DNA of 64,000 nt from Candidatus Peribacteraceae bacterium (GTDB taxonomy: Bacteria > Patescibacteriota > Gracilibacteria > Peribacterales > Peribacteraceae). The stretch spans positions 1 to 64,000 of the forward strand of contig JAQVMB010000004.1 in NCBI GenBank assembly GCA_028703835.1, given 5' to 3'. The first letter of the stretch is position 1; the number at the start of each line of letters is the position of its first letter. The notes under the pieces were generated by a model that was not told where the DNA came from, did not search any database, and saw only the letters and a program-made list of their open reading frames with translations. Shown in pieces: positions 1-64,000 of this stretch. The position numbers were made by a program, and so were the translations under genes.

Positions 1-105
1 CCCAAGGATACCTTCCATTTGTACCTCAAAGAGTGCGAATGGAGATTCAACAACGGCTCACCCAGAAATCTTCTCTTGTCTCTGCGGAAAATCCTCAATG
101 ACTGA
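1..105 (+). mobile_element. C-terminal fragment of IS1595/ISXO2-like transposase (truncated by window edge)
   Basis: Frame 1 translates PKDTFHLYLKECEWRFNNGSPRNLLLSLRKILND*, matching the ISXO2-like transposase C-terminus pattern (HxYxKExEWRFN). Confidence 0.7.
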
Positions 106-129
106 AAAAAGTCCTAGGCCAGCCCCATA

Positions 130-600
130 AATTATGTTAGGGATATAGACACATTGCATTGGACGTTATCAAATGAGTTTAGTGAAAAAACAAACGCAGT
201 TGAAGGGATTATTACCGCTGATAAGTACGACAGCTTGATAAAGGAATGGAAGGCGGAAGAGGCTGCACTTTTGGAGAAATACAAGGTCACAGCGATGCCA
301 ACCAAGCCTTCCTGATTTCTGTTCTTACCTGTTGGAACTGCTGCAACGCGCATCCGACCTCTTCGCACGTTCGCAGGCCACTCAAAAGAACCGTTTGCTG
401 CGTTTTATTGTTGCTAACTGTTCCATGAAGGACGAAAAGCTTATCCCCAAGCTGAAAAAGTGTTTGAGGGTATTGTTGAAAGTAACAAAACGAAGAAATG
501 GCTCTCATCCCTCTACAAAGTTCGAGATCGGATCACTGAAACTTGGCAGGGGATGGAGAGGGCGTTTTCTCTGCTTCAAGGAGCGGTCAATTAGTACTGC
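130..600 (+). pseudogene. Decayed serine recombinase C-terminal region
   Basis: Fragments in different frames: ...EKTNAVEGIITADKYDSLIKEWKAEEAALLEKYK... and LELLQRASDLFARSQATQKNRLLRFIVANCSMKDEKLIPKLKKCLRVLLK, resembling the C-terminal segment of large serine recombinases. Confidence 0.5.
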
Positions 601-756
601 ATTCTCTTCGAAATCGCAACAAAATGCACGATCAGTGCCATGGTCAGTACGAACCTCTACGCCATACACGTACGTGTTGGGTTCGCCGTCGAAAACGGCG
701 ATGCCGATGCGTGGACGAACGACCTTGTGGCGGGAGGAAGAACAAGGTTGTGCTGG

Positions 757-1425
757 CTATGACGGGTTTTCATCAATAATTTTTCCCTTCGCTTTCAGGA
801 TCCCTTCGACTGTTTCCCGATCGTCATAGAAGTCCTCAAGTACACGCTGCGCGTAACCATGTGCCATCTCTACTTCTTCATCCGTCACCTGTCTCCAATC
901 ATCATGTACCACTTCGTTGCCGAGCACTCTGATTTCCTCGTGTGCCCTCTTCTTACGCACCTCGGTTAGCACGCCGTCCTTCGCTGCCGCGTCAATTTTT
1001 TGGTGCAACTTTCCGTCCGTGTATCCGTTTGATTTCAGCACCTTCTCCAGCACTGAACGAAACATTGCCGATGCAGCTCGATTTGCGCCTGCTGAGGCAC
1101 ACAGTTCCGCCTCTCGGAACTCAGCATCGATGCCAGCAGGGATTCCATTCGGTAATTTGAGTGAGTTGATAGAACGTGGAAAAAAATCGATCAGTATGTC
1201 GTGATTTCCACCGCAGACGGCTGCAATCCCACCTCTGCCACACCCGGCGCAGCGCAGAAGTTTGTAAGTCGCTTCTGGATACGTCTGATTGCCATGACGA
1301 TGAGAACGAACGCACCGAATGTTCCCAAACTCTCTATGGCCATCTGATACTTCGAAAGTCGTCACTGCTCCGTTGCAGTCAGGACATCTCGCGCGGACAT
1401 TTGAATGATGGAGGGTTGGTTGCAT
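757..1425 (-). CDS. DUF4145 domain-containing protein with N-terminal Cys motifs
   Basis: 222 aa; FREAELCASAGANRAASAMFRSVLEKVLKSNGY...LHQKIDAAAKDGVLTEVRKKRAHEEIRVLGNEVVHDD is DUF4145-like; CxxC pairs at N-terminus. Confidence 0.75.
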   Translation of the reverse strand: MQPTLHHSNVRARCPDCNGAVTTFEVSDGHREFGNIRCVRSHRHGNQTYPEATYKLLRCAGCGRGGIAAVCGGNHDILIDFFPRSINSLKLPNGIPAGIDAEFREAELCASAGANRAASAMFRSVLEKVLKSNGYTDGKLHQKIDAAAKDGVLTEVRKKRAHEEIRVLGNEVVHDDWRQVTDEEVEMAHGYAQRVLEDFYDDRETVEGILKAKGKIIDENPS

Positions 1426-1492
1426 GGTTGCATTATGCTCTTTTTGTTCGCTGATCCCAAACAGCCTTCATCTGTGATAGAGAACGGCAATT

Positions 1493-2413
1493 TCAATACT
1501 TCTTCAGCGCCTGCTTCGCCAGCATGAGCGCGTAGGGAATGTCCTCTTGCTCCTTCACCCAGAGCCACGAAATGTGTTGGCCGTAGTATTTCATGCTGTT
1601 CTTGACCTCCTTGACCCGCTTCTGTGGGTCTTTGAAATCGCGTGGCTGCGAACGGGGGAAGTTCAGGGTGATGCCCCCCTTGTACACGTGAAGCGAAAAT
1701 ACGTTGTCCCCGTTCAGTTTGATGCCGATGTAGTACTTGACGGGCTTCACCGCAAAATCGGGATGCAGCTTCAGCAACTCCGGGAACAGTTCATCGAACA
1801 GCTCCCGGCTCTGCGTCCACTTGGGCTTGAAGTGACTGTCCACGGAGTAGCTCTTCACTTCCTTCTGTACCTGCTGGGCTTCCTTGGTAAGGCTCATTTG
1901 TGGGAGGGCGGCCTTGGCTGCGGTCTGGAGGCGGTTCAATGCGAGGATGCCCTTTTCGTGTCGTCGAATTTCCCACAGTTGAAACGGCATGTTCTGGAAG
2001 CCGACGGCTTCCGTCTGGTAGACGTTGAATGATGGCGCGATAAAAATCACCTGCGACGCTTCCCAATTGATGTCTGCGATGTCGCAGTTCTTCCCACCGC
2101 ACTTCTGGAACTTGAGTACGAAATCCGCCTTATTGTTGAGGAGGAGCGAAAGGTAGGAAAACCCTTGATCCACGACCGACCAGCTCCCGCCATTTTTGTA
2201 TTCAATGATGACGAAACTCTTCTGCTCGGGATCGTAGGCGAGGGTGTCGATGCGAAGGTGATTGTGCGGGGCGAACTCGCTCGCCACGAACTGAAGGCCG
2301 AAGAGTTCCGGAAGTTGACTCTCCACGAGCTGCTGCATTTCCTTTTCCTGTTTGAATGGAGCTTCCTTCAGGCGGGAAAAACTCCCAGTGAGCGTGAAGA
2401 GTGACATGGGCAC
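1493..2413 (-). CDS. DUF5655-like / predicted PD-(D/E)XK nuclease-type protein
   Basis: 306 aa; RIDTLAYDPEQKSFVIIEYKNGGSWSVVDQGFSYLSLL nuclease-like core and C-terminal DUF5655-like domain. Confidence 0.6.
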   Translation of the reverse strand: MPMSLFTLTGSFSRLKEAPFKQEKEMQQLVESQLPELFGLQFVASEFAPHNHLRIDTLAYDPEQKSFVIIEYKNGGSWSVVDQGFSYLSLLLNNKADFVLKFQKCGGKNCDIADINWEASQVIFIAPSFNVYQTEAVGFQNMPFQLWEIRRHEKGILALNRLQTAAKAALPQMSLTKEAQQVQKEVKSYSVDSHFKPKWTQSRELFDELFPELLKLHPDFAVKPVKYYIGIKLNGDNVFSLHVYKGGITLNFPRSQPRDFKDPQKRVKEVKNSMKYYGQHISWLWVKEQEDIPYALMLAKQALKKY

Positions 2414-2599
2414 ATCATTCCATGATGCACCATCAATTCCTAGCCCTTCCTAGCCCCGTAAGAGGGTTATAGAGCGTTACAGGTACCATTCCACTTTCAT
2501 GGCTGTATCAACGCCATAACTCATTTTTGTGGCGTCCAGAAAAAATCAGATCGGCGGATTCCGCACTGCTGCTCTATACTCTCCAACGATTCTCCACTC

Positions 2600-5005
2600 G
2601 TGCACAGTATGTCGAATACCAGAAACGAGGCGTTCTCGCGCATCCTCATTGACGCCGCCCTTCGAGAGGGCGGATGGAAGCTCGAGGATTCTCAGCAGGT
2701 GCAGTTTGAATTCCACACCTCCGGGAAGCGTGCGGACTACCTTCTGAAGGATTCTATGGGTAGGGTCCTTTGTATCTTGGAGGCGAAGGGAGAAGACCAC
2801 GATCCCTATGACGCCAAGGAACAGGCTCGCGGCTATGCGGAGAACCTCAAGGCTCCTTTCGTCATCCTGTCGAACGGTAGCGAGCATTGGTTCTGGAACT
2901 ATGAACGCGCCGATCAACGCGATGCTTACCGCATCGAACGCCTGCCCTCGCGACAGGATATGGAACGCTTGCGGATGAAGAATCTCCAACCTCCGCGCCC
3001 GCTTGGAAGCGAAGTCATTGCGCCGGACTTCCTGCGACATCTGAAGAGCGACATCATGCTGCGGCGGTACCAAATCGCGGCGATGGACAAGATTGCGGAA
3101 CCGTTCGACGGGCAGGGTCAACGAAAGTTCCTCCTCGAAATGGCTACAGGAACGGGCAAGACGCTCCTCTGCGCCGCCCTTATCCGTCGCTTTCTCATCA
3201 CCCGGAACGCCGAGCGAGTTCTGTTCATTGTTGATCGCATCGAACTTGCCAAGCAGACCATGGAGGATTTCGCAGTTGTCCTGCCGGAGTTCAAGCCCGT
3301 TATCTTCAAGACGGCGCGGCGCAGTGGCGAACTGCTCGGCTCCTCCGTCGTTGTCGCCACGATCCAATCTCTCATGACCGACCGACGCTACCGCGAGGAG
3401 TTCACGCCCTTCTATTTCGATCTCGTCATCAACGACGAGGCGCACCGCTCAATTTACGGCGATGCTCGGGAGGTGGTGCAATTCTTTCAGGCAACACGCA
3501 TCGGCCTCACCGCAACGCCCAAGGCATACCTGAAGAACATCAACGTGGAACAGTTGGCGGAAGAGAACCCCAAGGCACTGGAGGCGCGGCAATTACGGGA
3601 CACGTATCACTATTTCGGCTGTAAGCCGGGCTTCCCGACGTATCGCTACGACATCATCGACGCCGTGAAGGATCCCGAGGGGCCGTTTCTTTGCCTTCCA
3701 AAGATCTTCGACCTCCGTTCCGACATCACGACGCAGGCGCTCGCTGACTCCGGCTGGTCGGTGTACATCAACGAGCAGGAGGAGAGCTTCAAGATTCAGG
3801 ATTTGGAGCGAAAAATCTTCACCCCGGATCGCAACCGTCTCATGTGTGAAGCATTTCTGAAGGAAGCGCAACGAGATCCTGAGAACAACATCGGAAAGTC
3901 CATTATTTTCGCGGTGAATCAAACGCACGCCACCAACCTGACGAAGATGTTCAATGCCTTGCAGCCGGGCATCGCGATGACCATTACCTCGCGCATTCCG
4001 GAGGCATCCACGCTTGCCAAAGAGTTCCGCGACGGTAAACGCAAGGAGCGCATTGCCGTCTCCGTGGACATGCTCTCGACCGGCTACAACTGCCGCGACC
4101 TCCTGAACATTGGCCTCATGCGTCCCATCTTTTCGCCGACGGAGTACATCCAGGTCAAGGGGCGTGGCACGCGCCGCTTCACGTTCAAGGTCGGCAATAC
4201 TGCCTACGAAAAATCTTGTTTCTTCCTCCTCGACTTCTGCGCCGTGGCCGAGTATTTCGAGGAGAAATACGATTATTCGCAACCGCTCGCTGTACCGAGA
4301 GAACGCGACAAGAAAGCGAGGAAGTCTTCACCGATAACGGGCGCAGTCGATGTGAGCAGCCCCGCCGGGACGGAGACGGGGGCAACAACTGGAGGAAATA
4401 AGGAGATACCGACGTGGGTTGGAACGGATATGCTGGTGAGCAGAGAAATTCATGTCGTCGGACCCAATGGTGAGAAGGTGGACGTGATGACCTACCGGGG
4501 TAGTTACGAGAATGACATCCAGAAGTTTGCGGAGACGACGCCGGAACTGAAGGCTGCCGTGGATACGGAAGATGACGATGCCATCGAAATCATCGTCAAC
4601 GAACGCTTCTACAACCGTCCGGAGATGTTCTACTCCCCGGACAAGCTCATTCTTTCCTATGGAGTGCCTGCGACGACTTCCGCGTTCGTCTACAACGCGC
4701 TAGGCAAACGGCCGCTCCCGACCAAAGACGACATTATTGACGACACGGTGGAATCCATTGCTGCGCGTTTCGATCTCAGATATAACGAACAGAAATGGCT
4801 AGAAGCCACCACGCAACTCCTCGCGGAAGATCCGCAGGTTCTTCGCCGTTTCATGAAGGGCGACATGACGATCTTCTCCGCAAGTCAGTTCAACCCTCTC
4901 GGCGGCATCAACAGCCTCGCTCGGTTCGAGCGTCGCGACGAAGTGTTCGATGCACTGCGTCAGTCCACACTTGTCCGGCAAACTCTCCTCGCCGCCGCTT
5001 CCTGA
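2600..5005 (+). CDS. hsdR: Type I restriction endonuclease subunit R (EcoEI-like)
   Basis: 801 aa; EAKGE nuclease motif, LLEMATGTGKT Walker A, NDEAHRS DEAH-type box, GLTATP, GRGTRR motif VI. Confidence 0.93.
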   Translation: MHSMSNTRNEAFSRILIDAALREGGWKLEDSQQVQFEFHTSGKRADYLLKDSMGRVLCILEAKGEDHDPYDAKEQARGYAENLKAPFVILSNGSEHWFWNYERADQRDAYRIERLPSRQDMERLRMKNLQPPRPLGSEVIAPDFLRHLKSDIMLRRYQIAAMDKIAEPFDGQGQRKFLLEMATGTGKTLLCAALIRRFLITRNAERVLFIVDRIELAKQTMEDFAVVLPEFKPVIFKTARRSGELLGSSVVVATIQSLMTDRRYREEFTPFYFDLVINDEAHRSIYGDAREVVQFFQATRIGLTATPKAYLKNINVEQLAEENPKALEARQLRDTYHYFGCKPGFPTYRYDIIDAVKDPEGPFLCLPKIFDLRSDITTQALADSGWSVYINEQEESFKIQDLERKIFTPDRNRLMCEAFLKEAQRDPENNIGKSIIFAVNQTHATNLTKMFNALQPGIAMTITSRIPEASTLAKEFRDGKRKERIAVSVDMLSTGYNCRDLLNIGLMRPIFSPTEYIQVKGRGTRRFTFKVGNTAYEKSCFFLLDFCAVAEYFEEKYDYSQPLAVPRERDKKARKSSPITGAVDVSSPAGTETGATTGGNKEIPTWVGTDMLVSREIHVVGPNGEKVDVMTYRGSYENDIQKFAETTPELKAAVDTEDDDAIEIIVNERFYNRPEMFYSPDKLILSYGVPATTSAFVYNALGKRPLPTKDDIIDDTVESIAARFDLRYNEQKWLEATTQLLAEDPQVLRRFMKGDMTIFSASQFNPLGGINSLARFERRDEVFDALRQSTLVRQTLLAAAS

Positions 5006-5013
5006 TTCTCTCT

Positions 5014-6531
5014 ATGCCATCCGTCCCGCCCTCCGTTGCCGCGCAAAATCTCTCGTCGAATTTTTTTTCCTCGGGTTTACGGCAGAAAGTGGATCACCTC
5101 ATGGACATTCTCTATTCCGGTGGTGTGAACAACCCGATGGACTCAATCGAACAGATTTCCTACCTGTTCTTCCTCCGCCTGCTCTCGGAGAAAGACGAGA
5201 TCCACGCCAGTTTGGATAAGAAGTACGAACGCATCTTCTCAGGCAAGTGGGCACGCTTCGCCTGGGGTAATTTCGTCACACTGAACGGTGATGAACTCTT
5301 CAATGCAGTGCGTGACGCCATTGAGAGTCTCCATGACCTGCCCGGCCTTACCGAAACGGGAAAACTCCTCTTTAGCCGCGCAACGCTCAAGATTTACGAA
5401 CGTCCGACCCTCCGTGCCGTTGTACAGGAGATCAACGCACTTCAACTTTCGGTTCAAGAGGGCCACGACGTGAAGGGTGATATGTACGAGTATCTTCTGA
5501 GTAAGCTCGCAGCTTCCGGTACAAACGGCCAGTTTCGCACCCCTCGCCACGTCATTGACCTCATTGTCGCTCTCGTGAACCCGCAGCCGGGCAACCGCAT
5601 CTGTGACCCGGCGTGCGGCACTGCGGGGTTCTTGATCTCGTCCTTCACTTACATCTTGCGCCACCACACGAAGCCCGCAGATCTCACGCGAGGCATTCTG
5701 GACGGTTCCCTTCTCAAGCCCGCCCAGTGGAAGTTCATCGAGGAGCAGGCGTTCACGGGGTTCGATAACGATGCAAACATGGTGAAGATCGCCATCCTCA
5801 ACCTGTACCTCCACCAGCTGGAGAAGGCGCGGATCCAGCTCCTGAACCCTCTCACGACGGGATTCGGCGGCGTGTACCCCGGCCAGCAATTCGATGTGAT
5901 CCTTGCAAATCCGCCGTTCGCCGGGAAAGTGCAGGACGAGAGCATCCTGAGTGACCTCAACTACAAGCTGAATACCCACGCCACGGAGCTGCTGTTTCTC
6001 AAGTGGTTCATTGACCACCTCGCTCCGAACGGACGTGCAGGTGTGATCGTGCCAAACGGCGTCCTGTTCGGTTCCAACAAGGCAGCCACGGCTCTGCGGG
6101 AGCTGCTTCTCACGGAGTGCGACCTGCAAGCTCTTATCAGTTTTCCGAGTGGCGTCTTCAAACCGTACTCGGGCGTGGGTACCGCGGCGCTCATCTTCCA
6201 AAAAGGGAAGCCGACTGAAAATGTGTGGTTCTACGACCTCACTGCCGATGGCTACAGCCTCGACGACAAGCGCACCCCGGTACAGGCGAATGACATCCCG
6301 GACATCCTCGCCAAGTGGCCGGAGAAAGAGGAAGGACCGAACAGCTACCGCGTACCGATAGAGAAGATCAAGGAGAAGGATTGGAGCCTTGCGGCGGGAC
6401 GGTACAAGCAGGTCCAGACGGAGGCTGTGAATCACGATGCGCCTGCGGACATCCTGCGCGATGTTTTGAAGCTGGAGAACGACATCATCCAGCACGGCAG
6501 CGCGCTGCTCGCGCAAGTTACCAAGATGTAA
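5014..6531 (+). CDS. hsdM: Type I restriction-modification N6-adenine methyltransferase subunit M
   Basis: MPSVPPSVAAQNLSS start; DPACGTAGFL and NPPF motifs; ORF track start 4795 is too far upstream because it overlaps hsdR. Confidence 0.93.
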   Translation: MPSVPPSVAAQNLSSNFFSSGLRQKVDHLMDILYSGGVNNPMDSIEQISYLFFLRLLSEKDEIHASLDKKYERIFSGKWARFAWGNFVTLNGDELFNAVRDAIESLHDLPGLTETGKLLFSRATLKIYERPTLRAVVQEINALQLSVQEGHDVKGDMYEYLLSKLAASGTNGQFRTPRHVIDLIVALVNPQPGNRICDPACGTAGFLISSFTYILRHHTKPADLTRGILDGSLLKPAQWKFIEEQAFTGFDNDANMVKIAILNLYLHQLEKARIQLLNPLTTGFGGVYPGQQFDVILANPPFAGKVQDESILSDLNYKLNTHATELLFLKWFIDHLAPNGRAGVIVPNGVLFGSNKAATALRELLLTECDLQALISFPSGVFKPYSGVGTAALIFQKGKPTENVWFYDLTADGYSLDDKRTPVQANDIPDILAKWPEKEEGPNSYRVPIEKIKEKDWSLAAGRYKQVQTEAVNHDAPADILRDVLKLENDIIQHGSALLAQVTKM

Positions 6532-7667
6532 TGACAAGCGGCTTGAAAAAGCTCGGCGATGTTGCAGATGTTCAGATGGGGCAATCTCCTCCGGGTGATA
6601 CATACAACACTGAAGGTGATGGTTTGCCATTCTTTCAGGGTAAAGCAGAGTTTGGGGAAGATACTCCTACAAAAGCCAAGTGGTGCAGTAGTCCGTCACG
6701 CATAGCTGAGGCTGGCGACATACTTTTGTCTGTACGAGCTCCAGTGGGACCAACAAACTTCGCGACAGAACGTTGTTGTATCGGACGCGGCCTTGCCGCA
6801 ATCCGTGCAAAGCCGCAACAGTGCAATCAGCATTACATACGTTATTACCTCCGACGCTTTGAGACTGAAATTGCTGCGCGGGGTGTTGGCAGCACCTTTG
6901 CCGCAATTGGACGAAAAGATGTCGAAGGGTTGTTGTTACCCGTTCCTTCACTGCCTCAGCAGGAGCGCATTGTGAAACTGCTCGACGAAGCGGACGCATT
7001 GCGGAAGCTCCGGGCGCAAGCGGACCAGCGCACCGCCGTGCTCATCCCCGCGCTGTTCCATGAGATGTTTGGGGATGAGTCATTTCCAGAAAGACCTCTT
7101 ATCGAATTGGTAGATCAGAGCCGAGGCATTTCATACGGTGTTGTGCAGAGAGGGAATCACTTCCCAGGAGGCGTACCGCTTGTTCGTATTTCAGACTTCG
7201 GAAACAACATCTTTGAGCCCAAGGATATAGTTTCGGTTGAACCAAACATTTCGGCGAAGTATCAGAGAACAGTGCTTGTTGGAGGAGAATTGATTGTAAG
7301 TATTCGTGGCACTGTAGGGCGTGTAGCCATTGTTCCTGCAATGGCCAAGGGGTGGAACGTGGCTCGTGAGGTCGCAGTCATCCCTTTGCTTCATGATGTT
7401 TCGCGCCCCTTTTTACATTCGTATCTGCTTTCTTCCTTCGCGCAGAATTTCATTACAGGGGAAATCCGTGGCATCGCACAGCGTGGGATAAACCTTGAGG
7501 ATTTGCGTCGTTTGCCCGTACCACAACCACCAAAATTGCTTCAGGAGAAATTTGCTGTTCGTCTGGAAGAAATTCACCGGATGGAATCCAATCAGATTTC
7601 TCGTGCTCAGCGGCTAGAAGATCTGTTCCTGTCGATACTGCATCGGGCATTCGCCGGAGAACTATGA
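6531..7667 (+). CDS. hsdS: Type I restriction-modification specificity subunit S
   Basis: Start overlaps the hsdM stop; two target-recognition domains with PSLPQQERIVKLLDEADALRKLR central repeat. Confidence 0.9.
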   Translation: MTSGLKKLGDVADVQMGQSPPGDTYNTEGDGLPFFQGKAEFGEDTPTKAKWCSSPSRIAEAGDILLSVRAPVGPTNFATERCCIGRGLAAIRAKPQQCNQHYIRYYLRRFETEIAARGVGSTFAAIGRKDVEGLLLPVPSLPQQERIVKLLDEADALRKLRAQADQRTAVLIPALFHEMFGDESFPERPLIELVDQSRGISYGVVQRGNHFPGGVPLVRISDFGNNIFEPKDIVSVEPNISAKYQRTVLVGGELIVSIRGTVGRVAIVPAMAKGWNVAREVAVIPLLHDVSRPFLHSYLLSSFAQNFITGEIRGIAQRGINLEDLRRLPVPQPPKLLQEKFAVRLEEIHRMESNQISRAQRLEDLFLSILHRAFAGEL

Positions 7668-8494
7668 TTGGCAGCCTGCAAAAGAACTGGCAGATGAGCT
7701 GGCGCGAAGTGTGGGCGAAGCTTGCAAATTCAGCACTTGCACCATCCGATCTGTTCATTCAGTTGCACGATTCTGTTTTGCCGCATCTTCGAGAGCAGCC
7801 TGCACTTGCAGATTATGAAGTTATTCACAACGATTCGGCACGTGCACGTCGAGCTTTCCAGCAGTTGAAAGGAAGCGATTTCAAGGGCGAATCAGAAATC
7901 GTGAGCTTCCTGGAAGAAGCAAAAGTAACGATTGCTGATTTTGGGAAACCACGTTTTGAAGAACGGTATGTCCAACTCATTACTATCTTTCTTGCAAAAT
8001 ACAACCTCCGGTATCGCGTCTCAGATCCTTTCAAGCTTCAACTAAAGCTTTCGGGAGTATTCGCTGGTCTCTACGCCGAATTGGAGGAATTGAACCGCAC
8101 GAATCCCGATCTTGCGGAATCAATGAGTGATTTCGAACATGCGTTCGATACCTTTGCTCGCACGCGCAGACAGGCTGACTTGAAGGGATGTATTGCAAAG
8201 GCAAGTCTCTATACGGAAGAGCTCGCAGGCGTTGCGGCAGGTAGAAGCGGTGCGCTTGGAGGACTTTGTGATCGTTTGACGTGTTGGCCCCATGTTACGG
8301 TCAAAGAAGCACTGAAAAAACTTTACGGGTTTTGTTCTGATTACCCCGGCATTCGTCATGCAGGAAATAGGAGCGCCCAAATACGGCGTCTTGATAGTCG
8401 CGATGCGGTCTTGCTCTGCACTTTATTCATATCATTCTCTGGATTTTTACCCGACACAATCCGGACGGATGAGCTATTTGGGGTCGTGCATTGA
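7664..8494 (+). CDS. Hypothetical R-M-associated protein; C-terminus weakly resembles abortive-infection/HEPN-like C-terminal domains
   Basis: 276 aa; ATGA 4-nt overlap with hsdS; C-terminal YPGIRHAGN...RRLDSRDAVLLCTLFISFSGFL. Confidence 0.7.
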   Translation: MIGSLQKNWQMSWREVWAKLANSALAPSDLFIQLHDSVLPHLREQPALADYEVIHNDSARARRAFQQLKGSDFKGESEIVSFLEEAKVTIADFGKPRFEERYVQLITIFLAKYNLRYRVSDPFKLQLKLSGVFAGLYAELEELNRTNPDLAESMSDFEHAFDTFARTRRQADLKGCIAKASLYTEELAGVAAGRSGALGGLCDRLTCWPHVTVKEALKKLYGFCSDYPGIRHAGNRSAQIRRLDSRDAVLLCTLFISFSGFLPDTIRTDELFGVVH

Positions 8495-8503
8495 GATTCA
8501 ATT

Positions 8504-8722
8504 CTATTTCAATCGTATTCTGCGTTTCTTTGGCTTGCGCAGTTTATTCAGACGTATTTCCTGAAATGCGATTACATCGCTTTTGAGAAAAACCATTCGA
8601 GAGGCAGTCTTCTTGTATCGGAGCTTTCCGGCTCGGGCAAGACGGTCGACGTACTGGCGGGAGACGCGAAGATACTTCGCCACGTCACCCATGCCCATGA
8701 TTTCGGGGAACTGATCAGCCAT
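8504..8722 (-). CDS. Excisionase/MerR-like helix-turn-helix protein
   Basis: 72 aa; MGDVAKYLRVSRQYVDRLARAGKLRYKKTASRMVFLKSDVIAF. Confidence 0.7.
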   Translation of the reverse strand: MADQFPEIMGMGDVAKYLRVSRQYVDRLARAGKLRYKKTASRMVFLKSDVIAFQEIRLNKLRKPKKRRIRLK

Positions 8723-8772
8723 AGCGTGAGTTCTTGACCTTTCACGCTATCTCCTGAAGACTATATGGAGAA

Positions 8773-8799
8773 GGTGTCCTATGACACCTAGTTGTCATA
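8773..8799. promoter_or_regulatory. Overlapping inverted repeats in the divergent intergenic region
   Basis: GGTGTC-CTAT-GACACC (8773-8788) overlaps TATGACA-cctagt-TGTCATA (8780-8799). Confidence 0.4.
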
Positions 8800-8817
8800 C
8801 AGCTACCCCTCTCTATC

Positions 8818-9249
8818 ATGCCCGATTCCCAGACAAAGAAATGTCCTATGTGTGCGGAGGAGATCAAGGTCGACGCGAAGAAATGCAAACATTGCGGCGA
8901 GATGCTGAATAATGACGGGCATGAAACTTCTTTGAAAGTTGAGAGCAGTAATACAGCGAAGAAAACGCCATATTTGAAAGCACTTCTTGGCTGCATCATG
9001 ATGGGTATCATGTTTATCGTTATCGGCGTCCCGCTTTCCCCACTTATAATCGGTGTGCCCGTATTTCTTTTTGGCGTTTTCTGCGTTGTAGCCAGCCCTG
9101 TTCTTGCGCTGTATATGTACGAATCAAAATGCCCCCTGTGTAAGGGGGCTGTCCGTTGGTCGGGCTTCCGTCACGCAGTGAAGTGCCGTCATTGTAAACA
9201 AAGAAGTTTGATACGTGACATGAAGCTGATTCCAATGAAAGTCGCCTGA
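8818..9249 (+). CDS. Zinc-ribbon membrane protein
   Basis: 143 aa; CPMCAEEIKVDAKKCKHCGE zinc ribbon, two TM helices, second CPLC...CRHC ribbon. Confidence 0.7.
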   Translation: MPDSQTKKCPMCAEEIKVDAKKCKHCGEMLNNDGHETSLKVESSNTAKKTPYLKALLGCIMMGIMFIVIGVPLSPLIIGVPVFLFGVFCVVASPVLALYMYESKCPLCKGAVRWSGFRHAVKCRHCKQRSLIRDMKLIPMKVA

Positions 9250-9321
9250 ATTAACTTTGGACTTGTCTGACAATCAATGTGGCACTGTCCAAATTCAAAA
9301 TATATTTTCTGACTTGAGCAA

Positions 9322-9337
9322 ATCGCCTATAGGCGAT
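9322..9337. promoter_or_regulatory. 16-bp perfect palindrome ATCGCCTATAGGCGAT upstream of the RarA-like/recombinase gene pair
   Basis: Direct reading of the sequence. Confidence 0.35.
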
Positions 9338-9409
9338 GCTGTCATGCTGCTGGGCGAAGCTAAAACATTCTCATATTGACCCGCAATCGGCATCAAGCAC
9401 GATCAAGAT

Positions 9410-9712
9410 GTGCAACAAAGAGAAGTGAGAAAGAGCGGCCTCCGCATTATTGAAAGTGTGTTCCATGCCGTTCTGGACAATGATGACAAGAATCTCTGGA
9501 AACGTGCGCTCTCGACGATGCAACGCCGAATTACAGAACTGGAGTGCAGGGTACGGAGGGAAGCGGCGGCAGGCAGTGAGGACGCAAATTTTCTTGTGAC
9601 AGAGTTGTGGGCGTGGAATTCGGCGAGGCGGCAGCTCGCCGCACGTTTTGGCAAAAAGTACATTATCCCTTTCCTCCATTCCCATGAAGAAACCGCAGAC
9701 CAGTCTCTTTGA
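9410..9712 (+). CDS. Hypothetical protein
   Basis: 100 aa ORF upstream of and overlapping the next gene; GTG start; no recognised motif. Confidence 0.4.
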   Translation: MQQREVRKSGLRIIESVFHAVLDNDDKNLWKRALSTMQRRITELECRVRREAAAGSEDANFLVTELWAWNSARRQLAARFGKKYIIPFLHSHEETADQSL

Positions 9713-10385
9713 AGGCACGGAGCACGACCCGAAGCCCAAGCATTTCTATAACCGCTACGACCTCGTGAGCTACCTCCTGAAGTCTATCCGCCTGAACCGC
9801 AAGGAGGACGCGCTGTCGGGCATGTGGTGCCTCCTCCGCGAAGGGGTGGGGCAGTGGTACATCGCCAAGAAGCTGACGCAGTTTGCGAGTGAGGACGCGG
9901 TGGGGGCAGAGGCGTTCATCTATGCCCAAGGAGTGTTCCAGCTCATCAAGGATGTGACGGACGAGGTGAACAGCCTCTCGCGGCTCATCCTGTACCTCTG
10001 TGACGCTCCGAAGATATGGGAGAATGAGAAGGAGACGGAGTGGGAGGTCAGGAGGATTCACCTGCGGGAACGAATCAGGAGGTGCTACGAACGCGGGGAG
10101 AAGCCCGTGGAGCTGCCCGGCTACGTCTTTGACGTGTACACGGCCAAGGGAAAGGCGGCGTCGCGCAGGGGCGAGAAAATAGACCGCAGGGTGAGCGGGG
10201 TTTTGGAGGGAAGCGGGTTGTTCTGCCGTGCGGCATTCTTGAAGCACGGGCGACTGGATCCCAACGACACGACGGTCGCCCAGGCATACGGGAAGCACCT
10301 GTTGAAGTGCGCTAAGGAGGGTCTGCATGTGGACGCGTTCCTGCGGAAGCACGGCCTGACCGTCGATGAGTTCCTGAAACCATGA
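9684..10385 (+). CDS. Orphan protein resembling the RarA/MgsA C-terminal (tetramerization) domain
   Basis: MKKPQTSL...; YLLKSIRLNRKEDALSGMWCLLREGVGQWYIAKKLTQFASEDAVGAEAF...LILYLCDAPKIW resembles the KSIRGSxxDAALYWxARMLxGGxDPxxIARRLxxxASEDIG...YLAxAPKSN pattern of RarA C-termini; no AAA+ domain present. Confidence 0.6.
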   Translation: MKKPQTSLFEGTEHDPKPKHFYNRYDLVSYLLKSIRLNRKEDALSGMWCLLREGVGQWYIAKKLTQFASEDAVGAEAFIYAQGVFQLIKDVTDEVNSLSRLILYLCDAPKIWENEKETEWEVRRIHLRERIRRCYERGEKPVELPGYVFDVYTAKGKAASRRGEKIDRRVSGVLEGSGLFCRAAFLKHGRLDPNDTTVAQAYGKHLLKCAKEGLHVDAFLRKHGLTVDEFLKP

Positions 10386-11296
10386 ATACTCTTCTCCTAC
10401 CCGCTCCGGCAGTACTCCCTCCCGACCTCGCGGACTACGTTCATCCGTTCCTCGTTCAGCTGGATTCGCTGAAGACGCGGGACGATTACCGCAGCGAGTT
10501 GAAACTGTTCGCCACGTGGTTCGGCAACCAGCTCCAACAGGTCACGTCGCTCGATCTCATCGCGTATCGAAAGACACTGGAGGAGCGAGGTCTGAAGTCT
10601 GCAACGATTCACAAGAAGCTCTCGGTACTCCGGAGCTTCTTCACGTTCGTTGCGCAGGCGTTCGGTCTCTCGAATCCAAGTCTCTGCGTACGCCTCCCGA
10701 AGGTCACGGACGAAAGCACGAAGGCCGTTCTCAGCCTCCAAGAAGTCGGCAGGCTGCTTGCAGCCGTTGACCCACGCACGGACCTTGGACGACGCGATCT
10801 CGCAATCCTTGGGCTGCTTCTCGTGAACGGGCTGCGCACCTGCGAGGTGAGCCGTGCGAGCATCGGGGACATTCACGAAGTGGAGGGCTTCACCGTCCTG
10901 CGGGTTCATGGAAAGGGCGAGAAAATCGCAGACGCGAAGCTGCGGGAAGACGTGCATGGCGCGATACGGGCGTATTTGGAGACGCGGCAGGATTTCTGTT
11001 CAGAAGATCCTCTCTTTTTAGCCGTAGGGAACCTCGGGAGGGGGAGGATCAGCGCGAAGACAGTGCAGGCAAGGGTGCGTCACTACCTACGGCTTGCGAG
11101 TATCCAGAAACCGAACCTCACTGCACACAGCCTCCGACACACGTGCGCGGTTCTCACACTTTCGATTGGCAAGGCGGATCTCGTCCAAGTCCAGCGGCTG
11201 CTTCGGCACAGCGACCCGAAGGTCACAATGCGATACGTGCAATCGCTGGACTGGTTGCGAGATAACGCTGTAGACAGAAACCCGATCACTATTTAG
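10382..11296 (+). CDS. Tyrosine recombinase (XerC/D-like)
   Basis: 304 aa; R-HxLRH-H-Y catalytic set (NGLRTCEV, HSLRHTCA, LLRHSDPKVTMRYVQ); ATGA overlap with preceding gene. Confidence 0.92.
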   Translation: MNTLLLPAPAVLPPDLADYVHPFLVQLDSLKTRDDYRSELKLFATWFGNQLQQVTSLDLIAYRKTLEERGLKSATIHKKLSVLRSFFTFVAQAFGLSNPSLCVRLPKVTDESTKAVLSLQEVGRLLAAVDPRTDLGRRDLAILGLLLVNGLRTCEVSRASIGDIHEVEGFTVLRVHGKGEKIADAKLREDVHGAIRAYLETRQDFCSEDPLFLAVGNLGRGRISAKTVQARVRHYLRLASIQKPNLTAHSLRHTCAVLTLSIGKADLVQVQRLLRHSDPKVTMRYVQSLDWLRDNAVDRNPITI

Positions 11297-11456
11297 TGCC
11301 GCCGGGTCTATATCCATACGTGCCACAGTTTTCGTACATACGAGACACAGCTTCTGCTGCCTTGTCTGCACTCATGTCTTCTTTGAGTACATTGTAGAGT
11401 TCCAAAAACCCTTTGTTGCCAACATAATATATTTCGGGATGTGGGACATCAGCCAT
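11289..11456 (-). CDS. Small hypothetical protein
   Basis: MADVPHPEIYYVGNKGFLELYNVLKEDMSADKAAEAVSRMYENCGTYGYRPGGTK. Confidence 0.4.
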   Translation of the reverse strand: MADVPHPEIYYVGNKGFLELYNVLKEDMSADKAAEAVSRMYENCGTYGYRPGGTK

Positions 11457-11553
11457 GATTGTGAAGTGGAAAAGAAGTAAATACTCACCCAACGTTCTAC
11501 TGGCCAAACAATGAACAAGAAGCGGGGAGCACTTTGCCCCCCGCCCCAGACCG

Positions 11554-11778
11554 CTATCCCTTTGGAGGATAAGGGTCTGGCTTGCCGTAAGTATTGCGCT
11601 CACGGATCTTGCCGTCCCTGCCGTGGACGATTGCGTCGCCACCCTGATTTTCGGCAATCTCTTTCGCACCGTCGATTGCCTCCTTCTGGGTGTCATGGCG
11701 AGAGGTATCTCGTTCATTACCCTCGCCCCGCACTGCCCACGTGCCGTCTGGACGTTGCACAACGTGTTGGTTGGCCAT
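11554..11778 (-). CDS. DUF2188 domain-containing protein
   Basis: 74 aa; HVVQRPDGTWAVRGEGNERDTSRHDTQKEAIDGAKEIAENQGGDAIVHGRDGKIRERNTYG. Confidence 0.8.
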   Translation of the reverse strand: MANQHVVQRPDGTWAVRGEGNERDTSRHDTQKEAIDGAKEIAENQGGDAIVHGRDGKIRERNTYGKPDPYPPKG

Positions 11779-12053
11779 GGCCGTAGATGGTAAGGAGCTA
11801 AAAGTTTTGCCATGGCCCCGAGAACCTGCTTCAATGATCCTGCTAGGGAATCATGTCCGCGCTAGGTAAGGACGGGTGGCGGTCTTGGCGATTGCCCGTC
11901 CTTTCTAATGGCAGATTTTTAGCTTCATAGAGCCAAGGTAAAAAATATCGTCCCTAATGCTACTCCGCGGAAAGAGAAATTGCAAAATAACTTGCGCTCC
12001 ATTTTGCTATATGCAACAATCCAGACATTCGATATCTTGCCCCCAAGCTGTAT

Positions 12054-12884
12054 ATGGACGACAACATGAAAAAAAATCTGGGCAGACGGATCAAGGAGCA
12101 ACGAGAGAAGCTCGGATGGTCGCAGCTTGAGTTGGCACAGAAAGTTGGAAAATCTTCCCCTGCGTACATCGCGCTCATCGAATCGGGAGATCGGAATATC
12201 AGTTCGATGGATTTGATGCTCATTTCAAAACACCTCAAAACTCCTGTTGCTGAACTGGTCGGAGAAAAAGAAAGTGAGTTGACCCTTCGTCAGGCATTGC
12301 GAAAGACAAAGGATATGACTGAACAAGATAAAGATAAGATCGAAGCATTTTATGGTTTTATAAAAAATAAAGACCGATCAGCCGATGAGGAAGATATAAT
12401 TGGAGATGCTACAAAACCGCGAACAAATTGGGCTCGTGAACAGGCAAAAGAGTTGAGAGAGCAACATGGTAATAATCAAATCCCTGTTCAACTGAATGAC
12501 ATAATTAGCGCACTCGGCATACCAGTACAAAAAGCTGAGCTCAGTATTGATGGCATAGCGCAGATGGATAACGAGGGTACAGCCTTTATTATGTACAACT
12601 CAAAAGCTCCTGAAGTGCGACAGCGATTTACTGTTGCTCATGAGTTAGCACATATTGTGTTGGAGCACATAGGCATCGGAGAAAGCAGTCAGTTATCGAA
12701 TAAATCTCAGGAAGCGGAAGCCAATGCTTTTGCTAATGAACTGCTTATTCCAGTCATAGACTTGAAGGAGTTCATGAAAACGAAACGTAATGTTGAAGAA
12801 GTTGCTACAAGATATTGGGTTAGCAATGATGCTGCTTTACTGGCGGTTATGAATAATCGTTTATTTGCAAAAATAAAGGAATAA
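12054..12884 (+). CDS. XRE-family HTH regulator fused to ImmA/IrrE metallopeptidase domain
   Basis: N-terminal HTH (LGWSQLELAQKVGKSSPAYIALIESGDRNIS) plus VAHELAHIVLEH zinc-peptidase motif. Confidence 0.9.
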   Translation: MDDNMKKNLGRRIKEQREKLGWSQLELAQKVGKSSPAYIALIESGDRNISSMDLMLISKHLKTPVAELVGEKESELTLRQALRKTKDMTEQDKDKIEAFYGFIKNKDRSADEEDIIGDATKPRTNWAREQAKELREQHGNNQIPVQLNDIISALGIPVQKAELSIDGIAQMDNEGTAFIMYNSKAPEVRQRFTVAHELAHIVLEHIGIGESSQLSNKSQEAEANAFANELLIPVIDLKEFMKTKRNVEEVATRYWVSNDAALLAVMNNRLFAKIKE

Positions 12885-12885
12885 T

Positions 12886-13338
12886 ATGGATCAGCTTCTA
12901 CTCAAAAAAGAGGCCAATGCCGCAACTCGCATGTACTTGTTTGAGCATTTCAAGGAAATCGACAACGAGCGTACGAAGGCATCTTACTTGCTGGCGTTCG
13001 AGGGTTTGATTTTCACCAGTTTGCTTCAATGGATGCAGCCTGCGCCACTTTGGTGTAAGACGGGCTTCGTGATTCTTGCTGTACTCGCACTCATTGCCTC
13101 AGTCGTTCACTTATTCTTCCCCAATGCAGCGGCATTGTACGGAGATTACGGGGGAGTCTTCGCAGCAAAAACCGACCCTGAGTATATGCTCAATACAGAG
13201 TTCCAATCACTTCAGAAACAAAGAGGAGAGGCCATGAGAATTGCGGCGCATTCTCGACACTCGAATCAGGTCGCGTTCCTGCTACTCGTCGCATCACTTG
13301 CATTTCCTCTTACATACTTTTTCCTCCCCTCAGCATGA
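12886..13338 (+). CDS. Small membrane protein, possibly DUF5706/PycTM-like
   Basis: 150 aa; KEIDNERTKASYLLAFEGLIFTSLLQWM and later TM helices; follows the XRE-ImmA gene directly. Confidence 0.5.
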   Translation: MDQLLLKKEANAATRMYLFEHFKEIDNERTKASYLLAFEGLIFTSLLQWMQPAPLWCKTGFVILAVLALIASVVHLFFPNAAALYGDYGGVFAAKTDPEYMLNTEFQSLQKQRGEAMRIAAHSRHSNQVAFLLLVASLAFPLTYFFLPSA

Positions 13339-13451
13339 ACTTCCATGATGAAGGAGACGACGATCAGCCGTCTTCCGAAGCGGAGCCATCGTCTCAGCTT
13401 CCCGTCCAGCCCTACATCACTATTCGTGGTTCGGAACATGAAACGAAATAG
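13335..13451 (+). CDS. Small acidic peptide (38 aa)
   Basis: MNFHDEGDDDQPSSEAEPSSQLPVQPYITIRGSEHETK*; ATGA overlap with upstream membrane protein. Confidence 0.35.
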   Translation: MNFHDEGDDDQPSSEAEPSSQLPVQPYITIRGSEHETK

Positions 13452-13749
13452 TGTGGTTGCCCTTGCCCCTAATCCCTCTACTAGGCAATAACCTTGGTCT
13501 GTACTCAAGGAGAGTTTTGAAAAAATGAGGTCGCTCTGCGAAGCGATAAATGAATCTTAGTTGTCCAAAGTTTTCAAAAGTTGTCCAAGAAATGGCTTCG
13601 ATAAGCCAAAAACACTGGCCGTTCAGATTGAAAAGAATACCATGCAGCAGTATTGGTCGATTTCGACGATGAGCACTTGATCCGATGGAGACTGAATAGG
13701 GATTGGTTGAGTTGGTTGCGAAGGCGGCGCCTCAGAGTGAGCAGCCTCT

Positions 13750-14508
13750 GTGGCTCCACCCTCGCAACCCCCAATAGACCGATCTGACAGACTCATCAGA
13801 AAGAGCAGTGCGCAGGCGGCAATCAGACCCTATGTAAATAGGTTCTCTGCTGCCCACTTGAACGCTGCTCACGATCTTCCATCGGCTTCCGAAAATATGA
13901 ATGGGCTCTGCCGAGCACTGTATTCCTTCGTTTCCGAGATAGGCAGACAGCGTGATCTCTGTATCCGACATCGTTTCACGACAGCCATCCATACGAAGAG
14001 TAAGGAGTTGGGGGTGTACAGGATGTACGGCAGGGAAGAGGAGGCCATCAAATACCTTCGGGATGCTGCCAGCTCATTGCCTCCGTGGGAGGAAGCGGCA
14101 TTGTTCGATTGGGAAGGCGTGAAGTGGAACAAGGTGAAAGCCCAGATTGACCGCCGAGTCGGGCGTCACAAGGAACTGGAACCCGTCGTCAGCCGTGGCG
14201 TGGCGTGGAAGGGGAACCCTGTCGCTATCCATGCGTACAAGTTTGAAGTCGAACGATTTTTCAAAATTGAGTTGGAAATGTTGGGCGAGACCGCCCGACA
14301 ACCGGAACGTGCACTCAAGACGATGGCAGAGGCGTTGGAGTGCCACGATTTTCTGATCCCCGAAGCCGTGGCGAAGCCCAAGGCTCCCTACACGAAACAC
14401 GAAGCCGCTTTTCTGACGATCGACGAGTACCTCTCTCGCAAATTGCCGCCGGACATGTACGCTCTTTATTCACTCCCACAGCCCGCGGATTCGAAGCGGG
14501 CGACTTGA
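13750..14508 (+). CDS. Hypothetical protein (start uncertain; the real start may be internal)
   Basis: 252 aa ORF; ordered region from MYGREEEAIKYLRDAASSLPPWEEAALFDWEGVKWNKVKAQ onward. Confidence 0.45.
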   Translation: MAPPSQPPIDRSDRLIRKSSAQAAIRPYVNRFSAAHLNAAHDLPSASENMNGLCRALYSFVSEIGRQRDLCIRHRFTTAIHTKSKELGVYRMYGREEEAIKYLRDAASSLPPWEEAALFDWEGVKWNKVKAQIDRRVGRHKELEPVVSRGVAWKGNPVAIHAYKFEVERFFKIELEMLGETARQPERALKTMAEALECHDFLIPEAVAKPKAPYTKHEAAFLTIDEYLSRKLPPDMYALYSLPQPADSKRAT

Positions 14509-14538
14509 CCGTGTTTATATTTCCTCCCCAACATTTTT

Positions 14539-16164
14539 ATGACCAAGGCTGCCCAGCCCCCGAAGAATGTCCGCGTTGATGTTTACTACGGTCGGAAATC
14601 GACCGGTTACAAAACTGATGAACACGAAGAGGAGCAGAACGAACGTTACGATCACGATAAACAAGCACGCTCCTTACCGAAGCAAAAACGTGCGTTTGAA
14701 GAAATGTACGCACAGCTTCCTTCGGGAGAAAGGTCGCATGAACTCATCCGTATCGAGGAGGCGAAAAGTGGTTACAGGCCAGGGAAGAGAGAGGGGTATA
14801 AAGAAATTATTGAAATTGCAGACACTCGGAAGATAAACCGTTTGTATTTCAATGAAACGCGCCGCATCGCTCGCAATCCGGAGGAGTCAGGTAAAATCGC
14901 ACAGCGATTGTCGGACGGCAGAATTAATGAGATCGTCATGATGAACGGTAGACGTTTCCAGCAGGGGGATAGTGCTCAATTATTACTGTTCCTGATCGAG
15001 GGTGGAGTCGGCTGGATGGAGAGCGCCGATAAGGGGAAAGATGTGAGTCAGGGTATGTTGGACAAAGCGAAAGAAGGTGGCAGCACAGGATGGGCGCCAA
15101 TCGGTTACATGAACGTGGCAGACAGGATGGGGAAGAAAAAATGGATTGAACCCGATCCCGAGATAAGCCCCAAGGTGAAGAGGCTGTTTCTTCTGGCTGC
15201 AACGGGAGCTTATTCTTTGGAGTCCTTGGAAGTGGAAGCGAAGAAATTGGGACTTCGTACGCGCCCGACCATTCGCCACCCGGAGGGATTGCATCTTGGA
15301 CGGACGACCATTCACCAAATGCTAAAGAATCCGCACTACAAAGGAAAAAAACGATACAAGGAACAAGAATACTCCGGACAGCATGTACCAATCGTCGATG
15401 CCGAAACTTGGAACAAGGTACAATTCGTTCTCTTGGGTCGTTGCACGAACACCGATAGGCCGCAGAAATTGACGTTGAGGGAGTTGTTCGTGATGTCGGG
15501 CTGTCTTCGGTGCGGGCACTGCAAAGTACGTAGCATGTCGCCCTACAAGGTCAAAAAAGGACGGTACATTATGTATGAATGCAAAAATCCAAAGACGAAA
15601 TGTCGCAACTGCATCAACCAGAAGGATCTCCTGAAGCAGTTGGAGGATTCGTTGGATTGCCTCAGGTTCAATGACGACGAGTACGAGTACATGCGCCGCA
15701 CACTGAAAGATGTTCACGAACAGGAATCCAAACATCAGATCGACGAGCGCAGGGCTCTTGAGGTCGAATGCCAACGTGTCGAACAACAGATCGCGGATGT
15801 TTTCATGAACATCGAGGAGGCACGTCGCCAAGGCGTCTACGACACGGTCAGTATGAAGTTGGCACAACTCCGTATGCGCCGGGACGAACTGAAGTTCGCC
15901 CTCGATGCACTCTTCGACGAAGGAGACAAATGGATTGATCACGTGGTCAGGTGCTTCGAACTCGTCAAACTGGTTCAAAGAGCCATCCAAGTGGGGTCAC
16001 CCGAAATTCGACAGGCTGTTTTGAAATCGTTGGCTTCGAACTACTCCATAAATCACGGGAAGCTAGTTGTGGACTGGCTTTCCCCGTTCAAGGAGAAGGT
16101 CGAAAACCCTGATCGTACAATATGGCTCCCCCGGCTGGATTCGAACCAGCGACCTTGGCGTTAA
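14539..16164 (+). CDS. Large serine recombinase; 3' end lies inside tRNA-Asn (antisense)
   Basis: 541 aa; resolvase-like N-terminus, recombinase domain, Cys-rich zinc ribbon (CLRCGHCK...CKNPKTKCRNC), coiled coil; C-terminus RLDSNQRPWR is translated from the tRNA. Confidence 0.85.
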   Translation: MTKAAQPPKNVRVDVYYGRKSTGYKTDEHEEEQNERYDHDKQARSLPKQKRAFEEMYAQLPSGERSHELIRIEEAKSGYRPGKREGYKEIIEIADTRKINRLYFNETRRIARNPEESGKIAQRLSDGRINEIVMMNGRRFQQGDSAQLLLFLIEGGVGWMESADKGKDVSQGMLDKAKEGGSTGWAPIGYMNVADRMGKKKWIEPDPEISPKVKRLFLLAATGAYSLESLEVEAKKLGLRTRPTIRHPEGLHLGRTTIHQMLKNPHYKGKKRYKEQEYSGQHVPIVDAETWNKVQFVLLGRCTNTDRPQKLTLRELFVMSGCLRCGHCKVRSMSPYKVKKGRYIMYECKNPKTKCRNCINQKDLLKQLEDSLDCLRFNDDEYEYMRRTLKDVHEQESKHQIDERRALEVECQRVEQQIADVFMNIEEARRQGVYDTVSMKLAQLRMRRDELKFALDALFDEGDKWIDHVVRCFELVKLVQRAIQVGSPEIRQAVLKSLASNYSINHGKLVVDWLSPFKEKVENPDRTIWLPRLDSNQRPWR

Positions 16165-16197
16165 CAGCGCCCTGCTCTACCGCTGAGCTACAGGGGA
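16123..16197 (-). tRNA. tRNA-Asn (anticodon GTT), CCA encoded
   Basis: Reverse complement TCCCCTGTAGCTCAGCGGTAGAGCAGGGCGCTGTTAACGCCAAGGTCGCTGGTTCGAATCCAGCCGGGGGAGCCA; acceptor TCCCCTG/CGGGGGA pairs; anticodon loop CTGTTAA. Confidence 0.93.
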
Positions 16198-16378
16198 ACG
16201 AGGAGTTGATGATGTGATGGAAGGATCAGAGAACTGAGCTACCCCCCTTCGCTCCTGCGGAGCTACGGCGGGGCAGGCAGGGGAACGAGGAGTTGATGAT
16301 GTGATGGAAGGATCAGAGACTGAGCTACCCCCCTTCGCTCCTCCGGAGCTACGGTGGGGCAGGCAGGGGAACGAGGAG
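16191..16378. repeat. Two ~87-bp tandem repeats plus a partial third copy, carrying pieces of the tRNA-Asn 5' end
   Basis: Copies begin CAGGGGAACGAGGAG at 16191, 16278 and 16364; each contains ctgagctac and a cttcgctcc...ggagctacg palindrome. Confidence 0.85.
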
Positions 16379-16483
16379 TCAGATAATGAACCCAAAGAAC
16401 GTACGTGCAGTATAGGGAATTTTCCGTTTCTGGCTAGTGGTAGAGACGCATGGCCGTCCGCTCTCTTACAGGGGCCTGCTTGC

Positions 16484-17716
16484 TCATTTCTTCGTTTGCT
16501 GCAGCAGGACGATTTCGCGGCCTACGAACTGATTCGGGCGGCGGTAGAGGAGCGTGGGGCGGCCGGTGATCTCGGTGTCCACGGCGGCGGGGATGGCGAT
16601 GCGGAAGCCCAGGTCGTGGATCTTGTCCCACGTTTTCTCCAGGCGGACGTAGCCCTTGCTCGTGAACCACGTCGGCCAGGTGACCACCACGGGGACGCCG
16701 GGGAGCGTGGCGGCGACGTTCTGCAGGAAGGCCGTCTGCAAGGCCTCGGCTTCGGTCTTCATCTTCTGCGCGTCCTTGAGGGACGGCTGCTTCTCCAGCG
16801 GCGGTCCGAGGGTGGATTCCGTCACGATGACGTCGGGCAGTTTCTTGAGTTCGAACGGCTTGCGCGCGTCGTGCTTCCACACCGCGCCCGTCACGTCGCG
16901 CTTGAGGATGTCGTGTTCCTTGCGCAGCCAGTCCATGTTTTTCTCACAGCCGTTCACGGCCTTCTGGGAGGCGTCGGATGCGAGCACATGCCAACGTCGG
17001 AGCAGGCATTCCATGGGGATCACGCCGGTGCCGCAGAAGGGGTCGAGGATCGTGAGCGGTTCCTCCTGCTTGTGCGATGCCTTGCCCGTGGCGAGCCACT
17101 GGCCGAAGTTGAGGAGGATTTGCGCCAGCTTGGGCGGGAGGAGCCCGACGGTCGTGTCGCGGACGGGCTTGTGCATGTCGCGCTTCGCGTAGGCGTTCAC
17201 GTCCTGGGCGGCCGTCGTCCGGCCGATCCACAGGCGGTCGCCGTCCTTCACCATCACGATCTCCGCGCCGTGCTTGCCGTCCAGCATGCCTTCGTCGCGC
17301 AGGAGCACGGAGGGGGCGGGCGTCCGTTCCGTGCCCACGTACCGGACGGGACGTTTCTTCTGCTTGAAGGCGCTCTTGCAGGTGCGGTAGAGCTCGCGGA
17401 TCACCTGCGGCTGCACGCCGTAACCGCGCAGGCTGAAAACGATCTTCCCCTGCACGTCCTTCGTTTCGTCCCGCAGGATCTCCGGGACATCCGCGATGCC
17501 TGCGCCGTCCTTTCCCGCCTTCCGCGCGATGGCCACCGTGCCGCCGAGCGTGTGGAGGTAGGCGTCATGGAGGTCGAGGGCGCTCTCGAAGAGCAGCACT
17601 TCGTTCCCCAGGATTCGTTGCAGCTTGAAGTCGGGGATGGACGCGGAGAGCTCCGCGATGCTGATGTGGGGCTGGTGGCCCAGGAACGCGCAGTAGGAAG
17701 TCATGGGCTCCAGCAT
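16484..17716 (-). CDS. THUMP/Trm11-like RNA methyltransferase
   Basis: 410 aa; ILDPFCGTGVIPMECLLRRWHVLASDAS SAM motif plus UPF0020-type architecture. Confidence 0.8.
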   Translation of the reverse strand: MLEPMTSYCAFLGHQPHISIAELSASIPDFKLQRILGNEVLLFESALDLHDAYLHTLGGTVAIARKAGKDGAGIADVPEILRDETKDVQGKIVFSLRGYGVQPQVIRELYRTCKSAFKQKKRPVRYVGTERTPAPSVLLRDEGMLDGKHGAEIVMVKDGDRLWIGRTTAAQDVNAYAKRDMHKPVRDTTVGLLPPKLAQILLNFGQWLATGKASHKQEEPLTILDPFCGTGVIPMECLLRRWHVLASDASQKAVNGCEKNMDWLRKEHDILKRDVTGAVWKHDARKPFELKKLPDVIVTESTLGPPLEKQPSLKDAQKMKTEAEALQTAFLQNVAATLPGVPVVVTWPTWFTSKGYVRLEKTWDKIHDLGFRIAIPAAVDTEITGRPTLLYRRPNQFVGREIVLLQQTKK

Positions 17717-17761
17717 AGCGTCCTGCGGGGGTTGGTAAAGGCCACTGTTGCCTTCTTAGCA

Positions 17762-18035
17762 GTTTCTGTTGTTGATTTTTTCACCTCATCCCCTACCCCT
17801 TCTCCTCCCTCGCTCTCATCGAAGGGCGGCATTGTTCTCTTCTTTCCAGGCGCAGAAGGAAAGGAGAAGGGGCAGGTGTGCTGTTCTGTCGTTGTCTTCC
17901 TTCGCATGAGACAAATACAAATAACCAACATCCCCCTTCTCCCGCCTCATGCCACCGCATCGGAGCCGTTTCCGATCCGCCTTGGAACTGACGGGGGAGA
18001 AGGGGTGAGGGGATGAGGTAACAACAAACAGAAAA
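17762..18035. repeat. MITE-like inverted-repeat element (~270 bp) in an intergenic region
   Basis: ACCTCATCCCCTACCCCTTCTCCTCCC (17783-17809) is near-complementary to GGGGGAGAAGGGGTGAGGGGATGAGGT (17993-18019); flanks ctgttgttga / aacaacaaacag extend the pairing. Confidence 0.6.
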
Positions 18036-18045
18036 CAAAAATCCC

Positions 18046-19455
18046 TCACTCCTCCGATGTCAGCAACCGATGCATGAGGAGAACGAGCAGGGCAACCGCG
18101 ATCGGCACGATCTGCACCACGCCCCGGGAGTAGCCCGTCTGGTAGACGGCCTCGACGGAAAGGCTCGTGAGGAGGAAGAGCGCGATCTGTGCGACGAAGG
18201 GCAGGAGGAATGCGGCGGTGAGGACGACAAGCGGTGAGCGGAAAGCGGAGCGCCATGCCAGGGCGATGGCGACGGCAAGGAGCGGGAAGAGCAGGAGCCA
18301 GTTTCCTTCGAAGAAGAGATTGACCGCAATGGACTGCGCTGCCAGCGGTTCCCAGTGGAAGACGGTTGCGGAGAGCGCTTTCGCGTTGCCGAAGGTGAGG
18401 CCGTGCGACCACTTGTAGGCCAGCCACGGTCCGGCGAAGACCAGCGACGCCGTGACGAGCGTCAGGATGGAAAGGCGCAGCGACCGAATCTCCAATGCTC
18501 CCCGTCGGCGCAGGATGAAGAGGGAGATGGCGAAGAGGAACAAGAGGATGGGCAGGTACAACGCGAGGCCTTCGTTCTTCGTCAGCGGCAGCAGCGCCAT
18601 GGCGACGGCGGAGAGCCGGAGGAACGAGAAGCGTTCCGCATGGTCCCCGCTGCGCACGGCGAGGAACAGGAACGAGACCGCGGCCAAGAGGTGGGCGGCC
18701 AGGAAGACTTCCGCGTACGCCTGCGTGCCGTGGATGAGGAGCAGGGGGATAGTCGCCAGGATGCAGACTCCGGCGACGGACCAGCTGCGGGACAGCGAGC
18801 GGCGCAGCAGGCCGTAGAAGAGGATGAGGAGCGCCCCGAACCAGACGATGTGGATGCTGTTCACGAGGCCTTCGTTCCATTCGCCTGCCAGGGAGGCGAG
18901 CCAGGTTTTGTGCAGCGAGACGGCGGGCGGATACGATGCCAGGGCGCCCAGAAGGTCGCGCGCATCGCCGGGAGCACCGTTCGCGATCGTCTGCGTCTGG
19001 AAGAAGATCTTCCCCCGGAAATTCCAGTTCTTCACGGTGTCGTCGAAGAAGGGCGGCGTGGAGACGAGCACGGCCGCACCCGTCCCGATCTTCGCGACCG
19101 TCCAGAGCCCGAGCAGGACGAGGAGGATCGTTGTCCTGAGCGGCGGCTTGTGCGAAGGGGCGACGGTGACGACGGGACGGCGGAACAAGCCGGCTCCCCA
19201 TCGTTTCCATGCGATGGCGGCGAGCAGGAGCAGCGAGACGAACTGGACGGCGAGGAAGCCGGGGCGGTTGAAGGGCAGTCCGGCGGCGGCCAGCAGGAAC
19301 GTGGCGGACATCGTGAGCGTGCCGCCCCACAGGAAACCGAGCGCCCAGCGTTCCGTCCGGAAGAGGACGGGCGTCCGCCCTTCCAGCAGCCGCAGCAGCA
19401 GCCAGCCGGAGAGGGATGGCAGGAGAATGCCGACGGCGAACGCGATGATGATCAT
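18046..19455 (-). CDS. Polytopic membrane protein, glycosyltransferase-39/C-like
   Basis: 469 aa, many hydrophobic helices typical of GT-C fold proteins. Confidence 0.6.
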   Translation of the reverse strand: MIIIAFAVGILLPSLSGWLLLRLLEGRTPVLFRTERWALGFLWGGTLTMSATFLLAAAGLPFNRPGFLAVQFVSLLLLAAIAWKRWGAGLFRRPVVTVAPSHKPPLRTTILLVLLGLWTVAKIGTGAAVLVSTPPFFDDTVKNWNFRGKIFFQTQTIANGAPGDARDLLGALASYPPAVSLHKTWLASLAGEWNEGLVNSIHIVWFGALLILFYGLLRRSLSRSWSVAGVCILATIPLLLIHGTQAYAEVFLAAHLLAAVSFLFLAVRSGDHAERFSFLRLSAVAMALLPLTKNEGLALYLPILLFLFAISLFILRRRGALEIRSLRLSILTLVTASLVFAGPWLAYKWSHGLTFGNAKALSATVFHWEPLAAQSIAVNLFFEGNWLLLFPLLAVAIALAWRSAFRSPLVVLTAAFLLPFVAQIALFLLTSLSVEAVYQTGYSRGVVQIVPIAVALLVLLMHRLLTSEE

Positions 19456-20609
19456 GGGATCTGGTAGATGAACGATGTGTCATCGAAGCGCCGCACCACG
19501 CCGCCGCCGCGCGCGAGTTCCTTTCCGTCCTGCCGCAGCACGTTATCGTTTCCCACGGTCACGTCGGGGCGGCGGAACACGAGCCAGGTCTTCGCGGATT
19601 CTTGCACGCCTTCGTCGGCGGTTATCGGGATGCTCGGGTAAGTGAGGTAGCGTGCCCGGGTGGGCAGCGGCGATCCTTCGGGAAACAAGAATGCGTAGGC
19701 CGGGTCCCTCTGCAGCAGGTCTTTCCCGAGCGCGACATCGGCATAGAAGGTGTCGAAGCTGCGGAAGCGCCGTGCGGTGGCGGGTTGCGAAAAATACGTC
19801 CGCACGTCATCCAGGGCATAGCTGAAGAATTCGGCGCCCATGCGCAGGTCGTAGACGATCCACAGCGCGCCGGAAAGGACCGCGAAGGCGAGGAACGGAC
19901 CGCGCGCCCCGAAGCGCCGGCGGAGCGTTCCCCGCAGGAAGAAGAGGAGGGTGCCACCCGCGGCGAGGACGGCGTAGAAAACGCGGTTCGCGCTCCAGCC
20001 CATCGGCGGGCCGTTGCCGAAGAGGCTCGCGGCGTCCGTGGGCGAGAAACGCAGGACGGGTCCCCAGAGGAAATTGACGGACGTGTTCTTGAACGTGTCG
20101 AACATCCAAAAGGATTTCCAGGCGCCGGTTATCTTCTCGGCCGCATCCGGACGCGAGAAGGACATTTCCTGCAGCGTCACTTCCGTGTTCGCGGGGAGCG
20201 AGATGCCGATGACATCGGCGAGAGGATCCCACTGTCCCGCGGAGGCGGGATCGAGGGTGACGACGGACGGGTTGCCCGGGTCGATGCGGAAGGGGATCTG
20301 CAGGAAGTCCGTCGGGCCCGCGTCACGCCGGTGCCAGACGAAGTAGCCGTCCACGCCTTCGCGCGCGCCGAAGACCAAGCGGATCGCGTCCACCGGTTCC
20401 GTCCACTCCGTCGGGCGCGTCATATTGCCGCCGTCGCCCGTAATGATGTGCAGGCCCTGTTCCGTCGGCGTCGCGGACGTCCAGCCCCGCCCGTCCCACG
20501 AGCCCGGCACTTTGCTGCCCGTGAAATCCCACGTATCCGTCCGCGCGGCGAAGACGGAGACGGGGGCGAAGAGGACGGCCGCTGTGACGACGATGCGGCG
20601 GAGATGCAT
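19452..20609 (-). CDS. Secreted/membrane hypothetical protein, coupled to the following GT-like gene
   Basis: 385 aa; signal peptide MHLRRIVVTAAVLFAPVSVFA, central TM segments; overlaps next CDS by 4 nt. Confidence 0.6.
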   Translation of the reverse strand: MHLRRIVVTAAVLFAPVSVFAARTDTWDFTGSKVPGSWDGRGWTSATPTEQGLHIITGDGGNMTRPTEWTEPVDAIRLVFGAREGVDGYFVWHRRDAGPTDFLQIPFRIDPGNPSVVTLDPASAGQWDPLADVIGISLPANTEVTLQEMSFSRPDAAEKITGAWKSFWMFDTFKNTSVNFLWGPVLRFSPTDAASLFGNGPPMGWSANRVFYAVLAAGGTLLFFLRGTLRRRFGARGPFLAFAVLSGALWIVYDLRMGAEFFSYALDDVRTYFSQPATARRFRSFDTFYADVALGKDLLQRDPAYAFLFPEGSPLPTRARYLTYPSIPITADEGVQESAKTWLVFRRPDVTVGNDNVLRQDGKELARGGGVVRRFDDTSFIYQIP

Positions 20610-20729
20610 CGGGGGGATTGTAGAGGAAGGGCGACGATGGAACAGGGGAGATTCTCCTTGTGCCGGTACTGGAAACCCCGGCCTCCCTCCCCCGAACGGA
20701 AGAGGAAGGCCGGTGGTTCTGTCGCATCA

Positions 20730-20921
20730 CTAGACGGTCGCGAGCGTGCGCCGGGAGGAGCGACGGCAACTCCAGCGCCGTTTCCGGCGCTTCTGGCGCT
20801 GGAGGGGGAAACGGCCGGCGCGGATCAGTGCCAGGCGCTTCTTGTGCTTCGCGCTTTTCAGGTGGTTCCCCCAGTGTTCTTCTCCGACGGAGACGCCGCA
20901 CGTACAAATGATGCTTCTCAT
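20730..20921 (-). CDS. Small basic zinc-finger-like protein (C-x-C...H-x5-H)
   Basis: MRSIICTCGVSVGEEHWGNHLKSAKHKKRLALIRAGRFPLQRQKRRKRRWSCRRSSRRTLATV. Confidence 0.5.
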   Translation of the reverse strand: MRSIICTCGVSVGEEHWGNHLKSAKHKKRLALIRAGRFPLQRQKRRKRRWSCRRSSRRTLATV

Positions 20922-21033
20922 CTCTTTTACTCCTTCGAGATGCGGTTGCCTATGCGTGTGCACAGGCATCTGAAAGATCAGACGTATCATTAAAACATAT
21001 TCTTCCCCGTAGAGGAATTCCACATTTATGGCT

Positions 21034-22911
21034 TCAGGAAGCCGTTTCTGATGCGGTCTCAATCTCCGCGGGCCCTCCGCTTACGACGGCCTTGATACGC
21101 CGGACGCCCGCGGAAGAGCTCTCTTCCTTCTGGATCTTGAACGACCCGAGCATCCCCGTGCGCGCCACGTGGGGCCCGCCGCAGATCTCCTTGCTGAAGA
21201 CGCCCTTCGCGTCGTCGCCCACGACGTACACTTTCACGTCGGCGCCGTAGCGGCTGTCGAAGACGCCCACGGCGCCTTCCGCCTTCGCGCCGTCCACGGT
21301 TGTCACATGGTACGAGACGGGGAGATCACTGCGGATCGCCTCGTTCACCAGCTCTTCCACCTTCTTGATCTGCTCCGGCGTCATCTTGTCGGGATGGTTG
21401 AAGTCGAAGCGGAGACGCTCCGCCGTGATGTTCGATCCCTTCTGATGCACGTGTGCGCCGAGCACCTGCTTCAGCGCCGCATTGAGGAGGTGCGTCGCCG
21501 TGTGGAGCTTCGTCGTCTCTGCGGAGTGATCCTGCAATCCGCCCTTGAACTTCTGTTCCGCGCCGGCGCGGGAGAGTGCCTGATGCGCCTCGAAGGCTTT
21601 CTTGAATCCTTCCTCATCGACGGTGAATCCGTGCTCTCCCACCATCTCCTTCGTCAGCTCCAGCGGGAATCCGTAGGTATCGTAGAAGTGAAATGCCATA
21701 TCACCTGGAATTCGACGGAGCCCTTGTTCAAGAGATGAATTCTGTTCAATAAATTTGTTCACATGTTTGAGTCCCTCCTGGAGGGTCTTCTTGAACTGAC
21801 GCTCTTCGGTATCCAGCGCACTGACGATCTGCGCTTCCTGTTTTCGCAAGTGCGGATAGGCGCCTTCGTACTGGGCGATCACTTCGCGGGCGATGGCGGA
21901 ACAGTAGAGATTGGTTTCGAAGGAGGCGTCCCGCTCGACGTACAGGCGGCGCAGGGAACGGATGGCGCGGCGGATGAGGCGGCGCAAGATGTATCCCTGG
22001 TCCACGTTCGAGGGTGTGACGCCGTCCGCGATCATGAAAGCGGATGCCTTCAAATGGTCCGTGATGATGCGGGTGTGGCGCGTCAGAATCCGGCCAAGTT
22101 CCGTGTCATCCCGCGGATCTTGTTCGTGGAAGACCGCACGCATAATCGGGGCCATCCGGTCCGTTTCATACACGCTTGCGACACCCTGCAGCACGGCTGC
22201 GACGCGCTCCAGTCCCATACCCGTGTCCACGTTCTGTTGTTTCAGGGGTTCAAACGTCCCGTCCTTCGTCTTGTTGTACTGCATGAAGACGTCGTTCCAG
22301 ATCTCCAGCCAGTTGGCGTCATCATTCGCCGGATTGCTTCCCGCGGGCGGCAGGTCCGTCGCCCCGATCCAGTAGAACATCTCCGTGTCCGGGCCGCAGG
22401 GGCCGGTCTGTCCGGCGGGGCCCCACCAGTTGTTCTTCTTCGGGAGGAAACCGATGCGTTCCCGTTTCACGCCGAGTTTTTCCCAGACCGCGGCGGACTC
22501 CTCGTCCTTCGGCGCGTCCTTGTCTCCTTCGAAGCATGTCACCGCGAATTTCTCCAGCGGGATGCCGAGGATCCGTGTGATGAACTCAAAGCTGAACGTG
22601 ATCGCTCCTTCCTTGAAGTAGTCGCCCAGGCTCCAGTTGCCGAGCATCTCGAACATCGTCAGGTGCGACGCGTCGCCCACTTCGTCGATGTCCTGGGTCC
22701 GGACGCAGCGCTGCACGTCACAGAGCCTCTTTCCCGCAGGGTGCGGCTCGCCGAGGAGGTAGGGGACGAGCGGATGCATGCCCGCCGTGGTGAAGAGGAC
22801 GGTGGGGTCGTTCTCCGGGACGAGCGGCGCGCCGGGGATCACGGCGTGGCCTTTCGACTGGAAGAAGTCGAGGTAGGCCTGACGGATCTGATCGGTGGTC
22901 ATGGAGTTCAT
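21034..22911 (-). CDS. alaS: Alanyl-tRNA synthetase, short form
   Basis: Catalytic motifs (FFQSKGH, TTAGMHPLVPYLLG, WSLGDYFK), editing-domain HTATHLLNAAL and CGGPHV; ends soon after, with no DHHA1 domain. Confidence 0.93.
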   Translation of the reverse strand: MNSMTTDQIRQAYLDFFQSKGHAVIPGAPLVPENDPTVLFTTAGMHPLVPYLLGEPHPAGKRLCDVQRCVRTQDIDEVGDASHLTMFEMLGNWSLGDYFKEGAITFSFEFITRILGIPLEKFAVTCFEGDKDAPKDEESAAVWEKLGVKRERIGFLPKKNNWWGPAGQTGPCGPDTEMFYWIGATDLPPAGSNPANDDANWLEIWNDVFMQYNKTKDGTFEPLKQQNVDTGMGLERVAAVLQGVASVYETDRMAPIMRAVFHEQDPRDDTELGRILTRHTRIITDHLKASAFMIADGVTPSNVDQGYILRRLIRRAIRSLRRLYVERDASFETNLYCSAIAREVIAQYEGAYPHLRKQEAQIVSALDTEERQFKKTLQEGLKHVNKFIEQNSSLEQGLRRIPGDMAFHFYDTYGFPLELTKEMVGEHGFTVDEEGFKKAFEAHQALSRAGAEQKFKGGLQDHSAETTKLHTATHLLNAALKQVLGAHVHQKGSNITAERLRFDFNHPDKMTPEQIKKVEELVNEAIRSDLPVSYHVTTVDGAKAEGAVGVFDSRYGADVKVYVVGDDAKGVFSKEICGGPHVARTGMLGSFKIQKEESSSAGVRRIKAVVSGGPAEIETASETAS

Positions 22912-23020
22912 AGGGAAGCAGAGCATAGCAAGAACGGCGTCGGAATGCGATATCTCCCGAAGGCGTCGTGCCTATCCACAGTATTGCAATATTATTATAT
23001 TATGTGATAATGAACTATCC

Positions 23021-24696
23021 ATGGAGGCATTCGCTTCCTCACCGGATGCGCTGCAACCCGTCCCCGGACAGGAGGCGGATATGATTCCCCTCGATCCGGC
23101 ATCCAACGATCATTTTCTCAGGGATGTCGAAACCGGCATGCTGCCCGCAGCATTTCTGATGCAGACCGCAGGCGGAGTGCCGTTGCTCATTTCCGGGAAG
23201 GGGGGACAGATGAGGCGCTGGATTTTTCTCCAGACGAGAAGCGCGTTGCGCATGAGCCCTCCGTCACGGGAGAGGAACCGCCTGTTCCGGCTCGTCTAGG
23301 AAGGAGGACGCGTTACAAAGAGAGGCAGGCAAGCGCCGACCCGTTGCGGATATACCTGCAGCAAATACGGGAAATACCGTTGCTGAAGCGCGAAGAAGAA
23401 ACAGCGTGTGCACAGCGGATCGATCGGTCCGGTCATATGCTTCGCCGCGCACTCTTCCGTTCTCAGGCGGTCCAGGGCCACGTCGCTAACCGGCTCAGTC
23501 GGCTTGTTCCGGGGTCCCGTCTGTTTCTCCATGCGGTGGGAGTGGATGCGCATGATAATGCGAAAAAGAAACAGATCATCGGTCTATTGCCCGTACATCT
23601 TCCTACGATCGCGGCTATCCATGAACGCTCACGTTCCCGGTTCCAGATGGTGCTGAAGCAGTCCATCCCCTTCGAAAGGAAAGAATGGGAATGGAGCAGG
23701 ATCACGAACGATCGGGGGCGCGCAGGATTGCTCCTCGACGAATTGGGTGTGGAGACGCAAGAACTTCTGAAGGGTCTCCCCGTTCTCCATCGTGCTCATG
23801 AAGAAGCGGAGCACTTGCGGGAGAACCTGGCGCGTCTTGCGCCGACCGATGCTTGCCGTGCGAACGTGGTACGACGATTGCGAAGCATTCTCACGGGCGT
23901 CCAGGAAACACCTCGAAGTCTGGAACGAAGGCTGCGGGAAATCGAGGAAGCACGGCGGGAGCACGATGAAGCGCGCGAGGCGCTCTATCGTCATAATCTT
24001 CGTCTCGTCATTTGGGTGGCTCGCGCGTACCGCGGCCGTGGCGTCAGTTTCCTCGATCTCATTCAGGAAGGGAATGCAGGTTTGATGCGAGCCGTGGACA
24101 AGTTCGATTTCAGGCGCGGATGCAGATTTTCCACGTATGCCGTGTGGTGGATTCGGCAATCCATGATGAAAGCGATCGCACAACAGTGTCGTATGATTCG
24201 TTTGCCGGATCACATGCAGGAGTCTGCCGCCGGTGCGAAGGAGGCGGAACGGCGCCTGCGTGTGGAAGGAGAGCGGAATCCGTCCGTGGAAGCCATCGCC
24301 GAGCGCGCGCAACTTCCGGTGGAGGATGTGCAATGTGCGGTGAAGCTGCGGCGGCCGCTCAGTCTCGACGAACGGGTGTCCCGGCGCGACAGTCGCCTGA
24401 CGCGGAGTGCGATGCTGCCCGATCGGGAGGAATCATCGCCGGTGAATATGGATCGTACGCTGCTGCGCGAGCGTCTGGGGCAGGTGCTCGCCACGCTCTC
24501 GCCGCGGCACCGCGACATCGTTGTGTTGCGGTTCGGGTTAGGGGGCCAAGAGCCTCTGACGCTGCTGCAGTGTTCCAAGCGGTTCAAGGTGAGCCGCGCG
24601 CGCGTTGGGCAAATCGAGGAGCGGGCGATGGAGCTCCTGCAAATGGAGGATAATAAGCGGCTGTTAGCCGGCTTTCTGGACGAAGAACGGGACTGA
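23021..24696 (+). CDS. RNA polymerase sigma-70 factor, apparently requiring a -1 frameshift at ~23200-23205
   Basis: N-terminal ORF from 23021 ([11 protein letters not shown]...LLISGK) and main ORF (listed from 23344) with [39 protein letters not shown]...; the main frame is open back to the G6 tract. Confidence 0.8.
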
Positions 24697-24708
24697 TGGC
24701 CTTTTTAC

Positions 24709-27510
24709 TTGTCCCGGCGCGGGGCGGAGGGCAGAATGCGATGCTCCATGGCTCTTGGCACTTCCGACGATTTCGGCGTTTCCGGCGACACTCCATCGCC
24801 GTTTGCAGACTCGGATGAATTGATGACGGACGACGACATGAACTTCCCGGAGGGGCATGCAGCGATGGAAGACCATCCCGCGCGGGAGACGGAAGTTTTG
24901 TCGGATGAGGGATTACCGTTGATCAACGGAAAACAGGAAAAGTGGCAATTTGATGAAGAGCGTATGTATATGACGGAAATGGCCAAAACCCCCCTGTTTA
25001 CCCGCACAGAGGAGATTGCTGCGGCCAAAAGCATTGAGCGTGCGCGTTTGCGCTTCCGGAACATGCTCTCCAGATTCGTTCCCGCCGCCGATGCGCAGGT
25101 GAAGATGTTGGAACGAGTGCATCGGAGAGAGGCGAGATTCGAACGGGTCATCGATACGTGTCTCACGGGGCGGGGCGAAAAGGAACAGGTGATGGGACGT
25201 ATGGGGGCGAACTTGCGCACCATCCGGGGATTGAGGCGGCGCAGCAGGCAACTGTTTCGGGCAGCCATGAACAGATCCTTGTCTCTCGAAGAGAGGAGAT
25301 ATGCAAGGCGGGAAGAGATGCGCACTCGCCATGCGATCGCACGGCTTCTGGAGGAACTGGGAGTCACCACGAGACGGCTGGAGGCGCTGATGTCGGTATT
25401 GGAGGCTAAACGCAATCGCATTGCGGTTCTCAAGCGGGAGATAGAGATGAGCGAGCATATCAAGGGATGGGAAGCGGAGCGGCGGGAGTGGAACATCGAA
25501 TTGCATGAGATTCTAAAAGCATTGCAGGACACGCCCGCAGGATTGGAGAAGCGGATGGAGCGACTGCGCGAAGCGCACCGGCAATACTATATGGCCAAGA
25601 AAGCGATGGGGGATGCGAACCTCCGGCTGGTCGTATCTGTCGCGAAAAAATATCGTAATCGCGGTCTCAGTTTCCTCGATCTCATTCAGGAAGGGAATAT
25701 GGGATTGATGCGGGCGGTCGAGATGTACGAGTTCAAGCGCGGTTTCAAGTTCAGCACGTACGCTACATGGTGGATCCGTCAGGCTGTTACTCGCGCCATT
25801 GCAGACCAGGCGAAAATGATCCGAACGCCCATGCATGTCATCGAAGGGATCGGCAAAGTGCGGAAAGCGGAGTGGAAGCTGGGGCAGGAACAGGGAAGGA
25901 CGCGGGTACAAAGCGAAGACATCGCCCGAAAGATGAAAATTGATCCTGAACGAGTTCGGCAGATGCGCGCGGCTGCCTGTTTCCCTCTCAGTCTTGATGA
26001 TGTCATCAACCCCCAGAACGACAGCAGCAAAGGATTTTTCCTTCCCGATGAGCGCGTGGAGGCGCCGGATGCGGAATACATGCGGGAGCAGTTACATGAG
26101 AAGATGAACGACGTCCTGGACGGTCTGACCTACCGTGAACGGGAAGTCATCCGGCTGCGGTACGGCCTTGCCGACGGCCATGTCTTCACCCTGGAAGAGA
26201 TCGGCAACATTTTTAAGCTATCGCGCGAACGTATCCGGCAAATCGAGGGGAAGGCCATGCGGAAGCTGCAGCATCCCGTTTGCCGAAAGAAGATGGAAGG
26301 ATTCTTGGACGATGCCGAGCAGAAGCGCAGTGACAAAGACCGCGTGTTGTCTTTGGCAGGGGATCCCAGTTGCCGCAGGATTCTCATCCGTCTTGGGCAG
26401 GCCTCTGCCGAGGATGACTGTTTCTTGGATGCCTTTGTGCGTGCGGGAGAAGGCAGCGAGTTGCATGTCCGTGACGTCCTCACAAGACTCCGCAATGCCG
26501 GACTCGTCGATTGCTTCAAGCGCGGTACGAAGCAGATTTATTACCTTACACCGGCGGGCGCCGACTGCTTCAAGGCGATCGTTCCGGACACAGAGAATCA
26601 CGAACCTTCCGCAACGCAGGAACGAGAGGGCGAGTCGGCGATGCCGGAGAATCTGTTGGCTGATCCTTGTCAGCGCGCTCTCATTCAGTACTTCGGCAAA
26701 GCCGGATCGGGCGAGCCGCGGCATGAACGCGGCGTTGCACGTATCCTGTCCGATTATAGCCGCAAGATGATCCACCAGAGAATTGCTTTGCTTGTGGAGC
26801 AGGGGATACTGGATTCCTATCACAAGGACGGTAAAAGGACGAAGTATTATTTGACGGAGACGGTTGGGCAGCAGCTGTACCGATTCGTTCTCCATCAGGA
26901 AAAAAAACGCGGTGCGCCTGTGGCCTCTCCGGCACCGGCTGCCGTGCCGCGTGAGGAGAAGGCGACGGTCACGCCGCCGGTTCTTTCCGCCATCCGGCCG
27001 TCGTTTCCGCCTCTCGGGGTGCGGAGGCAAGCGCCATCAGCTCCGTTGCATCCCGGAGTGCCGGAAACGGGTCGAGAACGGCCGTCTGCCAATGTCCCGG
27101 GGCGGGAAAAGACTGTCGATGACCAGATTGCATCGATCCGGACCGACATCGACGACCGCGTTCCAGAAGCCGGCGAAGCGGGATCCCCTGCATCTCGTCG
27201 GGTCAACGACAACGGCATGCACCGCCCTTTCTCGCTGGAGGCGTCCATTCTCGATGAGGTGCGCTGCTTGCCCGGTACGTCCCTGAGCCGGCTGTACCGC
27301 TTGTTTGAGCACAAGAAGATCATGCCGGGCGAAATCCGGGCGTGCGTGGAACAATTGTGCAGGGAGAAGAAGCTTTCCGTACCGGGAGTGGAACTGGCGG
27401 ACACGACGGTTCTGCAGTCCGGTGCGGCGCCGATTCCCGCCAAGAAGCCGTCTCCGCCGTTGGACGCGCCGTTCATTCCTCCGTCCACGGAGGGAATGCC
27501 TGTTTCCTGA
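24709..27510 (+). CDS. Sigma-70 family factor (RpoD-like core) with ~390 aa C-terminal extension containing winged-helix-like repeats
   Basis: Sigma regions 2-4 ([96 protein letters not shown]); start may be ATG 24748. Confidence 0.92.
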
Positions 27511-27588
27511 ATATCCATGCAGATCCAAATCAATGGCGGAAAGAGGCCTTTTTCGCTATAATAATAGGAAAGAACCAACATCCATCCC

Positions 27589-29001
27589 GTGCGCATTCCC
27601 GCCCCTCCGACGGCCGCCCGCTCCCTTGCCCGTTCGCTGTTCCTGCCCGTCATCATGCTCGGGATGCTCGGGCTGTGGGGCACGTATTTTTTCGTGCACG
27701 GCCGCAGCGTCCTGGAGGAACGCCTGAAGAGCGAACTCCGGCAGACGGCCGCGGTGGCGGCGCTGCGCATCGACGCGGAAACGATTGCGGGCATCCGTGA
27801 CGGCGACACGGTGGAGGCGCCCGCGCTGCGCGCCGTGACGCGGCAGCTCCTGGAGATCAAGCGCACGTCGCCCCTCTTCCGGTCGGCGTACATCATGCGC
27901 CGCACGGACGATCCGCTCACCCTCGCGTTCGTTTCCGACGCGGATATGCTCGAACCCTTCGGCACGCTCGACCGCAATGGCGACGGGGCGTTGGGAGAGG
28001 ATGAACAACATCCTTTCGTCGGTGAACGTTACGACATCCGGGAGGTGCCCGCGCTGCAATCCCGCGCGTTCCTGGAGCCCACGACCGACGAGGCATTCAC
28101 CACCGACCAGTGGGGGACGGTGATGTCCGGGTATGCGCCCGTCCGCGATACGCGGGGGAAGGCGGTCGCGGTGCTCGGCATCGACATGGACGCGCAGGAT
28201 TATCTCGCGCTCTCGCAGCGCATCCTCTCGCCCGTCGCGTACCTGCTCGCGCTCTTTTCGCTCCTCTCCCTCGCGGGATCCTTGGTCCTGTGGATCGGGC
28301 GCCGCCGCCTGGAAGTGCTGGAGGAGATCGAGCGGGAGCGCACCGCCCTCCTGGATCTCCTCCTGCACCAGCTCGGCACGCCCATTGCGACGCTCCGCTG
28401 GTGGCTGGAGATCCTGCACGATCACAAGGACAGGCACATTGACGACGTGCGCCGGCATCTGGAGGAGAGCGTGGCGCGCATGGGCGGCATCATGACCGCG
28501 CTCTACGACGCCAGCCGTTTCCGTCGCAAGCACCTCGCGAGCGCCGGATTCTGTGATGTGGCGGCGACGGTGGAAAAAGTGGTGAAGGAAGCGGAGCAAC
28601 GGTTCACGATCCGCCGCCAGACGGTCCGTCTGGACGTCGGGCACGGGCTCCTTCGTGGCCGCATCGACGCCGAGTCGCTCGCGGGCGTGATGCGCGAGCT
28701 GCTCGAAAACGCATCCTCCTATTCCGCCGACGGCGCCGCGGTGGAGGTGCGCGTGCACAAGCGGCAGCGTTCGGTGATCGTGGAAGTGAAAGACCGCGGC
28801 TGCGGCATTCCCAAAGCGGAAATGCCGCGCATCGGCGAGCGGTTCGTGCGCGCTTCGAACGCCCTGAAGGTGAAACCGGTCGGTAACGGCCTTGGCCTCT
28901 ATATCGCCAAGGGCATCATCCGCCGCGCGGGCGGCTCGCTGCGCATCAAGAGCGCGGAGGGGAAGGGGACGACCGTCTCTTTCACGGTGGCGGGGGCGTA
29001 A
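27589..29001 (+). CDS. Sensor histidine kinase with an EF-hand-like loop in the sensor region
   Basis: LLLHQLGTPIATLRWW H-box, ELLENASSYSADGAA N-box, DRGCGIP, GNGLGLYIAKGI; sensor contains DRNGDGALGEDE. Confidence 0.85.
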   Translation: MRIPAPPTAARSLARSLFLPVIMLGMLGLWGTYFFVHGRSVLEERLKSELRQTAAVAALRIDAETIAGIRDGDTVEAPALRAVTRQLLEIKRTSPLFRSAYIMRRTDDPLTLAFVSDADMLEPFGTLDRNGDGALGEDEQHPFVGERYDIREVPALQSRAFLEPTTDEAFTTDQWGTVMSGYAPVRDTRGKAVAVLGIDMDAQDYLALSQRILSPVAYLLALFSLLSLAGSLVLWIGRRRLEVLEEIERERTALLDLLLHQLGTPIATLRWWLEILHDHKDRHIDDVRRHLEESVARMGGIMTALYDASRFRRKHLASAGFCDVAATVEKVVKEAEQRFTIRRQTVRLDVGHGLLRGRIDAESLAGVMRELLENASSYSADGAAVEVRVHKRQRSVIVEVKDRGCGIPKAEMPRIGERFVRASNALKVKPVGNGLGLYIAKGIIRRAGGSLRIKSAEGKGTTVSFTVAGA

Positions 29002-29023
29002 TACATCTTTTCTCATTTGTTAT

Positions 29024-29278
29024 ATGTCGTACGCAAAGAAAAAATCGGCAAAGAAATTGGACCGGGACTATGCCGCTCAGTTGTTTCTGGTGCTGGGAAT
29101 TTTTGCCGCCGCACTGACCACGGAAGGTATGAATATCGTTCATGAATGGGCGAAGTCCATCGGAGAGACGGGATATTGGGCGTATTCGATAGTAATCGTG
29201 TTCGTTCTCTGGCCGTATTTCATGATACAAATAGTCAACATACTCGATGAGGTGTATCTGAAGAGACTGAAAAAATAG
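29024..29278 (+). CDS. Small membrane protein
   Basis: MSYAKKKSAKKLDRDYAAQLFLVLGIFAAALTTEGMNIVHEWAKSIGETGYWAYSIVIVFVLWPYFMIQIVNILDEVYLKRLKK. Confidence 0.55.
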   Translation: MSYAKKKSAKKLDRDYAAQLFLVLGIFAAALTTEGMNIVHEWAKSIGETGYWAYSIVIVFVLWPYFMIQIVNILDEVYLKRLKK

Positions 29279-29382
29279 AAAGGTGGAGGAGAAGCGATTT
29301 GGACCTCCAAGGTTTCAGATGCCTTGTTCCTGACGGATGCAGGCCTCCGTTGCAGGATGTTGGTCCCCATGCCGACACGTTA

Positions 29383-29401
29383 AATGCAATAGTATTGCAT
29401 T
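29383..29401. promoter_or_regulatory. 19-bp perfect palindrome, candidate Zur/Fur-family operator
   Basis: AATGCAATA-G-TATTGCATT, 44 nt upstream of the Fur-family gene heading the znu operon. Confidence 0.7.
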
Positions 29402-29444
29402 ACAGAATAATCCAGCTACAGTGCTGTTGCGTCCGTGATTCCCG

Positions 29445-29864
29445 ATGCAAGATTCCCTTCGAACAATGTTGAAACGGCACGACTTGAAGTACACCCGGCC
29501 ACGACGGCTGGTCCTTCGTGCGCTGGCAAGCCTCAAGAAACCCTGCTCACCCTACGACGTCCAAAAATGGATTCATGCGAAGAATGAAGCAGTCCATGTC
29601 GTCACGATCTATCGCGTCCTCGAGACATTCGTACGCATCGGTATCGTGCACCGGCATCCTTGTGACGGGCATTTCTTTCTCTGTTCGCTGCCGGCACAAC
29701 CGGGACATCATCGTTTCCTCCATTGCACATCCTGCGGGGAGGTGCGGGAATATCTGAACGAAGCACTGTGCCAAGCGGAAGAGCAATGTATTCGCTCCTC
29801 CCATTTTCGTGTGCATACCCACGTGAGTGAATTTCTCGGAACATGTGCCGCTTGCGCGGCGTAA
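29445..29864 (+). CDS. zur: Fur-family regulator, probably Zur
   Basis: 139 aa; LKYTRPRRLVLRAL, HVVTIYRVLETF, HHRFLHCTSCGEV, C-terminal CAACAA; precedes znuACB-like genes. Confidence 0.8.
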   Translation: MQDSLRTMLKRHDLKYTRPRRLVLRALASLKKPCSPYDVQKWIHAKNEAVHVVTIYRVLETFVRIGIVHRHPCDGHFFLCSLPAQPGHHRFLHCTSCGEVREYLNEALCQAEEQCIRSSHFRVHTHVSEFLGTCAACAA

Positions 29865-29885
29865 TTTTCTTTCCCACTCCTTCCC

Positions 29886-30839
29886 ATGAAGGACCGCATG
29901 ATCTTCCCGCTGCTTCTTGCTTCCATCGTCCTCGCGGGATGCGCACAGGGGCGGCAGGCCGACGACGGCACGCTCCCCGTGGCTGCAAGCTTCTATCCTC
30001 TTGCCCATTTCGCCGAACAGGTCGGAGGCGGGCATGTGCGGGTACGGCAGGTGCTGCCGAGCGGCGTCGAACCGCATGACTATGAGCCGTCTCCCGGCGA
30101 CCTGCGCGTGATGAGCGACGCGAAGGTCTTCCTCTTCAACGGCGGCATCGACCCGTGGGGAGACCGCTTGCGTGCCGATCTGGAGAAGGATGGCGTCATC
30201 GTCGTCGAAATGGCTGAGCATGCGGATGTCCTTGTGCATGCCGCACACGCTCACGACGGGAACGAAGAAGAGGAGCATGATGACACTCTTCATGACGAAG
30301 GACATGATCACGGCCCGTTCGATCCGCATTTCTGGATGGATCCGCTGACGGCGAAGACGGAAGTGGCCGAGATCCGCGATGCGTTGATTGCAGCCGATGC
30401 CACGCACGCGGAAGACTATCGCCGGAACGCGGAGGACTACCTCGCGCGCCTCGATGCCCTTGACCGGCAGTATCGGGACGGCCTCGCCTCCTGCACCCTC
30501 AAGGAAATCATCGTGTCCCATGATGCCTTCCGGTACCTCGCGAACCGGTACGGGTTCCACACGCTGCCGATCAACGGCGTGGACCAGGAAGAGCCATCGG
30601 CACGGGCGATCGCGGAACTGATTTCCAACGCCAAAGCGAAAGGCATCCGCACGGTTTTCTTCGAGACGACGGCCAGCCCCAAACTTTCGGAGACCATCGC
30701 ACGGGAAGCCGGAGCATCCACGCAGGTGCTCCATACCCTTCACGGCCTCACGGAAGAGGAGGAGCGGAATGGCGACACGTACATTTCGATCATGGAGCGC
30801 AATCTCAGCCGTCTTCAAGACGCCATGCAATGCCGATGA
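29886..30839 (+). CDS. znuA: Zinc ABC transporter substrate-binding lipoprotein
   Basis: Lipobox LAGCAQ; His-rich acidic loop HAAHAHDGNEEEEHDDTLHDEGHDHGPFDPHFWMDP. Confidence 0.88.
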   Translation: MKDRMIFPLLLASIVLAGCAQGRQADDGTLPVAASFYPLAHFAEQVGGGHVRVRQVLPSGVEPHDYEPSPGDLRVMSDAKVFLFNGGIDPWGDRLRADLEKDGVIVVEMAEHADVLVHAAHAHDGNEEEEHDDTLHDEGHDHGPFDPHFWMDPLTAKTEVAEIRDALIAADATHAEDYRRNAEDYLARLDALDRQYRDGLASCTLKEIIVSHDAFRYLANRYGFHTLPINGVDQEEPSARAIAELISNAKAKGIRTVFFETTASPKLSETIAREAGASTQVLHTLHGLTEEEERNGDTYISIMERNLSRLQDAMQCR

Positions 30840-31585
30840 ACGCACCCGCCATCGAGTTCAAGGGCGTCACGTACCGCTACGGCGCGTCGCCTCCCGCCCT
30901 GGAGGACGTCACCTGCGCCATCCCGCAGGGGGCGTTCGTCGGCATCGTCGGGCCGAACGGCGCGGGAAAATCAACGTTCATCCGGCTGATTCTCGGCCTC
31001 ATCACGCCGTCAAAGGGATCCGTATCCGTGACGGGCGCCCCCCCGCGCGAGGCCAGAAAAATGGGGCACATCGGCTACGTCCCGCAGAAAATTTCCCAGA
31101 GCGATTTCCGTTTCCCCGCCACCGTCGAGGAGGTGGTCCTCAGCGGCCGGACGGCGCTTCGCGGCATCGGTCGTTTCTTCACGCAAGAAGACAGGCGCCA
31201 GGCCGCCGATGCCATGCACATGACGGGGATCGGGCACCTCGGCAAGAGACTGGCGGGCACGCTCTCCGGCGGAGAGCGTCAGCGCGTATTCATCGCGCGG
31301 GCGCTGGCGGGCAATCCTCGTCTGCTCATCTTGGATGAGCCGGAAACAGGCGTTGACGCGGCGACCTCACATGACTTTTTCGCACTCCTGAAAACATTCC
31401 ACCAGAACGGCCTCACGATCGTGCTGGTATCGCACGATCTTTCCGTGATGGCGAAAGAGGCGCAGAACATTCTCTGTCTCAATCGCAGGCTCATCGGGCA
31501 TTGCACCCCCCATGAACTGGGCGATGCCGACATTCTGACCAGGTTGTACGGAACGGATGTCACTTTTCTCCAGCACCACCACTGA
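30830..31585 (+). CDS. znuC: Zinc ABC transporter ATP-binding protein
   Basis: GPNGAGKST Walker A, LSGGERQRVFIARAL signature, LLILDEPETGVD. Confidence 0.9.
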   Translation: MPMNAPAIEFKGVTYRYGASPPALEDVTCAIPQGAFVGIVGPNGAGKSTFIRLILGLITPSKGSVSVTGAPPREARKMGHIGYVPQKISQSDFRFPATVEEVVLSGRTALRGIGRFFTQEDRRQAADAMHMTGIGHLGKRLAGTLSGGERQRVFIARALAGNPRLLILDEPETGVDAATSHDFFALLKTFHQNGLTIVLVSHDLSVMAKEAQNILCLNRRLIGHCTPHELGDADILTRLYGTDVTFLQHHH

Positions 31586-31588
31586 ACC

Positions 31589-32410
31589 ATGATCACCATC
31601 TTCCAGTATGATTTCATGCTTCGCGCCTTCGCTGCGGGCGCGGTCGTGGGCGTGCTCGCCCCCGCCATCGGGCTCTTCATCGTGTCGAGACGCTATTCCT
31701 TCATAGCCGACACGCTCGCTCACGTGTCTCTCGCCGGCGTGGCGGCAGGATACCTCGCGGGCATCGATCCGATCCTGACGGCAATCGGCGCTTCGCTCGC
31801 GTCGGCCGGATGCGTGGAATGGCTGCGGCGCAGCGGTTCCGCTCCGAGCGAATCCCTCCTTTCGCTCCTGCTCTACGGCGGATTGGCGCTTGCGGCCGTT
31901 CTGCTCAGTCTTTCCAGCGGCACCAACGTGTCGCTCTCCGCGGTGCTCTTCGGCAGCATCGCCACCGTTTCGAGCCGGGAATTGCTGGTGATTGCACTCC
32001 TTGGCTTTTTTGTCCTCACGGTCTTGATCGTGCTTTTCAAAGAATTCTTCGCCGTGGTTTTGGATGAGGACTTGTCTGCCGCAGGAGGCGTGCCATCGCG
32101 TCTCTTGAATACCGTGCTCGTGATGCTCGCCGCCGTCACGGTTTCTGCGACGATGCGGATCATCGGCGTGCTGCTTGTGGGTGCCTTGATGGTGATCCCC
32201 GTGCTGACTGCGATGCAATTGGGCTTGAGCTTCCGCAAAACCCTGTTCGCTTCCATGGCGTTTTCCGTCACCAGCGTCGTCCTCGGACTTATCGTCTCTT
32301 TCCACATGGGAACAGCGAGCGGCGGCACCATCGTCCTGATCGCGCTCGGTTTCTTCCTGATCAGCACGCAAGCAAAGATGTTCCATCATGGTGGGAGACG
32401 CCCTCACTGA
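31589..32410 (+). CDS. znuB: Zinc/manganese ABC transporter permease
   Basis: ABC-3 type permease; SRRYSFIADTLAHVSLAGVAAGYL. Confidence 0.88.
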   Translation: MITIFQYDFMLRAFAAGAVVGVLAPAIGLFIVSRRYSFIADTLAHVSLAGVAAGYLAGIDPILTAIGASLASAGCVEWLRRSGSAPSESLLSLLLYGGLALAAVLLSLSSGTNVSLSAVLFGSIATVSSRELLVIALLGFFVLTVLIVLFKEFFAVVLDEDLSAAGGVPSRLLNTVLVMLAAVTVSATMRIIGVLLVGALMVIPVLTAMQLGLSFRKTLFASMAFSVTSVVLGLIVSFHMGTASGGTIVLIALGFFLISTQAKMFHHGGRRPH

Positions 32411-32418
32411 CTACTACA

Positions 32419-32796
32419 TCATCCCTCTGAATTGACGGTTTTCTTCTTCTCATTCTCCTTCACCCTGAACTTCACGATTCTCTGTACGAGGGCGAGCGGC
32501 ATGGGTTCATGGAGCGGGAATTGAACGGAGCCTTTCGCCTGTGCATAGGGAAGCAACTGCTTTTTGAACGCCGTGATGGCCGAAGGAGTCGGGTAGAATC
32601 CGATGTGTGTTTCAAAGGCCGCAAAATGCACCAAATTCCCGCGAAACTTGAATGTCGGGATTCCATAATTCATGCACTCTTCGGCTTGAGGCGCCGCCTC
32701 CCGAATGGTCCGGCGAAGCTCTTCCAATACACGTCGAACGTCACATGGAAATGAAGCGATGTAAGCATCAACGGTGCTGAACTTTTTACGGCTCAT
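32419..32796 (-). CDS. DUF1801 (YdhG-like) protein
   Basis: MSRKKFSTVDAYIASFP...EECMNYGIPTFKFRGNLVHFAAFETHIGFYP. Confidence 0.8.
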   Translation of the reverse strand: MSRKKFSTVDAYIASFPCDVRRVLEELRRTIREAAPQAEECMNYGIPTFKFRGNLVHFAAFETHIGFYPTPSAITAFKKQLLPYAQAKGSVQFPLHEPMPLALVQRIVKFRVKENEKKKTVNSEG

Positions 32797-34552
32797 ACGT
32801 CGTATCGTACCGATTCCCGATCGTCTTCGTGAGGAGGAATCCCGTCTTTCCATTCGGCAAACGAATTTTGGCCACTCTTCCGTTGCGAAGGAAACGGATC
32901 ACATCCACCGTCGTTCCCTCTTTCAATTGCACGCCTCCGCTCTGGCGCACGGTGACATGCGGCACGATCACGTGATACTCCCCGGTCGAGCCGGAGGCTC
33001 CATGCGTCGCAGAGTTTGAACCGGACGGCGTGTTGTAGTCCGGATTATGGATCGTCGTCGTTCCCTGCCCTCTGATGCCGCCGCCTCCACCCGTTACCTG
33101 AGCCGACGAAGAGGAGCCGGAAGAAGCCGGAAGAGTGCATGTGCTCGGCGTTCCGCTACAGGTGTAGCCGCTTTCGATCGCGCAGGCGGCGGAACAGCCA
33201 TCCCCGTCTGCCATGTCTCCATCATCGCAAGCTTCGTCGGCATCGAGCGCGCCATTGCCGCATGCGATCTCGCAGATGCTCGGCTCATCGGCACAGACAT
33301 AGCCTTCTTCGATGGTGCAGGCGGCGGAACATCCATCCTCATCATCCGTATCGCCATCATCACAGTCCTCACCCTCTTCGAGCGTCCCGTTGCCGCATGC
33401 GATCTCGCAGCTGCTTGGCTCACCGGTACAGACGTAGCCCTCTTCGATAGTGCAGGTGGCGGAGCAGCCGTCTGCATCAGCAGTATTGTCGTCATCGCAT
33501 TCCTCGGTGCTCCCCACCGATGCGTCACCGCAGATATCGGGGAATGCCCCGCATGACGAAAGGACGGTATTCGTCCGCGTATCGATGACGGAGACGGTGG
33601 CGCTGTTCCAGTTTGCCACGTACAGACCAAAGCCGCTGATGGCGACACCGAGCGGAGTAGTTCCCACGGTGATGGATTTCACCACGGTTCTGCGCTGAAT
33701 GTCGACGAGATCCACGTGGGTGGTTCCTCCATTGGCGATGTAGATTCCGGTGCCGGTTCCGACGACGCCGTCGGGAGAAGCCCCTCCGCCGCTGAAGGCG
33801 CTGCCGACGACAACATTTCTCACTGCATCGATCTCCGAAATGTTATTCGAGTTCACATTCGTGACGTACACGCCCGTACCGTGAGCGGCGATCGCCACCG
33901 GGAGTGTGCCCACCGCAAGGGTTTTCACGACGGAGCTTGTTCGCCGGTCGATGATGGACACGCTGTTGTCGTTGCGGTTCGCCACGTACACGCCCGTACC
34001 GCTCACGGCGATGGCATCCGGATAGCTTTCCACCGCAATGGGACTTCCCACGACGGTATTCGTCCTTGCATCGTACACTTTGACCCGGTTCAGCGTGCCA
34101 TCCGCCACGTACACGCCCGTGCCGCTCACGGCAACTGCAAGCGGATATTCTCCCACGGACGTTATCGGATCACCCGCAGTGTTCGTCAATGCATCAATAA
34201 CGTACATACTGGTGCTCACCAGCGCATAGACAGTGGTGCCGGTCGCCGTGACGGCGGCCGCGGTGCCGATCGCGAGCGTTTTTACTTTCGTATTCGTCCG
34301 TCTGTCGATGATCGAAACGCCGCCATTCTCCGCCACGTACACTCCCGTACCGCTCACGGCGATGGCAACCGGGCGCGTCCCGACACTGATCGCGCATCCG
34401 CCGTCCGCAGAGCAGCGCGGAATGAACGAGGACGCCTCAGAAAATGGAGATTTATTTTGAGACGAAGAGGGCAGCACCAGAGCCAAACCCACGATAACGA
34501 CGACGAGGAATGGTCGTGAACCACGAACAATCCAAGAGAAGAAAACGTTCAT
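32786..34552 (-). CDS. Secreted YVTN-type beta-propeller protein with DUF4215-like Cys-rich repeats
   Basis: 588 aa; repeats AVSGTGVYVAxxxxNxVSIIDRRTxxVVxxxxVG and CGNGxLEEGEDCDDGDTDDEDGCSAACTIEEGYVC. Confidence 0.8.
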   Translation of the reverse strand: MNVFFSWIVRGSRPFLVVVIVGLALVLPSSSQNKSPFSEASSFIPRCSADGGCAISVGTRPVAIAVSGTGVYVAENGGVSIIDRRTNTKVKTLAIGTAAAVTATGTTVYALVSTSMYVIDALTNTAGDPITSVGEYPLAVAVSGTGVYVADGTLNRVKVYDARTNTVVGSPIAVESYPDAIAVSGTGVYVANRNDNSVSIIDRRTSSVVKTLAVGTLPVAIAAHGTGVYVTNVNSNNISEIDAVRNVVVGSAFSGGGASPDGVVGTGTGIYIANGGTTHVDLVDIQRRTVVKSITVGTTPLGVAISGFGLYVANWNSATVSVIDTRTNTVLSSCGAFPDICGDASVGSTEECDDDNTADADGCSATCTIEEGYVCTGEPSSCEIACGNGTLEEGEDCDDGDTDDEDGCSAACTIEEGYVCADEPSICEIACGNGALDADEACDDGDMADGDGCSAACAIESGYTCSGTPSTCTLPASSGSSSSAQVTGGGGGIRGQGTTTIHNPDYNTPSGSNSATHGASGSTGEYHVIVPHVTVRQSGGVQLKEGTTVDVIRFLRNGRVAKIRLPNGKTGFLLTKTIGNRYDTTYEP

Positions 34553-34730
34553 GGTATTTCAGTTTATAGAGACCCCTCAACAAAACAAAATTCCACCACT
34601 TCTCTGAATAGCCTCTTCGCTGGACACTACCGAGTTCTATGCCGCGAAGGCAGACCGGTTGAGTGTGCGATGTGATTGAATTATAAGTGTTTCAAACAAA
34701 ATGTATGTATTCCAGAAGCAAAAAATACAA

Positions 34731-35143
34731 TGGTGGAGATGCCGGGAGTTGAACCCGGGTCCAACGTGTAGCCTGGATGTCTGTACCGTCATGTCTCTTC
34801 CGTACTCGCATCCTCTCGGGAAGAGACAAGGATGAGGAGCGAGGGATGATGCCTGGAATACGGAGACGTCACGACATCAGATGACGCTGCGCCTCGCTGG
34901 TTACGCCCCGGCCCCCCTAGCGAGAATCAAGGGCGGGACGTGTTCCCGGAACGGGAACTGATTACGCGAAGGCCGGGGCAAAGGCGAAGCCTCTGACAGC
35001 GTTCTTCACGCCCTGGAAACGAGTTCCAAGGAATCCGCGCGTTGTGGCAGATATGGTTTGCAACGTTGGGTATCGGGAACCGTTGCCATCCCGGACGGAG
35101 ACGATGCCAGACCATGATCACGCTGTCGAAGCCTGTCATCCCC
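34731..35143 (-). ncRNA. ssrA: tmRNA
   Basis: 5' GGGGATGACAGGCTTCGACAG and 3' GGACCCGGGTTCAACTCCCGGCATCTCCACCA; acceptor GGGGATG/CATCTCC pairs; PK1 GGCAACG/CGTTGC upstream of the tag ORF. Confidence 0.9.
34962..35048 (-). other. Predicted tmRNA tag-peptide reading frame: ATTRGFLGTRFQGVKNAVRGFAFAPAFA*
   Basis: GCC resume codon ~12 nt after PK1, preceded by TATCT; frame ends ...GCC CCG GCC TTC GCG TAA. Confidence 0.55.
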
Positions 35144-35249
35144 ACGCTGTGCTGCCAAGAAGCAGACACGCAGTCTACCGCAACGATGTCCATTGTTCGA
35201 GCAATAACTTCGTGGATATTCCAGCGGCTGCTGCGCTAGCATCGGTGGG

Positions 35250-35927
35250 ATGAAGCGCAAAAAAGCGGAGGCATCGCAGCAGCCGTTCGTCGAGGAAGTC
35301 CGGCGGCTGGAAGAGCGGCTGTACGGCGGGCAGTTGAATGAGGAAGACCGGAGCATGATGAAGAGCGAACGGTACTTCTGGCACTTTCGCCCCAGCCACC
35401 ACGCGGCCACGGGTCTGCTGACGCAGGAAGACATCGCGCTGCTGTCCCAACCGGACAGGCGTCTGCTCAGCGTGGGCGCGTATCCGGCGTTCTTAGAGCG
35501 GCTGCTGCCGGAACTGGGCGTTCCCCGCGCCCATATTCTCCTGGCGGACAAAGACCCGGCGATCATGACGTGCGCGGACACGATCGAAGCGGTCACGTTC
35601 GACCTGTTGGATCCGTGGCCGGAGATCGGCACGTTCGATCACATCATTTTTCCGGAGAGCCTTTGCATCGCGATCAGTGACCGGATGCGGGAAGAAGGGA
35701 AAGTTCCAAGCGGGGACCGTTCGGCATCGGATGCGGAAGAGGCTCGGTACCTTGCGGCTGTGCTGAAGCAGGCGCTGCGGAGACTGCGTCCCGGAGGCGT
35801 CATCCGCGCCAACGGCCCCATGAGCCACCCGAACGTGTTTCGTCTCATGGGCGCGCGGCTGGAAGAGGACGGGTTCCCGATCGTCGTCGAGAGCCGCAGG
35901 TTCTTCCTCTCGGTGCGGGGGGCGTAA
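35250..35927 (+). CDS. Possible SAM-dependent methyltransferase-like protein
   Basis: 225 aa; LLSVGAYPAFLERLLPELGV...LLADKDPAIM...FDHIIFPESL...LKQALRRLRPGGVI. Confidence 0.5.
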   Translation: MKRKKAEASQQPFVEEVRRLEERLYGGQLNEEDRSMMKSERYFWHFRPSHHAATGLLTQEDIALLSQPDRRLLSVGAYPAFLERLLPELGVPRAHILLADKDPAIMTCADTIEAVTFDLLDPWPEIGTFDHIIFPESLCIAISDRMREEGKVPSGDRSASDAEEARYLAAVLKQALRRLRPGGVIRANGPMSHPNVFRLMGARLEEDGFPIVVESRRFFLSVRGA

Positions 35928-35930
35928 TAA

Positions 35931-36509
35931 TCATTTCATCACCGCCAAGCACGCGCCGTCGATGCAGCGGCAGTTCTCCATGTCGTTGGACGCGTACGTG
36001 CCACAGTCGCAGTCCGTGTCTTCCGAACAGGCAACCGGTTGCGTCCATCCCACGGTTGGCTGGGGCGACGGCATCGGGCAGACGACCGCGCAGGAGCCGT
36101 CGATGCAGGCGGAGCCGAAGGGGCAATTGGAACGGACCAGGAAATCCACGGGTGTCTGGCATTCGTCGGAGGAGGAACAGGCCGCGCCCACATTCCCTTC
36201 CAGCAACGGCGCGGGCTCCTCCGTCATCGCCACGCATTTGTTGTCCTCGCACTCCACGCCCGTACTTTGTATGCATGAATAGATGCACTGCGCATCGAAA
36301 TTCTCCACGACTGCCTTCATGCGGGCGGCTTCATCCTTGTGCACGTAGATGTAGCAGTCGAACGGGCATTTGCTCCCGATGAGCACGCAGTCGGCTGCTT
36401 CCTCGCAGCGGTTGGCTTTTTCCAACTCGGCTTTCACCTGCCGTTCGGAGGGGGCGCAGGCGGAGAGGAGGAGGACGGCGAAGAGGGGGAGGAGGGGGCG
36501 GGCAATCAT
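35931..36509 (-). CDS. Cys-rich lipoprotein
   Basis: Lipobox LLSACAPS; CPFDCYIYV, CGTYASNDMENCRCIDGAC motifs. Confidence 0.65.
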   Translation of the reverse strand: MIARPLLPLFAVLLLSACAPSERQVKAELEKANRCEEAADCVLIGSKCPFDCYIYVHKDEAARMKAVVENFDAQCIYSCIQSTGVECEDNKCVAMTEEPAPLLEGNVGAACSSSDECQTPVDFLVRSNCPFGSACIDGSCAVVCPMPSPQPTVGWTQPVACSEDTDCDCGTYASNDMENCRCIDGACLAVMK

Positions 36510-36559
36510 GGCGGGAGTGTACAGGAGGGCATCATCACGAAGGAACGGCTTGTTTAATT

Positions 36560-36895
36560 ATGATGAGTGGAAGCCAATATCCGATGGAGATCCGCGAAAT
36601 ATTTGGACGGGGTTTCTGCCATGCGTATTCTTCATGCATGTCTCCCAACAACAATTTTCGTCCCGTCGACCACAATCCGCGCCTGACCCCCGGCGTCATC
36701 GCGTCCTTCGAGACGCCGGAATCGGCGATGCAATGGATCGAGTCCGTACGGGAGAACATGCAGCAGCTCTGCAACTCGTGCACGCCCCCTCCGGACATGG
36801 CACGCATTCAGGAGCTGTGGCGGGAAGGGCAGACTGCGAAGGGGCGGATTCTTCCGATGCATCCTTCCGTGGGCAGGTCGCAGGATGCGGCGTGA
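36560..36895 (+). CDS. Hypothetical protein (start may be 36638)
   Basis: ORF with MSPNNNFRPVDHNPRLTPGVIASFETPESAMQWIESVRENMQQL. Confidence 0.4.
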   Translation: MMSGSQYPMEIREIFGRGFCHAYSSCMSPNNNFRPVDHNPRLTPGVIASFETPESAMQWIESVRENMQQLCNSCTPPPDMARIQELWREGQTAKGRILPMHPSVGRSQDAA

Positions 36896-36990
36896 GAGGT
36901 TCTCGATTCTTGGATGTATTCCCGGGATCGGACAGTGCGGTTCCGCTGCGCCGTGATGCATCTTGATGCATCCGCTGGCATAGTGGCGGC

Positions 36991-37827
36991 ATGAGACGCT
37001 TGATCATCAATGCCGACGACCTGGGCGCGAACGCCGCCCGCACGCACGGGATCTTCCAGTGCATGGAGTTCGGCGTGGTGAGGAGCGCGAGCCTCTTCCC
37101 CAATTTCATTGATTCCGACAAGGCCGCGAAGCATGCGAAGGAGAGGGGCGTACCGGTCGGGTTGCACCTCAATCTCGTGGAGGAGGAACCGCTCTGCAAA
37201 GCGGGCGATGTCGAGACCCTGCTGGGTCCGGGCAACAGGTTCTATCCGCGGGACAAATTCTGGGCGTTGCTCGATGAGGGGCGCATCGAGCGGGAACACC
37301 TGGAGCGCGAGATCCGCGCGCAGATCGAATGGTGCTTCGACCATGGCCTGGCGCCGACGCACGTGTCCGGCAACTGGGATTGCCACGTCCATCCCGCCGT
37401 CGCGCACGCCCTCCTGCCGCTTCTCGAGCGCTCCGGCCTCCGTTTCGTCCGCATTCCGTGCGAGGAGCCCCTGCCGCCGGTCGGCTTCGAGGTGCCGGAA
37501 GAGCAGCTCGCGGAGATACGGACCATCAACGCGCGGGCGGCTGCGGCGCGTTCCCTCTTCGCGTCGGCGGGCATCGCGTCCACGGACCACTTCCGCGGAC
37601 ACACACTCCTCGGGAATGCGTCCCTGAAGAACTTGCGCCACATCCTCACGCGGCTTTCCGAAGGCACCACGGAGCTGATGGTCCATCCCGGCAGCATGAG
37701 CGCGTACGGCACGCCCTTCGACCTGGACCCGCAGCGACAGACGGAACTTCGCATGCTGCTCGATGATTCCATCCCCGCGATGCTGCTGGAGCGGAAAATT
37801 GAATTGATCGGGTGGGGGGATCTGTAA
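36991..37827 (+). CDS. ChbG/YdjC-family carbohydrate deacetylase
   Basis: MRRLIINADDLGANAARTHGIF...VGLHLNLVEE...THVSGNWDCHVHP...ELMVHPG. Confidence 0.88.
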   Translation: MRRLIINADDLGANAARTHGIFQCMEFGVVRSASLFPNFIDSDKAAKHAKERGVPVGLHLNLVEEEPLCKAGDVETLLGPGNRFYPRDKFWALLDEGRIEREHLEREIRAQIEWCFDHGLAPTHVSGNWDCHVHPAVAHALLPLLERSGLRFVRIPCEEPLPPVGFEVPEEQLAEIRTINARAAAARSLFASAGIASTDHFRGHTLLGNASLKNLRHILTRLSEGTTELMVHPGSMSAYGTPFDLDPQRQTELRMLLDDSIPAMLLERKIELIGWGDL

Positions 37828-37877
37828 GGAAGAAGCTGAAGCGTTGCTTATAATCAAGATTCTGCGGTTTTTCTTCG

Positions 37878-37947
37878 AAAAAGTGTGTCTCCCCCGATGG
37901 AGCTTGCTCTGAGAGAAGTCGAAGGGCTCGGGATGACACACTTTTTT
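37878..37947. terminator. Hairpin terminator between convergent genes
   Basis: AAAAAGTGTGTC ... GACACACTTTTTT. Confidence 0.6.
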
Positions 37948-37962
37948 CGTAGGCTTCAACAA

Positions 37963-38235
37963 TTATTTCTGTCCTTCCTCTTCGTCGCAGCAGCCATCGT
38001 CGCAACACTCGTCATCCTCGCTGCGGGCGAAGAGCAGCAGGAAGTAGCAGAGCACGATGACACCGAGCAGCGCCATGTACGAGACGAGGCTGACCGTGCG
38101 TCCCATGGCGACGGGGACGACGTATCCGGCGAGCGCGATGAGCGCGACGAACGCTTCGGCGAACGTGCCGCGGGAACGGGGAGCGGGGTGGCAATACATA
38201 ACCGGGAGAGGAGAATGAATACAAAAATTATACAA
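37963..38235 (-). CDS. Small membrane protein with acidic Cys-rich tail
   Basis: TM segments followed by ARSEDDECCDDGCCDEEEGQK; start may be internal (MYCHPAPRSRG). Confidence 0.45.
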   Translation of the reverse strand: MYNFCIHSPLPVMYCHPAPRSRGTFAEAFVALIALAGYVVPVAMGRTVSLVSYMALLGVIVLCYFLLLFARSEDDECCDDGCCDEEEGQK

Positions 38236-38273
38236 AATGGTTCTTCTCGTCTTTCATCCGCCGACCACTCTCC

Positions 38274-39545
38274 TCATGCAATGTCCTGTGGCACGGGGGG
38301 CGGCAGCGGTCGGAACCACAGTGCGAACACCGCCCCTGCAAGCAGGATCAATATGCTTCCCACGAATACCGGCGTGGCGGGCGTGAGGATGGCCGCGATG
38401 AAGCCGGAGAGGATGGGCGGAATGGATTGCCCCAGTGCTTGTACGCTGGCGTTGACTCCCAGCACTTCGCCCTGGATATGCGCCGATGCGGATTTGCTGA
38501 CGAGGGTGGTGAGGAGCACCTGCGAGAGGCCGTTATTCACCGCGAAGAACGGCGAGATGAGCAGCAACCACCACCACGAGGGGGTGAGCAGTTGCATTGC
38601 GATAAAGACGCCTGCCAGCGGCACCGTCAGGCGCACCACGATATGGTCCGGGAAGCGTTTGGATACGTATCCGATCACCACTGCCTGCGTGAACGCGATC
38701 CAGATGCCCAGGTATGCGACATAATTGCCGATGGATGCTTGCGTGAAGCCGAACCGGTTGATCAAGAACACGCTGGCGAACGTCGTGAAGAACGTGAAGC
38801 CGGCCTGGAACAGGAATTGCGTGGCGAAGAGCGGGCGCAGTTTCCGCAGCGCGTACGCCTCCGCGATGTTCTTGAATGATTTCACCCAATCCACGGATCC
38901 CTTTCGCCGTTGCTTGTTCGTTTCCGGGAAAAAGAACCACACCGACGCCGCATTGGCCGCGCTCAACAGCGCCGCGAACCAGAAAGGCGTGGCGGCGTTG
39001 AACCATGAAACGAACGTGGGGCTGGAGAGCAGACCGCCGATGGCAGGGCCCAGGATGAATCCCAGCCCGAACGCCGTGCCCATGATGCCGAAGGAGCGCG
39101 CGCGATTCTCTCGTGTGGAGATGTCCGCCACGGCCGCCTGCGCCACCGCGATATTCCCGCCCGTGATGCCGTCGAATGCCCGCGAGAGGAAGAGGAGCGG
39201 AATGTGGTGCGTGAAGATGGCATAGGCGAAGAGTACGTACGAAAGCGCCGTACCGAGGAGTGACAGGAGAAGCAGCGACCGTCGTCCGTACTTGTCCGAG
39301 AGCTGGCCCAGCACGGGCGTGGCGAGGAACTGGCACAGCGGATAACTGGCGATGAGGAGCCCCAGCAGGATGTAGCCCGTCTGCACCGACGTTCCCGCAG
39401 GCAAGATGTACTCAGGTGACGCGGGATCCGCGAGCAGCAGCGGCACCACCGGGATAAGGATGCCGATGCCCACGAGGTCAAGGAAAACCGTGAAGAAGAT
39501 AATGGGCAACGGGCGTCCTTGAAATGTTCTGCGGATACGATTCAT
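38274..39545 (-). CDS. MFS transporter (TetA-like drug efflux family)
   Basis: 423 aa, 12 TM; GxLSDKYGRRSLLLLSLLGTAL. Confidence 0.85.
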   Translation of the reverse strand: MNRIRRTFQGRPLPIIFFTVFLDLVGIGILIPVVPLLLADPASPEYILPAGTSVQTGYILLGLLIASYPLCQFLATPVLGQLSDKYGRRSLLLLSLLGTALSYVLFAYAIFTHHIPLLFLSRAFDGITGGNIAVAQAAVADISTRENRARSFGIMGTAFGLGFILGPAIGGLLSSPTFVSWFNAATPFWFAALLSAANAASVWFFFPETNKQRRKGSVDWVKSFKNIAEAYALRKLRPLFATQFLFQAGFTFFTTFASVFLINRFGFTQASIGNYVAYLGIWIAFTQAVVIGYVSKRFPDHIVVRLTVPLAGVFIAMQLLTPSWWWLLLISPFFAVNNGLSQVLLTTLVSKSASAHIQGEVLGVNASVQALGQSIPPILSGFIAAILTPATPVFVGSILILLAGAVFALWFRPLPPPVPQDIA

Positions 39546-39699
39546 GGCGGGGCGGAATGCGAAGCAAAAAGTGGGCGCACGGATGCAGCCGCATTTCTGA
39601 CGTGCGACGAGCGCACATCATACAGGACAAGAATCATGACGAAGGATGAGGCACGGAAACTTTGACTTTTCCTTCGACCGAGGCCATCATTTTCAACCT

Positions 39700-40137
39700 A
39701 TGAAGAAAGCAGTTTTCATGGGGTCCGTGTTGTTGACGCTGGCTTTAGCCGGTTGCTCCGCAGGCGGCGACCTGAACGGCGGCGCGTCGTCTTCTTCCGC
39801 GCCGGCGGGCAGCCCGCTCTCGTCCGACATCACCATCACGCAGCCGCAGCCGGGCGATACGGTCGTGAGCCCGCTCACCGTCACGGGCGAAGCGCGGGGC
39901 ACGTGGTACTTCGAGGCGAGCTTCCCGGTGCGCCTGCTCGACGGCAACGGCAATGAGCTCGCCGTCGCGCCCGCACAGGCGCAGGGTGACTGGATGACCG
40001 AGGACTTCGTTCCCTACGCCGTCACCCTCACGTTCATCGCGCCGCCCACGACGACGGGCACGCTGGTCCTGGAGAAAGACAATCCCTCCGGCGATCCCGC
40101 GAACGCGGAGAGCGTGAGTATTCCGGTGGCCTTCTAG
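39700..40137 (+). CDS. Lipoprotein with Gmad2-like immunoglobulin domain
   Basis: MKKAVFMGSVLLTLALAGCSAGG; ITITQPQPGDTVVSPLTVTGEARGTWYFEASFPVRLLDGNG. Confidence 0.75.
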   Translation: MKKAVFMGSVLLTLALAGCSAGGDLNGGASSSSAPAGSPLSSDITITQPQPGDTVVSPLTVTGEARGTWYFEASFPVRLLDGNGNELAVAPAQAQGDWMTEDFVPYAVTLTFIAPPTTTGTLVLEKDNPSGDPANAESVSIPVAF

Positions 40138-40187
40138 AAGAGGATCATAACGAAGGGTTTGCCGACTGTTCTTTGCTAGAGCAACTG

Positions 40188-40223
40188 CCCCATTTCTTTT
40201 TTCTGCCGCAAAAAAGAAATGGG
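40188..40223 (+). terminator. Intrinsic terminator-like hairpin
   Basis: CCCATTTCTTTTTT-ctgccg-CAAAAAAGAAATGGG. Confidence 0.7.
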
Positions 40224-40454
40224 AAAAAGAAAAAGCCACCACGCGCCAACGGAAGCCCGCGGATCTATTTCTCTATCATTGATCTGATGCCTCAGTAGAG
40301 GCAGAAAAAGGTGATAGCCCTGATCGGTTGCCCGTCTGTCCTTCTCATCTCCACTTCGGGCGCGTGGACCCTGCCATGTTTGTTGTATGTTCCTGTTTGC
40401 TTGTCGGTCCTGACTACGAAAAGGGGTGGGAACGAACAGAAGAAATTGTTCGGT

Positions 40455-42185
40455 TCAACGCAGCTCTTCCTCGCTCACTTTCTCCACGGCGGAGGCTCCC
40501 GACGTGTCCACGTCGAGTTGCTTCGGGAGAACGCGGTAGAGGATGCGGCTCGCGCCGGAGGCTTCGCCCGTCAGGGATTCCACGGCGTACACGCGCGCCG
40601 TGCTTGCGCCGGAGACATCCGCGTCCGCGCGTCCCGTCATGAACGAGAGCGCATCGAGCCAGCTGGCGCCCGAGACGTTGAACGTGAGCGTTTTCGCTTC
40701 CCCTGCCAGATACAGTTGCGAACTGCCGGAGACGTCGGCGTCCAGGGCATCCGGTCGGACATCGGCGTTCAGCATGGAGGCGCCGGACAGGCCGAACGTC
40801 ATGGTGCCGCCCCGGAATCCCTGCACCTCGCCCTGCGAGGCGCCGGTGAGGCGGACGGTTTGCAGGCGCGGCATCGTGACGGCGAGCGTGACGGAGCGGC
40901 GGCTGCAGAAGAAGAGGCAATCCACGATGCCCCTGTCATGGTCCAATGTCAGCATGCCGTCGACCACCTGCAGGCTGCTCTGCTCCTGGTCGAGCGGCGA
41001 CGCTTCCAACGACACTTCGTACGCGTCGCCGCGGCGGATGGTTAGGGTGGAGAACCCGTCCGCTTGCACGCCCGTGAAATCCCGGAACGTGAAGGCGCGC
41101 GAGACCGTATCCACGCGCTCGGAGCGGATGCGCTCGAACGCCGCTTCGATGACGGGGGCGTGCGTCACCGCCGTGACGCCGAGCGTCGCGACGGCGCTGC
41201 CCCAGAGGCCGACGAGGACCGCGAGCGAGAGCGGCGAGAACGCGCTCTTCATGCTGAGCAGGCTCGCGCCGACCATCAGGACGAAGACGAGCGGCAGGAA
41301 CGCGATGAAGTAGCCGGCGCCGACGAGCGTGAGGTACGTCGCCCGCCCCGTGATTTCCTGCAGCGGCAGGTCCACCAGGGCGGTGGCCGGGTCGGTGACG
41401 AGGAGCACGGCGTAGGTGGTGAGTCCGGCGATGGCCAGCGCCACGCCGAGGATCATCAGGAAGCCGACGGCGCGCGCGATGAGGGGGAAAAAAGCCCGGA
41501 GGAAACGGCCGAGCACTTCCAAGACACGGCGGATGATGACGAAGGGGACGGTGAGGATTTGCCGCAGGGCGTTGCGAGTCTTCTCCGGCGGCATCTTCTC
41601 CTTCACGCGCTCCTGGATGGCCGAGAGCGTCACGCGCTGCTGCTTCATTTCCATTTTTTCGGTGGTGGTCTTCGCTTCCGGCACGATGATCCACAGGATG
41701 ATGTACAGGATGACGCCCGCGCCGCCGAAGAAGATCGTCAGGGCGAAGAGGAGCCGCACGATCACCGGGTCGATGCCGGCGTAGTTCGCGATGCCCGCAC
41801 AGACGCCGCCCAGCACCCGGTCATCCGTATCGCGGTACAGGCGGCCGCGGAAGAGCGGTTCCTTGCGCCGGTCTTCCACGTTTTCCTTCGGCTCTTCCCT
41901 GCCCGGAACCTCTTCCCCGCCGAAGCGCTTGAAGTCCTCCACGGTGCCCATGCGCGCCGTGAGCGCTTCCACGTCCTTCGCCGTCACGGCCTTCTTCCGG
42001 CCTTTCGTGATCTCGGCGAATTCCTCCGCGATGCGGTTCTCGATGTCCGACACGATCTCGTCGGCGTCCGCGTAGGAGGAGAAGTGCGCGCGGACCGACG
42101 CCAGGTACCGGTCGAGCCGCTCGAAGGCGTCGTCTTCCACGTGGAAGAGCAATCCGCCGATGGTGATCGTCACCGTCTTATGCAT
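40455..42185 (-). CDS. PspC-domain membrane protein with C-terminal DUF2807 (GIN) domain
   Basis: LYRDTDDRVLGGVCAGIANYAGIDPVIVRLLFAL...ILYIILWIIVPEA; C-terminal DFTGVQADGFSTLTIRRGDAYEV repeats. Confidence 0.85.
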   Translation of the reverse strand: MHKTVTITIGGLLFHVEDDAFERLDRYLASVRAHFSSYADADEIVSDIENRIAEEFAEITKGRKKAVTAKDVEALTARMGTVEDFKRFGGEEVPGREEPKENVEDRRKEPLFRGRLYRDTDDRVLGGVCAGIANYAGIDPVIVRLLFALTIFFGGAGVILYIILWIIVPEAKTTTEKMEMKQQRVTLSAIQERVKEKMPPEKTRNALRQILTVPFVIIRRVLEVLGRFLRAFFPLIARAVGFLMILGVALAIAGLTTYAVLLVTDPATALVDLPLQEITGRATYLTLVGAGYFIAFLPLVFVLMVGASLLSMKSAFSPLSLAVLVGLWGSAVATLGVTAVTHAPVIEAAFERIRSERVDTVSRAFTFRDFTGVQADGFSTLTIRRGDAYEVSLEASPLDQEQSSLQVVDGMLTLDHDRGIVDCLFFCSRRSVTLAVTMPRLQTVRLTGASQGEVQGFRGGTMTFGLSGASMLNADVRPDALDADVSGSSQLYLAGEAKTLTFNVSGASWLDALSFMTGRADADVSGASTARVYAVESLTGEASGASRILYRVLPKQLDVDTSGASAVEKVSEEELR

Positions 42186-42525
42186 GGTCGAGGAGGGAAG
42201 TGATGGAGGAAGTGAGGGCGTTCCAGGTGCCGGTGAGGTCCTTCAGCGATTCTTTCCCTTTCTTCGTGAGCGTGTAGTACTTGCGGGGCGGGCCGTTCCT
42301 GGACTCGCGCCACTCGTAGGAGACCAGTTCGTCGTTCTTCAAGCGGCTGAGGATGGGGTACAGCGTGCCTTCCACCACGAGGAGATCCGCTTCGCGCAAT
42401 TTCTGGAGGATATCCGATGCATACACTTCGCCCTGCGCGATGATGAGGATCGCGCAGAATTCCAGGATGCCTTTGCGCATCTGCGCTTTGGCATTGTCGG
42501 AGGAGGCGGGGGTGTCACGGGTCAT
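42178..42525 (-). CDS. PadR-family transcriptional regulator
   Basis: LREADLLVVEGTLYPILSRLKNDELVSYEWRESRNGPPRKYYTLTKKGKE; overlaps the pspC-like gene. Confidence 0.9.
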   Translation of the reverse strand: MTRDTPASSDNAKAQMRKGILEFCAILIIAQGEVYASDILQKLREADLLVVEGTLYPILSRLKNDELVSYEWRESRNGPPRKYYTLTKKGKESLKDLTGTWNALTSSITSLLDHA

Positions 42526-42612
42526 GGGACACCGGCAATGTAGTACACAGTACTTGGTATTGCAAGGTATCTTGTGAAAAAGGGTAATTGTCGCGGTTTT
42601 GGAGCCAAACCG

Positions 42613-43184
42613 TCATTCCCCGATGATCTTGATCAGCACGCGCTTCGGCCGTTGCCCGTCGAACTCCCCGTAGAAGATCTGTTCCCACGGGCCGAAATCC
42701 AGCGATCCTTTCGTGACCGCCACGACAACTTGCCGTCCCAGGATCTCGCGCTTCAAATGCGCATCTGCATTGTCTTCACCGGTTCGGTTATGATGATAGT
42801 GCTCGGGGGAGGGGTTGAAGGGCGCCAGCTGCTCCAGCCATTCCTCGAAGTCGTGGTGCAGGCCGGACTCGTTGTCATTGATGAAGATCGAGGTTGTTGT
42901 ACCAGACCTGTTTGATTTCTGTTGCTTCGCGCACGCCCCCTCACCCCGCCCTCTCCCCCCTTCGGGTGGAGAGGGGGACAATGGAAAGCAATTCTTCCCC
43001 GGAGCGTGAAGCGATCGAAGCGCCACGGATCAGCTTATTTTAGTATGATGTGCATGGCGTTGACGAGACAGAGGCCTTCCTTGATCCCGCTCGCCCGCAC
43101 CTGTTCCTCCACCTGCGGCGTGATGTTCACGAAGCCGCGGCGGGAGGGGGCATTCATCGTCAGGTAGTGCGTGCGGGAGAGCAT
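42613..43184 (-). pseudogene. yjbQ: YjbQ/UPF0047-family gene interrupted by a ~140-bp GC-rich hairpin insertion
   Basis: N-part 43035-43184: [50 protein letters not shown]-part to 42613: [27 protein letters not shown]...[59 protein letters not shown], in a different frame. Confidence 0.85.
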
Positions 43185-43191
43185 GGGGAAA

Positions 43192-46100
43192 TCAGAAGCC
43201 CAAGAGAGAGCCGATCCAACGGCGGAGGAGGGAAGAGGAGAGGGGAGTCACCCCTTCGATCCAGACAGTGGCGCTGTCGGTTGCGCTGGAAACGATTTGG
43301 GGATGCGCTTCGCGGTTGGGAGGGTACAGCATGATCAAATTATGGCCTGCCCTGTACTTGTAACGGTCCACCGCCCCGTCATCGGAGATGGTGGAGCCGT
43401 CGGTCAGGTAGACGGAGCCGTTCAGGCCGCCGGGCGTTCCCGTGAGGTGGGCTTTCACCGTCGACAGTTGCGTCACGGAACTCCAGCCGGATTCCCATTC
43501 CTTCATGATTGCCGTGAGGGCGGCAGAGTCCGTTTCGATGGTTGCATTCGCCCCGATGAGCAAGTCGTCCTTCATGTTCCCGTTGAGGTTGTCGACGCCG
43601 CCGCCGCCGACGATCAGGTTCCTGCCTCCTCCGGCAGTAAGGGTATCGTTCCCTGCTCCGCCGATGATCCATGAGGGGTAGGACACTTGATCGCTGATGG
43701 TGATCGTATCTGCGCCTCCGAAGCCGTAGACGATGATGTGGCCGGTCACACGGTAATTTCCGGCGTTTGTGCCGTTGTAGAACAGGACGACGGATGCATT
43801 GCCCGGAGTGATGGAAATGGTGTCATTCCCGCTCGTCCCGCCGATGATCAAGGCATCTTTCGTGGAGTCCAAGGGGTCGGTCCGCAAGAACATCGATGCG
43901 GGAGGAGGAATGGTGAACGGGGCAGTCGAGGCGGCACTGCTGGAGGAGGCGGTGACAGGACAATCGGCAGGACAGGCGCAGCGGTCTTCCCAGGATTCAC
44001 ACGTCCCGTTCCCGCAGACGGTGCAAAGGCCGGGGCCGTCCACGATGGTCGGATCCTCGCATCTCCCGGCGGAGGAATTGTAGAAGCTGTGGACCCACGT
44101 TGTCCCGGGGCAGCAGGGGGGAGTGGTTGCGATCTGGTTGCTCCTGAACCTTCCTGCAGCGAAGCAGGAAGAAGCGGAAGAGCCGGCAATGTTTGTCGTG
44201 GAGGTTGAACTGTCGGAGGTCGCCGCAAGGCACGCGCTGCCGCTGCAGCACTCGTAGCTGCATGTGACGCGTGGGAGACCGGCTTCGGCCGGCGTCTTCA
44301 TCAGCGTGGCGCAGGAGACCGACCGCACTCGGTCGGGGCAGAGGTGCGTGGCGAGGGAAGAAAGGTCATAGCCGCACAGCTGCCGGCACGTCCCTCCGTC
44401 GGACGGGCAGAACTCGGCGCAGGAGGGATCGAGGGCGTGGGAGGAGTAGGCGCGGCACTCGCCGGGGAGCGAGAAGGCGGCGGACGATGCGGCGGCCTCG
44501 CAGAGCGCGACGGTCTGGACGACGGCATTGTTGTTGTTCGTTTTCGACTCCGGCGTCGCGGTGGTTGCCGTAACCGTGGTGGCCACCCGTCCGACGGAAC
44601 ACGTGCTTCCCGCCGCAACCGGGGTGCGGTAGACGAACGTGAAGGAACGGGAAGCTCCCGGCGCCAGGTCGAAGGGCGGGCACTGCACCGCCGTGCCCAC
44701 TTGCGTGCACTCGGCGATGTTGAGGCCGGCGTCGTAGACGAAAGGGGGGAGGGTGGCGTTCGACAGGACGACGTTCGTGGCGGTCAAAGTCCCCGCATTC
44801 GTCACGGTGGCGCGGAAGGCGGCGTTCTTTCCGCGGACCACGCTGCCCGGGCCCAGGGCGCTGACCGCGAGATCGGCCTTGTTGACGAGAGTGGTGACGG
44901 AGGAGGACGACCGGGAGGAAGGGGCGGCGGAGGAAGAGCAGGCGGCGGGTTTGGTAAACGAATAGCTGACGAAGCAGCCGTACGCCACGTTGTCTCCATA
45001 CCCATCACGGCCTGCCAGGGCGTCGCGGTAATACAGGTAAGCTTTCACGGCTCCGGCGGGAACGGTGACCCCGGCGGTGCCGACGGAACCGAGGATGCGT
45101 TCGCTCACGAGCGTATTGGAGCCGTTGTAGAACCCGATTTTTACTTCGCCGAACGTCGCGCAGGGTATGAGCAATTGTCCGGGACAGCCGTCGCCGTTTC
45201 CGCAAATGTTCCCGGAAATATCCGATATTTTCAGGACCGTTCCCGCCGCCAGATTGTCGGCGATGATCGTGGGAGGCTGGCACGAAGGCGCATCCTGCCA
45301 TTCGGGAGGCGCCGTGAAGCTGTTGAGGGTGGCGGTGCCGGTAGTGGTGGCGGTGCAGGCGGGGATGGAAGAAGCGGCGGCGTTGTACTCGTCGTTGTCC
45401 TGGCCGCTGCCGCATCCCGGATCCTGCGGGAAGTCGATCTTCCCGTCGCCGTCATTGTCGATGCCGTCGGCGCATTGGGACGTCGTGTAGCACATTTCAA
45501 GCCCGTAGAGCAGGCCGGCGGGGTTCGTCTCCGCCGTACTGCCCGGTCCAGCGATGTTCGTTGCGTCGAAGGCGAGGAGGTTGTCACCTGTGATGAAAGA
45601 AGCGGGAGACAGTGTTTGCGACACTTCCTTTTGGAACGTATTGTTCGAGAGCGTGAGCGCATTCCCATTGAGGGAGCCCGTAACAGTGTTGTCGATGGCA
45701 GTGGTGAGGCGGGCGGCGGTGACGATACCCGGTACCGAGAAATGCCGCTCAAAATGGACGGTCTCATTGGCGGTGGGGTTCGTCACGTAGTGCGTCCGCC
45801 AGATCCAGGAGGCGTTGGGGAAGGCGCCGAGCCAGCTCCAAACCGAATACGCGAGAACCGATGCACTTCCGTTCACCATTGTTTGGGTATCGCTCTTGAT
45901 CGTAAGCAGCTGTGTTCCTGCGGGACACGTGAAAGGCGATGGCCCCTCGCTGCCTTGTCGGGAGATGCATTGGGGATCCTGCGGGTAATCGGTTTTCCCG
46001 TCCCCGTCATTGTCGACGCCATCCTGGCATTCCCTCTGCGGATTCGTTTCATCGTTGTCACCGGTTCCGGAACAGCTGAGGTCTATTCCGTCGATGGCGC

Positions 46101-46671
46101 CGTCCCCGTCGTTGTCGACGCCGTCGGAGCACTGGGGCATTGCCACGTACGCTTCGATTTCGTTCACGTTGATCCAGTCTCCCTGGGTGATGGCATCGAT
46201 GCGGATATACCGGACGGAGAGCGGGGAGCTGAATGTCCAATCTCCTCCGACGACCGCGGCCCCCGCGCAGCGGTAAGAGTATTGCTGGAGCGTGGTTCGG
46301 GCGGCATTCTGGAAGTACACTGTTCCCGCGTTTCCTCCGTAGGGTCCTCCGCAGCGGATGACGGAACGGACGAGAGGCTGTTCCGCCTGGAGATCCACCG
46401 TCATGCGTGCCGGATATATGCTCCCCGTCGCCCACCACGTGTTCAAATTCCCATCCACGGCCGCGCTGGGGGGGACGCGGTACTGCGGAAGGGCATCGGG
46501 CGAGACGACTTCGGTCGTGGGCTTGTTGAGTGCGACGTTGACGGTCGCGGGTGTGACGGAAGCAGTGAAGAAGCCCGTGCGCATTTTGCGGGCAACGACC
46601 CCGCTGCCCACTGCCCCGAGGCAAACGACCAGGATCGTGCTCAGGATGCCGGAGAGCCGGAAGCGGCGCAT
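43192..46671 (-). CDS. Large secreted surface protein with MopE-like metal-binding motifs, DUF11/CARDB-like domain, Cys-rich module and RTX-like repeats
   Basis: 1159 aa; [20 protein letters not shown] repeats, Ser-rich linkers, [28 protein letters not shown]. Confidence 0.8.
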
Positions 46672-46855
46672 GCCGATACTCTAGAGGGTTTCCCGTGCGG
46701 CGGGGAGCGGTCGGATTTGACAGTGAACGGATGATGCATCACGGCAGTGTTCATGTGAGTTTTTGCTACGGACAAGCCAAGCGGCAAGAGAAGTCGCAGC
46801 CGTGGCCGGTTGCCGGATATGCCGTGTGGGATGTTGCAGAGACACAAAACTTCCA

Positions 46856-49336
46856 TTATTCATCGGCGCTGCTGCTTTCTCCGGTGCCTTGTGAGATTCC
46901 CCTGCAAGAGTATGTGCAGGAGGCGGGTTGCAGGAAGGTGCATTGGATGCGGTCGAGGACTTGCGGGGAGGGGCAGAGGTGGGCATGCGGGCTGTACGGG
47001 AAATTGCCGCAAGCTTGTTTGCATTTGAGGATGCCATTGGCGTTATGTGCGCAGAAGGAGGCGCAGAGCGGGGGGATGCACGAGCTTGGGGGGAGGCTGG
47101 ATCGGGACGATTGTGCGGAGGAGTTGCCTTGCGCCGTCTGCCCGCAATCGCTGACGCAGTTGCAGGCGTTTTCGCCCGGCCCGCACTTCCCGTTCCCGCA
47201 GTCGGTGCAGACGAAGGTGCCCCCCGTGGGCGTGGTGCAGACGCCCCTCGTTCCCAAGGCGTAGACGTCCAGCCGGTCCAGCGAGCCGCAGCAGGAGCCG
47301 CCGCCCTCCCCCCGGTTTCCGTCGGTGATGCAGGAGGGGGCGGAGGCAGCAGAAGAGGTGGACGCGAAGTGCCCAGTCGGCGCCAGCATCAGCGCGTCAG
47401 CGACCGCAGTGCCGGGGGAGGAGTTGAGAACAAGGTGGATGATGAAAGTGGAAAATGTTCCCGTGCTGACGGGGGAAGCTTCCATGGTGCCAATTTTTTT
47501 CCACCCGACACCCTCGAACGTGACGTCTGCCGGCGCGATGCGCTGGTTGACCGGCGCAAACGTTTTCACGGTTTCGTAGTGTGAAACGGGACTGGAAACG
47601 ATGTTCATCACTTTGTAGGTCGCGGCGGTTGTGGCATCCGAGCGGACGGGATAGGTGACGTACACGTCGTAGGTTCCGGGTTTCGCATCCCCGTTCCATT
47701 CAAAGTAGCCGTCCGTTCCCTCGAGGGTGACGTACTGGCAGCGGAAGCCTTGCGGACCGAACTGCAGTTCGTAACGGGAGCCGGAGGTGACGCGGACATC
47801 GGTGCCCGGCGCGGAATAGAGAGTGACGTCGTCGGTGATGAAAGGGCCTTCCCCTCTGCTTTGGGATGGATTTTCGGTACTGATACAGTCCATGCCGCAA
47901 CGTCTTCCTCCCGGACTCCAAACATCGCTGTCCGTCTCGCAATCGTTCACGATGTCCCTGCCTTCGACAACGTGGTCCCCGCATCGGCGGGGGATGCAGA
48001 GCTGAGCGTTGTTCGCGGGAGTCTCCATGTTTCTGAGAGGGACGCAAGACAGGCCCGCCCCGCACTGAGCGGAGGGATTGCAGACCTCGCAGGCGCCGGT
48101 GGCAGAGACGGAGGGCGGCTCGGACGAAGCGGCGTGAGAGCCGGCAGGACACGTGCCCGGTGCTGCCGTGTTGATCACGGTGAGATGCCCTAACCAGGTG
48201 ATGTACAGCTTCGTTCCTACGACACCGGTGTCGAATGGTTCCGCGCCGATATCCCATTGTTCGACTCTATTACCGCTGGCGCCGTCGAAGACGTCGATGA
48301 TGCTGTTGCCGTGTATCTGATGATAGACGGGGGTCGTGTACAGTTTCGTGCCGATCACATGCATGTCTCGGCAGGAAGTGAAAGGAATCGTCTTCGTGAC
48401 GGTGTCCGTGGCGGTATCAACCATGTTGACGACGACGTTATCAGAACAGTTGGTAGCGCCCTGCTTCTCCCAGTACAGTTTCGTGCCGACGGCCGCAGCC
48501 TCATATCCGCTGGCGTTCGGGAGGACCGTCGTGACACTGTCCGTTGCTGTATTGATGACGGAGAGTGCCCCGTTCTTCCCCCAATATCCGCTGAATGCGT
48601 ACACCTTTGTTCCCACGACAATCAACGAGTCTGCATATGGAACCGTCATCCTCCGTACGACGGTGTCTGTGGCCGTATCGATGACACTCACTGAGTTCAT
48701 TTCAAGATGATCCATGCCATTCTCGGTGACGCTGACGTAGATCTTCGTGCCAGCGGCAACGAGGTCATGTGGTGCCGGTCCGACATCAATGCTTTTCGAG
48801 ATCGTATTCGTCGCGGTATTGATGACGTGGACCTGACCTCCATAGTTCGACAATGCATATACTTTTGATCCTGCGGAAGTGAGTCTATAAAAACCTTGGT
48901 TGACGGCGCCGGCGGGTACGGTGATCGTCGCGAGGACGTTGTCCGTCGCGGTGTTCAGGACCACGATCTCTGAGGATTCGCCGGCATAATGGCCGCAGAG
49001 GAGATAGGTTTTCGAATCGACGGATACAACTTCTGAGGATGGAGTGCAGTCTTTTTGTATCGTCTTCGTGACGGTGTTCGTGGCGGTATTGACGACCAAC
49101 AAGGCATTATGTCCATCCTTCAATCCGCGAATGTAGAGCTTCGTCCCGGCGGAACCGAGGATGTATTCGAATTGAATGCCGTCTTGGTTGGCAATGCTGC
49201 AGCTCGCGGGGGTGATGGTTGCGGCCGTCAGACCGCCGGTATCGGCAAATTTTCCGTTCCATTGCGTTACCGCGAAGACACTTGCGGCGAGCAGGAGCGC
49301 GAAGGCCGGCAGGCGCAACCGGGAAGGAGGCGGCAT
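46856..49336 (-). CDS. Secreted YVTN-type beta-propeller protein with C-terminal Cys-rich module
   Basis: 826 aa; repeated VINTATNTVxKxIxVxxxPxxxVxxGTKxYV; C-terminal CIPPLCASFCAHNANGILKCKQACG. Confidence 0.8.
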   Translation of the reverse strand: MPPPSRLRLPAFALLLAASVFAVTQWNGKFADTGGLTAATITPASCSIANQDGIQFEYILGSAGTKLYIRGLKDGHNALLVVNTATNTVTKTIQKDCTPSSEVVSVDSKTYLLCGHYAGESSEIVVLNTATDNVLATITVPAGAVNQGFYRLTSAGSKVYALSNYGGQVHVINTATNTISKSIDVGPAPHDLVAAGTKIYVSVTENGMDHLEMNSVSVIDTATDTVVRRMTVPYADSLIVVGTKVYAFSGYWGKNGALSVINTATDSVTTVLPNASGYEAAAVGTKLYWEKQGATNCSDNVVVNMVDTATDTVTKTIPFTSCRDMHVIGTKLYTTPVYHQIHGNSIIDVFDGASGNRVEQWDIGAEPFDTGVVGTKLYITWLGHLTVINTAAPGTCPAGSHAASSEPPSVSATGACEVCNPSAQCGAGLSCVPLRNMETPANNAQLCIPRRCGDHVVEGRDIVNDCETDSDVWSPGGRRCGMDCISTENPSQSRGEGPFITDDVTLYSAPGTDVRVTSGSRYELQFGPQGFRCQYVTLEGTDGYFEWNGDAKPGTYDVYVTYPVRSDATTAATYKVMNIVSSPVSHYETVKTFAPVNQRIAPADVTFEGVGWKKIGTMEASPVSTGTFSTFIIHLVLNSSPGTAVADALMLAPTGHFASTSSAASAPSCITDGNRGEGGGSCCGSLDRLDVYALGTRGVCTTPTGGTFVCTDCGNGKCGPGENACNCVSDCGQTAQGNSSAQSSRSSLPPSSCIPPLCASFCAHNANGILKCKQACGNFPYSPHAHLCPSPQVLDRIQCTFLQPASCTYSCRGISQGTGESSSADE

Positions 49337-49415
49337 CGTGGAAGGGAGTCTAGCAGAGGGGAAGCGGGGGCGGAGCGAGTTTTCCTCATGCGGGCGTTAT
49401 CGCTTCATTCATACG

Positions 49416-51071
49416 TCAATTCCCGCACGCGTACGTGCACGTCACGCGGGGGTAGCCCGTTTCCGCTGGCGTGCCGGGCAGGGTAGTGCACGAGTAGCTC
49501 GTCGGCTTCTTCCCGCTGCCGCACAGGGATGTGAAAGCGGAGGGTGAACCGGGGAGTCCCGCACAAACGTTCGTGCAGGTTGATGTGCCTGACTTGCAGA
49601 AAATCTTGCACGAGCCGGCAGAGGAGGGCGGGGCGTCGGGACACAGGGACGGGAGAGAGGAAGAGGAGGAAGAGGGGCGGGAGGAGGATTGGGCGGAAGA
49701 AGACAAAGAGGAGGAAGAGGCATCTCTCTCGTCATTATCGGTTGCATTGGAGCAGCCGGGATCTCCTTGAGATACGCGAACATTGGAAATAGTGCACGTG
49801 CCGGAGTTATCGGGATAGTAACCTTCTGCATGGCTTACCCAAAGCTTCGTGGCACCGGCGGGAACGGTGATGCCGTTCGCGAAATCCCGCAGGAGGATGG
49901 CGCTTTTTCCGTCGGGCGTCGGAAGGCCGGGATTGATGACCTGGCCGGCATTGTTCGTGAATTGCCCGATGGCGATCTGATGGGCGTGAGCCGTGAGTAT
50001 TGCGGGATCAATGTACGTGGAAGAGCCGCAAGCCGGAATGATGGCGGCAGATGCAAGCCCGTCCTTACAGGAAGTGACGCAATGTGAGTCCGCCCCGAAT
50101 TTGATCGTACCCGCAGTATCGAAGCGGATAAGCTGTCCCGCCATCAAGCCTGACAGGGCAAGCATGGGCCCCGTCCGTCCGGAGTCCGCGCCTCTGTCCC
50201 AGTAACTTGCGCATGCTGCCTGAGAAAGGCCGGGACAGTCTATGAAGGGTCCGGTCGACCCGAAGGAGACATTGGAAAAGGTCTGCTGAGAGAAAGGAAA
50301 ATCAATGAGGCGGTCCCCGTCGTTGTCGAGGCCGTCGGAACACTGGGGAGTGGCGGGGGGGGAGGAGGAAGAAGAGGGCAAGGAAGAGAAGGAAGAGGCG
50401 GAGTGGACGCAGCGGCAATTGATGCACTCATCCTCCATCAAGTCGCACGAATCGACCGTCAGGTACGGAGACGGATTTTCGCATTCCTCACCGTACTCCG
50501 GCTGCACGATGCCGTTGCCGCAAGCATTGGGAATGGCGGGCAGGGGAGGGCAATTGCCGAAAGGGCAGACATCGGTGTTGTAGCAACCGCAGGTGTTGTT
50601 GATGTCGCAGTGGGGATAGTAGGAAGTGGAACACGGATGACCGTAGTCGCAACCCTCGGTCTGGGAGACGATGCCGTCCCCGCATCGAACGGGAGCCATT
50701 TCCACGCAGTTGCAATCGCGGCAAATCCATGAGTCATTCCCGGACGGATCCGGTCCGCAGCCTTGGCCGGTCTCGCAAGTTTCGTCGGGTTCCAGAATGC
50801 CATTGCCGCAGACGGAAGAGCCGGGGGAGCAATTGCATTTCTCGTAGTAGATGCTGCCGCTGACTTCCGAGCAATTCCAGTTGAGCGGTCCTTTCCCGTA
50901 ACATTCACCCCCGCAGAAATCGCATCCGGTTGTGGTACATCCCAGGCATTCGTAGGCGGTACCCCAGGCTTGCAGGCTGGTGTCGCGGGGACGGAACGTG
51001 AATGCAAATCCGGCGCCCAAGAGGAGGATTCCGAGCAGGATGCCCGCGTTCTTTCGTTGAAAGAGGCGCAT
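49416..51071 (-). CDS. Secreted Cys-rich surface protein
   Basis: Signal MRLFQRKNAGILLGILLLGAGFAF; CGNGILEPDETCE-type motifs; Ser-rich linker; C-terminal Cys-rich module. Confidence 0.75.
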   Translation of the reverse strand: MRLFQRKNAGILLGILLLGAGFAFTFRPRDTSLQAWGTAYECLGCTTTGCDFCGGECYGKGPLNWNCSEVSGSIYYEKCNCSPGSSVCGNGILEPDETCETGQGCGPDPSGNDSWICRDCNCVEMAPVRCGDGIVSQTEGCDYGHPCSTSYYPHCDINNTCGCYNTDVCPFGNCPPLPAIPNACGNGIVQPEYGEECENPSPYLTVDSCDLMEDECINCRCVHSASSFSSLPSSSSSPPATPQCSDGLDNDGDRLIDFPFSQQTFSNVSFGSTGPFIDCPGLSQAACASYWDRGADSGRTGPMLALSGLMAGQLIRFDTAGTIKFGADSHCVTSCKDGLASAAIIPACGSSTYIDPAILTAHAHQIAIGQFTNNAGQVINPGLPTPDGKSAILLRDFANGITVPAGATKLWVSHAEGYYPDNSGTCTISNVRVSQGDPGCSNATDNDERDASSSSLSSSAQSSSRPSSSSSSLPSLCPDAPPSSAGSCKIFCKSGTSTCTNVCAGLPGSPSAFTSLCGSGKKPTSYSCTTLPGTPAETGYPRVTCTYACGN

Positions 51072-51179
51072 ACGTTTTCCATTGCAGTGTATCACGTGTA
51101 CTCCTGTCGTCAGTTGACAATCTTGCCAGCGCGGAAGAACAGTGTTTCGAAATGTATTTCTCAGACGGGAATTGCCGGG

Positions 51180-52253
51180 CTATCGGCATTCGCAATGAGG
51201 CGGAAGGCTCATTGTACAATATTCCCATGTGCCCGGCGGGCAGTTGCCGCCGTCTCCGGCAGATGATGCGCCGCCCCCCGCGCTTGACGTTCCCCCACCC
51301 CCACCTCCCGTACTTGAAGCACCTGCTCCCCCTCCTCCCGTACTTGAAGCACCTGCTCCCCCTCCTCCCGTACTTGAAGCACCTGCTCCCCCTCCTCCCG
51401 TACTGGATGTTCCTTCCCCTCCGCCCCCGCCTCCCGTCGGTTGCGGAACGGCCTTGCATTGGTACGAGCAGGGGGCAGAGGTGTCCGCGGAACAGTCGAA
51501 CCTGTCCAGCATTTGCCCGGAAGGACAAAGATGTTCAAAGGGATCGTGGCTGAAGTTCCCGCAGATTTTCTTGCACTTCAAAATCCCGTACGCGTCGTTC
51601 TTGCAGAAGGAGCCGCAGAGGATGGGAAGGGGGCAGGAGATATCAAGGGACCAGGAAGAAGAAGAGCCGGCTGAAGGGAGCGAGGAAAGACTCGAAGAAG
51701 CCGGGGCGGCACACCGCACGACGTCGATGTAGTACGCCGTGTGGCCGCAGTACAGGCCGCAGACGTCGCTGAAGGTGGCGGTGATCGTCGCATTCACATT
51801 GCCCTGGGATGCCGTGCGGACGATGCTCGTGATGTCATACGGTTCCGCTTGCGGCTGGATCAGCTCGCACCCGACGTCATATGATTTTGAGAGGGAGCCC
51901 CGGGGCCCCGTGACAACGAGACGATCATCGGTGGCATGCGGCGGACCGCTTCCGCCGCTCAGGTACACGCGATCGCCTTGTATCGTTGCAATGGATTTCG
52001 AGACGGTATCGCAAGTTTCCCCCTGTTGGGAGATGGGTTGGTTCTGGTTATCGCCGATCAGGAATGTCCGGAGGACTTCGACGGTTCCCCCATTCGGACA
52101 AGTATACGCTTCGCTGCCGTCGGTGGTGAGCGCGAGCAAACGGAGCGATGATGAGTCTTCGTTCCCTCCTCCGATGAGCAGCGTGAACAGCAGAACCGAT
52201 ACCGTGACGGCTCCGGCGACGAAGGTGACCCGCGTTCGGAGAGAGTACTCCAT
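51180..52253 (-). CDS. Secreted surface protein with Cys-rich module and GGGGAGASST repeats
   Basis: 357 aa; N-terminal TM/signal, CPLPILCGSFCKNDAYGILKCKKICG, Gly/Ser repeat tail. Confidence 0.75.
   Translation of the reverse strand: MEYSLRTRVTFVAGAVTVSVLLFTLLIGGGNEDSSSLRLLALTTDGSEAYTCPNGGTVEVLRTFLIGDNQNQPISQQGETCDTVSKSIATIQGDRVYLSGGSGPPHATDDRLVVTGPRGSLSKSYDVGCELIQPQAEPYDITSIVRTASQGNVNATITATFSDVCGLYCGHTAYYIDVVRCAAPASSSLSSLPSAGSSSSWSLDISCPLPILCGSFCKNDAYGILKCKKICGNFSHDPFEHLCPSGQMLDRFDCSADTSAPCSYQCKAVPQPTGGGGGGEGTSSTGGGGAGASSTGGGGAGASSTGGGGAGASSTGGGGGGTSSAGGGASSAGDGGNCPPGTWEYCTMSLPPHCECR
51304..51410. repeat. In-frame 30-bp tandem repeat (three near-identical copies plus degenerate copy)
   Basis: Unit cctcccgtacttgaagcacctgctccccct encodes GGGGAGASST on the minus strand. 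Confidence 0.9.
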
Positions 52254-52423
52254 TCCGCGGGCACTCTAGCATGCCGGGAAGCCGCGTTCCCCATCCGGTT
52301 CTTGCATCGGCGTCCGATGGTGTCCTGATGAGATTTCTCGTTTCACTTCCCGCGCAACGCCGCTTTCATCACCCACCCCACTTCGCTCCTCGCTGCGCTC
52401 GGAGCTTCGCGGGGTTTGCTCTC

Positions 52424-52801
52424 TCATTTCAGCAGGACTTTCATAGTCCAGTTCGCGAGGCCGAAGACCAGCATGAGGACGATCCACCCCCCGAGGCCGC
52501 GTTCGATACGGAAGACGACGAGCGACGGGTCCATGCGTTGCGCAACCGCATTCACGAGCCACAGGAAGACGCCGTTCGCCAGGACGAAAGCCAGGATCGT
52601 CGCCACGAGCTTGAGGGGGAGCGTCACCAGGTCCAGGAGCGGGCGGACGAGGATATTCAGCAGCGTGAGGAGGGCGCCGATGATGACGAAGGCGGGGATG
52701 CCGCCGACGATCGTCAGGTACTGCGGCAGGTATGCGGCCAATGCCCAGACGAGGACGATGTTCAAGACGGTTCGGAGCGCGATGCGGGAGGGGAGGGACA
52801 T
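52424..52801 (-). CDS. Phage-holin-family (superfamily IV type) small membrane protein
   Basis: 125 aa, four TM; ILVRPLLDLVTLPLKLVATILAFVLANGVFLWLVNAV. Confidence 0.75.
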   Translation of the reverse strand: MSLPSRIALRTVLNIVLVWALAAYLPQYLTIVGGIPAFVIIGALLTLLNILVRPLLDLVTLPLKLVATILAFVLANGVFLWLVNAVAQRMDPSLVVFRIERGLGGWIVLMLVFGLANWTMKVLLK

Positions 52802-52913
52802 TGTTGGGTTAGGGTTAGGGATAGGTTGTAGCTTGTAGGTAGTAGGTGGTAGGTGTTGCCGCGCCCTCCTGTGGTGAACGAAGTTGAACCATTCGCGGGT
52901 GCGGATACATCCA

Positions 52914-55900
52914 TCAAAGCTTCTCGAACCGGAACGTCACGGGACGTCCGTTGAGCTCCGCTTGCCGCGGCTCGCCGCCCGCCTGCTTCTCCAGAACGGC
53001 GTTCGTTTCCTTCTCGATCTGCGCGCCGCAGACTTGCAACACGTCGTCCGCTCCTTCGATGGCAAGCTTGATGCGGTCCGCGACGGACAGGCCGGCGTCC
53101 TTGCGCTCCTTCTGGATGGCGCGGATCAGGTCGCGGCCGCAGCCTTCCAGCTCGAGTTCCGGCGACACGGCGGTGTCCAGGCTCACCACGATGCCCTTGT
53201 CCGCCGCCACGTCGCGCCCCTCCTTGCCGCGGTACACCACGGTCGCTTCGTCCGCCGCGAGCCGTTCGTCCAGGATCAGAACCGTCCCGTCGGGTGCGAC
53301 GGTGAATTCCCCGCGCTTCCCCGCGGCGATCAGTTCCTGCACGCGGGCGCCCAAGCGGGGGCCGACTTTGCGCGCGTCCACCTGCGCGATCGAATCGGCG
53401 AGCGCGCCGGGATCGTCGACCATCTCCACTTCCTTCACGTTCAATTCTTCCTGCAGGAGGCGGATTTCCTCCGCGCTCAGGGATTCCACCTTCAATGCTG
53501 CGGGGACGGCGACGATCGCTTTTGCGAGCGGCTGGCGCGTCTTGATCTTTCGCTCCGCGCGGACTTTGAGTCCCAGCGAAACGATGGCGCGCAGCAGCCG
53601 CGTCTTGCGCAAGAGCGTTTCTTCTGCCTTGGTCAGTTCCCGCGTCGCAGGCCAGTCCGTGAGGTGCACCGATCCGTGCTCTTCCGCCACCAGGTTGCGG
53701 TAGACGGTTTCGGTGATGAAGGGGCAGAAGGGAGCGAGCAGTTGACTGACCGTGAGGAGGACGTCGTAGAGCGTGGAGAGCGCGTCGTTACGGTCCTGTT
53801 CGGTACCCGCTCCCTCCGTCGCGTCATGGATTCCTCCCTTCCCCGCGAAGCGCCGCCGCGAGAGGCGGACGTACCAGTTCGTGAGCGCGTCGACGGTGTC
53901 GTGGAGCTCCGCGCACGTGGCGGAGAGATCGTAGGCTTCCAGTTGCTCCGTCATGCGGTTGGCGAGGTCCTGCGTTTCCGCGCGGATCCAACGGTCGAGC
54001 GGGTGGGGGGAGTGTGCGCGCGTCGGCGACGGTTCCCAGTGCACCGCGTTCGCGTAGGTGACGAAGAAGGCGTACGTGTTCCAGAGCGGCAGGAGCACGT
54101 TGCGCAGTGCCTCCTCGACGGTCTTCTCCGAGAAGCGCAAATCCTCGCCGCGCACGGCCGGGGAACTCATGAGCGCGAAGCGCAGGGCGTCGGCGCCGTG
54201 CTTCTCCGTGACCGCCAGCGGCTCGGGATAGTTCTTCAGGCGCTTGCTCATCTTCTTGCCGTCCTCCGCCAGCACGATGCCGTTCACGACGCAGTTGAGG
54301 AATGCGGGCCGCTTGAACAGCGCGCTTGAAAGGACCGTGAGCGTGTAGAACCATCCGCGCGTCTGGTCGAGGCCTTCGGCGATGAAGTCCGCGGGGAAGC
54401 CCGGCGGGAGGTTCTTGCGCTTCTTCTCCGTGAATTCCATCTCGAAGGGATAGTGCGACTGCGCGTACGGCATGGCGCCGCTCTCGAACCAGCAGTCGAG
54501 GACGTCCGGGATGCGGGTGAAGGCGGGGCGGAGGGTGATCTCGAACGTCCCGCCGTTCTTGGAGAGTTCTGATGCCTGTTCGAAGGGCAAGCGTTCCGTC
54601 ATCATCCTTAACGCGCAGATCGTGCCTCCGTGGCCGACGAGAAGAACACGCTTGCCGGGGAATTCGCGTCGGAGGCGGCGTGCAGCCTCTTCCGTCCGTT
54701 GGAGAAAAGCGGCAAAAGTCTCGCCGTTGGGCGGATCCTGGTGCATGAACGACAGTGATGCCGACGAGGGGATGCCCAAGGAGTGTCGCACTTCATCACG
54801 CGGCTTTCCCTCCCAATCGCCTACGGCGCGTTCTCGCAATGATTCCCATTTGCCCGCGACGGGGATGCCCAGTTTTTCGGAGAGAATTTCGGCTGTCTCT
54901 ACGGCGCGAGAGAGATCGGAGGAAATGATGGCATCGAAGGATCCCTTATGCAGTGATGCGGCCAACGCACTCGCCTGTTTCCGTCCCGTTTCGTTCAACG
55001 GATTGTCCACTCCTCCTCCTTGAAGTTTCCCGTCACGGTTCCAATCCGTTTCTCCATGGCGGGCCAGCGTCACTTGCACGGCGCCGTCATCCGCGATCGC
55101 GTTCCACGTCAGCCCGTCCACCGTTTCCTTGTGCAGATCCATCGCATTGTTCGTTTGATGGTCCCAGTAGAAGGTGACGGGATCGGCGTACGTGGGGTAG
55201 GGCTGGTGCGTGAGCTTGTTCGGATCTTCCTTCGTGAAGAAGTGTTTGATGGCCAGCAGGGGATCTGCGTGCGTCACGACGACGATGTGTTGCCCGCGGT
55301 GCCTGGGGAGGATGTCCTTGAGGAAGGCGTCCGTGCGCGCGGCCACGTCGTTCCACGTCTCCATGCCCGGGAAGTGATAGATGCTCTCCACTTTATTGTT
55401 TTCGAATTTGTGGAGCCGCCGGGCCTTCACGAAGGAGAGGTTCGAGAAGTCGATGTGCTTCCCTTCGTAGTCGCCGAAATTCACTTCTCGCAGGCGCTCG
55501 TCGATGGCAAGCGGCGCCCTCGTTGCCTTCGCCGACGCCTTCGCGGTCTGCTCCGTGCGGGCGAGCGGGGAGGCGTAGATCATCGCCACGTCCTGTTCCT
55601 GGAGGAACGCGCCCGCGCGCTTCGCCTGCTTCTTGCCGCGCGCGGTCAGGTCCGTGCCCGGCGTGACGCCCTGGTAGACCGGGAGCAGGTTGCCCTCGCT
55701 CTCGCCATGGCGCAGTACCGTGACGCGCGTGAAGCGGTCGGGACATTTGCGGAACAGGTCCTCGCGGCTGCCGAGCACTTCGATTTGCCCAGTCTCTTCA
55801 CACTTCCAGATGGGCAATGGCGTCCCCCAGTAGCGGTTGCGGGAGATGGCCCAGTCGCGCGCGCCTTCCAGCCACTTGCCGAAGCGGCCGTCGCGCAGGT

Positions 55901-57281
55901 GCGCGGGCACCCACGCCGTCTCCGCGTTCGCCTGCAGCATGTCTTCCTTGATCTTCTCCACCGACACGAACCAGGACGACGTGGCGTAGTTGAGCAGCGG
56001 CGCATCGCAGCGCCAGCAGTGGGGATAGGAGTGCTTGTACGTTTCTTTTACGAAGAGCGATCCGTGCTTCTCCAGCCATTCCGTGACCTTCCGGTCTGTC
56101 TTCATCGGATCATTCTTCGGCTTCACTTCCTCTCCCGCGAAGTCAGTGACGTCTTTCGTGAATTCCCCGGTCATCGTCACGTGTTGCAGGACGGGAACGC
56201 CCTCGCGCTTGCCGGCGTTGAAGTCGTCCTCGCCGAAGCCGGGGGCGACGTGCACCACGCCCGTCCCTTCTTCCGTCGCGACGAAATCCGCCGCGATGAT
56301 GCGGAACGCCTTCTCCTTATATTTGTCCGCGAAGTAGGGGAATAGCGGCCGGTAGCGTTTGCCGACCAGTTCTTTTCCGGCCAATTCTTTCTCCACGACG
56401 TGCTCCCTCTTTCCGAAGACTTTCTCCACCAGGGCGGATGCCACGATGTATGAAGCCCCTTCGCTCTTCACCCGTGCATAACGGATGTCCGGACCGACGG
56501 CGAGGAGCAGGTTCCCCGGCAGCGTCCACGGCGTCGTCGTCCAAGCGAGCACGTACGTCTTCCCTTCGTTGGCTTCTTTGGATTCCTCGGCTTCTTTGGT
56601 TTCCTCCAATTCAAACTTCACCGTGACTGACAAATCCGTGATGTCCTTGTATCCCTGCGTCACTTCGAAGTTGGAAAGCGGGGTCACGCAGCGGGGACAG
56701 ATGTGCATGGGCTTGTGTCCTTCATAGATCAATCCCTTCTCGTGGAGCTGCTTGAATACCCACCAGATGCTCTCCATATAATCGGGATCCATCGTGCGGT
56801 AGTCCCAGTCCATATCCACCCACCGGCCCATTCGCTCCACGGCTGTGCGCCATTCCTTCGTGTAGCGCTGCACCGCCGCGCGGCACAGGCCGTTGAACGT
56901 GGCCACGCCCATCTCCTCGATCTCGCGCTTCGATCCGATGTTGTGCTCCTTCTCGATCTCGTACTCCACGGGCAGGCCGTGGCAATCCCAGCCGAAGCGG
57001 CGCTGGACGCGCTTGCCCCGCATCGTCTGGTAACGGGGGATCACGTCCTTGATGGTGCCGGCGAGCAGGTGCCCGTAGTGGGGGAGGCCCGTCGCGAAGG
57101 GCGGCCCGTCGTAGAAACCGAAGGATTCCTCGGCGGCTTCCGCGTGCATGTCCAGCGGGTCCGAATCCGGCTTGGTGCGGTTCTGGATGCTGCGCTTGAA
57201 CAGGTCCTCCTCTTTCCAATATTGGAGAATGCCGCGTTCAAGATCGGGAAACGATTGCTTGGGATCGACGGGGTCGAACAT
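52914..57281 (-). CDS. ileS: Isoleucyl-tRNA synthetase with two inserted histidine-phosphatase (PGM-like) domains
   Basis: PHYGHLLAGTIKD (HIGH), KKMSKRLKNYPEP (KMSKS), DVLDCWFESGAMPYAQ; internal TVLRHGESEGN and TLARHGETDWN phosphatase motifs. ATG at 57281. Confidence 0.95.
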   Translation of the reverse strand: MFDPVDPKQSFPDLERGILQYWKEEDLFKRSIQNRTKPDSDPLDMHAEAAEESFGFYDGPPFATGLPHYGHLLAGTIKDVIPRYQTMRGKRVQRRFGWDCHGLPVEYEIEKEHNIGSKREIEEMGVATFNGLCRAAVQRYTKEWRTAVERMGRWVDMDWDYRTMDPDYMESIWWVFKQLHEKGLIYEGHKPMHICPRCVTPLSNFEVTQGYKDITDLSVTVKFELEETKEAEESKEANEGKTYVLAWTTTPWTLPGNLLLAVGPDIRYARVKSEGASYIVASALVEKVFGKREHVVEKELAGKELVGKRYRPLFPYFADKYKEKAFRIIAADFVATEEGTGVVHVAPGFGEDDFNAGKREGVPVLQHVTMTGEFTKDVTDFAGEEVKPKNDPMKTDRKVTEWLEKHGSLFVKETYKHSYPHCWRCDAPLLNYATSSWFVSVEKIKEDMLQANAETAWVPAHLRDGRFGKWLEGARDWAISRNRYWGTPLPIWKCEETGQIEVLGSREDLFRKCPDRFTRVTVLRHGESEGNLLPVYQGVTPGTDLTARGKKQAKRAGAFLQEQDVAMIYASPLARTEQTAKASAKATRAPLAIDERLREVNFGDYEGKHIDFSNLSFVKARRLHKFENNKVESIYHFPGMETWNDVAARTDAFLKDILPRHRGQHIVVVTHADPLLAIKHFFTKEDPNKLTHQPYPTYADPVTFYWDHQTNNAMDLHKETVDGLTWNAIADDGAVQVTLARHGETDWNRDGKLQGGGVDNPLNETGRKQASALAASLHKGSFDAIISSDLSRAVETAEILSEKLGIPVAGKWESLRERAVGDWEGKPRDEVRHSLGIPSSASLSFMHQDPPNGETFAAFLQRTEEAARRLRREFPGKRVLLVGHGGTICALRMMTERLPFEQASELSKNGGTFEITLRPAFTRIPDVLDCWFESGAMPYAQSHYPFEMEFTEKKRKNLPPGFPADFIAEGLDQTRGWFYTLTVLSSALFKRPAFLNCVVNGIVLAEDGKKMSKRLKNYPEPLAVTEKHGADALRFALMSSPAVRGEDLRFSEKTVEEALRNVLLPLWNTYAFFVTYANAVHWEPSPTRAHSPHPLDRWIRAETQDLANRMTEQLEAYDLSATCAELHDTVDALTNWYVRLSRRRFAGKGGIHDATEGAGTEQDRNDALSTLYDVLLTVSQLLAPFCPFITETVYRNLVAEEHGSVHLTDWPATRELTKAEETLLRKTRLLRAIVSLGLKVRAERKIKTRQPLAKAIVAVPAALKVESLSAEEIRLLQEELNVKEVEMVDDPGALADSIAQVDARKVGPRLGARVQELIAAGKRGEFTVAPDGTVLILDERLAADEATVVYRGKEGRDVAADKGIVVSLDTAVSPELELEGCGRDLIRAIQKERKDAGLSVADRIKLAIEGADDVLQVCGAQIEKETNAVLEKQAGGEPRQAELNGRPVTFRFEKL

Positions 57282-57385
57282 GACAAGAAGTGTACAGAAC
57301 GCCGCAGGTGACTTCCACCGCGAAGAGAAGCCGCGAAAACGGAGGAAGACATTGACAAAAATACTCAATAGAGGAAAATACTCAG

Positions 57386-57676
57386 GTGAAAAGAGTCAAT
57401 GCCCATGCTGGCTTTCAAGACGCGTCCTTGGGAGCGCCGGATTCGGCGGCCGTAACGCACGAAGAACATGTTGAAGCGGTGTTTCAGATCGTGCATCAGG
57501 AGTTGCGTGACTTGGGATTCAGGGATGCGACAAAACTGGAACAGGAAGCAAGGGGGATCATGGTTGTCTTGCAGGGATTTGCGGGGAGGGGTATCCAGGA
57601 ATTGCGTCAAAGAGTGCGTGTTGCGGCATCCAAGCGCTTAACGACAGGCGGGATGCCGGCGGATATGGATTGGTGA
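57386..57676 (+). CDS. Hypothetical protein
   Basis: 96 aa; VTHEEHVEAVFQIVHQELRDLGFRDATKLEQEARGIMVVLQGF. Confidence 0.5.
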   Translation: MKRVNAHAGFQDASLGAPDSAAVTHEEHVEAVFQIVHQELRDLGFRDATKLEQEARGIMVVLQGFAGRGIQELRQRVRVAASKRLTTGGMPADMDW

Positions 57677-57737
57677 TCAAGCAAAGATAATCGTTGTGTG
57701 ATACCCGTTCAGGCAAGATCTGGTATCCTTCCTTGCC

Positions 57738-59669
57738 ATGGAGCATCTTGCGCCCACTCTCTTGGCTTCCCTGTCCTATCTGCCCGCGGCGGAGCGGAAG
57801 GAGGTGGAGCGGGCGGTGATGATGGCGCGGCAGTGGCATGAAGGGCAGGTGCGGGAATCGGGAGAGCCGTACGCGATACATCCCCTCTCCGTCGCACTCA
57901 CGCTGTCGCAGTTGGAAGCGGGAGGAAGCACGCTCGTCGCCGCACTCCTTCACGACGTGATAGAGGACGGGCGGGTGGACGACGGCACGATCCGGCGGGA
58001 ATTCGGGGATGAGGTGGCGCGTCTCGTGGACGGGATGACCAAGCTGGCCAAGCTGCAGTACGAGGGCGATCCCTCCCTCCGCCAGGTTCAATCGCTGCGG
58101 AAAATGATGCTGACGGCGAGCGAGGACATGCGTGTCATCGTCATAAAGCTTGCCGATCGTCTCCACAACGTCCAGACGCTCTCGTCCCTTCGGAAAGACA
58201 AGCAGCAGCGCATCGCGCGGGAGACGCTGGACATCTACGTGCCCTTCGCTCGCATTGTGGGATTGTGGGACGTGAAGCGGGAGCTCGAAGAAATTTGCTT
58301 CTCTTTGGCCTATCCCGAAGAAAGCAGCACTTGGCATGAGGCGATCGTCCAAGCGCGCGCGAAGCTGCAGCCCGAGCGGGAACGTTTCGTGCGGGACCTG
58401 AATGCCCTCACGCCGAAAAAAGTGCATCCGCGTCTCATCCTGATGACGGATTATGAAGTGTTCCAGCGCCTCTTCGGCGACCTCTCCCGCCTCGCGCAGA
58501 CCGACCAGCTGGATTCCGTGAGCGTCGTCGTCAACCGTCCCTCCTCCAAAGAAGATTGTTACCATGTGCTCGGCACGATCCACACGCATTACCCCGTCCA
58601 CGCCCTCACGTTCCGTGATTTCATCAACGCGCCTCAACCGAGCGGCTACCAGGCGCTCCATACCACCATTTTCCTCTCCCGGAACCAGGAAGTCCGCCTG
58701 CGCATCCAGACGGAGGACATGTTCGATTTCGCCACGCGCCGCAAGATTCCCGCGTGGATCGACCAGAAGCATTCCGACGTCTACGCGGCGCTTTCGTCCC
58801 TCAATAATTCGGGATTCGACCGCGACCGCTACATCACGGACCTGAAGGAGACGGTGCTGGACCGCATGAACGTCTTCACGACGGCGGGGGAGATCATCCG
58901 CCTCCCGCGCGGCGCGGCGGGCGTCGATTTCGCGTTCCTCGTGAATCCGGATTACCTCTTCTCGCTTGCAGGCGTGCGCGTGAACGGCGAGTTGCACGAG
59001 GCGACGTACGAGCTGCACGACGGCGACACGGCGGAGCTGGCGCTCCTCGACGAAGGCAAGACGGAGCGGCGGGTCATGTGGGTGGAGAAGGTGAAGTCCG
59101 CGGAGACGCGGGAATCGCTCCGGCAATCCCTGGGACAACGCCCCGCGGAAGACCGGCGCAACGAAGGGCGTTCCCTGCTCCAGTACGAGGTGCAGAAGTG
59201 GAAATTGCCTCTCTGGTGGCTGTTCCATTGGCACCCCACGCAGCAGCACATCGCATCTCTCGTGCAGGAAGGGAGTTTCGACGACGTGCTGGAGAAAATA
59301 GGGGGCGGCCAGCTCTCCCTCGCCACGGTGGTGGAGGCGTACAAGAGCACGCTGGACCGGTCGCCGTCACGGACGCAGTGGCTCCTCCAGAAACTCCGGC
59401 TCCTTCCGGAGTCGCGCGTGCTCAACAAGCAGGCTTCCGTCATCGACATCGACATCTACGCCGTCGACACGCCGGGCATGATCTACAGCATTTCCCGCTG
59501 CTTCGCCGAGCGGGGCATCAACATCTCGAAATTCTCCGTTTTCGCCCTCCCGCCCAAGGACGCGCTCTACCAAATCCGCCTCGAAGTGGAGACGTTCAAG
59601 CAGTTCAGCGACCTCTATGACGCGCTCTTGCAGGTGCCGAACGTGAAGACTATCCGCAGGAGGAAATAG
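57738..59669 (+). CDS. Rel/SpoT-family (p)ppGpp enzyme: HD, RelA_SpoT-like, TGS, ACT
   Basis: GEPYAIHPLSVA, LLHDVIEDG, ADRLHNVQTL hydrolase motifs; GYQALHT; PRGAAGVDFAFLVNPD TGS; C-terminal ACT. Confidence 0.88.
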   Translation: MEHLAPTLLASLSYLPAAERKEVERAVMMARQWHEGQVRESGEPYAIHPLSVALTLSQLEAGGSTLVAALLHDVIEDGRVDDGTIRREFGDEVARLVDGMTKLAKLQYEGDPSLRQVQSLRKMMLTASEDMRVIVIKLADRLHNVQTLSSLRKDKQQRIARETLDIYVPFARIVGLWDVKRELEEICFSLAYPEESSTWHEAIVQARAKLQPERERFVRDLNALTPKKVHPRLILMTDYEVFQRLFGDLSRLAQTDQLDSVSVVVNRPSSKEDCYHVLGTIHTHYPVHALTFRDFINAPQPSGYQALHTTIFLSRNQEVRLRIQTEDMFDFATRRKIPAWIDQKHSDVYAALSSLNNSGFDRDRYITDLKETVLDRMNVFTTAGEIIRLPRGAAGVDFAFLVNPDYLFSLAGVRVNGELHEATYELHDGDTAELALLDEGKTERRVMWVEKVKSAETRESLRQSLGQRPAEDRRNEGRSLLQYEVQKWKLPLWWLFHWHPTQQHIASLVQEGSFDDVLEKIGGGQLSLATVVEAYKSTLDRSPSRTQWLLQKLRLLPESRVLNKQASVIDIDIYAVDTPGMIYSISRCFAERGINISKFSVFALPPKDALYQIRLEVETFKQFSDLYDALLQVPNVKTIRRRK

Positions 59670-59720
59670 GACCAAGAAGGCCTTGCCAGAAGCACGAATT
59701 TCATTCAAAATATTCCACTC

Positions 59721-60923
59721 GTGCCCATGCAGGAGCCATATCTTCCCCATTCACCGGCGCTCGACCAGGCGCTTGACCCGTGGGAGCCGCTTTTCCGTGG
59801 GACGGCGATGGAGTATGAAGCATATCTGCGTGGGGAATACCAGGAGCACTACAGGGACCGCCGCCCGCAATGGGAATCGCATTACCGGCATATGCGGACG
59901 GCGATCGAAGGCGCCGTGCTCCGGCTGATGGAGCAGCAGGGAAAGAAGCGTGAGGACTTGAACGTGGCGTGCATCGGGCTCGGGTTGGATCCCGCCGAAC
60001 GCGACCTGGACCGGCGGTTGATCGAAAATTTTTTCGGGCATTTCGAGAGGGTCATTGTCATCGATTTCTCGCGTTTCGCCATCAAGTCGGCCGTCCATTC
60101 GCTCATGCGGAGTGAGAGCCGGGATCGTGCCGGCATCGAGCCCGACAAGGTGCTGCAAATGCAGTACGACATCACCTCCGGCCTGAGTACGTTGTACGAG
60201 CGGATCGTCCGCAGGGAGCTGGAGGGCGTCGATACCGAGGAGGCGTTCATCGCGATGGCCAAGAGAATGAAAAACTTGGACATCGAACAGGCGATGGACG
60301 CGGAGTTGACGTCGGCGGTGGTGGAGGCTCGTCAGAGGATGGATACGCTTACGGCGGCGGGGGAGCTGGAGATCAACGGCGGCGAGAACACGGCGGACCG
60401 TCCGCTCAGGCTCACGACGCGGGGACGGCAGGTTCGGCCGGATCTCGTCTTCATGCCGATGGTGGTTGCGGGCACGGGTGTGGGGGCGGAGGGTGAAATT
60501 TGGAGCAAATTTCGCGATGTCATGGCTTCGACGGAGATGTCGAGGGGAAACGAGCCGCTTCCCGACAGCATCATCGAAGGACGAAAAATAGCGCGTTTTT
60601 GCATCCATGCGTTGATCACGGCATACAACAATGTGATCATGACGCGCGCTCATCAGCAGATTTTTGCCGCGAATCCGGATGCGACGGTGCTGTCGGTCAC
60701 CGATTCCAACACGCGGTATTACAACCAGAGACAGGGGGCGGGGACATGGACGCGGCTGGATCTGGAGAGAGTGAAAGGGAACCTCTTGCGCAGCAGGGTC
60801 GAACTGACGGAGGCGGCGGAAACGGGACCGTGGACGTGGGCGGACGACCCCGAGCACGAGCACCAGGTGAAGGCGACCACTGCCCGGCTTCTGAGCAGGG
60901 CTAAGAGCAGTGGTGCCGCATAG
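59721..60923 (+). CDS. Conserved-looking hypothetical protein with possible Rossmann-type N-terminal region
   Basis: 400 aa; LNVACIGLGLDPAERDLDRRLIENFFGHFERVIVIDFSRFAIKSA. Confidence 0.6.
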   Translation: MPMQEPYLPHSPALDQALDPWEPLFRGTAMEYEAYLRGEYQEHYRDRRPQWESHYRHMRTAIEGAVLRLMEQQGKKREDLNVACIGLGLDPAERDLDRRLIENFFGHFERVIVIDFSRFAIKSAVHSLMRSESRDRAGIEPDKVLQMQYDITSGLSTLYERIVRRELEGVDTEEAFIAMAKRMKNLDIEQAMDAELTSAVVEARQRMDTLTAAGELEINGGENTADRPLRLTTRGRQVRPDLVFMPMVVAGTGVGAEGEIWSKFRDVMASTEMSRGNEPLPDSIIEGRKIARFCIHALITAYNNVIMTRAHQQIFAANPDATVLSVTDSNTRYYNQRQGAGTWTRLDLERVKGNLLRSRVELTEAAETGPWTWADDPEHEHQVKATTARLLSRAKSSGAA

Positions 60924-61401
60924 GGGGCAGGATCGCCAGCGCGTACGCCTGGACATTGGCGAAGATCTCCGTCCGCTCGTCCAGCGCTTCGATCTCCTCC
61001 CGCGTGAACCAGCGCAATGCCGTTCCCTCCTCTTCGGCGAGGGAGAGGACTTGGTCCTCGTCGAGAGGGCGGGCGAGATACACGAAGTCCATGTGCTGGT
61101 GGGCGGGCTCGTTTCGCTCCCGGCTTGCGGGAATGTTCTCCAGCAACAGCGCGATCGGTTTCTTGAGCATGCGCCCTTCGTCCGGATTCGCGGCGAACAT
61201 GTCGTCTTGCGCTTCGCCGGCGATTTCCACGTCCAGCCCCGTCTCCTCCTTGCACTCGCGCCGCGCCGCGTCCTCCGGCAGTTCGTTGCCGTCCACGTGG
61301 CCGCCCGGCGGCATCCAGCGGCCGAGCCGCTTGTGCCAAAGGAGGAGCGTACGCCCCTTGCTGTCGACGACGAAGGCGGAGGAGGTGAAGTGGCGGATCA
61401 T
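60901..61401 (-). CDS. Nudix hydrolase
   Basis: Nudix box GGHVDGNELPEDAARRECKEETGLDV. Confidence 0.92.
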   Translation of the reverse strand: MIRHFTSSAFVVDSKGRTLLLWHKRLGRWMPPGGHVDGNELPEDAARRECKEETGLDVEIAGEAQDDMFAANPDEGRMLKKPIALLLENIPASRERNEPAHQHMDFVYLARPLDEDQVLSLAEEEGTALRWFTREEIEALDERTEIFANVQAYALAILPPMRHHCS

Positions 61402-61420
61402 GGTTGGTGCGGATTATTCG

Positions 61421-61542
61421 GAGGGAATCCGAGGAATCCGAAGAGACCGAGGAGACCGAAGAATGAATAGAGCAGATCGGTGCAGGAGTATATCCTAAAC
61501 TCCTCGGTATCGTCGGCTTCGTCGGTCTCTTCGGATTCCTCC
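61421..61542. repeat. Inverted GGAATCCGAAGAGACCGAGGAGACCGAAGAA-type hairpin repeat in the divergent nudix/thioredoxin intergenic region
   Basis: Left arm gaggaatccgaagagaccgaggagaccgaagaa; right arm ctcggtatcgtcggcttcgtcggtctcttcggattcctcc. Confidence 0.7.
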
Positions 61543-61543
61543 C

Positions 61544-62131
61544 ATGGTCCTCGTCCACGACAATTCCCGCGTCCTGAGCATCGGCGACCCGCTGCCGCCC
61601 TTCGCGCTGCATGCGGCTGACGGCATGACGGTGGACACGCGGTTGATCAAGGATGCCGTCCTCGTCGTCATCTTCACATGCAACCACTGTCCCTACGCGA
61701 AGGCGTATGAGGACCGGCTCATCGCGCTGGCCGAGCGCTTCGACGAACAGGGGGTGCAGTTCGTCCTCATCAACAGCAACGACGCGGCGGGTTATCCGGA
61801 AGATTCATTCGAAGCGATGAAGGCGCGCGCGGCGGAGAAAGGTTTCCCCTTCCCCTACTGCGTCGACGAGTCGCAGGAGGTTGCGCTGGCGTTCGGCGCG
61901 CTCTGCACGCCGCATTGCTTCGTCTTCGACGAGGAGCGGCGCCTGCGGTACAAGGGGCAAGTGGACGACAACTGGAAGGAGCCGCAGGACGTGACGCGCC
62001 ACGCGCTGCGCGACGCCGTCGCGGCATTGCTCGCCGATGACGATCCCCCCGTCGCGGAGGCGAACACGATCGGATGCAGCATCAAATGGAAACCGGGGGA
62101 CGCGCCCGCCGCCGCCGTGCCCGGCACATGA
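61544..62131 (+). CDS. Thioredoxin-like / redoxin-family protein
   Basis: GDPLPPFALHAADG...VVIFTCNHCPYAKAYEDRLIAL...GALCTPHCFVFD. Confidence 0.88.
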   Translation: MVLVHDNSRVLSIGDPLPPFALHAADGMTVDTRLIKDAVLVVIFTCNHCPYAKAYEDRLIALAERFDEQGVQFVLINSNDAAGYPEDSFEAMKARAAEKGFPFPYCVDESQEVALAFGALCTPHCFVFDEERRLRYKGQVDDNWKEPQDVTRHALRDAVAALLADDDPPVAEANTIGCSIKWKPGDAPAAAVPGT

Positions 62132-62238
62132 TTGGGCATCGTAGAGACGCGACATGTCGCGTCTCTACGAACACGGGTCATGTATTCACGTTGCCATAAT
62201 GTCCGTTCGGGGAACGGCGGGCGCGGATCGATCGGAAA

Positions 62239-63195
62239 TCAACGTGCATGCGTTTTCAACACCATCACCTCCGGCCACGCGAACAGGCGGGCGCGGGCGG
62301 TGGTTTCCCCGGCGCCGCGGGTGACGGCCAGCGTCGTATCGTCGTCGACGGAAAACAATCCCTGGTCATATTTCCTGCCGAGGTGCGTCGGGAGCGGAGG
62401 CACGGGACCGAGGAAGGGGAGGCGGATCTGGCCGCCGTGCGTATGGCCCGACACGATCAGGTTGGCGCGCTTGCTGAGCGGGTCCAGTATGACGTCGGGA
62501 TTGTGCGAGAGGAGGAGGAGCGGCGTGTCGTCCGGTATCCCGCGCAATGCTTGTTCCACGTCGGCCCGTTCCGTCTGCAGGTCCCCGATGCCCGCGACGG
62601 CGACGGGGCCGGAGGACGTCCGCACAATGGTTGAGGCATCCCGCAGGACCGTGATGCCGAGCGCGCGCAGGTCGTCCGCCACCGTTCGGGCGGAGAGGAC
62701 GCCGTCGGGGACTTGGCCCGTGTCGTAATTCCCGAGCACGGCGAAGGTGCCCAGAGACGGGCGGAGGCCGGCGAGCGGACGCAGGGCGGCGGTGGTCGTC
62801 GCGTTCCTGTACAGGTAATCGCCGACGAGGAGCACCAGGTCCGGGCGCACGTCGTTGACGCGGCGGACGATGCGTTCCACGAAGGCGGCCGATTTGTACG
62901 GTCCGGTGTGGATGTCCGACACCACGGCGACGGTGAGCGGCGCGCGGGCGGGGAAAGACACGGCATGTTCGGTCGTCACGAGCAGTTGCGGCTCCACGAA
63001 GGAGCCGTACGCCACGGTCGCGAAAGCGAGGACAGACAGGAAGCCCGTGAGGCGGAGGAAGACGCGCGCGGGGCGCCGGAGGCCCGTGGCGCGGCGGAGG
63101 CGGACGATCGAGGCGAGGAGCGTGCAGGAAGAGACCGTGAGGAGCAGGGAGATCGCGAGGTCCCAAGGGAAGATGCGGGCGTCGAGGAGAAACAT
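62239..63195 (-). CDS. Membrane-anchored metallophosphoesterase
   Basis: VAVVSDIHTG, LVGDYLYRN, VLGNYD, LLSHNPDV, SGHTHGGQIRLP motifs. Confidence 0.92.
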   Translation of the reverse strand: MFLLDARIFPWDLAISLLLTVSSCTLLASIVRLRRATGLRRPARVFLRLTGFLSVLAFATVAYGSFVEPQLLVTTEHAVSFPARAPLTVAVVSDIHTGPYKSAAFVERIVRRVNDVRPDLVLLVGDYLYRNATTTAALRPLAGLRPSLGTFAVLGNYDTGQVPDGVLSARTVADDLRALGITVLRDASTIVRTSSGPVAVAGIGDLQTERADVEQALRGIPDDTPLLLLSHNPDVILDPLSKRANLIVSGHTHGGQIRLPFLGPVPPLPTHLGRKYDQGLFSVDDDTTLAVTRGAGETTARARLFAWPEVMVLKTHAR

Positions 63196-63267
63196 GGAAC
63201 CGGATTATGAGGGTGATAGGCGGGTGGAAGCAACTTGCAGCATCGAAGCCGGTGGTAACAGAGGAAA

Positions 63268-63360
63268 ATCGGAGGAATCCAACGCATCCGAAGAAACCGA
63301 GGAAACCGAGGAGTTGTTCGAATCATTCCTCGGATTCGTCGGTTTCTTCGGTTTCCTTCT
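63268..63360. repeat. Inverted hairpin repeat of the same CCGAAGAAACCGAGGAAACCGA family
   Basis: Left arm ...catccgaagaaaccgaggaaaccgagg; right arm cctcggattcgtcggtttcttcggtttcc. Confidence 0.7.
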
Positions 63361-64000
63361 TCATGCTTTCTTACTTTCGCCTTTCTTCTTCACGTCCAGG
63401 ATCTTCGCAAGATACTGCCCCGTGTAACTTTCTTTGACCTTGGCGACGTCCTCAGGCGTTCCCTTCGCGACGACGAGGCCGCCGCCGGAGCCGCCGTCCG
63501 GTCCCAAGTCCACGATGTGGTCGACGCTCTTCAGGACGTCCAGGTTGTGCTCGATGACGAGGACGGTGTTGCCCTTTTCGACGAGGCGTTCGAGCACTTC
63601 CAGCAGGCGCTGGATGTCTTCGAAGTGGAGGCCCGTGGTGGGTTCGTCGAGGATGTAGAACGTCTTGCCCGTGGCGCGCTTCGTGAGCTCGGTCGCCAAC
63701 TTCACGCGCTGTGCTTCGCCGCCGGAGAGCGTGGTGGCGCTCTGTCCCAAGTGGATGTAGCCGAGGCCGACGTCCTCCAGCGTCTGCAGCTTGTTCTTGA
63801 TGGCCGGGATGGCGGTGAAGAACTGGAGCGACTCGGAGATGGTCATGTCCAGCACCTCCGCGACGGTCTTGCCTTTGTAGGTGATTTCCAATGTCTCGCG
63901 GTTGTACCGTTGCCCGTGGCACTGTTCGCACGTGACGAACACGTCCGGGAGGAAGTGCATCTCGATGCGTTTGAGGCCGTCGCCTTCGCACTCCTCGCAG
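63361..64000 (-). CDS. uvrA: UvrA excinuclease ABC subunit A, C-terminal part (5' end beyond window)
   Basis: [72 protein letters not shown]. Confidence 0.95.

Follow-up and report, generated by a model that had tools for sequence, protein, structure and literature searches.

The window analysed here is a stretch of 64,000 nucleotides from a Candidatus Peribacteraceae bacterium (assembly GCA_028703835.1, contig JAQVMB010000004.1, positions 1 to 64,000), whose genome of 1.34 Mb is 98.5% complete. The contig begins inside a genomic island, in which the following features were identified:

2600-7667, + strand: type I restriction-modification cargo (PADLOC REase_I, MTase_I and Specificity_I)
2600-5005, within 4795-6531 and within 6315-7667, + strand: the HsdR-like, HsdM and HsdS genes of this system, respectively
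9410-9712, + strand: 100-aa ORF that overlaps the tail gene by 29 bp; syntenic in locus L159 (63% identical, dN/dS 0.18)
9684-10385, + strand: stand-alone RarA C-terminal-domain (MgsA_C-like) protein of 233 aa, the tail, defined by profile, structure and selection evidence
Residues 21-110 of the tail: helical core
Residues 145-156 of the tail: RarA-like P-x4-D-x2-T-x2-G segment
10382-11296, + strand: intact tyrosine recombinase of 304 aa (Pfam PF00589, 1.1e-20)
12054-12884, + strand: HTH and M78 (IrrE-like) peptidase regulator, located after the pair and before the serine recombinase gene; L159 has similar DNA
14539-16164, + strand: large serine recombinase (Pfam Resolvase/Recombinase), the likely island integrase, whose 3' end runs into the tRNA gene
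16123-16197, - strand: tRNA-Asn (gtt), the island integration target, with host-like G+C beyond it

The initial annotation described the product at 9684 as a protein of 234 aa; the open reading frame is real and its length is 233 aa, with a TTG at 9648 as a possible alternative upstream start. The TGA stop of the tail gene overlaps the ATG of the recombinase gene (ATGA at 10382-10385), which bears out the translational coupling that had been noticed. The 100-aa ORF has no Pfam match and runs into the beginning of the tail gene, and the three genes therefore probably form an operon, with this ORF first, followed by the tail and the recombinase. Matches to two candidate defence families lie beside the type I restriction system, PDC-S18 (4e-84) at 1493-2413 on the - strand and PDC-S32 (6.5e-10) at 7664-8494 on the + strand.

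The core of the window protein is confirmed as a homologue of the RarA/MgsA C-terminal domain, with a similarity beyond chance. Using phmmer, residues 24-110 match the structures 3bge (E=0.011) and 3pvs (E=0.088), weakly but in the correct place, and RarA proteins of the phylum match the window tail down to E=2.7e-8. The identity had been proposed from the sequence alone and holds up in profile searches, where a 50-member family profile matches RarA-type structures only, at 6.7e-19 (2r9g) to 7e-14. When the window sequence was left out of the family HMM, the search still recovered the tail ORF at 1.2e-16 and no other ORF of the window. Pfam MgsA_C (PF12002) alone misses the window tail protein itself; it matches 44 of the 50 family members, and relatives from the phylum reach 3e-14 (L046) and 4e-12 (L047). 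The profile phrog_16866 matches the window protein at 0.0038 and, in the family alignment, 47 of 50 members at 0.001.

Structural comparison agrees with the profiles. The AlphaFold core of the window tail (residues 21-110) has a pLDDT of about 95, and every one of its 19 best PDB matches in Foldseek is a RarA tail, with RFC collars ranking next; with the better model of the homologue L132 (=L046), RarA tails fill the first 21 places. T4 gp62 is absent among the 50 matches listed, in which RarA tails rank first and RFC collars next. The tail thus resembles the C-terminal domain of RarA/MgsA (WRNIP1) (PF12002; 3pvs, 3bge, 2r9g, 8g28) in its helical-domain fold and in sequence. The orphan tails differ in having neither AAA+ ATPase nor lid, in a diverged C-terminal half, and in their location in mobile islands and phages, whether or not a chromosomal RarA is present.

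An AAA+ ATPase domain with Walker motifs was not found in the window protein and there was no Pfam AAA match, as the initial annotation had stated, and the protein is therefore not classed as a RarA. Upstream of the tail gene no AAA+ motif or remnant was detected, the host RarA giving only matches with E of at least 0.46 in tblastn against the first 16.3 kb. A full RarA of 464 aa is encoded on another contig of the same genome (G000:C23), and only 29% of its residues are identical to those of the window tail. The domain stands alone, as in the stand-alone MgsA_C family of phages and mobile elements (PHROG 16866), with proteins of about 180-320 aa.

The adjoining recombinase carries the R-K-H-R-H-Y catalytic set (R152, K181, H249, R252, H276 and Y285); when ten paired recombinases are aligned, K181 is nearly invariant and the other five residues are invariant. 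Domain order and catalytic residues are shared with XerC/XerD and plasmid-borne tyrosine recombinases (TIGR02225, 131.6 bits), but the window enzyme lies far under the NCBIfam equivalog cut-offs of about 330 bits (XerD 131.6 vs 329.6 bits, XerC 120.1 vs 335.15 bits), and the paired enzymes are joined to a RarA tail and occupy branches of their own. On plasmids, distant relatives of the recombinase adjoin DnaB-like helicase genes. An invertible hsdS or other inverted-repeat switch near the recombinase was considered and rejected, positions 1-16300 of the window showing weak, scattered repeats only.

The evident integrase of the island is a different enzyme. The large serine recombinase runs into the tRNA-Asn gene, around which G+C changes from 0.42-0.60 on the left to mostly 0.57-0.67 on the right, and the same layout is found at six other loci, with tmRNA (L159), tRNA-Glu (L161), tRNA-Pro (L162), tRNA-Lys (L163), tRNA-Ser (L164) and tRNA-Gly (L049). 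L164 holds a 6.7-kb element that carries the serine recombinase as well as the recombinase and its short tail and is bounded by a perfect 19-bp repeat copying the tRNA end, and in L049 10.4 kb are enclosed by a 16-bp att repeat; no att repeat was found for the window island. Because the serine recombinase lies at a tRNA or tmRNA gene and the att repeats enclose the whole unit, the tyrosine recombinase is evidently an internal module. These islands, which end at tRNA or tmRNA genes with a serine recombinase, agree with the earlier assignment of the pair to a mobile element. Positions 16191-16379 of the window, adjoining the tRNA-Asn gene, hold a tandem duplication of ~87 bp (97% identical, 103 columns). 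Small recurrent proteins were also seen in the islands (L163:5626-5880 and L046:7438-7683), one of them a DUF5659 protein.

The same gene pair, for which a search in other genomes had been suggested, recurs across the phylum. Samples of Patescibacteria genomes, drawn at phylum and class level, were searched for orphan tails with phrog_16866, which gave no match in any of 14 control genomes. A tyrosine recombinase directly adjoins the tail in 10 of the 14 orphan-tail loci examined, a count that leaves out several weak phrog hits (e.g. G445 and G497). In eight loci the tail precedes the recombinase (window, L046, L047, L159, L160, L161, L162 and L163), with stop and start overlapping or nearly abutting and several junctions reading ATGA; the order is reversed in L164 and L165, where the tail is short (134-140 aa), and in the remaining four loci (L048-L051) no tyrosine recombinase adjoins the tail. 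A scan of genome contigs for the tail returned the query's own locus alone.

Searching from the recombinase side, a profile run over 287 genomes gave four matches at or below 1e-93, the next coming only at 1e-41; two of the four belonged to the query profile, the independent ones being only G219 and G178. Three of these four loci have a tail, the new one being L199 with a divergent tail of 313 aa, and the family recombinase L198 (G178) has no detectable tail. With L199 included, the pair is present in 11 of 15 orphan-tail loci, for which the chance probability is about 2e-10 under a crude model with one recombinase per locus. Examination of 26 ordinary Xer loci turned up no tail. Searches of open-licence literature on MgsA_C, PF12002 and RarA with tyrosine recombinases yielded no account of the pairing, which does not prove its novelty more widely.

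Two further observations concern the DNA of these loci. L164:5910-7289 and L165:3019-4398 are 90% identical across two genera, and the similarity stops at the limits of the recombinase/short-tail unit, which looks as though it had moved by itself. Several pairs have the motif AACAGRGGTAA in their promoter region (L046:7780, L199:6377, L164:5794, L164:5902 and L164:5957), with two exact copies and one near-copy in L164, one of each in L165, and near-copies in L160 and L162; its counts were 18 against 2 control hits in 11 genomes. We do not claim it as a common recombination site, as neither the window nor L159 contains it and the genomes have further copies at other places.

The window tail is kept by purifying selection. 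It is 83% identical to the tail of L159 with a dN/dS of 0.089, and the two recombinases, at 65% identity and a dN/dS of 0.157, are less conserved than the tails. In the tail tree, the paired label changes at least four times, with phage tails, plasmid tails and RarA in between, long branches blurring the exact number. The recombinase tree places most partners in one clade and those of the window and L159 in a second, on a long branch, which leaves a separate origin of the window recombinase uncertain. The paired tails occupy four or more distinct branches of their family and the paired recombinases two, which suggests that the pairing has either been rebuilt or is very old; different tails have been joined to the same kind of partner.

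Coupling, recurrence and selection together argue for a joint function of tail and recombinase. Judged from the sequences, we lean towards a reading in which the tail would be an accessory subunit dedicated to the tyrosine recombinase encoded by the next gene, and by analogy with RarA this subunit is probably oligomeric. The protein is a RarA/MgsA tail minus the ATPase part, which would have been retained as a small helical protein resembling a collar, and the stop/start overlap would ensure that both proteins are made together. The tail would then form an oligomer on the model of the RarA tetramer, contact the recombinase physically, and assist in assembling or placing the four protomers of the recombinase at their two sites; it might also select the time or place of their action. 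The islands in which the module would ride are inserted at tRNA or tmRNA genes by another enzyme, the large serine recombinase.

Tyrosine recombinases are tetramers on two sites. RarA also functions as a tetramer (PMC8735627), and the two tetramers together make a synapse-ordering collar an attractive, if unproven, model. More tentatively, and with doubts that we consider substantial, an ATPase-less clamp-loader/RarA collar may have been repeatedly recruited as an obligatory oligomeric partner of island tyrosine recombinases, the tetrameric collar scaffolding the recombinase tetramer in a two-subunit site-specific recombination system. FtsK gamma, PepA and ArgR are accessory factors of Xer-type recombination, and offer a functional analogy as non-catalytic partners that activate or order a tyrosine recombinase synapse. 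Their folds are unrelated to that of the tail, and there is no clamp-loader-type collar among them.

Among the alternatives is the fork-targeting role that the initial annotation had named. The tail would then retain a contact of the RarA type, with SSB or the replisome for instance, and act as an adaptor that delivers the recombinase to replication forks, making recombination follow replication. The RarA family reaches the replisome through SSB or PCNA (PMC8735627), the distant plasmid relatives of the recombinase adjoin helicase genes as described above, and some phage tails lie within replication or modification regions. Such an adaptor is compatible with the accessory-subunit reading; as the explanation of the pair we rate it as unlikely, though worth keeping in view.

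We give a similarly low rating to the proposal that the tail serves the island on its own account, in counter-defence or gene regulation, and is merely co-transcribed with the recombinase. Its support comes from phages and plasmids, where stand-alone tails occur without a recombinase and the domain must therefore have other uses. Viral scans with the window protein alone or with two sequences returned no confirmed relatives; a scan with the Patescibacteria alignment A3 found relatives encoded on 373 contigs. All 80 viral loci kept from these (L052-L131, IMG/VR) encode stand-alone tails, of 179-321 aa, and none of the 80 has a tyrosine recombinase beside the tail. On 48 non-redundant phage contigs, a TAGT-type glycosyltransferase gene lies within 4 kb of the tail in 30 and a ParB-like gene in 26, the ParB-like label being taken from annotated phage relatives and sequence resemblance, with no Pfam match for the one protein scanned. 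On plasmids of Enterococcus faecium and Cetobacterium, the tail gene is placed in PTS operons, flanked by genes for an SIS/RpiR regulator and for PTS EIIC (L133:4935-5552 and L134:4938-5552). The partnership with the recombinase is thus one of several settings in which the RarA-tail domain is employed. Against independent cargo stand the repeated adjacency in separate tail lineages, the overlapping genes, the occurrence of both gene orders, and the absence of tails from the ordinary Xer loci.

A ParB-like gene, a TET-associated glycosyltransferase gene (PF20691) and a stand-alone tail recur together in diverse phage contigs (L052-L131, L032 and L137), and Microbacterium phage Paschalis has a similar annotated gene set. 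This neighbourhood is possibly linked to DNA base modification.

The initial annotation had also offered two roles for the tail that fare worse. One is that of a decoy, which would hetero-oligomerise with host RarA and titrate or poison it. Tail and host RarA have the C-terminal domain in common and the window genome does have a full RarA, but the two are only distantly alike, and the coupled pair is present in G342 and G432 (98% completeness each) where a full-length RarA is missing; G227 and G051 likewise have a tail and no full-length RarA (the four RarA-less genomes are 94-100% complete). A host-RarA decoy therefore fails as a general explanation, and we regard it as quite improbable.

The other role, that of a recombination directionality factor for island excision, is rated lower still. 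Some excisionase genes overlap the gene of their recombinase, as the tail gene does. However, in seven loci it is the large serine recombinase gene that overlaps the tRNA or tmRNA gene, with the tyrosine recombinase in the interior and the att repeats of L164 and L049 surrounding the whole unit; the serine recombinase being the evident integrase, an excision factor encoded with the tyrosine recombinase is very unlikely. The tail is moreover a 233-aa helical protein with a RarA-tail fold and not a small winged-helix excisionase. Decay of a full-length RarA gene, which the missing ATPase part might suggest, is ruled out by selection (dN/dS 0.09) and by the recurrence of the stand-alone form in all 80 viral loci examined, with no AAA+ remnant upstream and an intact host RarA elsewhere.

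What RarA does at the molecular level has yet to be settled (PMC8735627). That a mobile element retains the tail alone, tied to one enzyme and selected even without a host RarA, suggests a function of the tail by itself, which could be sought in a system as small as this pair. If the accessory-subunit reading is true, the tail would be a new type of tyrosine recombinase accessory protein and the pair a new, testable recombination module.

The stand-alone tails of phages (PHROG 16866 and 33349; DanielleIgnace gp90 and KellEzio gp78) have the same architecture as the window tail and differ from it in having no neighbouring tyrosine recombinase; gp90 of the Arthrobacter phage DanielleIgnace is 29% identical to the window protein over 191 columns. 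PHROG 33349 carries the label ATPase, and in many products of actinobacterial phages labelled AAA-ATPase or ATPase (MT889387 gp90, NC_031231 gp78, NC_047976 gp86 and others) only the RarA tail was matched. Those that were read are too short for an ATPase domain, and none is visible; many phage proteins named ATPase are thus RarA tails without an ATPase domain.
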